From contig CAMBEV010000004.1 in the NCBI GenBank assembly GCA_945865595.1, positions 1-38,808 of the forward strand: DNA of 38,808 nt, given 5' to 3'. The DNA is from Nannocystis exedens (GTDB lineage Bacteria; Myxococcota_A; Polyangia; Polyangiales; Polyangiaceae). A program made the translations under genes and the position numbers. The notes under the pieces are model-generated. The model was not told where the DNA came from. It did not search any database and worked only from the letters and a program-made list of their open reading frames with translations. This document shows positions 1-38,808 of this stretch, piece after piece. Position 1 is the first letter of the stretch; every line of letters starts with the position of its first letter.

Positions 1-368
1 AGGGGCACCTTCCACAGTGCGTTGATGCTGAGCGCAATGACGCCAAGCGCTGAGAGGGCGAAGAGGGAACCACCAAACGCGCGAACAAGAAGGCCGCGCT
101 TGTCGGCGGGCGAAATTGCGCTCGGGCCGAGGAGCATGATGACAAAGAGGAAGAGAACGACGATTGCGCCCGCGTAGACAATCAGCTGAATGAACGCAAG
201 GAACTCAGCGTGCAGCGAAAGGAACATCACCGCGATGCTGAGGATGAGGACCAAGAGGCTCATCGCGCCGCGAATCGGGTTCTTCGAGAGGGTCGCACCA
301 AGGGCGCCGAACACCGCGAGCGCAGCCGCGATGTACATGAAGATCTGCGCGGGGATGTGGTTGTTCAT
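1..368 (-). CDS. nuoJ: NADH-quinone oxidoreductase subunit J (partial, 3' end outside window)
   Basis: Membrane subunit of respiratory complex I, part of the proton-pumping arm in the inner membrane. The reverse strand starts with ATG at 368 and stays open to the window edge, about 122 residues. Three hydrophobic segments are visible, and the most diagnostic one reads LIVYAGAIVVLFLFVIMLL, the conserved NuoJ helix with the YAGAI motif. The gene starts 14 nt downstream of the nuoF stop, so it belongs to the same operon. Its position directly after nuoF is unusual, because nuoG, nuoH and nuoI normally lie between them. The C-terminal part lies beyond base 1. The identification is firm from the motif; only the end is missing. 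Confidence 0.93.
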   Translation of the reverse strand, partial: MNNHIPAQIFMYIAAALAVFGALGATLSKNPIRGAMSLLVLILSIAVMFLSLHAEFLAFIQLIVYAGAIVVLFLFVIMLLGPSAISPADKRGLLVRAFGGSLFALSALGVIALSINALWKVP

Positions 369-382
369 GGTCGTCAATTGCC

Positions 383-1735
383 TCAGTCAACAGTCAGCCT
401 GGCCTGCGCTTTGGTGCGCGCGCCTGTCGCGTAGGCCTCGAACTCTTTGCGGTACTTCTTGAGGAAGGCCAGAGCAGGCATCGCGGTTCCTTCGCCAAAC
501 GCACAGAGGGTGTTGCCCATGATGTTGTTGGCGAGGTCGGCGAGGAGCGCGATGTCGTCTGTCGTGCCTTGGCCATCGTAAAGTTTCTGGACCGTGCGAT
601 CGAGCCAGGCAGACCCTTCGCGGCAGGGGGTGCACTGCCCGCACGATTCGTGGTGGTAGAACTGCATCAAGTTGAGCATGGCGAGCACGGGATCGGTGCC
701 TTCGGCCATCACGGTTATGCAGCAAGTGCCGAGCATCGTGCCCACGCCGCGCATGGTGTCGACGCCAAGCGGAACGTCCATCACGCTCTTGCCGTGCCAC
801 GCGTGCAACGGTGACTTTTCGTCAGGTGCGTTGACGACTTCATCGGCGCGAAGAAGCGGCGTCGATGAGCCGCCAGGAATCACGCACATCAGAGGCTTGT
901 CGCCGAGGATGCCGCCACCGATGTCGTAGATGAGCTCGTTGATGGTGGGCCCCACCGCGAGTTCGACGACGCACGGTTTCTTAACGTGGCCATTGATGCC
1001 GTAGAGGCGAACGCCGCCGTCGCCGATGTGATGAAGTGCGGAGAGCTTGGAGTAGTTCTCGCAGCCGAGCATGAACGCTGCGGGCACGGTGGCGATCGTT
1101 TCGAGGTTGTTGACGGTCGTTGGGCAACCGAATGCGCCGGCTTGAGCGGGGAACGGGGGCTTCAAGCGAGGCTCGCCTCGGCGACCTTCGAGCGAGTTGA
1201 GCAGCGAGGTTTCTTCGCCGCAAATGTAGGCGCCTGCGCCGGTGTGAACGTGGACCTCGATCGGGTAGTTTTTTCCGAAGGGGGTCTTGCCGAGGTAGCC
1301 CTTCGCGCGTGCTTCTTTGATGGCGCCCCAGAGACGTTCTTTCGAAAGGTGCAGCTCGTCGCGAACGTAAATGTAAGCGACGTTGGCACCAATTGCGTAG
1401 CAGCCGATGATGCAGCCCTCGATGATCGAGTGAGGGTTCAGCTCCATGAGCGTGCGGTCTTTGTGGGTGCCGGGCTCGCCTTCGTCGGCGTTGATCACCA
1501 AGTAAGCGGGCTTGGTGGGGTGGGGGCGCATGAAGCTCCACTTGATGCCCATCGGAAAGCCAGCGCCGCCGCGACCGCGGATGTTTGCTTTTTTCGCCTC
1601 GTCGACGACATGCTCGCGCGTCATCGTCAAGAGGACTTTGCGCGCGGCTTGGTAGCCCTGCACTTGGCGTTCGTAGACTTCGAGCGAGTGGCCGAGGGCG
1701 TAAACTTTGGTGAGGTAGTCGGTGCGGCGGAGCAT
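383..1735 (-). CDS. nuoF: NADH-quinone oxidoreductase subunit F (NADH/FMN-binding flavoprotein)
   Basis: Soluble subunit of the NADH dehydrogenase module of complex I; it oxidises NADH, carries FMN and passes electrons to the N3 [4Fe-4S] cluster. The 450-residue protein has the normal family length. Residues about 52-66 carry the glycine-rich NADH-binding motif (IRGRGGAGFPMGIKW) and about 82-90 the FMN-site motif NADEGEPGT. The cluster ligands are the CGQCTPC cysteines 365, 368 and 371, and Cys411 in NTLCAFGEG. The ATG at 1735 lies 6 nt after the nuoE stop, as expected for a coupled nuoEF pair. No damage is seen. Confidence 0.97.
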   Translation of the reverse strand: MLRRTDYLTKVYALGHSLEVYERQVQGYQAARKVLLTMTREHVVDEAKKANIRGRGGAGFPMGIKWSFMRPHPTKPAYLVINADEGEPGTHKDRTLMELNPHSIIEGCIIGCYAIGANVAYIYVRDELHLSKERLWGAIKEARAKGYLGKTPFGKNYPIEVHVHTGAGAYICGEETSLLNSLEGRRGEPRLKPPFPAQAGAFGCPTTVNNLETIATVPAAFMLGCENYSKLSALHHIGDGGVRLYGINGHVKKPCVVELAVGPTINELIYDIGGGILGDKPLMCVIPGGSSTPLLRADEVVNAPDEKSPLHAWHGKSVMDVPLGVDTMRGVGTMLGTCCITVMAEGTDPVLAMLNLMQFYHHESCGQCTPCREGSAWLDRTVQKLYDGQGTTDDIALLADLANNIMGNTLCAFGEGTAMPALAFLKKYRKEFEAYATGARTKAQARLTVD

Positions 1736-1741
1736 GCGATT

Positions 1742-2221
1742 TTACGACTCCTGCAGTCTGGTGAGGATCGCGTCGATGCGCTCCGGCGTGAGATTCTCGT
1801 GGTAGTCTTTGTCGACCTGCATCATCGGTGCGGTGCCGCAGCTGGCGAGGCACTCGGCTGTACGTAGGGTGACCTTGCCGTCTTTGGTGGTCTCGCCGAC
1901 ATGGATGCCGAGCTTCTTTTCGCACTGGGCGATGACGTCGCCTGCACCACGAAGTGCACAGGGCAGCGTGCGGCACACCCACACTTGGTGCTTGCCCACC
2001 GGCTTCTGGTTGAACAGCGTGTAAAATGTAACCACACCTTGCACGTGAGCGGGCGGCACATCGAGCTTCTGTGAGACGAACTGGATCACCTCTTCACTTA
2101 CCCAGCCATTCTGGTCTTGGCAGAGGTGCAGCAGCGGAATCGTGGCCGCCATGCGCGTTGGATAGCGCGTGAGGATGTCTTGAAGTTCGTTTTCTCGTTC
2201 GGGGGTGAGGGCAAATGCCAT
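1742..2221 (-). CDS. nuoE: NADH-quinone oxidoreductase subunit E ([2Fe-2S] subunit)
   Basis: The 24-kDa-type subunit of complex I, which holds the off-pathway N1a [2Fe-2S] cluster beside NuoF. From the chosen start the protein is 159 residues, the normal length. The four cluster ligands are in the family pattern C-x4-C ... C-x3-C: Cys83 and Cys88 (CRTLPC), Cys124 and Cys128 (CLASC). The reading frame is open 35 codons further upstream, but that extension is Arg-rich and unlike the family. The ATG at 2221 is preceded by AAGGA at a sensible distance and gives the usual N-terminus (TPERENELQDIL). It is the first gene of the nuo operon visible here, so its promoter should lie in 2222-2547. Confidence 0.95.
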   Translation of the reverse strand: MAFALTPERENELQDILTRYPTRMAATIPLLHLCQDQNGWVSEEVIQFVSQKLDVPPAHVQGVVTFYTLFNQKPVGKHQVWVCRTLPCALRGAGDVIAQCEKKLGIHVGETTKDGKVTLRTAECLASCGTAPMMQVDKDYHENLTPERIDAILTRLQES

Positions 2222-2547
2222 CTTGCGGGCTGTCCTTCGGCTGGTCCGCGCCGTGGCCAATCGCAATCGAACCGGCGCTGCGCTGGGCTGGGCGGTGCGG
2301 TGCGTCAACTGCACGCGAACCGCCAAAAACTTGCGCGGAAACTACTTGCGATGTCCGCGCTAAGTCAAGCGAACACGTCCGCCGCCCTTGAGTACCCGTT
2401 CAGGTGTCGCGCGAGTTGCGCGGTCCGAGGCGATTTTCCCAAAGTTGTTGAGGTTGTGGATCGGACACGGGTATCCTCGGCACGCGCGCGTCGCTTTTGT
2501 CGGCGTTCGCCCGAATGCATCTTTGCTTCGCGAGGGAGGTTCAGCGC
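2222..2547. other. Divergent intergenic region between nuoE and the zinc-ribbon gene
   Basis: This 326-base stretch separates two divergently transcribed genes and must hold the promoters of both. It contains the Shine-Dalgarno sequence of the plus-strand gene near its right end. I see no convincing -35/-10 pair, strong inverted repeat or small gene. ORFs that cross it are low-complexity Arg-rich shadows. Confidence 0.5.
2535..2540 (+). promoter_or_regulatory. Ribosome binding site fixing a GTG start
   Basis: A perfect GGAGGT lies 7 nt before the GTG at 2548. This decides the start of the zinc-ribbon gene, whose frame is open to an ATG at 2497 that has no such site and would put an unrelated 17-residue extension before the zinc ribbon. 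Confidence 0.8.
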
Positions 2548-3609
2548 GTGTTTTGTCCGAACTGCGGTGCACAAAATTCAGAGTCCGCGACGACTTGTCA
2601 GAAGTGCAACTTCAACTTGAAAGGTGCTTCGGCGCCAAAGTTCAAGGGAACGATGCTGATGATGAATCTGCCTCCGCTGCCAGACATGCCCGGTGCGCCG
2701 CCGGGTACGCCTGCGGGTACGCCTGCGGGTACGCCGCCAGGTACAAAGGCCCCGACGGACCCTCCTGCGCCGGTTGCTGCTGCGGCGCCGCGTGTCTCGG
2801 CTCCTATGCCACCGCGAATCAAGGGGACGATGGTCGGCATGGCCCCGCCTCCTGAAGCGTTTGGCGCGCCGCCCTCACCGAGCACGTCGCAGCCCGTCGC
2901 AAACGCTGCCACGCAGGCGTTCTCTATGGACGCCGCACCTCCCGGAGCCGCGCCCCCAGCCGCGCCCCCAGCCGCGTCTCCCCTTCAAAGCGGGGTGAAT
3001 CCGCTCGGCGGAACGCTCGCCGTCGATCAGTTGAACTTCGGTGCGTTTCCCCCTGAGGCACCGGTGGCGGCGCCTGCCGCTTCAAGCTTGGGCGCCGCAC
3101 CCGCGGTCGTGGGCGATCCCTTCGGGGGAAGCCAAGCGGGCCAAGGCGGCTACGGTGGGTTCGCGCCGCCAGGTCACGCCGCTGCCCAACATGGCTACGG
3201 CCAGTTGGCTCCCTCACAGCAGGCAGGGGGCTACGGCGAGCAGCAGCCGCCGTACGCGCAGAGCGGCGGATACGGACCTCCTCCGGGCGGATTTGGTGGA
3301 GCGCCTGGTGGTTACGGGGGGCCTCCTGGCTACGGTGGTGGCGAGCCTGTCAACACACAGACGGCGCTCATCCTTGCGTTCGCGTCGATTCTCTGTGGGT
3401 GTGGCATTCCCATGGCGGCTCTTCCGATCTTCTTCGCGTTCCAAGCGAAGACCGCCGCTGAGCAAGGCAACCATGACGAGGCGCGTTCGAAGGTCAAGCT
3501 CGTCAAGATACTTGTCTTTACGGGGATGGGGCTTCAGCTCGTCGGCGTCATTGCTTGGTTCCTGATGGTTGGGCTCGCGATGATGACCCATGGCGTCACC
3601 GCCCCGTGA
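2548..3609 (+). CDS. Zinc-ribbon, Pro/Gly-rich membrane protein with CD225/dispanin-like C-terminus
   Basis: The 353-residue protein has three parts. Residues 1-25 are a zinc ribbon with ligands Cys3, Cys6, Cys17 and Cys20 (C-x2-C-x10-C-x2-C). Residues about 30-265 are a disordered Pro/Ala/Gly-rich linker with two similar short motifs, FKGTMLMM and IKGTMVGM, and a Gly/Tyr/Gln-rich stretch. Residues about 270-350 hold two membrane helices joined by a polar loop, FFAFQAKTAAEQGNHDEA, which matches the loop of CD225/dispanin proteins (A-x2-A-x2-G-x3-A-x2-S-x2-K). Two cysteines (about 283 and 285) sit in the first helix. GTG start chosen from the ribosome site at 2535-2540. Its 3' end overlaps the convergent glycosyltransferase gene by 14 nt. 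The function is unknown; a membrane-anchored adaptor is an inference. Confidence 0.8.
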   Translation: MFCPNCGAQNSESATTCQKCNFNLKGASAPKFKGTMLMMNLPPLPDMPGAPPGTPAGTPAGTPPGTKAPTDPPAPVAAAAPRVSAPMPPRIKGTMVGMAPPPEAFGAPPSPSTSQPVANAATQAFSMDAAPPGAAPPAAPPAASPLQSGVNPLGGTLAVDQLNFGAFPPEAPVAAPAASSLGAAPAVVGDPFGGSQAGQGGYGGFAPPGHAAAQHGYGQLAPSQQAGGYGEQQPPYAQSGGYGPPPGGFGGAPGGYGGPPGYGGGEPVNTQTALILAFASILCGCGIPMAALPIFFAFQAKTAAEQGNHDEARSKVKLVKILVFTGMGLQLVGVIAWFLMVGLAMMTHGVTAP

Positions 3610-4669
3610 TGCGAGCGGCGGCAGCGGGCGTGAGCGTGCGAGCCGCAATGGCCTCGTGGTAATCGGCCTCGGCACGGTCGGCTGCTGCTTCCTGGCCGAG
3701 CGACCGCAGGGCGAAACGCAAGATGTCAAATGGGCCTTCGTAAAGCGCATTGACGTTCTTAAATCCGATGCGGTGGACGCCCCTTCCATCGCCGCGAAAG
3801 TGGCCCATAGGGATCGCCATCTTTGCCCAGAACGCGGCTTGTTCGTGGTGGCCAGACCTCCACGACGCGAAGCCCGCAAGCCAAGCGAGCTCTGCAATGC
3901 CGGCGTGAAGCGCAAGCCCGCGGGCGCATGCATCGATGGCCTCGTTGTGCAATCCGCGCGCAAGCCAGCATTCGGCTTCGTGGTAACAGGCCCATGCCGA
4001 TTCTTCGTTCCATCCGCGAAGCTTCGAGCAAGCGCGATACGCGGCGATGGCTTCTTCGTAGCGGCCAAGGTTACGAAAGGAGTCGCCGAGGTAGTAGTGC
4101 CAGCGCGGGTCTTTCGGATGCTTTTTGGTGTGCGCGCGCAGAATGTCGACGTCGCGTTTGAACTTGGCAGCGCTCTGGTCTTTCGTCTTCGGTAGCTCCG
4201 AAAAGTAACCGTCATCGAACACTTTTGAGCCGACTTTGTACGCCGCGTAGGCCTCGTGCGTGGGGCCTGTGAATCGTTCGGTCACTGGCAGCTTGAAGAA
4301 CCGCTCTTTTACATACGTGCGGTCTTCGTAGGGCAGCATCACGACGCCTTCGGTGGTCGCTGCGAGACGTGCGCGCACGTCGGTCTGGCCGACGAAGACG
4401 CGTTCGTCGGTATCGAGCGTGACAGCCCACGTGCCGCCGATCTCGTGTGCCGCGTCGAGCGCGAAGTTGCGGGCGGCTGCGAAGTCGCGGCTCCACGCGA
4501 ACTTGCGTGCGACGAACTTGTCTTTCGCGATGGCACGCGCGATGGCGAGGCTGTCGTCGGTTACGCCCGTGTCGATGACGAGACACCGGTCAACCCAGTT
4601 GACGACGCTCGCGAGCGCTTCGCCGATGATGGCGGCGTTGTTGCCGGTGAGCGTGGTGGAGACGAGCAT
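3596..4669 (-). CDS. Family 2 glycosyltransferase with C-terminal TPR repeats
   Basis: A 357-residue cytoplasmic protein. Residues 1 to about 110 are a GT-A fold of the GT2 type: the N-terminal strand MLVSTTLTGN, an ID-T-GVTDDS segment at the nucleotide site, the SRDFAAARNFAL segment, and the metal-binding DxD at Asp86-Thr-Asp88. From about residue 185 there are tetratricopeptide-like helix pairs (WHYYLGDSFRNLGRYEEAI and following), as in SunS-like and TPR-fused transferases. It would transfer a sugar to a protein or glycan acceptor; the acceptor is not shown. The ATG at 4669 lies 19 nt after the stop of the collagen-like lipoprotein gene, so the two are probably co-transcribed. The last residues, [10 protein letters not shown] plus two, are the same as the tail of the nucleotidase encoded at 6439-8421. 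Confidence 0.85.
   Translation of the reverse strand: MLVSTTLTGNNAAIIGEALASVVNWVDRCLVIDTGVTDDSLAIARAIAKDKFVARKFAWSRDFAAARNFALDAAHEIGGTWAVTLDTDERVFVGQTDVRARLAATTEGVVMLPYEDRTYVKERFFKLPVTERFTGPTHEAYAAYKVGSKVFDDGYFSELPKTKDQSAAKFKRDVDILRAHTKKHPKDPRWHYYLGDSFRNLGRYEEAIAAYRACSKLRGWNEESAWACYHEAECWLARGLHNEAIDACARGLALHAGIAELAWLAGFASWRSGHHEQAAFWAKMAIPMGHFRGDGRGVHRIGFKNVNALYEGPFDILRFALRSLGQEAAADRAEADYHEAIAARTLTPAAAARITGR
3605..3636 (-). repeat. Shared 3' tail repeat, copy 1
   Basis: A 32-bp sequence at the 3' end of the glycosyltransferase gene that recurs with one mismatch at 6448-6479, in the same orientation and reading frame, at the 3' end of the unrelated nucleotidase gene. Both copies encode [10 protein letters not shown] just before the stop. 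Confidence 0.85.
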
Positions 4670-4688
4670 TCGGGTTTGCCAGCACGCG

Positions 4689-8421
<3,733 letters not shown>

Positions 8422-8542
8422 TGAAGCGCTCCTCTGGCAAAGCCCAAGGGGCTCGCCATGCAGGCGGGCTCTGTACCCCCAAAGTGGCCATTGTCAAAGC
8501 GGGCTGGTGGGCGAGTCTGGCCTCCGTCGTATTCTCCAAGGG

Positions 8543-9223
8543 ATGAAGCCGACGATCATGGGCGCTCGCCGCGTCATCCATGCCGAGGCACTCGCTTGGA
8601 TGGCCGCGAACCCTGCGGATAGTGGCACGAGCGTCGTCACCTCGTTGCCGGACGTATCAGAGCTGCAGGACCTTTCACTCGATGCGTGGCGCACGTGGTT
8701 CATTGATGCTGCGCGGCGGGTGATTCAGTGGGTGCCTGAGCGTGGCCTTGCGATCTTCTATCAGAGCGACGTGCGCATCGGCGGCAAATGGATCGATAAG
8801 AGTTACCTTATCAACCGCGCCATCGAAGATGCGGGCGCCTCGCTCGTGTGGCACAAACTTGTGTGCCGCAAGCCGCCGGGCAGCGTTGCCCTTGGGCGTC
8901 CGAGCTATTCGCACATGCTCTGCGCGACGATGACGGATCGCGCAGTGCCAAGGCATCCTGGCCCGGACGTGCTTGCCGACGCGGGGCACATGCCGTGGAG
9001 CAAAGCGATGGGCGTGGCGGCATGCACGGTTGCGTGTCGTTTTCTGCGTGAGGAAACGGCGACCCGCGTGGTGGTCGATCCGTTCTGCGGTCGCGGGACA
9101 GTGCTTGCGGTTGCAAACGCGATGGGGTTCGACGCGCTTGGCGTCGACGTGGGTGCGAAGCGTTGCCGGGCTGCGCGGGCGATGGTGATTGGTGTGGAGC
9201 TGAGCGAGCGCGAAGTACTGTAG
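8543..9223 (+). CDS. SAM-dependent methyltransferase-like protein (N6/N4 DNA methylase fold)
   Basis: 226 residues from the ATG at 8543, which follows an AAGGG; the frame is open much further upstream (to 8072), but that part lies antisense to the nucleotidase gene and its signal peptide. The C-terminal part shows the SAM-binding motif I typical of amino-methyltransferases, VVVDPFCGRGTVLAVANAMG, followed by LGVDVGAKRCRAAR, where the acidic residue after the second strand would bind the SAM ribose. The middle part contains SYSHMLC and a conserved-looking LVWHKLVCRKPPG, but I do not see a clear DPPY/NPPY catalytic motif. The substrate (DNA or tRNA base) is therefore open. It stands alone with no restriction endonuclease beside it. 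Confidence 0.7.
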   Translation: MKPTIMGARRVIHAEALAWMAANPADSGTSVVTSLPDVSELQDLSLDAWRTWFIDAARRVIQWVPERGLAIFYQSDVRIGGKWIDKSYLINRAIEDAGASLVWHKLVCRKPPGSVALGRPSYSHMLCATMTDRAVPRHPGPDVLADAGHMPWSKAMGVAACTVACRFLREETATRVVVDPFCGRGTVLAVANAMGFDALGVDVGAKRCRAARAMVIGVELSEREVL

Positions 9224-9252
9224 CAATGGAATTGCGCTAGACTAGCTCTGCC

Positions 9253-9486
9253 ATGTCTACCGCTCTCCGCGCCCGGGTGCACAACGGAAGAATCCTCGTT
9301 GACGAACCCACCGATCTGCCCGAGGGGACCGAACTCGACTTGATCGCAGCGGAAGAAGATTCGCTCGATGCGGAGGACCAAGCTCGTTTGCACGCCGCGC
9401 TCGAGGCTGCGTACGAAGAATTACGGGAGGGGAAAGGGATCCCCGGCGACAAAGTGATCACCGCGTTGCGTCGTGGTCAGCTGTGA
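9253..9486 (+). CDS. Antitoxin of a type II toxin-antitoxin module
   Basis: A 77-residue acidic protein. The first 30 residues (ARVHNGRILVDEPTDLPEGTELDLI) resemble the small beta-barrel antitoxins of the AF2212/DUF104 type, while the rest is a charged helical tail (QARLHAALEAAYEELREG) of the kind that wraps the toxin. The stop codon overlaps the GTG start of the next gene by GTGA, the usual coupling in toxin-antitoxin operons. The partner is a ParE-like toxin broken by a frameshift, so this antitoxin is probably orphaned. The family call comes from pattern and context; no search was possible. Confidence 0.72.
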   Translation: MSTALRARVHNGRILVDEPTDLPEGTELDLIAAEEDSLDAEDQARLHAALEAAYEELREGKGIPGDKVITALRRGQL

Positions 9487-9789
9487 ACGTTCTGGTCGTT
9501 GCGCCTCGGGCTGAGGCGCAGATTCGGGCTATCGGCGATATGGTGGCGCGCAAACCGTCCAGCGGCTCAAGAACTTTTTGCGCACGAACTCGCGGCGGCG
9601 TTGGACGGAATCGCAGAAGCGCCGGGCATTGGAGCACGTCACCGTATCGTGTGTGGTGTTCTGGTGCGGCGCCTGCTGCTTCCACGCTCTCGTTACCATG
9701 TCTACTTTTGGCATGATCGGTCTTGTGACCTCGTCGAGGTACTCGCGGTGTGGCACGGATCACGCGGCCGCGGGCCGTTGCTTCAGTAG
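9483..9789 (+). pseudogene. ParE/RelE-family toxin, frameshifted
   Basis: From the GTG at 9483 the frame reads 19 residues (MNVLVVAPRAEAQIRAIGD) and then goes out of frame. One extra base near 9540 separates this from the next frame, which continues WWRANRPAAQELFAHELAAA at 9541 and ends ...YHVYFWHDRSCDLVEVLAVWHG before the stop at 9789. Removing that base restores a 101-residue protein with every element of the ParE fold: the WW-R-NRPAA helix, the VRRLLLP strand, RYHVYF and VLAVWHG. As written, the gene gives only a short hybrid peptide. It is coupled to the intact antitoxin at 9253-9486. An assembly error is the alternative explanation. Confidence 0.8.
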
Positions 9790-9960
9790 CGTCGCCACGC
9801 TTGTCCCTATGCCGCGCGCAAGCCGCCACGCAGCCATCCGCGTCCCGTTCTTGAAGTCGACAAGGGACTTGATGGGTTCACCCAGTGCCCGGCGAGCCAA
9901 GCGCGCTTGCCACCGTCGTCACCGCCCGATAAACGCCCATCGAAAACTTGATTGTTTTAC

Positions 9961-10401
9961 TTAATCGCGCCCTGCGTCCGAGGCCGACCCAGTGCCGGCG
10001 TCGCTTGCGTCGGGTGCGCGTGCGTCCGTTGGGTACCAAGTGCCTGCGTCGCCCGCATCGGGGCGACCGGCGTCAGGTGTGGATGACGGAGGGTCAACGC
10101 ACGCCACGCCCGATCCGTCGACGGCGCAGGCGAGTCCGAGCAATCCACAATCGACCTTGGTGATCGCGCGCGACCCCTCGCTCGCACTGGGACAGCGCAA
10201 GGCCACGTTGCCTTCGCAGTGGGGTACCACGCCGCCGCATGCCGCTTCCTCGGCCAACGCATCGTCAAGAAACTTGCGCGTTTGCGGGCCGAAGGTTGCG
10301 TAGACTACACCTACGGAACAGAGGCCCTGGTCGTCGTGCGCGGACGGCTTCGTTCCGCTAATTGGGCGTGATGGTTGGTGCGCATCGGCTCGCGGAGGCA
10401 C
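9961..10401 (-). pseudogene. C-terminal fragment of a Cys-rich secreted protein
   Basis: The reverse frame contains a cysteine-patterned segment (AACGGVVPHCEGNVALRCP, then DCGLLGLACAVDGSGVACVD) followed by an Asp/Ala/Gly-rich tail. This resembles the end of exported proteins common in Myxococcota. There is no signal peptide. The only start available is a GTG at 10401, and it lies inside the opposing gene at 10371-10700; the first 29 codons from it look like a shadow of that gene. I take it as a remnant whose 5' part has been lost. The 580 bases between 9790 and 10370 hold nothing else I can recognise. A short intact gene cannot be excluded. Confidence 0.4.
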
Positions 10402-10700
10402 GTAGCTTGGCGTACCACGCCCTCGTGGCCAATCGTCTCAGGGCCGATCCATCGATCGCCGAGATGGCGCAACAGCGCGCGCGCGCGTGGATTGCTTGCG
10501 GTGAGCATGTTTATTACGCCGAGCTTTGGTTGCGCGTGCTTGCTCAGCCAGTCGAAGCGATCGAAGCGCGCCTTGTCGATACAAGTGAGGAAGCAATCGC
10601 GATGCGGCAATCAACACCTTTCGCGGGCGTGCTCACGCCGAAAGAACGGTGGGCCCTGTGGCGCTCCGTGAAGCTTCGTTTGATGGCTGCCGATCCCTGA
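10371..10700 (+). CDS. Small helical conserved protein, possibly antitoxin-like
   Basis: A 109-residue, all-helical, Arg/Ala-rich soluble protein. The pattern ARSLAYHALVANRLRADP ... RARAWIACG ... LRQSTPFAGVLTP-type end (here MRQSTPFAGVLTPKERWALW) is one I associate with short proteins found beside nucleotidyltransferase or toxin genes in many bacteria, but I cannot name the family. No toxin-like partner follows. The ATG at 10371 is preferred, since an in-frame stop lies 10 nt upstream. Just before the stop another frame opens (LPIPEEQQERIRQRILYDF, ending at 10753) that reads like a natural C-terminus, so this gene may itself carry a late frameshift. Confidence 0.5.
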   Translation: MVGAHRLAEARSLAYHALVANRLRADPSIAEMAQQRARAWIACGEHVYYAELWLRVLAQPVEAIEARLVDTSEEAIAMRQSTPFAGVLTPKERWALWRSVKLRLMAADP

Positions 10701-10788
10701 GGAGCAGCAAGAGCGCATTCGGCAGCGAATACTCTACGACTTCCGCGAATAGCGACGCGGCGGGGGCGGCGATTCCCGCAATAGAATG

Positions 10789-10811
10789 GCGGATTTTATG
10801 CCAAATTCCGC
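10789..10811. terminator. Weak hairpin between convergent genes
   Basis: GCGGA and TCCGC flank an AT-rich interior with three more pairs and a 5-nt loop, giving an imperfect hairpin between the convergent genes ending at 10700 and 10865. It could end transcription from either side, but there is no T tract. Confidence 0.25.
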
Positions 10812-10864
10812 AACAGGCATGCGGATTTCCTCGGTTCGTGCTGGGTGATGGGCCCACGCACGCT

Positions 10865-12403
10865 CTACTGCACGCGAGCGATGCGCACCCGTGGCAATGC
10901 CTGTGCATCAGCGGTCACCGTGACGCCAAGCTCAGCGCGCTCGTTGTTTGCATCGAACGAAACGTATTCAACGCCGCCCGCGCGCAGCTTTCCATCCGCG
11001 GACGCAAGCGCCTGCATCGCCGGCCCTGACAATTGTTGCCCGTGGAACGATGCGAACAAGTCCGCGCCGCGCTGCTTGCCCGTGACGGGATCGGCCTGCG
11101 TCGGCAGGTACGAGAAGCACGCGTTCACCGGCGCCGCGCGACCGGCTTTGTCGCCGTTGCTCAGGGCGAGCGTCGTGTAGAAATCGAAGGCGACGTCGGC
11201 CAGCGTGCCTGAGTTGCCGACAGGCATAGCCTCAGCGACCGACGCGGGATCGTCAAGCACCTTGCGCAAAAACGCAGGGCCGCCGCGACCTTCGATCGCG
11301 CCATCTGCGCTCGCGACGTCACCGCCGGCTCGATCGTAAAGATACCTGACGAACAGATACGAGCCCCCGCGAAGAAGACCGTCGTGCGTCTTGTCTGTCT
11401 TGGTGGTGCTGCCGAGCACGTCGGAGAGGGAGAACGCGTCGATGCCGGCGAGGCCCGCTTGCGTGACGTACAGGTTGCCGGCCTGAAAGCCGACGGCGTC
11501 TTGCGCAAATCCGCCGAAGCCTTCGATCATGTAGGTGCTGTCGGGCCAGCTCGAAAGCTTGTTGCGTAGGACCTTGCGGTTGAAATGCACAAGGTGGCCG
11601 AGCTCGTGCGCGAGAATCTCTTTGATCGCGGCGGGCGTGTTGTACGGGGCGGCGATGTCGGCGGGCGGCGTCAGGTAGAGGAACTCGCCTTGGTTGCCAC
11701 TCGGGCAGCCGCTGAGCGTCACCAGGTCACACCCGAAGAAGAATGCGACCGCGCTGGTCTTGGTGAGCGGAGTGAAGACGAGGTCGATGCGCCCATTGCC
11801 ATCGAGGTCGGACTCGGTGCCGAAGACCGCGCGCGCGCGAGGGAGAATGGTCTTGTCGAAGTCGGCGAGAAACTCGGCGATGAATGCGGCGTCGAGGGTC
11901 GCGGGATGGGCGGGCGATGTGTCTTTCCACACGACCGCGCGCGTGCCAACGGCCGCAACTTCGGCGGTGATGGTCTCGCCCATGGTGCCCACCGGAACGC
12001 GCAGCAATCGCTTGGTGCCCACCGCAGGAGCCGCACCCGTGGGCTCGGGGTCGACGGTCACCGCTACGCCCCGGTACGGTTCGCTCGACAGTGCGCACCC
12101 ACTGGCGATGCGTGAGGCCGTGGGCGAGTCGACGGCTTCGGTCGACACGCTGTAGGTGAAGGTCGTGCTCGACGAAGCGAAAGTTGTGGACGCCAAGATC
12201 GCCACGAAACGTTCGGTGCCAGTGGGCGTCGCAAGACGAACCGCGGCGCGATCGCCGGTGAAGGTGATGTCGAGGACTTCGCCCGCAGCGAGGGTGACCG
12301 GCGCTTGTCCTGCGTCGCCAGTCGGTTGTTCAGGTGCGGGCGCTGCGTCGTTGTTGCAGGCGGCCGACAACGCTGCGCACAGCCAGAGTGACCGCGTGCT
12401 CAT
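10865..12403 (-). CDS. Lipoprotein zinc metallopeptidase (M30/hyicolysin-like)
   Basis: 512 residues with a short lipoprotein signal (MSTRSLWLCAALSAAC, Cys16). A beta-rich domain covers about 35-160. The catalytic part has DLDGNGRID (199-207), a calcium-loop-like motif typical of M30 peptidases, then the zinc site ILAHELGHLVHF with His266, Glu267 and His270, and a downstream YMIEGFGGFAQD whose Glu is a candidate third ligand. It should be a secreted, cell-anchored protease. The ATG at 12403 overlaps the stop of the ChaN-type gene by 4 nt (ATGA), so the two are translationally coupled and likely act in the same envelope process. Confidence 0.82.
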   Translation of the reverse strand: MSTRSLWLCAALSAACNNDAAPAPEQPTGDAGQAPVTLAAGEVLDITFTGDRAAVRLATPTGTERFVAILASTTFASSSTTFTYSVSTEAVDSPTASRIASGCALSSEPYRGVAVTVDPEPTGAAPAVGTKRLLRVPVGTMGETITAEVAAVGTRAVVWKDTSPAHPATLDAAFIAEFLADFDKTILPRARAVFGTESDLDGNGRIDLVFTPLTKTSAVAFFFGCDLVTLSGCPSGNQGEFLYLTPPADIAAPYNTPAAIKEILAHELGHLVHFNRKVLRNKLSSWPDSTYMIEGFGGFAQDAVGFQAGNLYVTQAGLAGIDAFSLSDVLGSTTKTDKTHDGLLRGGSYLFVRYLYDRAGGDVASADGAIEGRGGPAFLRKVLDDPASVAEAMPVGNSGTLADVAFDFYTTLALSNGDKAGRAAPVNACFSYLPTQADPVTGKQRGADLFASFHGQQLSGPAMQALASADGKLRAGGVEYVSFDANNERAELGVTVTADAQALPRVRIARVQ

Positions 12404-13407
12404 CGCGCCTCGTACACGAGTACAAAACGCGCAACCTTACGTCCGCTCACGCGCTCGTTTCGCATGGCCACGAGCTTCGATGCCGTGGTCGTCGTCACGA
12501 GATCGTAGCGCGATGAGTCACCCGCAAAGCGCACCGCGCGGTCTGGCGTGGCGAGGCCAGTTTGCACGTGCCAATCGCCGGCGACGGTCATCACGCGGCC
12601 GCTATTCTTGAGTCCTTGCGCAATGAAGTAACCCATCGTCTCGTCGCGAATCAGGGCGAGATCGGTGAAGTAGTTCAGAGCATCAGCGTAGGTCATGCCG
12701 AGCTTCTTGCCGTGCGCTGCGTAGTCGAAGTTTGCTTCGAAATACGATTTGTACGTAGCGTCCCAAGCAGCCACGGGGCGCGGAGCAATCGACTGATCGT
12801 ACTTGAACGAGGCGTCCCAAGCGTTGAACGCAGTCAGCGGCGTTGTCGGATACTTCGCGTACAGCATCTCGAGCGCTTCGGCGGGTACGTTGAGTGCGAG
12901 GACCGGACGGCCACTTGCTTTCATGTGCTCGACGAGCGGCTTCCAGTATTGTGCGTAACCCTTCCACGGCTGGCTGGTCTTCTCGAAGTCAGCGGTTGAG
13001 ATCGCGCCGGCGAGGTAGTTGTCGACGATGGGCTGCTCGTCGCGTTGGAAGTGCTCCATCGCAAGCGAGACATCGCTGTGCCGCGTCGTCATGCGCTTCA
13101 GCAGCCACAGCTCGAGCTCTTGCACAGGAGCCGTCTCGTGTTGCTCGCCGAAAAACAAGAGGCGGTTGTCATCGAGCGCTTCGAGCAGTGCAGGCTCGTC
13201 GAGGTAAACCTCCGCTTCGAGGTCGTAGACTTGCATCGCCCTGAAGCTTGTCCCTTCGTATTGAGGGGCGTCCGCGGCAGCCGAAAACGTCTTGCCGATC
13301 TTGGTCGGTGCGTCGCCGCCACCATCAGGTGTTTCGGCGGCAGACGGCGCGTCGCCACATCCGACAAGAAGGGCCGCACACAAGAGCACGAGGGGGTTCA
13401 GTGACAT
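12400..13407 (-). CDS. ChaN-type lipoprotein (haem/iron-associated, Tiki superfamily)
   Basis: 335 residues from the ATG at 13407, which begins a lipoprotein signal (MSLNPLVLLCAALLVGC, Cys17); the 29-codon upstream extension is rejected for that reason. The ChaN/PF04187 motifs are present: LLFFGEQHET (Glu88, His90), the SLAMEHFQRDEQPIVDNYL segment (Glu117, His118), QPWKGYAQYWKPLVE and near the end GDWHVQTG. Members of this family in other bacteria are haem-binding lipoproteins near iron uptake genes, and the fold is related to erythromycin esterase/TIKI proteases. No TonB system is seen here. The next gene downstream is a metallopeptidase coupled by ATGA; 47 nt upstream is an outer-membrane-type protein gene. 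Confidence 0.87.
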   Translation of the reverse strand: MSLNPLVLLCAALLVGCGDAPSAAETPDGGGDAPTKIGKTFSAAADAPQYEGTSFRAMQVYDLEAEVYLDEPALLEALDDNRLLFFGEQHETAPVQELELWLLKRMTTRHSDVSLAMEHFQRDEQPIVDNYLAGAISTADFEKTSQPWKGYAQYWKPLVEHMKASGRPVLALNVPAEALEMLYAKYPTTPLTAFNAWDASFKYDQSIAPRPVAAWDATYKSYFEANFDYAAHGKKLGMTYADALNYFTDLALIRDETMGYFIAQGLKNSGRVMTVAGDWHVQTGLATPDRAVRFAGDSSRYDLVTTTTASKLVAMRNERVSGRKVARFVLVYEAR

Positions 13408-13454
13408 TGAGCACCTGTTGTTGTCACAAATCGCCGCGGGCGAAAAGTGCGCCG

Positions 13455-14051
13455 CTAGAATGCCCAGCCCACGTTCACGTTGCCCTTGGTCCATGGGCCT
13501 ACCCCGCCCGAGCTCGCCACCGCACCGATACCCGCTTGCACCTCGACGGTGAAGCCGACCGGCGCGGTGTATTTGTAACCTACAAAGGGAACAAGAGCGA
13601 CGAAGCCGCGAATGCGTTCTGGGTTCACGCAGGGGTCGGAGCTGCCGAAGTTGAGACAGCCGAGGAATTGCTTGAATGCGCCCGCGCCGCCAGTCACTTC
13701 GGCGGCGAGCTGCATGCCGTGCTCATACGTCCCGAGCGCGTAATAGCGGGGCGAGAGGCTTCCTGTGCCGGAGGGGCCAATGTCGGACTTGCTATCGCCA
13801 CCCCGCGCCAGGAATATCACCGACGCGCCGGCGCCACCGGCGAGACCGACCTTTCGTCCGAGCTTGCCCTCGAGCGCGAGGCGCAGGCCTACGCCAGCGG
13901 GATTGCCCTCGAACGCCGCTCCGGCGACGAGCGTCAACTTCCTTTCCCTTCCGTCTGCGGTTCCTCCCTTGGTCGCCGCCACCTCGGCGCAAGCCGCTCT
14001 GCAGCAACACAGCGCGCCAACGCTCACCAGCCCAAACCAAGTCTTATTCAT
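13455..14051 (-). CDS. Outer-membrane-type beta-barrel protein
   Basis: 198 residues with a signal peptide (MNKTWFGLVSVGALCCCRAACA) and a body of alternating hydrophobic/polar, Gly-rich strands (TLVAGAAFEGNPAGVGLRLA, AVASSGGVGPWTKGNVNVGW) ending in Phe, the usual last residue of outer membrane barrels. Two extracellular-loop cysteines occur in CLNFGSSDPCVNP. The frame begins with GTG at 14057, but AAGGAG lies only 3 nt from it and 9 nt from the ATG at 14051, so the ATG is chosen. It is the first of three envelope genes on this strand. Its role is unknown. Confidence 0.7.
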   Translation of the reverse strand: MNKTWFGLVSVGALCCCRAACAEVAATKGGTADGRERKLTLVAGAAFEGNPAGVGLRLALEGKLGRKVGLAGGAGASVIFLARGGDSKSDIGPSGTGSLSPRYYALGTYEHGMQLAAEVTGGAGAFKQFLGCLNFGSSDPCVNPERIRGFVALVPFVGYKYTAPVGFTVEVQAGIGAVASSGGVGPWTKGNVNVGWAF

Positions 14052-14273
14052 CTCCACGGTCTCCTTATGGCGGGAGGTAACAGCATCCCGCGTGCCAGCC
14101 GCGGGAACGCACGAAATGTCAGGATCTTTGGTCGTTGTGGGCTCGAGGCTGCGAACCCGCGGTCACACCCAATTCGCGCAAATGTCGCGCAACAGCTCGC
14201 ACAACTTCACCCTGCGCAACCGGCAGCAGCATTTCCCGCAATACAGTAGCGAGTTTTGCGTAGAGCCCGCGAT

Positions 14274-14801
14274 TCAGTGTGGCGAGGCCGGTGAAGGCCA
14301 GACCAACGCGCCTGCGACATCCACATGCGTCAGGTACAGCCGCAGGTCGAACTCGAGCTCGTGGTAGTTGGGCTCCATGTGCGTGCACAGCTGGTAGAAC
14401 GCCTTGTCGTGTTCGCGTTCTTTGAGGTGCGCGAGTTCGTGTACCGCGATCATCTTGAGAAAGTCGATCGGTACGTCCTTGAAGAGCGTCGCGACGCGAA
14501 TCTCGCGCTTCGATTTGAGCTTGGTGCCCTGCACGCGCGACACTGTCGTGTGCGTGCCGAGTGCGTGGGCGATGACGTGGAGCTTGTTGTCGAAGGCAAC
14601 CTTGCTGAGCGGCGCGGCGTTGCGCAGGTACGCGCTCTTGAGGCCCTGAACGTAATCGTAAAGCGCGTTGTCGGTTCGAATGGTGTGTGTTTGTCGGTAC
14701 TTGCGCAGAAGTAGCTCACCAAGTTGACCTTTCGCCACGAGCGCACGCACCTGGGCTGTGACGTGCTCCGGGTAGGCGGCGAGGTATTTCAAGGGGGCCA
14801 T
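14274..14801 (-). CDS. YgjP-like zinc metallopeptidase domain protein
   Basis: 175 residues, cytoplasmic, no signal. It carries the YgjP/DUF45 (PF01863-type) pattern: KREIRVATLFKDVP, then MIAVHELAHLKEREHDKAF with His121, Glu122, His125 and the later His131, and YHELEFDLRLYL near the C-terminus. The HELxH...H arrangement is that of gluzincin-like 'WLM/YgjP' proteins. The natural substrate of this group is not settled; peptidase or nucleotide-related roles have been proposed. It is divergent from the secreted-protein gene at 14899, with 97 nt between the starts, and 223 nt upstream of the outer-membrane-type gene. Confidence 0.82.
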   Translation of the reverse strand: MAPLKYLAAYPEHVTAQVRALVAKGQLGELLLRKYRQTHTIRTDNALYDYVQGLKSAYLRNAAPLSKVAFDNKLHVIAHALGTHTTVSRVQGTKLKSKREIRVATLFKDVPIDFLKMIAVHELAHLKEREHDKAFYQLCTHMEPNYHELEFDLRLYLTHVDVAGALVWPSPASPH

Positions 14802-14898
14802 GGCGTGGCCTCAGCGTACTCCGCGGCCGGCCGGGTGCCGCCCGAGAATATTCGGCCGCACCCCACAAGATTTCCTCGGAACGGCCGTTGATCCAACC

Positions 14899-15648
14899 AT
14901 GACCCTCATTCGAACCGCGCTCGCGCTCGCCACGGTGCCCCTCCTCACGGGTATCGCACATGCGGCGCCAAAGGTGCGTGCCAAGGAGTGCGCACGCTAC
15001 GACGTCACGGCGATGGGTACGTCGCTCGCCAAGCGCATGGAGCTCGGCCTCAAGGCGCCTGCCTACCAGCTTGCATCACCAGGCTCTACGGCGGCAGGAC
15101 CGATCGCGGCGCCCGGTTTTGACAAGTGGGCGGCCACGCTGACCGGGTATCCGCAGGGCGAATTCGTTGACTTGCTGCAGGCCCCGCACCGAAGGTACCG
15201 GCTCGACGGTGATGCGAGTAAGCCCGCGTTATCACGAGGAAAAACACCTTACGTAAACTGGATGGGAGGCACGGAATTGTACGGCTTCTCGGTTGAGCTG
15301 AACTCCAAAGGCTACGGGTCGCCGGCGTACGGCCTCAACGATTACAAATCGGCGGCGCGGCGGGTGGACTGGACCCCTCCGTTGCCTCGCAATTCGGCGC
15401 GCGTGATCGTTTGCGGCTTTCAGCTTCTCGGCGAGCCGTACAAGAAGGGGAACAAGGTGGACTTCCTTTTCGAGCAAGTGTTCGACGTCACCTCGAAAAC
15501 CGCGGCCAACCGTCCACTCTTTAGTCAGCGATTTGCCACGAGGAGCCTCCCCGTGGGTGTGATCGTCATTGGCGAGTTTGCGGCTGGCGACACCACGACA
15601 GAAGTCGTTGTCGAATTCGACAAGCGAAAAACACTCCCGAAGAAGTAG
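14899..15648 (+). CDS. Secreted protein of unknown function
   Basis: 249 residues from the ATG at 14899, which starts a clear signal peptide (MTLIRTALALATVPLLTGIAHA). The 33-codon upstream extension of the frame lies in the divergent promoter region and is not protein-like. The mature part has two cysteines, many Tyr/Gly/Lys residues and no family motif that I recognise; the second half looks beta-rich (VDFLFEQVFDVTSKT, LPVGVIVIGEFAAGDT). No good Shine-Dalgarno is seen. It lies 47 nt before the flippase gene in the same direction and may be co-transcribed with it, which would suggest a periplasmic or surface role, but that is only context. Confidence 0.65.
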   Translation: MTLIRTALALATVPLLTGIAHAAPKVRAKECARYDVTAMGTSLAKRMELGLKAPAYQLASPGSTAAGPIAAPGFDKWAATLTGYPQGEFVDLLQAPHRRYRLDGDASKPALSRGKTPYVNWMGGTELYGFSVELNSKGYGSPAYGLNDYKSAARRVDWTPPLPRNSARVIVCGFQLLGEPYKKGNKVDFLFEQVFDVTSKTAANRPLFSQRFATRSLPVGVIVIGEFAAGDTTTEVVVEFDKRKTLPKK

Positions 15649-15695
15649 TCAGGTTCCTACGCCGCCCTCACGCGGTTTCGACGTATCCTCGCGCC

Positions 15696-17192
15696 GTGTC
15701 GCTCGCAAGGAAGGCAGCCTCGGGTGTAATTTGGAATTTCGTCACGGGTATCGGTGCGCGAATCTTCTCGTTCGTTGGCACGATCTACTTGATGAAGTTC
15801 ATCGCGCCCGACGTCTACGGCGCAGTCAACGGCGCTAGCCAGACGACCCTTATCGCTAGCCAGTTGGTCAATTTCAACTTTGGCCAATATCTGATCGCGA
15901 AGCGAGATCACAGCAAGGAGGTCCCGTTTCACGCGGGCTTCCTCCATGTGACGCTCGGCTTCCTGATGGTGGCCGTGCTCGTGCTCTTCCGGGAGCCGAT
16001 CGCGAACTTGATCCATGTCCCTGCAATGGCCGCCTACTTTCCGGGCCTGGCGGTCGCGCTGCTGATTGAGCGGCTCGGGTATATCCCCGAGAAACTGTTA
16101 CTGCGAGAGTTACGATTTCGCGACGTCGCCGTCGTGCGTGGGGTCGGTGAACTTCTCTTTACGGTGACCTCACTCGCGCTCGCGCAGCGGTTCGGTGGGC
16201 TAGCGATCGTTGCTGGCAACTTGATGCGTGCTTCATTCACGACCTCGGCGTTTATGTACCAAGCTTCCTGGCGTGACTGGCTCTTGCCGCATCCGCTGCG
16301 CGTCGCGACAGTTAAGGAGCTCGTCGGCTACGGGGTACCGGTTTCCATCGGCGGCCTTGCTGAAAATGTAGCTTACAGAGGTGACAATCTGCTCATGGGG
16401 TATTTCCATGGCGACAAGGCCATGGGGACCTACGCCTTCGCGTACAACATGGCGGACACGCCAACGGGGACCCTCGCAGAACACGTAGGCGACGTGCTCA
16501 CGCCGTCGTTCGCGAAGCTCGAACCCGCCGATCGTGGCCGCGCCTTCGTGAGGTCTGCCAAGTTGATGGCGCTACTCGTCTTTCCGCTCTCGGTCGGTCT
16601 GGCGTCTGTTGCGCCGACGCTCATCCCGACCCTTCTTTCGTTTTCACAGAAGTGGAAAGACGTTGCACCCGATCTCGTGCGCATGTTGATGCTGCTTTCG
16701 GCGCTGAGCGTGATGCGCCCGATCAGCATGACGACAACGTCGCTTCTGCAATCGCAACAACGCCCGCAGATCCTGATGATGCTCGGCGTGTTCAAGGCGA
16801 TAACACTTGTCGGCATCATCTTTGTGCTCGGGCGACTCAATCCGTACTGGGTGTGCGGTGCGGCCCTCATCGCGTACGCGATTCACATGCTCGCGGGCCT
16901 CTTTGCGGCGCGCACGACGGATCAAGTCCCGGTCTTGCGCGTGCTCTTCAGCATCGCCCCGCCGCTCCTTGCATGCGTGCCAATGGGACTCGCGGTGGTC
17001 GGCGCACGAACCCTTTTGCGATCGGCTGGCGTTGAGGCTGGCGTACTTTCGCTCGGGGCTGAGGTGGTCATCGGAGCTCTCGTCTATCCGGTTTCGGCGC
17101 TCGTGCTGGCTCCGGATGCGAGCAAAGACCTACTCGGTATCGCGCGCTCGATGCTCGATCGCCGCAAGGGTCGCAATTCGATTGCGCCCTAG
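15696..17192 (+). CDS. Wzx-type polysaccharide flippase (PST/MOP family)
   Basis: 498 residues with about 12-14 hydrophobic helices, from a GTG start. It opens with SLARKAASGVIWNFVTG and the FxGTIYLMKFIAPDVYG segment, the N-terminal pattern of PST-family (WzxC-like) oligosaccharide transporters: amphipathic first helix, then 'LxRxLxPxxYG'. The inner helices include ENVAYRGDNLLMGYFHG and the MRPISMTTTSLLQSQQRP segment found in this family. It would move undecaprenyl-linked repeat units across the inner membrane. It is convergent with the polymerase-like gene; the two stop codons share the palindrome CTAG at 17189-17192. Confidence 0.88.
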   Translation: MSLARKAASGVIWNFVTGIGARIFSFVGTIYLMKFIAPDVYGAVNGASQTTLIASQLVNFNFGQYLIAKRDHSKEVPFHAGFLHVTLGFLMVAVLVLFREPIANLIHVPAMAAYFPGLAVALLIERLGYIPEKLLLRELRFRDVAVVRGVGELLFTVTSLALAQRFGGLAIVAGNLMRASFTTSAFMYQASWRDWLLPHPLRVATVKELVGYGVPVSIGGLAENVAYRGDNLLMGYFHGDKAMGTYAFAYNMADTPTGTLAEHVGDVLTPSFAKLEPADRGRAFVRSAKLMALLVFPLSVGLASVAPTLIPTLLSFSQKWKDVAPDLVRMLMLLSALSVMRPISMTTTSLLQSQQRPQILMMLGVFKAITLVGIIFVLGRLNPYWVCGAALIAYAIHMLAGLFAARTTDQVPVLRVLFSIAPPLLACVPMGLAVVGARTLLRSAGVEAGVLSLGAEVVIGALVYPVSALVLAPDASKDLLGIARSMLDRRKGRNSIAP

Positions 17193-18571
17193 CCCTTCAG
17201 GCGGAGATAGACAAAGAGCCCCACGAGGAATGCTACGCAAGCGCCGCAGACGCGGAGTACTTCCTTTTGGCTGAGCGTCACCTCGAAGGTCGGGTCGGCA
17301 CGTCGCGCGACGCCGTAAAGGCCGCCTGACAGCCCAAAGTAAGTCCAGAGGACCGGATGATAGGCGAACGACAAGAACGTGATGCCCGTGAGCATGCCGC
17401 AATAGGCGACGAACAGGCCGTTTCCGAGTGCTCTGACGCGGGCGTCGAGGCCGGCCGGCGGGCGAAATGCGACAACGTAAGGAATCTTGACAGACGTGTA
17501 GACGATGAGCGCCCACATGAACATGCCGGGAAGGCCGAGCTCTGCGGCTTCGAGCATGTATGAGTTGTGAGCCGTGAGGCCGACCGAAGTGTGATCGTTG
17601 TATTGCCCAATACCAACGCCGAGCGGGTAGTGGCGTATCATGTCGAACCCTTCGCGAAGCAGCTCCGTGCGTTCATCGGCAGACGCTTCAGCTTCGGCGC
17701 CGCTTCGCCCACCGAGCATGATGCCGGGAGCGGCGGCCATTGCGCCGAGGATCGCGCCCTTCCAGCCGAACCGCTTGATGAACGCCGCAAGGAAGACGAT
17801 CCCGATAACGAGTGTGCCGCCACGTGACTGCGAGAGGATGACGCAATACAGGGTGACCCCGACTGCGAAGGCCAAGAAGAGGTGTCGCCACCAACTTTTC
17901 ATGAGCCCGTGAAATGCGAACGCGAACGCGAGTGCGGCCGAGCACGTCATTGCAAGCTCGTTTGGATCTTGCAATTTGCCGCGCCAGCGAACACGGCCAG
18001 CGGTCGAAAATGTGCCGGCAATACCCGATTTTTCGCAAATATAGGGAGGATCCAACTCGAAGATCTCGTTTGGGTCCCAGCAATCGCGACGGGTCTCGCA
18101 TTCGCCACCGACCGATTTTGCAGGGCCGGCCTCGTCGATGTCGTCCTGCTCGAGTTCAATGCACAGAAACGGGCTGCGCCCTTGTTTCACCGCCGCGGTT
18201 GCGAGGAACAGCGCAATACCAAGCATGACCGCAGTGAGGCCCGCGAACCGAGCGGGTGTTCGCGAGCCGTACGTCACGGTCACGTAAAAGATCGCAGAGA
18301 ACAGCACGTCGGCGAGGACGACGCTGAACCCCTTGCTCCCCCCTAGTTGCAAGATCGTCGAGACCAAGCACCAGATGATGTACGGGATGATCAGTTTCGC
18401 CTGGGGTGTCTTGGCATCCTTCTGCTTGCCGGTTCCAAATTCAGTGGCGACACCGATGAACCCGACAGCGATGACGATGTGTAAAAATGGCAAGCCCGCC
18501 AAGCCCGACACGAACTCCTGCGGCCGCACGAAGATGACGACGAGAAGGAAGATGGCCGCTACGTATGCCAT
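17189..18571 (-). CDS. O-antigen ligase / Wzy-type polymerase family protein
   Basis: 460 residues with about 10-12 membrane helices. The Wzy_C/WaaL-type features are a conserved short motif in the centre (VILSQSRGGTLVIGIVFL) and the large periplasmic loop with ERTELLREGFDMIRHYPLGVGIGQ followed by LTAHNSYMLEAAELGLPGM, where Arg, Gly-x-Gly and His-Asn-x-x-Leu are family hallmarks. A cysteine-containing periplasmic insert (CETRRDCWDPNEIFELDPP) is less usual. It would join repeat units made in the same locus, or ligate the polymer to an acceptor. It starts 3 nt after the heparinase-like gene at 18575, so the three minus-strand genes form one operon. Confidence 0.87.
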   Translation of the reverse strand: MAYVAAIFLLVVIFVRPQEFVSGLAGLPFLHIVIAVGFIGVATEFGTGKQKDAKTPQAKLIIPYIIWCLVSTILQLGGSKGFSVVLADVLFSAIFYVTVTYGSRTPARFAGLTAVMLGIALFLATAAVKQGRSPFLCIELEQDDIDEAGPAKSVGGECETRRDCWDPNEIFELDPPYICEKSGIAGTFSTAGRVRWRGKLQDPNELAMTCSAALAFAFAFHGLMKSWWRHLFLAFAVGVTLYCVILSQSRGGTLVIGIVFLAAFIKRFGWKGAILGAMAAAPGIMLGGRSGAEAEASADERTELLREGFDMIRHYPLGVGIGQYNDHTSVGLTAHNSYMLEAAELGLPGMFMWALIVYTSVKIPYVVAFRPPAGLDARVRALGNGLFVAYCGMLTGITFLSFAYHPVLWTYFGLSGGLYGVARRADPTFEVTLSQKEVLRVCGACVAFLVGLFVYLRLKG

Positions 18572-18574
18572 CGG

Positions 18575-21025
18575 TCAGTTGACGCTCACGCGGCCGTCAC
18601 TGTCGACCGCAAAGGAAAATGTCGCGAAAGAGCCCGACTCTGTTCTCGTAATTCGTACCAAAAACCGGTCGTTGTCACGCTTGACGCTCGCCGCGTATTG
18701 GCCGTTCAAGTCGCTGACAACGTGCATGGCTGCGATAGCCGGAACCGCATAGGTAAGTTCGTTTACGTTTGGCGTAATCGCATTGCCTGTAACGACGAAT
18801 GCGCTTCGCCCACCCTCGAGCGACAGCTGCGTCGCGACAAAGTCGCCCTCGGGCTTTGCGACCGGCGCTGCGAGTGCGGTTGCGATCGCGCCCATCGGTT
18901 TTGATGCGCGCGCGTCAAAGACCGTGAGCCATCGGTGAGCGGCCTTGCCATCGGTGGGGTGTGCCTCGAGGCGAAACACCTTCTTGCGCTTGTTCACGTC
19001 AACGCTGTCGATGCGCATTGCGCCGGGTGCAAGAAACTCAACGCGACCACGGTAGAGGGCGCCGTCCTCGACATCGAATGCGCGGCCACCAATGGGCACG
19101 GGTGTCTTTGCGACGTGGAATGCCATCCACTGGTCGCTGCTCGGGCTTGTCGCTTCGGCGACGTCATCAATGACAAACGTAGACGGTCGCACGAAGGCGA
19201 TTTCACGGCGCCACGCCTTCACGATCGGTGCGCCGCCCTCAGACGCGGGGGGATAGTACGCATCTTCTAGCCCGTGGCCTTGGACGATGGTCGCTGCTCC
19301 GGCAAGTGACTTGACGGTCAACTTTGTTTTCGAACGCCACGGCGTAACGGGGATCTGTCCATAACGCCGAGCCTTCACGTAGAAGACGTTGAAAATGGTG
19401 CGATTTCGCTCGGTATCGTGCTCGCCATTGTCACCGAAGAGATCGGCGTAGAGAAAGTCGCCGTTGTCCTCGCCGTCGTTCGAGCCCGGCGTGTGCTCGA
19501 GGAGGGCGCCAACGGTGTTGACCAGAAATCGATCGCGACCGCGCGCCACCGTCAAACTGCCCTGGTCGAAGTACATTTCACCTGAGGCGGGATAGTTCAC
19601 GCAAGCGCCGGAAGTGAACGTCGAGAACACCGCCGACTCGCTCCAGTCAGAGCGCATCGCGACGGTCTGCATGCCGCTCGCGACGAACGTGGTCGACTCT
19701 CCGCCATCGGGCTTCTCTTCGGGCGCCCATGGGTCCCAGAAAAGAACATCGCGCCACGCGTGTTGTTCCTCGAGGTTGGCGGCGGTCTTGCTCCGAACGT
19801 CGCGCGCGTAGGCGTGAAACGAGGCGGCGCGTGGATCGTGTTGCGAAGCGAGCACGCCCGAAACGAATCCGAAGAGGTGAGGGTTCGCCGCCGACGATGA
19901 ATCACCTGTCGCGAGGTCGCCGCGATCATCGATGCGGTCGCGGGAAGGCCAGGTGAAGTGTTTGAGCTGGTCGGCCTGGTCAAGTGGGAAAACGTAACCC
20001 GATTTGAACAAAGAGATGCCGCGCGCAGACTCTGCCGCCAGGGCAGGGAGGGCCATATTCATGGTCGCGAATGCGCCATAGCGCCAGCCCTCTGGCCACC
20101 CGCCGCCGCCCATGTAACGGCCATAGAAGGGAACGACCATGCCGCCGTGTTGAACGGTCAACCAACTGGACCACAGGGCGTCGCCCCGCGGATCATCTCC
20201 AGCGAGCGCAAGTCCGCCGAGTCCCTTGGCCGCGTAGAAGCCAGCGAAGTAGTTGCCTTGCGGGTGCTCCCGCTCGAACCCCTGTTTCTCGAACGCGTCT
20301 GACCAGCGAACGATCGCATCGGCGACACGCTTCTTCTCGGCGTCGGAAAGGAGATCGTGGAGCCAGTCGTAGCCGAGTGCCATGCCGGTACCGTAGAACC
20401 GAATCGGATAGCCGCTGTTGCGAAGCGGATTGGCCGCCGGATCGCTCATCGCCATCAGGATCTGCTTCGCTGTCGCCCGGTGTTCGGCCGCCCGCTTGCC
20501 ATCGGTCTTGGCGAAGAGCTTCCCGCATAACGCTTGGCTTGTGATCAGGGCGAAGTACATTTCGCCTTGATAGCCCTCGGTGATCGTCGGGGCAGGGGCG
20601 TCGACGTTCTTTTCAGTGGCCTCAACGTGCCCGCTGCGGAAGCGTTTGCAAAATGCGTCGAGCGCTCGAAACTCAGGGGTCGCTTCGCGCATGTGTCGCT
20701 CGGCGAGCGCGAGGCGGTCGCTCGTGAGAATCAGCCGCGGCCTGCCTGCGACGCGGTTGGGCGAGGTTGCATACTCGGACTCAGGCCTTGCGGATTCGAC
20801 CTTAAACGCGTCCTCAGTGTCGGTGCCGCCGTTGTCGACGACGCGCTTTCTGAGCTTGTAAGCCGCGCCGCCTCCCGCCACCAATACGCCAGATAGGGTT
20901 ACAAATAGCGCAGCCTTCCGAGCGCGTGAAAGGCGTCGGCCCAGCGTCAGGGTGAGCGCGCCGCTAACACCCGCTGCGGCGCCGGCCAAGAGGGCGAATT
21001 TCAGTAGTGCGCGCTTCGACGGCAT
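18575..21025 (-). CDS. Heparinase II/III-like protein, divergent active site, membrane-anchored
   Basis: 816 residues from the ATG at 21025; the upstream 32 codons overlap the previous gene and are rejected. Two hydrophobic segments near the N-terminus (about 6-28 and 36-53) suggest anchoring in the inner membrane. The alpha-toroid domain follows (GYQGEMYFAL, GYDWLHDLLSDAEKKRVADA, GNYFAGFYAAKG, GGGWPEGWRYGA), and from about 440 a beta-sandwich domain. Where its neighbour has HQRLDKGHF, this one has GEMYFDQGS: the His position is Glu483 and only Asp487 is kept. This may change or abolish lyase activity. It would act on an acidic polysaccharide of the same locus, with 7 nt to the upstream and 3 nt to the downstream gene. 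Confidence 0.8.
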   Translation of the reverse strand: MPSKRALLKFALLAGAAAGVSGALTLTLGRRLSRARKAALFVTLSGVLVAGGGAAYKLRKRVVDNGGTDTEDAFKVESARPESEYATSPNRVAGRPRLILTSDRLALAERHMREATPEFRALDAFCKRFRSGHVEATEKNVDAPAPTITEGYQGEMYFALITSQALCGKLFAKTDGKRAAEHRATAKQILMAMSDPAANPLRNSGYPIRFYGTGMALGYDWLHDLLSDAEKKRVADAIVRWSDAFEKQGFEREHPQGNYFAGFYAAKGLGGLALAGDDPRGDALWSSWLTVQHGGMVVPFYGRYMGGGGWPEGWRYGAFATMNMALPALAAESARGISLFKSGYVFPLDQADQLKHFTWPSRDRIDDRGDLATGDSSSAANPHLFGFVSGVLASQHDPRAASFHAYARDVRSKTAANLEEQHAWRDVLFWDPWAPEEKPDGGESTTFVASGMQTVAMRSDWSESAVFSTFTSGACVNYPASGEMYFDQGSLTVARGRDRFLVNTVGALLEHTPGSNDGEDNGDFLYADLFGDNGEHDTERNRTIFNVFYVKARRYGQIPVTPWRSKTKLTVKSLAGAATIVQGHGLEDAYYPPASEGGAPIVKAWRREIAFVRPSTFVIDDVAEATSPSSDQWMAFHVAKTPVPIGGRAFDVEDGALYRGRVEFLAPGAMRIDSVDVNKRKKVFRLEAHPTDGKAAHRWLTVFDARASKPMGAIATALAAPVAKPEGDFVATQLSLEGGRSAFVVTGNAITPNVNELTYAVPAIAAMHVVSDLNGQYAASVKRDNDRFLVRITRTESGSFATFSFAVDSDGRVSVN

Positions 21026-21032
21026 CTTGGGA

Positions 21033-23279
21033 TTACTTAAGTGAGCAACCGGGCGCTTTGAACGCCAGCGTTCCGGCCTCAGATGCGGTGTGCGATCCGC
21101 CTGCCGTGATTTTGACCGCACAGGCGTCGCCTGACTTTGTAACCGCGACTGAGTACTTTGCCGTCGGCTGCAAGTCTGCGACGACGTGACTCGCTACACC
21201 CGTTGACACTGAATAGGAAAGCGCGCCGGTGCCGCGGGCAAAGATGTAGGCCTCGTCAGAGACTTCTGCCCCATCGAGGCTTACGCCTGCAATGTGCGTT
21301 GCCGTTGGGTGCTTTGTCTCGGCCGCGCCGACGGTCATCACGCTGAGAAAGGTACGTTCGGCTTTGCCCTTTGGACTCGGGACTTCGACCCTTCGACCCA
21401 TGAACCCCTCGTAGGGATGATCATTCTCATGCCAGAGATCGCTCTTGCTTGTGGGCTCCTTCAACACGTTCAACTGAGCGCCGGTTGGCACGAGCATGGT
21501 GAAACGCGCGCTCGAGCCTCGCTGCTTGTGCGTGAAGCTTGAGCCCGAGACCTCGGGCACTTGTGTTGGGTGGATGCTAAACGTAACTGCGTACGATCCC
21601 TTTGCGACCTTGACTGTGTCAAAAACCACGAGGCGCGCGCTCGTATCGCCTGAGATCGCGCGGCGAGAAAACACGAAATGGCGAAACATGCGCTCCACGC
21701 TTCGACGCTTGGTCCACTCAAAGTCAGCGGAGCGATAGGCGTCCGTGAGGTCGGCTCTCGCATAAACGTAGTCGGTTGCATCTTCGAACCGGTCGACCTT
21801 GGTGTCGACGCCCGAGGCGCCTTGACTTGGCGCGTAGTCAAGATGACCCGCGTGGTCCTTATCGACGCGGTCGTCGACGAGAATCGCATTGGTTCCGAGA
21901 GTTGACGATGAGCCATACGCTGCCGACGCCACATAGATGTCGTCGCCACCGCGAACGAGCGCGAAGTGGCCTTTGTCGAGGCGTTGGTGGTCGGCATTGA
22001 ACTGCGGCCCGTTGGACGACGCGAACCATACGGCGTCTTTCGTCCATGAGGTGCGAGCGAAGACGGTGCCTGTCCCTTTCGCGAGGTAGCTCGTTTCGTT
22101 CTGTGGCGAGAGGCTGCCTCCGCTCGGGTCTTCAGCAACCACGCGAAGCCAGTGCCATTCGCTTTCGGGTTCGGGCTCATTGCGAGCCAGAAACACAGCG
22201 TGAGCGCGCTGCTTCGCGTCGAACACGAATGAAGGCCCGAAGGTCGTTCTGCCCGAGAGCGTGGGCGGCTTCGAACCCCAGTCGCCGACGTCAAACATGT
22301 GAATCGCGTCGGGCCATCGTGCGTGGGTCAGGTACGGAATCGTCTCGTGGAGCCAAGGCAGTGCAACTTTGGTTTTTGAGAGTCGTGACTCGGCATCAAC
22401 GTAAGCGGAGTGAATGAGCGTTACCAATGGGCCGTACTGCCAGCCCTCGGGCCACTCGCCCCCGCTAATTTGCGCAAACTGGGGTGCTACGCGCTCTCGA
22501 AATTCGGCACGGGCCTTTTCTCGCATCGCGCCGGCGCGAGGGTCGTCGCCCTCAAAAGCCATTCCATAGAATGCGACCGCGCCAAAATAGCCCGCGTGGT
22601 AATTGTAAAGCGGCTTGTCGTTTACATATCCGTGTGGATCGGTTGTTCCGCCGTACCACGCGATCCAGGCCGCAATTTGATCGGCGGCGCGCTTCTTGAG
22701 TGCACCGTCAACATACTTGGTGGTGCGCATCCAGTCGTAGAGAACCGAAGCGAGTGCGCCTCGTGTTCGTATCGAGTAGCCGTTGTCATGGTGAACGGTC
22801 TTGAGGTCGGCCTTGCCGTCACCGACGCGTTCAAGGTCGCTCACCAGTGCCTTGAGATAAAGCGCCGCTGCGCGTCCGAAGCGCTCTTCCATCGTCACGT
22901 GGTAGCAAAGCGCGAGGTCGAGACCGACGTTCGCCCAATCCCAAGCTTCGTAACCGGGCAAGCGCCATTCGGGCTGGCTCGCGGCGTCACATGTTGCGAG
23001 TAGCAGCTGCCACGCTTTGGTGTTGTGGCTTGAGGCCTGCTTGGCGCGTCCAAGGCGCTCCGAAGTGAGAATGATGCGCGCGACCTGGGGGCCGACGTAT
23101 GCCGGTTCTGGGCCGGGCGGCGTTGTCGACACGTCGGGCGGCGAAATGCGTGGGCCCGAAGCGACACCCGTTGCGAGGGGCACCGGTGGTTTTGGCCCTG
23201 GCCATTCGTCGTTCCTGCAGCCGGGGATGGCGGTGGCGGTCGAGACCGCGAGGAGTAAAGGGCAGGCAAGGGTGCGCAT
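21033..23279 (-). CDS. Heparinase II/III-like polysaccharide lyase, lipoprotein
   Basis: 748 residues beginning with a lipoprotein signal (MRTLACPLLLAVSTATAIPGC, Cys21) and a Pro-rich linker. The helical toroid (about 65-320) contains YDWMRTT, LYNYHAGYFGAVAFYG (Asn226, His228) and GGEWPEGWQYGPL. The beta-sandwich domain holds FNADHQRLDKGHFALVRGG with His431, Asp435 and His438, matching the conserved N-x2-H-x3-D-x-G-x-F block of heparinase II/III-type lyases. It should cleave or trim a uronate-containing polysaccharide at the cell surface or periplasm. It is the first gene of the hep-hep-wzy operon and diverges from the export gene at 23342. It is clearly a paralogue of the next gene. Confidence 0.84.
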   Translation of the reverse strand: MRTLACPLLLAVSTATAIPGCRNDEWPGPKPPVPLATGVASGPRISPPDVSTTPPGPEPAYVGPQVARIILTSERLGRAKQASSHNTKAWQLLLATCDAASQPEWRLPGYEAWDWANVGLDLALCYHVTMEERFGRAAALYLKALVSDLERVGDGKADLKTVHHDNGYSIRTRGALASVLYDWMRTTKYVDGALKKRAADQIAAWIAWYGGTTDPHGYVNDKPLYNYHAGYFGAVAFYGMAFEGDDPRAGAMREKARAEFRERVAPQFAQISGGEWPEGWQYGPLVTLIHSAYVDAESRLSKTKVALPWLHETIPYLTHARWPDAIHMFDVGDWGSKPPTLSGRTTFGPSFVFDAKQRAHAVFLARNEPEPESEWHWLRVVAEDPSGGSLSPQNETSYLAKGTGTVFARTSWTKDAVWFASSNGPQFNADHQRLDKGHFALVRGGDDIYVASAAYGSSSTLGTNAILVDDRVDKDHAGHLDYAPSQGASGVDTKVDRFEDATDYVYARADLTDAYRSADFEWTKRRSVERMFRHFVFSRRAISGDTSARLVVFDTVKVAKGSYAVTFSIHPTQVPEVSGSSFTHKQRGSSARFTMLVPTGAQLNVLKEPTSKSDLWHENDHPYEGFMGRRVEVPSPKGKAERTFLSVMTVGAAETKHPTATHIAGVSLDGAEVSDEAYIFARGTGALSYSVSTGVASHVVADLQPTAKYSVAVTKSGDACAVKITAGGSHTASEAGTLAFKAPGCSLK

Positions 23280-23341
23280 CTTAAAGGCGAGGGTAACATC
23301 GTGGTCTTTCGCGGGGGGAGTGTGATAATCCTCGCCACATT

Positions 23342-23962
23342 ATGAGTGTGATCTCACGCATCCGCCGCGACATGCGAATGGGCCTCTTGACGTTTGGACT
23401 CGCGGCAACAGTAGGTCTTTCGACTACGGGTTGCGGTGGTGGCTTGCGAGCGTACGACTTCGCAGCTGAGCGTCTAACGGGGTACCGCGTGGGACCGAGC
23501 GATCGTGTGAAGGTGGAGGTGTGGCGTCACGACGAGCTCATGCAAGAAGTGGCAGTGCGCCCCGACGGTGCGATATCGATGCCGCTCATCGGCGACGTGC
23601 CGGCAGCCGGTCGCACCACCGAGCAGATCACGGCCGACGTTTCTCTGCGCCTCGCCCGGTTTTTTCAAGACAAGCCGACCGTGACCGTTTCGGTGACCGA
23701 AGTGAAGTCCTACCGCATCTATGTGGTGGGAGAGGTGACGCGCGGTGGCGAGTTCAGCCCGACGCGTGAGATCAACGTCATGCAGGCGCTATCGCTCTCG
23801 GGTGGGTTTACGCGGTACGCCGATTACGATCGCATCGTCATCATTCGTAAGGACGAGCGTGGCGAGCGACGCATTCCGTTCAACCTCTCGGCGCTCATCG
23901 AAAAGGGCGAGCTGCACCAGAACCTGACGCTTCAGTCCGGCGACACGATTTTTATTCCGTAG
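23342..23962 (+). CDS. Wza-type polysaccharide export lipoprotein
   Basis: 206 residues, an outer-membrane polysaccharide export family protein. The N-terminus is a lipoprotein signal ending LSTTGC; Met1, Met11 and Met13 are all possible starts and the first is used. The Poly_export domain runs from about 46 (GYRVGPSDRVKVEVWRHDEL, VRPDGAISMPLIGDVPAAG, TEQITADVSLRLARFF) and a SLBB-type domain follows (YVVGEVTRGGEFSPT, ALSLSGGFTRYADYDRIVII, LQSGDTIFIP). It is short compared with E. coli Wza and lacks the C-terminal outer-membrane helix, as in many single-SLBB homologues. It is divergent from the lyase operon with 62 nt between starts, and needs a Wzc-like partner not seen here. Confidence 0.9.
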   Translation: MSVISRIRRDMRMGLLTFGLAATVGLSTTGCGGGLRAYDFAAERLTGYRVGPSDRVKVEVWRHDELMQEVAVRPDGAISMPLIGDVPAAGRTTEQITADVSLRLARFFQDKPTVTVSVTEVKSYRIYVVGEVTRGGEFSPTREINVMQALSLSGGFTRYADYDRIVIIRKDERGERRIPFNLSALIEKGELHQNLTLQSGDTIFIP

Positions 23963-23988
23963 GGGGGCGCTGGGCACCACCGTCGTTA

Positions 23989-24366
23989 TCATTGGGCCAG
24001 TCGCAGCCCGCAGTGCTTCGCGAAATGCCGGAAGTCCTTGTCGCGCGTCAGAAGGGGAACCTGATGATCGATGCAACTCTGTGCGACGAGCGTATCGGCG
24101 AGACGCGCCTTCAATCGTCGCGCGAGGAGACCCGCGCGTGTTTCCCCTGCGCGTTCCCAATAGCCTTCTAGAATTTCGAGCCGTGGAATCGCAATCAGTC
24201 GCCTTTGCAGGTCGGGCGTCATGCCTCTTGCGCACAAGATTTCTGAGAGCACGACAGGTGGCAGCGCGAGTATTCCCTGGAGAAGGGCGCGATCGAGGAA
24301 CTCAAGATCTTCGCCGTTGCCGCCGGCGAAATACGCCACAAGTACGCTGGTATCGGCGGCGATCAT
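23989..24366 (-). CDS. vapC: PIN-domain ribonuclease toxin (VapC)
   Basis: 125 residues from the ATG at 24366, which overlaps the antitoxin stop by 4 nt (ATGA). The four acidic positions of PIN nucleases are visible: Asp in AADTSVLVAYF near the N-terminus, Glu in VVLSEIL, and two Asp residues in RLADTLVAQSCIDHQVPLLT and RDKDF. VapC toxins cut specific RNAs when released from VapB. The frame is open 18 codons further upstream but those overlap the antitoxin. It is convergent with the export gene, with 26 nt between the stops. Confidence 0.88.
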   Translation of the reverse strand: MIAADTSVLVAYFAGGNGEDLEFLDRALLQGILALPPVVLSEILCARGMTPDLQRRLIAIPRLEILEGYWERAGETRAGLLARRLKARLADTLVAQSCIDHQVPLLTRDKDFRHFAKHCGLRLAQ

Positions 24367-24566
24367 TTGTCTTCGCGAAGCGAAGTGACGTCGAGCTCGA
24401 GCCGTACCTTGCCGCGCCACTTGCGGATCTCCTCACTCGCTCGGGTCGCTGCGACCGCACGAAGACCCTCGCGAACCACTTCTGACACACCAAGCCCCGA
24501 GATGCCCTGCGCATCGCGGAGGAGATCTTCATCGACAACGATCGTGATTTTCTTGGCAGCGCCCAT
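24363..24566 (-). CDS. vapB: VapB-type antitoxin (ribbon-helix-helix)
   Basis: 67 residues. The N-terminal strand KKITIVVDEDLL followed by helices around GLGVSEVVREGLRAV is the ribbon-helix-helix DNA-binding pattern; the C-terminal KWRGKVRLELDVTSLRED is the toxin-binding tail. It is coupled to vapC by an ATGA overlap. Two matched inverted repeats lie directly before its ATG and are the expected autoregulatory operator. Confidence 0.87.
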   Translation of the reverse strand: MGAAKKITIVVDEDLLRDAQGISGLGVSEVVREGLRAVAATRASEEIRKWRGKVRLELDVTSLREDK

Positions 24567-24567
24567 A

Positions 24568-24607
24568 CTGGTGATTGTACCAGCTCGAATGCTGGTGGCA
24601 ACACCAG
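24568..24607. promoter_or_regulatory. Tandem operator upstream of vapB
   Basis: Two inverted repeats of identical form, CTGGT-N6-ACCAG, lie at 24568-24583 and 24592-24607. Their starts are 24 bp apart, close to two helical turns, and the first sits 1 nt from the vapB start codon. The second extends to GCTGGTGGCAACACCAGC (24591-24608). This is the arrangement expected for cooperative VapBC binding and repression. Confidence 0.75.
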
Positions 24608-24662
24608 CGGCTCACATCATTCTTCTGACGGCCAGCTCTAGAGATCGACGAGGCGTCTTGCT

Positions 24663-24941
24663 ATGGTGAACGACGTGACTGAAACCGCGTCCTATCGCGA
24701 AGTGACCTACCGCGAATCGCCGTCGGCTCCTGAGAAGGCAGCCGAGGTGATCGACGTGCGTTGTAACGCTTGCGGCGAGTGCGTCGAGCAAGATGAAGAG
24801 TCCCTCGTCGGGAAGGCATTCTTCTTTCGTCACCGCGGTGAGAACCCCGAGTACGAGACCGAGCCGGTCTGCGCAGGGTGCGCGGTTGCAATCGGGCTAT
24901 CGGCGCTACACCGCTGGGAAATCGAAGAAGAAGAAGGCTGA
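24663..24941 (+). CDS. Small acidic zinc-binding-type protein
   Basis: 92 residues, Glu-rich. It has two cysteine clusters, CNACGEC (Cys34, 37, 40) and CAGC (Cys70, 73), which could hold one zinc ion. The tail is acidic (WEIEEEEG). No signal or membrane segment is present and I do not recognise the family. It is 31 nt upstream of leuS in the same direction and may be transcribed with it. A regulatory or RNA/protein-binding role is only a guess. Confidence 0.65.
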   Translation: MVNDVTETASYREVTYRESPSAPEKAAEVIDVRCNACGECVEQDEESLVGKAFFFRHRGENPEYETEPVCAGCAVAIGLSALHRWEIEEEEG

Positions 24942-24972
24942 GCGGTTCGGGGGTCGTGATAGATCGTGACCC

Positions 24973-27453
<2,481 letters not shown>

Positions 27454-27458
27454 GCGTC

Positions 27459-27971
27459 ATGCACGAGCAGAACCCATACGCCGCCCCCCACGCCCGGCAC
27501 GGCCATCAGCCGCGATGGGGTTATGAGCAAGCGCCCGAGGATCCGTTCTTTCCGGCCGCTCGTGGCGACCGGTTCATTTCGAGCCTCATCGACGTGTTTG
27601 TTGTCACCTTGGCCATGCTGCTCGGGGTCGTTGTTGGCGTTGCGACAGGCGCTGCGGCAGGCGCCGAGGCGGGCATCATCGTGGGCTTCGTTGTCGCGGG
27701 TCTCTGCGCACTAGGCGTGGAGATCTGGCAGTGGTGGCTCATCTCGTCGCGCGGTCAGTCGATAGGCAAACGCGCGATGGGCATTCGCATCATCCGCATC
27801 TCGGGGCAACCCGTCGATTTCGTCCATGGCGTCGTGCTTCGCGAATGGGTGCCCATGCTCATCAACAGCTTCGTCGGCGTCTTTTCGCTCATCGACATTC
27901 TCTTCATCTTTCGAGATGATCGACGCTGCCTGCACGACTTGATGGCGCAGACGCGTGTCATTCGTGCCTGA
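27459..27971 (+). CDS. RDD-family membrane protein
   Basis: 170 residues from the ATG at 27459. A polar N-terminus is followed by the RDD signature: RGDRFISSLIDVFVVT with the Arg and Asp in the first helix, a Gly/Ala-rich second helix, then SRGQSIGKRAMGIRIIR, a last helix pair and the closing RRCLHDLMAQTRVI. Function of RDD proteins is generally unknown; some act in ion/osmotic tolerance. It starts 5 nt after leuS, so they share a transcript. Parts of this gene (27800-27831 and 27921-27961) recur as a decayed copy at 29805-29876. Confidence 0.88.
   Translation: MHEQNPYAAPHARHGHQPRWGYEQAPEDPFFPAARGDRFISSLIDVFVVTLAMLLGVVVGVATGAAAGAEAGIIVGFVVAGLCALGVEIWQWWLISSRGQSIGKRAMGIRIIRISGQPVDFVHGVVLREWVPMLINSFVGVFSLIDILFIFRDDRRCLHDLMAQTRVIRA
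27921..27961 (+). repeat. Direct repeat, copy 1 (3' end of RDD gene)
   Basis: The first 35 bases (27921-27955) are identical to 29836-29870; after one mismatch the next five match again. The two copies are in the same direction and flank the whole hipBA module. Confidence 0.85.
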
Positions 27972-28038
27972 TCGGGGCGTGCCCTACCCATGCCGAACGA
28001 GCCGCGCGAGCCGGTGCGGATCACCGAACCGCGTGCTC

Positions 28039-29271
28039 TCAGAAGGCCACGCGTTGCTGCTTGAGAAACGGCCTATCGATTTGCTCTACGAGCAGTTCGC
28101 GGTCGCGGCGCCCGACACCACAATCGGCGAAATGTTGTTCCCATTGATCAATCGCTTCGATGACCCGTCGAACTTCATGCGCGGCATCGTCCTTCTTCAG
28201 GGAAAATAGCGTGCACATCGACATCGCGTTCTCGAGCGTCGAATCGGCTTGATCCATGCCAACGCGCATTTGTTGATAGCCAAGCGCCTGGCCTGAGGGC
28301 AAGACGTCGTACGCAGGCGAGAGCTCATATTGTTGTGCATCGTTGACGAGCAGCGCGTGGTTTTTCTCATGGTCGTCGGTGTTATCGATCAAAATATTGA
28401 ACACCATTCGTCGGAAGAGCTCGCGCATCTGCCTTGTGCTCTCGCCACCTTCCACGACTCCTCGTCGCCGGAGCAATTGAGCAAGCTCCGGATACCCGAA
28501 ACTCTCCGCTGCCGCTTTGAGAGCAACGTTCGCGGAGAGCGCGTGGACTCGGCCATTGCCGCTCCGATCAAAGCGCTTGATCGCAATGGCATGTCCGTCA
28601 ACAAGTCGGATGGCCCGCGTCTCAGCGGTTCGAATGTCTGCTCTGCGAGCCAGTGTCATCGAGGCGTGTTCGACAAGCGGTGTGTCGATGGGATCGCCGT
28701 CGGCGAATTTCACGACCCATGGTTCGTTATCGATGGTCAAGAGCGCCTTAGGGCGGGCGCCACCCATGGTCGTTCCCGGTGCAATCAGTCGCTTTTGCGC
28801 GGCGGGGATGGGTTCGTTGGCCAGGACTTTTCGAGTGAGCTCGTAGATCGCCGCAGTGTCAGCGAGAGTTGGCAGAGGACCGGCCCGACGAGGACTATAC
28901 GCCTCCTTCGAAGTCGACACGCCGAGCGCGCCGAACCGATCGTCGCCAGCAAAGTAAAGATACTCGAGCAACGAAAGGCGAGTTGGCTTGTCGAGAACTC
29001 TGATGACGCGTTCGCCCCAGCGATCAGGGTGCGCATCATCGACTGCACCGGCGGCCGAGTCTTTCTCCGTTGGGAGGAATTCGCCAGACGTCAGCGGAAG
29101 ATCCTCGCTCAGCGCGAAGCCTCGTTCGATCCAGCTGTCGGCGTAGCGCATCGAAACGCCTCTCATCATGCGCACGGTCGCGAGCTCGCCCACCAAGATG
29201 GGGTCGGTGGGGCGCGTGAGCAGCCACAAGAACAGGCGGTCGGTAGGTTGATACGACGCGGAAATGTTCAT
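28039..29271 (-). CDS. hipA: HipA-family serine/threonine kinase toxin
   Basis: 410 residues. HipA kinases phosphorylate tRNA synthetases and cause growth arrest or persistence. The N-subdomain contains LPLTSGEFLPTEKDSAAGAV and DDAHPDRWG; the P-loop is GTTMGGARPKALL; the ATP lysine is in PWVVKF; the catalytic loop is NTDDHEKNH with the predicted catalytic Asp299 and Asn304; SPAYDVLPS is the metal-binding DxD-like motif. All are intact. The frame has GTG at 29274 and ATG at 29271; AGGA spacing favours the ATG, which overlaps the hipB stop by one base. The order hipB-hipA with overlap is the normal toxin-antitoxin layout. Confidence 0.93.
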   Translation of the reverse strand: MNISASYQPTDRLFLWLLTRPTDPILVGELATVRMMRGVSMRYADSWIERGFALSEDLPLTSGEFLPTEKDSAAGAVDDAHPDRWGERVIRVLDKPTRLSLLEYLYFAGDDRFGALGVSTSKEAYSPRRAGPLPTLADTAAIYELTRKVLANEPIPAAQKRLIAPGTTMGGARPKALLTIDNEPWVVKFADGDPIDTPLVEHASMTLARRADIRTAETRAIRLVDGHAIAIKRFDRSGNGRVHALSANVALKAAAESFGYPELAQLLRRRGVVEGGESTRQMRELFRRMVFNILIDNTDDHEKNHALLVNDAQQYELSPAYDVLPSGQALGYQQMRVGMDQADSTLENAMSMCTLFSLKKDDAAHEVRRVIEAIDQWEQHFADCGVGRRDRELLVEQIDRPFLKQQRVAF

Positions 29272-29630
29272 CACCGCTTCCTACCGAGTCGAGCTTCAAT
29301 CGATGCTGGCGAGCGTATCGCGCGTCTTCGTGTCGCCGTACGCACGTCAAGTTCGAGAGCTCCACGGTCCGTTTCGGGATCGGCAATTTCAGAGAGCCCC
29401 TGCACCCGCCCCATCAACCAGAGCGCTGTCGCAAAGATCCCGACGCCGACACTGGGATCGCCGCGTTCGGTGCGGATCAAGGTCGGAACCGACACGCCGA
29501 GACGTGCTGCCCAAACTCGCTGCGATTCCTTCCGCCGAATCCGAGCAATCGCGAGGTTCTCGCCCAACTTTTTCAACGCCTGCAGCGCAGCGGGAGGCAA
29601 GGAGGAAGTCGCCGGTGAGGCCTTTGACAT
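29271..29630 (-). CDS. hipB: HipB-type antitoxin (helix-turn-helix)
   Basis: 119 residues from the ATG at 29630. The XRE-type helix-turn-helix is LGENLAIARIRRKESQRVWAARLGVSVPTLIRTERGD, split by the turn at LGVSVPT, and it is followed by a charged tail longer than in E. coli HipB. The frame continues 89 codons upstream, but that part reads antisense through the decayed RDD fragment and is rejected. An AT-rich stretch just before the start (about 29631-29670) is the likely promoter/operator. It should neutralise HipA and repress its own operon. Confidence 0.88.
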   Translation of the reverse strand: MSKASPATSSLPPAALQALKKLGENLAIARIRRKESQRVWAARLGVSVPTLIRTERGDPSVGVGIFATALWLMGRVQGLSEIADPETDRGALELDVRTATRRRAIRSPASIEARLGRKR

Positions 29631-29804
29631 AACGTATAGTTTATCAAAAACGCGGTTTAGCGCAAGCATATGTTCTCTCAGACATCTGTTTCCCGGGGTA
29701 ATGGCCAGCGGCTCGATTGGGATCTCTGCGATCGACGAGTCGGGATCGGCCAGTCGAGGAAGGCCCCGAGCGACATTGAAGCGTCCGTTCGAACGCGCCT
29801 GCTC

Positions 29805-29876
29805 TCTCGGGGCAACCTGTCGATTTCGTTCACGGCGACGCTGCCTGCACGACTTGATGGCGCAGACGCGAGTCAT
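29805..29876 (+). pseudogene. Remnant of a second RDD gene with internal deletion
   Basis: 29805-29836 matches 27800-27831 of the intact RDD gene in 29 of 32 bases; the three differences are all synonymous third positions (GQPVDFVHG). At 29836 the match jumps to 27921-27961, so about 89 bases coding the last membrane segment are missing and the frame is broken; in another frame the text continues RRCLHDLMAQTRVI. Weaker similarity (CAGTCGA and flanks, about 29745-29765) may continue upstream. The synonymous differences mean this was once a selected homologue, not a fresh copy. No start codon or full gene remains. Confidence 0.8.
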
Positions 29877-30270
29877 AGGGCTGCCGAGGAGCGCCAAAAA
29901 CGCCTCCTTCAGGCACGCGGGGCAGTTCCCGAACAGGTAATCGCGGAATGCTTGTCCACACGTGATGCGCTGGAGCGCTTGGGGTTTGGCCGGCGCCTAA
30001 GCGAACGCGGCAAAGGGACTGCGTCGCTCAGGATGACAGCTTTGCGATGTGGAACGACGCGCTGCCCCTGCCCAAAGTCGCCGTCCCCTGTGAAAAGCAA
30101 CTTCCAACCCCCCATCCAAAAGGGAACCCCCAACGTAGACGAGCGATCCCACGCAAAGCGTGGGACGCGAGCGGGTAGGTCAAGAAACGTCAATGCGCGA
30201 GAGCGCGTTGCAGCGCCCCGCTCGTAAACCATCTTTACAACTCGCCCCGCGCGAAAGGAAGTTGGGGTGC
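29877..30270. other. Gene-poor stretch with a short perfect hairpin
   Basis: Between the RDD remnant and the hairpin at 30271 I see no credible gene; the ORFs crossing it have no family-like sequence. It contains a perfect 8-bp stem, TCCCACGC-AAA-GCGTGGGA, at 30147-30165, without a T tract. It may be leftover from lost genes. Confidence 0.45.
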
Positions 30271-30305
30271 GCGAGGGGTGAAACCATCCGGTTTCGGCCC
30301 CTCGC
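30271..30305 (-). terminator. Long hairpin downstream of the DUF72 gene
   Basis: GCGAGGGG-T-GAAACC-ATCC-GGTTTC-GG-CCCCTCGC forms a stem of 14 pairs with a small internal asymmetry and a 4-nt loop. It begins about 14 nt after the stop of the minus-strand DUF72 gene. There is no T tract, so termination may need Rho, or the hairpin may protect the 3' end. Confidence 0.6.
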
Positions 30306-30318
30306 ATAAATGGTGGCG

Positions 30319-30975
30319 CTAAGCCTTAACAAGTTTGCGCAGCCGCTTCGCATCCGCAAACATGTCCACGTTCGTAAACACGTACGTTGCCGTTTCGTGT
30401 TTCGCACCCTGCACGAGCCCCGCCAGCCTTTCGATCGCAGGGTCCTCATACCGGCTCTTGTGACCCGCCGGTCCAGGCAAACGGTAGTAGCCAGCCGGGC
30501 CACCCCCAACGCCGTGCGCAAGTGGATCGCGCGCAGCAATAACCCCCGTACCCGCGCTCTCAGCGAGCGCTTGGGCGACATCAGGGTCCCAAAGCGTCGG
30601 AGCTTCCCACACCACCACCTCAAAGCTCGCCTTGGCCTTGGTGAGGAAGTCTTTGACCGCTGCCTTGTTCGCGCGATTATTCACGAACTCGGGCGGGCTC
30701 ACGAAGACTGCCGTGGTCGCCCCGAGGTCTTTTGCGACTTCGGAGAGGGAGGCCAACGCGTTCTCCACGACGGTGCCATCTCGGAAAGATTCTTGACCAA
30801 TTTCGCGCGGACCGAGCACCGAAAACTGAAAACCCGGAGGGGCCTCACGTCGCCATCGTCGGATGGAGCCTGGGCCGGGCATCGACAAGTGCGTCTCCTG
30901 CACCTCGACAAAAAGGAACTCCTTGAAGTAGCGCGTGGCTGGGACGGGAAAGCCCGCACACCCGATGATCACCAT
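30319..30975 (-). CDS. DUF72 (YecE-like) protein
   Basis: 218 residues from the ATG at 30975, which begins MVIIGCAGFPVPATRYF, the characteristic DUF72 opening (I-x-G-C/T-A/S-G-F). The rest is a TIM-barrel-like soluble protein with FLFVEVQETHLSMPGPGSIR, GFQFSVLGPREIGQ and a C-terminal TYVFTNVDMFADAKRL that matches the usual Y-V-Y-F-N-N end of the family. The function of DUF72 is unknown. Another ATG six codons upstream is possible. It is followed by a strong hairpin at 30271-30305. Confidence 0.82.
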   Translation of the reverse strand: MVIIGCAGFPVPATRYFKEFLFVEVQETHLSMPGPGSIRRWRREAPPGFQFSVLGPREIGQESFRDGTVVENALASLSEVAKDLGATTAVFVSPPEFVNNRANKAAVKDFLTKAKASFEVVVWEAPTLWDPDVAQALAESAGTGVIAARDPLAHGVGGGPAGYYRLPGPAGHKSRYEDPAIERLAGLVQGAKHETATYVFTNVDMFADAKRLRKLVKA

Positions 30976-31029
30976 AACGTCGCAGGGTACCACGCATCAT
31001 CGCGAGGGCGCCTGTTTCTGGCGTGGCAG

Positions 31030-31062
31030 AAAAAGCGCGAGAGAACTTTCGTTCTCACGCGC
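31030..31062 (-). terminator. Rho-independent terminator of the Cys-rich gene
   Basis: Read on the minus strand: GCGCGTGAGAAC, loop GAAA, GTTCTCTCGCGC, followed directly by TTTTT. The stem has 11 pairs with one internal mismatch and a GNRA-type loop. It lies about 30 nt after the stop at 31092. This is the clearest intrinsic terminator in the window. Confidence 0.88.
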
Positions 31063-31091
31063 CTCGCGGGTGTTATCCCAGGCCTACCTCG

Positions 31092-31535
31092 TTACTGAGC
31101 AGGGCACTGCGGATCGCACTTTGCCGTCAAGCACGCGATGGTCGCGTTCAACTGGGTCACGCCCTCAGGGCTAACCTGGGTCTTGCACTCATCTTCGCAC
31201 TTCTGGTTGTCAGCGCACCCTGCGATGCACTTGTAGACTTCAGTGCAATCACTCGCTGTGTCGCCAAAGCAAGTGGTCACTTCGGTGCAGCAGCTAGTGC
31301 CCATGCAGGTGTCGCAGTTGTCGTTCGCGTCGTCGAACGACACGTTGTTCAGGCCGCTGCACGAGTTGCCGCCACCGCCGGTATCGCCGCCGCCGCCACC
31401 GCCGCCATCGACGAGGCCGACCGCCGCGTCGCTGTCAACGATCGTCAACTTGCAGCCGGTCTGCGTTGCTGCGGTCGCAACGTAGCCGCACACTGCCAAT
31501 AACGAGCCAACCGTAATCAATGTCGTCTTCTTCAT
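31092..31535 (-). CDS. Cys-rich secreted protein with glycine linker
   Basis: 147 residues from the ATG at 31535, preceded by GAGGGAG. The N-terminus is a signal (MKKTTLITVGSLLAVCGYV...) with a cysteine in TQTGC that may be a lipidation site. A Gly-run linker (VDGGGGGGGDTGGGGNSC) leads to a domain with about 14 cysteines in pairs (CDTCMGTSCC, CFGDTASDC, CIAGCADNQKCEDEC, CLTAKCDPQC), surely disulfide-bonded outside the cytoplasm. Such proteins are common in Myxococcota but have no known role. An intrinsic terminator follows. Confidence 0.75.
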   Translation of the reverse strand: MKKTTLITVGSLLAVCGYVATAATQTGCKLTIVDSDAAVGLVDGGGGGGGDTGGGGNSCSGLNNVSFDDANDNCDTCMGTSCCTEVTTCFGDTASDCTEVYKCIAGCADNQKCEDECKTQVSPEGVTQLNATIACLTAKCDPQCPAQ

Positions 31536-31670
31536 GCGCTCCCTCGTAGTCGTTTGGCAGCCGAGAACGGCTGACCGGTAAGAGGATAGACGGTTGTCTA
31601 TGCCCGTGGGCAACAAAGCCCAGCAGTAAGACGCGCGAAACGCAGCATCCCTTTAGAGGTCGCGGTCGAA

Positions 31671-33227
31671 TTAAGAGCGTCTGCGCACGAATGCTCCCAC
31701 CGCAGCCGACAAAGCCACAAGCCACCAAGGTCCGTCGCCGATCAGGCCGTAGAGCGTGCGGCCCCCCGAGAGCCAGTGCACCGTTGCAAGAAGCGTTTCT
31801 TGCGTCATCGTGCTTGTCTGCGCCACCACACGCCCGACGGGATCAATGATCGCCGACACGCCGCTGTTAGTGCTTCGAATCAGATACTTGCGGTGCTCAA
31901 TTGCGCGAAATTTCGCAAGCGCAAGGTGCTCCCATGGCTCGGTGGAATCGCCAAACCAGGCGTCGTTCGTGATGTTCACGAGCATCTCAGGGTCTGCGTG
32001 GTTCACGGCCGCGCGCGTGAACGAAGGGATGATGTCCTCGTAGCAAATCAGCGTGGTCACCCGATGCTCGACACCCCCTTGGATGATGCGAAGCGGCTCG
32101 AGGGTTTTGCCCTGGGTGAACTGGCCGCTGTTAGGCGACCATTTGTAGAGAATCGGAAATGTTTCTCCGAGTGGCAGATATTCGCCGAACATCAAGAGGT
32201 ACGTCTTATCGAAGCGCCCCGTGACGTTGGCCTTGTCGTCAACGGAGAGCGCCGTATTGTAATAAACTCGGTGACGAATTGGGTCTTCTCGATAGAGGAC
32301 AGCGCCCACGATCGCAGGCAGCTTGATCTCAGCGAGTGTGCGGCTCATCGCCACCGCGGTGTTTTTTTCGTGCACCGGGTACATCGCGGAGGTCTCGCTC
32401 CACACAATCATCTCGGCGCCGCGATCGCGAAGGGAGGCCGTCGCCTGCATGTGGCGCTTCATGCCCTCGGCAAACTGCGCACGCTTCTCGGTGAGCCCCA
32501 TGTTGGCTTGCACGGTGCCTACGCGCACCGCAGGAGCAGAGGCCACACGAGCATCGACACTGCGAATGCGAAACGCGCCGAAGAGCAACGTCAGTGCAAG
32601 ACCTGCAAGTGGAATGGCAACGCGCACGCGCACCAGCGGCCTTTTCTCGAAGCGCGCAAGCGTGACTTCCACAAGCGCAAGGTTGCTCGCGAGCAGACCC
32701 AGGCCAACGAGAATGGGACCGCCCAACTCGGCGGTTTGGGTGAAGGCGGGAATCGTGTGAATCGAGCCCGCGAAGTACCACGGAAAGAGCAGGGGATAGG
32801 TAAGTTCGCTTGTTACAAATGCCGCGGCAAACGACAAAAAGAGCGGCCAACCGCGCGACGTCGTCCGCGAAAATAACCACCCTAGCAGCGCCCAGCGACC
32901 CGCCTGATACGTGCACACTACAAGCGTAAAAAATGCGCACGCAATGAACGGAAAGCCGCTGAACGTGAGCAACATGTTCTGCAGCCAATAGAAGCCGCCG
33001 ACGCCCATGATGACGCCGGCGAGCAGCCCAAGCCAGGTCGCGCGTCTTGCAGGTTGCCTGTAGAGCGCAAGGAAAGTCGGCACGTAGCAAATGAACGCCA
33101 GTGGCCAGATGTCGATGCCCGCAAACGAAAGACAGTAGAGCGTCCCACCGAGCGCCGCGAGCCCTGCGGCGGGCCTGGCAGGCAGTGGAAACATCGCGGG
33201 CGTCGCCTGAGCTTGTAGGTCAGTCAT
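31671..33227 (-). CDS. lnt: Apolipoprotein N-acyltransferase
   Basis: 518 residues. Lnt adds the third acyl chain to lipoproteins in the inner membrane, a step needed for export to the outer membrane. About seven N-terminal membrane helices are followed by a carbon-nitrogen-hydrolase domain from about 235. The catalytic triad is visible: Glu278 in VWSETS, Lys341 in RFDKTYLLMFGEYLP and Cys395 in LICYEDI. The late motif LVNITNDAWFGDSTEPWEH, typical of Lnt, is present. It is the last gene of the tight operon fkbp-receiver-lnt (5 nt from the receiver stop). It fits the many lipoproteins in this window. Confidence 0.95.
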   Translation of the reverse strand: MTDLQAQATPAMFPLPARPAAGLAALGGTLYCLSFAGIDIWPLAFICYVPTFLALYRQPARRATWLGLLAGVIMGVGGFYWLQNMLLTFSGFPFIACAFFTLVVCTYQAGRWALLGWLFSRTTSRGWPLFLSFAAAFVTSELTYPLLFPWYFAGSIHTIPAFTQTAELGGPILVGLGLLASNLALVEVTLARFEKRPLVRVRVAIPLAGLALTLLFGAFRIRSVDARVASAPAVRVGTVQANMGLTEKRAQFAEGMKRHMQATASLRDRGAEMIVWSETSAMYPVHEKNTAVAMSRTLAEIKLPAIVGAVLYREDPIRHRVYYNTALSVDDKANVTGRFDKTYLLMFGEYLPLGETFPILYKWSPNSGQFTQGKTLEPLRIIQGGVEHRVTTLICYEDIIPSFTRAAVNHADPEMLVNITNDAWFGDSTEPWEHLALAKFRAIEHRKYLIRSTNSGVSAIIDPVGRVVAQTSTMTQETLLATVHWLSGGRTLYGLIGDGPWWLVALSAAVGAFVRRRS

Positions 33228-33232
33228 CTTGA

Positions 33233-33604
33233 CTACTTGAGGATCTGTTTTACGCGGTCGACGAGATTCGACAGCACCAGGGGTTTTTCGAGGTAGTGCT
33301 TTGCACCGGCCTGAATGCCGCGAATCACCGCGCTCGGGCCGGTCACCTCTGAGATAAGGATCAAGGGAGTCCTCGAAAGACGTGGGTCTTGCTTCATCAT
33401 CCGCGCGAGTGTGAGTCCATCGACATAGGGCAGCATCACATCCGCGATGACCAGGTCGGGCGGTAGTCCACGTGACAAGAGCTCGGTCGCAATGAGTCCG
33501 TCGGCGACCGCCGTGACCTCGTAACTCACCTCGAGCGCTTTCGTGATCAGGTTGCGCTCGCTTGCGTCGCCGTCAACGACGAGCACGCGCTTTCTGTCAG
33601 CCAT
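33233..33604 (-). CDS. Stand-alone response-regulator receiver protein
   Basis: 123 residues, a CheY-like single domain with no output domain. The phospho-acceptor is Asp55 (IADVMLPYVDG), the switch Ser is Ser85 (LILISE) and the invariant Lys is Lys107 (YLEKPL). In the acidic pocket the usual VVDDD is VVDGD: one of the two metal-binding acids is Gly12. It lies 6 nt after the fkbp stop and 5 nt before lnt. The divergent sensor kinase at 34188 is an obvious candidate partner. An effect on Mg2+ affinity or phosphorylation is inference. Confidence 0.9.
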   Translation of the reverse strand: MADRKRVLVVDGDASERNLITKALEVSYEVTAVADGLIATELLSRGLPPDLVIADVMLPYVDGLTLARMMKQDPRLSRTPLILISEVTGPSAVIRGIQAGAKHYLEKPLVLSNLVDRVKQILK

Positions 33605-33610
33605 GTGACC

Positions 33611-34147
33611 TCAGTGAGTCGGAGGTTTGGCTGGCGCGTTGCCAGGCTTGACGCCGATCAGCTCGACGTCGAAGAGCAACGTCGAATTCGGCGGGATCTT
33701 GCCCATGTTGCGGGAGCCATACCCAAGGTTTGGGGGAATGGTGAGCTTGCGTTTTCCGCCGACTTTCATGCCCGCGACGCCCTCGTCCCAACCCTTGATG
33801 ACGCGACCGCCGCCGAGTGGAAACTTGAACGTCTCTTTGCGATCGCGCGAGCTATCGAACTTCGTGCCGTCGGTGAGGGTGCCGGTGTAGTGCACCTCGA
33901 CTTCGTCACCCGCCTTAGCGACCGCGCCCTTGCCGACGACTTCGTCTTTCACTACGAGCTTGGCGTTCGGGTCGGCCTCGGCAGGTGGAGGCGCTGAAAC
34001 CGTGGGCTTTGGAGCCGCGACAGAGGGAAGCGAAGAAACCGCGGCACTCGCGCTCGCGATGGGCAGGTCAGCGACCGGTTCGGTGAGCTTGGAGCAACCG
34101 GCGCAAAGGAGAGCCAGAGGGGCAGCAAGAGCGACAATGCGTTTCAT
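33611..34147 (-). CDS. FKBP-type peptidyl-prolyl isomerase lipoprotein
   Basis: 178 residues from the ATG at 34147, which starts a lipoprotein signal ([18 protein letters not shown], Cys18); the 26-codon upstream extension overlaps the divergent kinase start. A Ser/Ala/Pro linker leads to an FKBP domain from about 70: [50 protein letters not shown] and [11 protein letters not shown]. The active-site residues (Tyr, Phe, Asp, Val-Ile, Trp, Tyr) are all present. It should assist folding in the periplasm or at the outer membrane. First gene of the operon with the receiver and lnt. Confidence 0.93.
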
Positions 34148-34187
34148 GCGCGCGAAGTTAGCGAGATTCCGTTGTAATGAGAAGTGA

Positions 34188-35393
34188 ATGGCGCGTGTTC
34201 TGCACATCGAGGACGACCCTCGCAATCGTTTGCTGGTCAGAAAGCTCCTTGCCGCTGACGGTCACGAGGTCATCGATGCCGAAGACGGCCTTGAAGGGGT
34301 AAGGCTCGCCCAGAGCACCATGCCTGATCTGATTCTCGTCGACATGAATATTCCGGGACTTGACGGTTACGAAGTCGCCCTGCGTCTTCGCGGGGAGCAC
34401 CAGCTTGACCGCGTCCCGATCATTGCCATCACGGCGGAAGGCGATCGCGAGACAAGTCTCGTCGTGGGGTGCGACGGGTTCATTCAAAAGCCGATCGACG
34501 CTAGTCAATTTTGTGAACGAGTCGCCGGCTATCTTGCGGGGCGCAGAGAGCTTCCGGCGGAGCTCTCATCGAACCATCGGCTGCGCGCACAGAGCGGCCG
34601 CATCGTCGTGCACCTTGAAGAGAAAGTGGCTGAGCTATCCGCGGCCAATGCGCGTTTGCGTGAAATGGAGCGATTGCGACGCGAATTCTACCGCAATATT
34701 TCGCATGAACTTGCCACCCCCATGACGCCGATCGTCGGATACATCCGCATGCTGATCGACGAAGAGCTCGGGAGCATCGCGCCCGCTCAATCAAAAGCGC
34801 TGCGGGCGATGGATGATTGCGTGCAGCGCCTTCGCAGCACACTCGACAACTTGGTTGACGTTACAGCGCTCGAGATGGGGAAGATCAAGTTCTTCTACCG
34901 CAGTTACGACTTCGCCAAGCTGGTCCAGGCTGCACTGAACAGCACGGAGTCCCTGCGTGAAGGCCATAAGCAAGTGGTCGTCGCGGCGATCCCCTCCGAC
35001 CCCATGCTTGCGTACGGAGATAGCGACAAGCTGATCCGTGCGGTCGGGCATGTACTCGACAACGCGTCGAAATTTACAGCAGACAACGGTGCGATCGGCG
35101 TCGCTGTCTATGTGCATGCTGATGGCTACGAGTTGGTGGTCGCCGACGACGGCCCGGGTATTCGAGAGGGCTATGAAGAGCGGGTGTTCGACCCGTTCTT
35201 CCAGGTCGACGGCTCACCCACGCGGACCCAAGGAGGGGTCGGCCTCGGGCTTGCCATTGCGAGAGGGGTGGCCCGGGGCCTTGGCGGCGACATTTCGCTC
35301 ACCCGTGGCGCGGTGATCGATGGTCGCACCTTTAGTGGAGCGCGGGTGTCGCTACGCGTGGCAAAGAATGCGCATCAAGTCGTGCAGTCATAA
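34188..35393 (+). CDS. Receiver-first sensor histidine kinase
   Basis: 401 residues with no membrane segment, so a cytoplasmic kinase. Order: receiver domain 1-120 (Glu8/Asp9 pocket, Asp52 in LVDMNIPG, Thr82, Lys101), a short coiled coil about 135-167, HisKA with H-box His173 in [19 protein letters not shown], and HATPase with VLDNASKF (N box), ADDGPGI (G1), FDPFFQVD (F box) and [14 protein letters not shown] (G2). This REC-HisKA-HATPase order is frequent in myxobacteria; phosphorylation of the receiver likely controls kinase output. It diverges from the fkbp-receiver-lnt operon with 40 nt between starts, and the cysteine desulfurase begins 3 nt after its stop. Confidence 0.94.
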
Positions 35394-35396
35394 GCG

Positions 35397-36512
35397 ATGA
35401 TCTACCTCGACTGGAACGCAACAACGAAGCCCCTGCCCGAAGTGGTCGCCGCCATGGCGCAGGCTGCTGGCGAAGCGTGGGCCAACCCCTCGAGCGTGCA
35501 TGGTCTCGGTCGCAGGGCGGCATCGTGCGTCGAGCATGCGCGCGCGCTCGTGGCGGGACTCTTCGCGGCCGATTCGCGTGACGTCGTGCTCACCTCGGGA
35601 GGCACTGAAGCGAACAACCTCGCCATCCGTTCGGCGTTCGCACAAGGTAAAGGCACTTTACTGACGAGCCGACTCGAACACCCGAGCGTGACGCGCGTGG
35701 CAGAAGCGCTTGAGCGCGAAGGCACCGCGAGGGTTCGTTGGCTCGAGGTCCACGAGGACGGCACGTTGAATGTCGACGATGTGGCGCTCGCGTTTACCGA
35801 AGCGAACGACGTACGGCTTGTAACCGTACAAGCCGTGAACCACGAGACCGGCGTGATTCAGCCGGTCGAAGCGGTTGCAGCGATGGCCCACGCGAAGGGC
35901 GCGCTCGTGCACGTTGACGCGGTGCAAGCCGTCAGTAAAGTTGACATTCTGCCATGCTCCGCGGACACAATTGCCATCGCAGCCCATAAATTTCGAGGTC
36001 CGAAGGGCGTCGGCGCGCTCGTGCACCGGCCAGGTGTGCGCCTCGTCGCCATCATGGGCGGCGGTAGCCAAGAGCGCGGCATTCGCCCTGGGACTGTGGA
36101 TCCGGTCGCGGCGGCAGGCATGGCGGCGGCGATCGCATGGGTGCGAACGTCGGGCCGTGCGGACTATGCGGCGATCGAAGTGGAACGTGACGCCCTTGAG
36201 GCAGCGTTGCTCGCAATGGCGGAAGGCGCATTGCGAAACGGGACGGCGGCGCGAGCGCCACACGTCAGCAATCTTTACTTTCCGCGCGCGGTCGGGCCCG
36301 AGCTCGTTGCGGCGCTCGACCTTGAGGGCGTGTGCGTCTCGAGCGGCAGTGCGTGCAGTGCGGGAACCAGCGAGCCTTCGCCCGTGCTCACCGCGATGGT
36401 GGGCGCGACGCGTGCCATGGCGAGCGTGCGTATTTCGTTGGGTGAGGTGTTCACGACTGAAACACGCGAGCAGGTGACGAGCGCGTTCGTGCGTGTGCTG
36501 GCGAGGTTGTAA
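35397..36512 (+). CDS. Cysteine desulfurase (NifS/IscS family)
   Basis: 371 residues, a PLP enzyme that takes sulfur from cysteine for Fe-S clusters or tRNA thiolation. Landmarks: IYLDWNATTKP at the start, SGGTEANNLA for phosphate binding, His95 stacking on PLP, HVDAVQA with Asp174 and Gln177, PLP-Lys198 in AAHKFRGPKG, and the catalytic Cys320 in SSGSACSAGTSEPSPVL. The Cys-loop has the group I (NifS/IscS) form. It starts 3 nt after the kinase gene, without an IscU-type scaffold in the window, so its sulfur acceptor is unknown. Confidence 0.93.
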   Translation: MIYLDWNATTKPLPEVVAAMAQAAGEAWANPSSVHGLGRRAASCVEHARALVAGLFAADSRDVVLTSGGTEANNLAIRSAFAQGKGTLLTSRLEHPSVTRVAEALEREGTARVRWLEVHEDGTLNVDDVALAFTEANDVRLVTVQAVNHETGVIQPVEAVAAMAHAKGALVHVDAVQAVSKVDILPCSADTIAIAAHKFRGPKGVGALVHRPGVRLVAIMGGGSQERGIRPGTVDPVAAAGMAAAIAWVRTSGRADYAAIEVERDALEAALLAMAEGALRNGTAARAPHVSNLYFPRAVGPELVAALDLEGVCVSSGSACSAGTSEPSPVLTAMVGATRAMASVRISLGEVFTTETREQVTSAFVRVLARL

Positions 36513-36517
36513 TCGAC

Positions 36518-36538
36518 ATGGTATGGATAATGGTATGG
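36518..36538 (+). promoter_or_regulatory. Direct repeats at the antitoxin start
   Basis: ATGGTATGG occurs twice, at 36518-36526 and 36530-36538, 12 nt apart, and the second copy covers the likely start codon at 36535. This is a plausible binding site for the small DNA-binding antitoxin encoded here, placed where binding would block the gene's own expression. Confidence 0.45.
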
Positions 36539-36807
36539 CAACGAAGAAAATCACGGTCACCATCGACGCCGAGCAATTGCGCGCGATCCGAGCGATCGTC
36601 GATGAGCGTCACGCGAAGAGTGTGTCGGCCTTCGTACAACATGCCATTGCAATATCGTTGAGCGACGTTGCGGGGTGGGGAGCCCTCCTCACGGGTGCGC
36701 TCAAAGAATCAGGAGGCCCGATGACAAAAGCCGAGCGCGCATGGGCTGATGGCGTTCTGGCTGAGCGTGGCGATCCCGCGCAGGCAAAGCGACGAAGGGC
36801 AGCGTGA
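36535..36807 (+). CDS. Antitoxin of a PIN-toxin module (ribbon-helix-helix type)
   Basis: 90 residues from the ATG at 36535; the in-frame ATG at 36523 is the alternative and no Shine-Dalgarno helps. MATKKITVTIDAEQLRAIRAIVDERHAKSVS is split at the turn by VDERHAKSVSAFVQHAI, giving the strand-helix-helix form of CopG/VapB proteins. The C-terminal half (KESGGPMTKAERAWADGVL) is the toxin-binding tail. Its stop overlaps the GTG of the PIN toxin by GTGA. It starts 22 nt after the desulfurase stop. Confidence 0.78.
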   Translation: MATKKITVTIDAEQLRAIRAIVDERHAKSVSAFVQHAIAISLSDVAGWGALLTGALKESGGPMTKAERAWADGVLAERGDPAQAKRRRAA

Positions 36808-37181
36808 GCGGCCTCACCCTCGATGCTGGGGCTCTTATCGCGCTTGACCGAGATGATCGTCGCGTTCTCGTGCTGCTCGCTCGCGCGAAAGAAGTGGGCG
36901 CGCGCGTCACAATCCCCGCGACGGCGCTTGCTCAATCGATTCGGCGCCCGCAAACGCAAGCGCGCCTCGCGAGGCTTGTTCGTCAACCCACGACGGATCT
37001 CGCGTCACTTGATGGTCCCGACGCCACCCGCGTAGGCCTGCTCCTGGCCGCTACGCGCACGAAAGATATTGCCGATGCGCACGTCGTCATTTGCGCACGC
37101 AGAGCGCGACAGACCATTGTGACGAGCGACCCGGATGACCTGCGCCGACTCGATCCTGACGCCTCGCTCGTGGTGCTGTAG
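36804..37181 (+). CDS. PIN-domain toxin (VapC-like)
   Basis: 125 residues from a GTG coupled to the antitoxin stop. The fold markers are TLDAGALIALDRDDRRV (first Asp), VTIPATALAQSIRRP, DIADAHVVICARR (Asp) and TIVTSDPDDLRRL (Asp). At the second acidic position most VapC proteins have Glu; here the helix reads ALAQSIR, as in a known-looking PIN subgroup with Gln there. It is probably an RNA-cutting toxin held by the upstream antitoxin. A second PIN module follows only 81 nt later. Confidence 0.85.
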   Translation: MSGLTLDAGALIALDRDDRRVLVLLARAKEVGARVTIPATALAQSIRRPQTQARLARLVRQPTTDLASLDGPDATRVGLLLAATRTKDIADAHVVICARRARQTIVTSDPDDLRRLDPDASLVVL

Positions 37182-37235
37182 GGGACCGTGGTTGCTCGAA
37201 GACGGACGGCCGAGGTCGACACTAAGGGCATTAGC

Positions 37236-37248
37236 GACTATTCTAGTC
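37236..37248. promoter_or_regulatory. Palindromic operator upstream of the Phd-type antitoxin
   Basis: GACTA-TTC-TAGTC is a perfect 5+5 inverted repeat 14 nt before the start codon. The half-site recurs as TAGTCAT (37244-37250) facing ATGACTA (37263-37269) across the Shine-Dalgarno AGGAGA (37251-37256). Binding here would block both promoter and ribosome site. Confidence 0.65.
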
Positions 37249-37262
37249 ATAGGAGACTATCA

Positions 37263-37523
37263 ATGACTACCCGTCTGAGCCTGTCGGAGGCAAAGAGCCA
37301 CCTCTCGGAGGTCGTTCGCGATGTGCGGACCCAGGGGCAAGAGACGATCATCACCGTCGACGGGGAGCCGGCGGTGCGGGTGGTTCCGATCGCAGGCGTC
37401 CCTCGCGTGTTGACGGACGCCGAAGTCGTCACAGTCAGGGTGCTGCTCGGCAGCATCGAGCGGATGGATCGATCAAAAACGAAGTTTGACGCGGTCGCAC
37501 TGGTGAGGGAGGGGCGGCGGTGA
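37263..37523 (+). CDS. Phd/YefM-type antitoxin
   Basis: 86 residues from the ATG at 37263, preceded by AGGAGA. The opening RLSLSEAKSHLSEVVRDVR, then GQETIITVDGEPAVRVVPI, is the classic Phd/YefM fold: helix, then a strand with V-D/N-G-x-P-A-V. The C-terminal tail binds toxin. The stop overlaps the GTG of the PIN toxin (GTGA). A palindrome immediately upstream fits autoregulation by antitoxin-toxin complexes. Confidence 0.9.
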   Translation: MTTRLSLSEAKSHLSEVVRDVRTQGQETIITVDGEPAVRVVPIAGVPRVLTDAEVVTVRVLLGSIERMDRSKTKFDAVALVREGRR

Positions 37524-37933
37524 ATCCCGTGCTCGACGCCTCGGTTTTCGTTGCGGCGATCTCTCCTGCCGAGCGGCACCACGCCCAGGCGCGCGCATTG
37601 TTTGCGAGCCACCCCGAGGCATCGCCCTATCTGGTACCGGCATTGTTTCGTGTCGAGGTGATTGCCGCGTTGGCTCGCCGGGGCGAGTCGGATCACCTTC
37701 TTGACCTTGTCGACGCACTCATTCGTGGACCGAGATTCTATGCATGCCCGATGGATGCGGCATTGCTCGACGAAGCCGCGATCGTCGCCCGGCAAGCGCG
37801 GCTGCGCGGGTATGACGCGATCTACGTCGCTCTCGCGATTTCCAGAAACGCGCCGCTCTTCACGCTGGACCGCGAAATTCGCAAGCGCCTCGAAGTGGCG
37901 TTCCCAGCGGTTCGGGTTCACGAAAAAGCCTAA
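37520..37933 (+). CDS. PIN-domain toxin (VapC-like)
   Basis: 137 residues, GTG start coupled to the Phd-type antitoxin. All four acidic residues are seen: Asp6 in VLDASVFVAAI, Glu in RVEVIAAL, Asp in RGYDAIYVALAI and Asp in LFTLDREI. It is most like VapC toxins paired with Phd/YefM antitoxins. Predicted to cut RNA when freed. Intact as written. Confidence 0.88.
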   Translation: MNPVLDASVFVAAISPAERHHAQARALFASHPEASPYLVPALFRVEVIAALARRGESDHLLDLVDALIRGPRFYACPMDAALLDEAAIVARQARLRGYDAIYVALAISRNAPLFTLDREIRKRLEVAFPAVRVHEKA

Positions 37934-38056
37934 CCCTGGATTGCAGCCGGCCACCGACGTCAGGGGCGTCGAGAAGCTGCGTCATACAAACGTGAAGCGT
38001 ATTGAAAAACTCAGCGCCAAGCTCTCGACGCTGCTGCTCGTAGTTCACGGTTAATT

Positions 38057-38075
38057 TTACACCCAAGAGGTGTAA
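38057..38075. promoter_or_regulatory. Inverted repeat before the broken RelE-type toxin
   Basis: TTACACC-CAAGA-GGTGTAA is a perfect 7+7 inverted repeat with a 5-nt spacer inside an AT-rich island, 10 nt before the toxin's GTG. This is where the operator of a toxin-first module would be expected, and its survival suggests the decay downstream is recent. Confidence 0.6.
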
Positions 38076-38085
38076 TTTTTGTCTC

Positions 38086-38284
38086 GTGCTTCATCGGGTC
38101 AAGCTGTCGAGTCGGGCGACGAAAGCCCTGCAGAACATGCCGGATCACATTGTCAGGAAGCTCCAAAAGTGGGTGGATGCACGTGGAGGAAAGCGGTCTC
38201 GAAGAAGCCAGGAAACGATCGGGGTGGCACGATGAGCCGCTGCACGGTCAGCTGAAGTTCACGGTGGACCTTCGCGCCGCGTGA
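38086..38284 (+). pseudogene. RelE/HigB-like toxin, frameshifted and truncated
   Basis: From the GTG at 38086 the frame reads MLHRVKLSSRATKALQNMPD then HIVRKLQKWVDA. One extra base near 38181-38182 moves the rest to the next frame, VEESGLEEARKRSGWHDEPL, which continues to the stop at 38284. Joined, the text matches the RelE-type family with 'P-x-H-I-V-R-K-L-x-x-W-V-D-x-V-E-x-x-G-L-x-E-x-R-K-x-x-G-x-H-D-E-P-L'. After HGQL it departs from the family, and the catalytic C-terminal strands are missing. No helix-turn-helix antitoxin gene follows. So the module has lost its toxin and probably its antitoxin. Confidence 0.72.
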
Positions 38285-38353
38285 GTCACGCGTGACGCAA
38301 ACGGGGAAGAGGCGGCTAGCGCAGCGTCCTGGCACACCCTACAATCCCCTCTC

Positions 38354-38581
38354 ATGCCTTGTGAGACAGAACTGTCGAAGATAGAAGCTTACTCCGCCAT
38401 GTTCGTGTACCTCGAAGAGGTCTTCGCGCGCACGCAGTCCGATGATCTCGGTGCGCTGTTGGGCGGGATGAGTCTCTTGGCAGACGGTGGCACTGCTGAC
38501 CCTGCTGCCTGGGCCGACTGGGAGGCTGCGGTTCGGAGGGTTGTCGAGGGCGAGGTGGATCTCGAGCTATCCCTTAGATGA
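38354..38581 (+). CDS. Small acidic protein, possibly an immunity-type protein
   Basis: 75 residues, acidic and helical: EAYSAMFVYLEEVFARTQSD, then DLGALLGGMSLLADGGTADP and AAWADWEAAVRRVVEG. The pattern 'S-D-D-x-G-x-L-L-G-x-M-x-L-L-x-D-G-x-x-x-D-P-A-x-W-x-D-W' recalls short proteins I associate with immunity or toxin-linked loci, but I cannot name the family. The frame, acidity and lack of a shadow gene on the other strand support a real gene. The start is the ATG at 38354, with no clear ribosome site. Confidence 0.62.
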   Translation: MPCETELSKIEAYSAMFVYLEEVFARTQSDDLGALLGGMSLLADGGTADPAAWADWEAAVRRVVEGEVDLELSLR

Positions 38582-38641
38582 CGCATCAATCACGAGTGCC
38601 CACGCCAAAGCGTCCTTCCAACCAAGTCTCGATGCGCACCT

Positions 38642-38808
38642 TCAGTGCTCCGCCGCGGCCACCTGAGGCGCGCTCGGCCCACTCGTCTGAAACGGAATCC
38701 ACAAAACCTTTGCGCGTGAGTACGGGCCCGAGCGCTCGTAGCCCGTCAGGCCCCACAGCACGTTCCACCAGTGCCCCTCAGGACGCTTGCCAAACGAGAA
38801 AAGCGGCA
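38642..38808 (-). CDS. C-terminal end of a large hypothetical protein (partial)
   Basis: The reverse frame entering from the right edge reads PLFSFGKRPEGHWWNVLWGL, then TGYERSGPYSRAKVLWIPFQ and stops at 38642. The W-W-N-V-L-W-G-L-x-G-Y-E-R and L-W-I-P-F blocks look like the ends of large proteins with repeated aromatic motifs that I associate with Myxococcota. It has no start inside the window, so an ATG-based scan misses it. An overlapping frame (38586-38768) lacks such a pattern and is probably a shadow. Function unknown; a surface or outer-membrane role is a guess. Confidence 0.65.
   Translation of the reverse strand, partial: PLFSFGKRPEGHWWNVLWGLTGYERSGPYSRAKVLWIPFQTSGPSAPQVAAAEH

Follow-up and report, generated by a model that had tools for sequence, protein, structure and literature searches.

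Two heparinase II-like paralogues, one with glutamate at the catalytic histidine position, in a predicted Wzx/Wzy-dependent exopolysaccharide locus of Myxococcota

Introduction

Why should a polysaccharide operon carry two heparinase-like genes side by side, and what might the second one do when the catalytic histidine of its fold is replaced by glutamate? This question is raised by a stretch of 38,808 nucleotides from Nannocystis exedens (contig CAMBEV010000004.1, here referred to as the window), which is one contig of a 3.5-Mb assembly in 423 contigs; its near relatives are labelled both Myxococcales and Polyangiaceae. The trimming and tailoring enzymes of Wzy-dependent exopolysaccharide loci are little known. 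A preliminary description of the window paired an active lyase with a binding or scaffolding partner that would act with it on the nascent polymer. The results below leave this pairing as one possibility, not the best supported one.

Results and Discussion

Organization of the locus

The features under study are listed in Table 1. The spacing described before was recovered from the ORF coordinates, with a gap of 7 nt (TCCCAAG) between the lipoprotein and its paralogue and one of 3 nt (CCG) between the paralogue and the Wzy_C gene. Family searches placed a MOP flippase on one side of the operon and an OPX export protein on the other. Together with the Wzy_C polymerase they form the combination that marks a Wzx/Wzy-dependent exopolysaccharide locus, and the polysaccharide operon proposed earlier is confirmed. 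In the window itself no uronate-specific gene adjoins the operon; a UDP-sugar dehydrogenase was found in the genome. A GTG start at 21121, given for the paralogue by the mechanical ORF call, is unlikely because it overlaps the lipoprotein gene.

Several other features were observed. A PIN-domain protein (VapC-like; 23989-24420, minus strand) lies between the OPX gene and leuS, and two small overlapping ORFs at 36493-37181 (plus strand) resemble an antitoxin/PIN toxin pair by eye, with no Pfam match. A long ORF with collagen-like repeats (Pfam Collagen, 2e-13) occupies 4689-6548 of the minus strand; its start is uncertain because of its overlap with a 5'-nucleotidase-like gene (6439-8421). Directly beside wzx in two sister genomes (L061:3597-4886 and L062:9210-10499) is a 429-aa protein without family match, which might serve the OPX protein as a beta-barrel partner. 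In the window it was not recognised at the equivalent place, which is taken up by 14800-15648.

Table 1. Features of the locus, in window coordinates
Feature	Start	End	Strand	Remarks
Wzx-like MOP flippase	15696	17192	+	convergent with wzy
Wzy_C / O-antigen polymerase-ligase family gene	17189	18571	-	ATG at 18571; Pfam 3e-15
Membrane-hairpin-anchored paralogue (predicted), 816 aa, Glu-type clade	18575	21025	-	ATG at 21025, stop TGA at 18575
Paralogue block SGEMYFDQGS, residues 481-490 of 816 aa	19556	19585	-	from codon positions
Heparinase-II-like lipoprotein, 748 aa	21033	23279	-	ORF 23279-21033, stop TAA
Lipoprotein active-site block NADHQRLDKGHF, residues 428-439 of 748 aa	21963	21998	-	from codon positions
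Short OPX (EpsY-like) polysaccharide export lipoprotein	23342	23962	+	divergent from operon

Fold and relationship of the two proteins

Neither protein matches Pfam, and PF07940 (Hepar_II_III_C) is not found above its curated cut-off in either of them or anywhere in the genome. Their profiles match each other with E = 2e-84 at 25% identity (hhalign), and on this measure the two are true paralogues, as had been supposed. Sequence profiles together with AlphaFold models and Foldseek place both in the lyase fold composed of an (alpha/alpha)6 toroid and a beta-sheet, and for most of their length the models match heparinase II, PL15, PL35, exo-heparinase, DS-epimerase 1 and PL17. Both possess the toroid and antiparallel beta-sheet that characterize the heparinase II/III-type fold (PL12/15/17/21/33/35/39), so that structure prediction agrees with the identity first suggested for them. 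Neither carries the full residue set of PL21 heparinase II proper (His202, His406, Tyr257 and the metal site His408/Asp425), and the position of His202 is occupied by Tyr in both. Judged from these comparisons, the pair is a variant form of the heparinase II-type fold that Pfam does not register, and its setting, exopolysaccharide biosynthesis, is an ordinary one.

The lipoprotein as a candidate lyase

In published work on this fold, a Tyr and a His form the conserved apparatus, a second Tyr caps them, and the carboxylate is neutralised by an Asn. What each residue does depends on whether D- or L-uronate occupies +1, and the same set occurs in DS-epimerase 1 (PMC12088678, PMC11848413, PMC8006597). 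A catalytic His is given for each fold member in Table 4 of PMC12088678, PL12/15/17/21/35/39 included, and in PL35 its substitution by Ala abolishes activity (PMC12088678).

The lipoprotein has a lipobox-like N-terminus (...AIPGC21) and a weak match to NCBIfam HepB. A profile built from its relatives finds heparinase II with E = 1e-20, its DHQ(H/R)xDxGHF block aligning on the NHQHQDAGAF block of that enzyme. His431 falls on the position published as His406 (the numbering being inferred from the chain offset), and Tyr282 and Tyr455 align with the two tyrosines of heparinase II, which is also the best Foldseek match of the AlphaFold model (pLDDT 71; E ~2e-26, TM 0.64). The residues His431, Asp435 and His438 are where they had been described, and Asn226, Tyr227, Tyr282, His431 and Tyr455 of the active site are kept. 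The catalytic triplet Tyr/His/Asn (PMC12088678) is represented by Tyr282, His431 and Asn226 and is conserved in the relatives. The retention of Asn226, Tyr282, His431 and Tyr455, which upholds the lyase-like site seen earlier, makes the protein a plausible uronate lyase, and we consider it likely that it is a lyase. For the catalysis, the substrate and the periplasmic location we infer that it is most likely a periplasmic lyase cleaving the organism's own uronate-containing polymer. Its role would be trimming, chain-length control or the clearing of stalled chains, like that of AlgL for alginate.

Both metal ligands of the lipoprotein are lost (His to Arg433, Asp to Ala451) in the window and in two sister genomes (L061:10208-12448 and L062:1657-3894). 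Within the genus this loss is limited to the three genomes where the pair is contiguous; a fourth, G001 (86% complete), keeps both ligands, and the paralogue was not found in it. A genome of another genus, G023, has both genes and keeps the ligands of the lipoprotein. As one event only, the coincidence of ligand loss with a contiguous paralogue is only a hint of interdependence.

The paralogue and the Glu-type clade

In the hhalign alignment Glu483 of the paralogue lies exactly on His431 of the lipoprotein. The AlphaFold model (pLDDT 81, pTM 0.82) matches PL15 alginate lyase (5e-23), heparinase II, PL35 and DS-epimerase 1 in Foldseek, with TM 0.5-0.6. The profile matches the PL15 alginate lyase Atu3025 at 1e-7, and in the HMMER alignment Tyr316 falls on Tyr365 of Atu3025 and Tyr259 on its His311. 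Asn258, Tyr259 and Tyr316 are kept, Glu483 replaces the catalytic His and Asn503 the metal Asp, so that Tyr316 and Asn258 are what remains of the catalytic triplet. In the region of the second catalytic Tyr the paralogue has Phe and its clade F/Y/W; an insertion lies next to this position, and the alignment is less secure there. Of the two changes reported before, both are present in the 816-aa frame and that of Glu483 is confirmed as one at the catalytic His, but Ser490 in place of His438 is rejected as a catalytic loss, for the column varies among H, N, S and G across relatives and Ser at that position is common in the fold family.

Two marginally hydrophobic stretches (residues ~7-28 and ~37-58) with a basic loop between them lie at the N-terminus; this arrangement leaves the side of the membrane uncertain, and as the stretches are marginal the topology is a prediction only. 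A membrane anchor was rejected as a defining trait, G023 and others having lipoprotein-like N-termini.

We then placed the paralogue on a tree of 66 relatives, a quick tree without bootstrap and unrooted, which thus gives no direction for the His/Glu change. The active-site Asn and the acid/base Tyr are invariant in 66/66. The column of the catalytic His holds His in 39 sequences outside the paralogue clade and 5 inside it, Glu in 20 and other residues in 2. The clade itself (25 rows, SH-aLRT 98) has Glu in 20/25 and, at the metal-Asp position of heparinase II, Asn in 24/25. Its members come from Myxococcota, a Lysobacteraceae MAG, other proteobacterial MAGs, a betaproteobacterial MAG, Amycolatopsis, Opitutia and Acidobacteria, and the nested group of 5 from Acidobacteria has His at the Glu position, within a GHE motif. 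Three state changes at this column suffice on the tree. Between the window and the sister genomes G002/G003, the paralogue has a dN/dS of ~0.11 and the lipoprotein one of ~0.12; with synonymous sites close to saturated, it is the similar dN (0.14-0.19 and 0.11-0.21) that points to similar purifying selection on both genes. Pseudogene decay of the paralogue was rejected on the open frames and the dN/dS ~0.11. Since Glu occurs in most of a supported multi-phylum clade with a nested His group, Glu483 itself is not decay either, and as read from tree and alignment the Glu branch is old, unnamed and well conserved.

The Acidobacteria members with His (L084, L085, L086, L087 and L088) are the C-terminal domain of secreted proteins of ~1900-2250 aa; in L084 and L085, the two tested with Pfam, the N-terminal parts contain Big_2 and Ig-like domains. 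G023 has four Glu-type copies in all, among them a tandem duplicate (L066:6828-12250) ~580 nt apart and away from recognised polysaccharide genes.

What could such a protein do? Were it catalytically dead, and its task to bind or scaffold the nascent polymer on behalf of an active lipoprotein, the loss of the His, the Phe at the second Tyr position, the changed metal-ligand positions and the tight gene coupling (7 and 3 nt) would all be accounted for; in fact the changes in the second-Tyr region and at the two metal ligands could mean loss of catalysis. However, Glu, Asn and Tyr are conserved clade-wide with His in one nested subclade, equally strong purifying selection acts on paralogue and lipoprotein, and members of the clade occur as lone genes or in other polysaccharide clusters that lack the lipoprotein. 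The mere scaffold suggested by the preliminary description is therefore rather unlikely in our view. It is far less probable that the clade consists of glycoside hydrolases on a lyase fold, with Glu483 and Asp366/367 or Glu312 as the catalytic pair. Further conserved carboxylates do exist (Asp367 in 25/25, Glu312 in 23/25), but Glu312 and partly Asp367 are common to the His-type relatives and thus not specific to the Glu clade, and the acidobacterial members have His at the Glu483 position. Moreover, the solved structures that match the paralogue in Foldseek, with E up to 1e-9, are lyases and one epimerase, with no hydrolases.

Since Glu at the His position can be a base, we infer that an active enzyme is more economical than a dead scaffold which keeps Asn and Tyr. 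The paralogue is probably an enzyme with altered chemistry and not a dead copy, although we put catalysis itself at even or slightly better. With Asn and the acid/base Tyr kept and Glu for His at the proton-handling position, it would probably carry out a modified uronate chemistry, as a lyase of other specificity or by a C5-epimerase-like proton abstraction, and it may do so at the inner membrane, on the nascent polymer that the lipoprotein would also act on. A bolder proposal, by analogy, is that the Glu clade represents undescribed polymer-modifying enzymes that share the fold of heparinase II and work with Wzy-dependent export, with a conventional lyase as partner in this locus; this we regard as unlikely but worth stating. 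Such enzymes might be carboxylate-base lyases or bacterial polymer-level uronate C5-epimerases related to DS-epimerase, the pairing then resembling AlgG and AlgL, a guess held with equal reserve.

Distribution of the pair and its association with wzy

A relative of the window wzy was found in 29/379 genomes of the phylum sample. In at least four of the 29 (G000, G002, G020 and G164) a heparinase-like gene stands beside it and in at least two more (G010 and G387) on the same contig 15-26 kb away, lower bounds because the assemblies are drafts. The paralogue clade is present in 4/379 genomes (G000, G002, G164 and G138) with E below 1e-250.

The contiguous pair with wzy was seen only in three genomes of one genus (the window, G002 and G003), with a looser version in G023 in the order paralogue - GT2 - wzy - lipoprotein, and a constant association of the pair with wzy is rejected. 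In G020, G070, G071 and G164 the lipoprotein lies beside wzy without a paralogue partner, and in G001, of the same genus as the window, OPX and lipoprotein are at a contig end. OPX, an orthologous wzy and lipoprotein occur together in G020, G023, G070, G071, G164 and the window's genus, joined by wzx in G070, G071, G164 and this genus; flippase, Wzy_C and OPX genes are together in G002, G003, G070, G071 and G164. Members of the paralogue clade are found beside sugar transferases, glycosyltransferases or Wzy_C in L089, L091 and L093 (Glu-type) and L087 (His-type), and in these genomes the lipoprotein profile found only the clade member, nothing of the lipoprotein's own strength. As each is found at such loci without the other, each protein can serve a polysaccharide locus alone. 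The distributions of lipoprotein and paralogue are largely independent, and the obligate link with wzy that had been put forward for checking does not hold.

Could the adjacency to wzy be incidental, and both proteins be secreted catabolic enzymes for an external polysaccharide? Many relatives do stand alone as genes or take the form of secreted multi-domain proteins that carry Ig/Big_2 domains, and a gene of this kind adjoins wzy in few of the sampled genomes. However, OPX, wzy and lipoprotein stay together in several genera though wzy identity falls to 34-41%, and the 7-nt and 3-nt gaps argue for a single transcript, so we consider a catabolic role improbable. Our reading of the window, as part of a Wzx/Wzy-dependent exopolysaccharide locus with two heparinase II/III-fold envelope proteins that are both probably enzymes, is on sequences and models an even call. 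Searches of the literature on heparinase with Wzy, exosortase or exopolysaccharide clusters, and on pseudo-lyases, found nothing relevant.

On this reading, Wzy-dependent exopolysaccharide loci, myxobacterial and other, would gain a component that has gone unrecognised and is silent in Pfam. A multi-phylum clade with fixed Glu and a nested His branch offers a natural experiment in C5 proton handling by this fold, and a bacterial relative of dermatan sulfate epimerase may come out of it.

Comparison with known systems

Heparinase II (PL21, PDB 2FUQ) and the PL15/PL35 lyases share the two-domain toroid and beta-sheet fold of both proteins. Their Tyr257/365/246 corresponds to Tyr282 of the lipoprotein and Tyr316 of the paralogue, and His406 of heparinase II to His431 of the lipoprotein and to Glu in the paralogue. 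Unlike these enzymes, the pair has no Pfam match; overall identity to them is below 20%, and the metal ligands His408/Asp425 of heparinase II are Arg433/Ala451 in the lipoprotein and Tyr485/Asn503 in the paralogue.

Dermatan sulfate epimerase 1 (PDB 6HZN) has the same fold as the paralogue (Foldseek E ~1e-17) and acts on uronic acid at the polymer level during biosynthesis. It uses His205, Tyr261 and Tyr473 and has His450, whereas the paralogue has Tyr259, Tyr316 and Glu483.

Export of the EpsY/EpsX type proceeds through a composite OPX/beta-barrel translocon in Myxococcus xanthus (PMC9601211). The short OPX protein of the window is close to EpsY. To our knowledge, no heparinase-like pair has been reported with the EpsY/EpsX export locus of M. 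xanthus, and our literature searches turned up none.

AlgL is a PL5-family lyase whose gene lies inside the alginate biosynthesis operon, a synthase-dependent pathway. As there, a putative lyase gene is embedded here in a biosynthesis operon, with a predicted envelope location, but the pathway is Wzx/Wzy-dependent and two paralogues are present.
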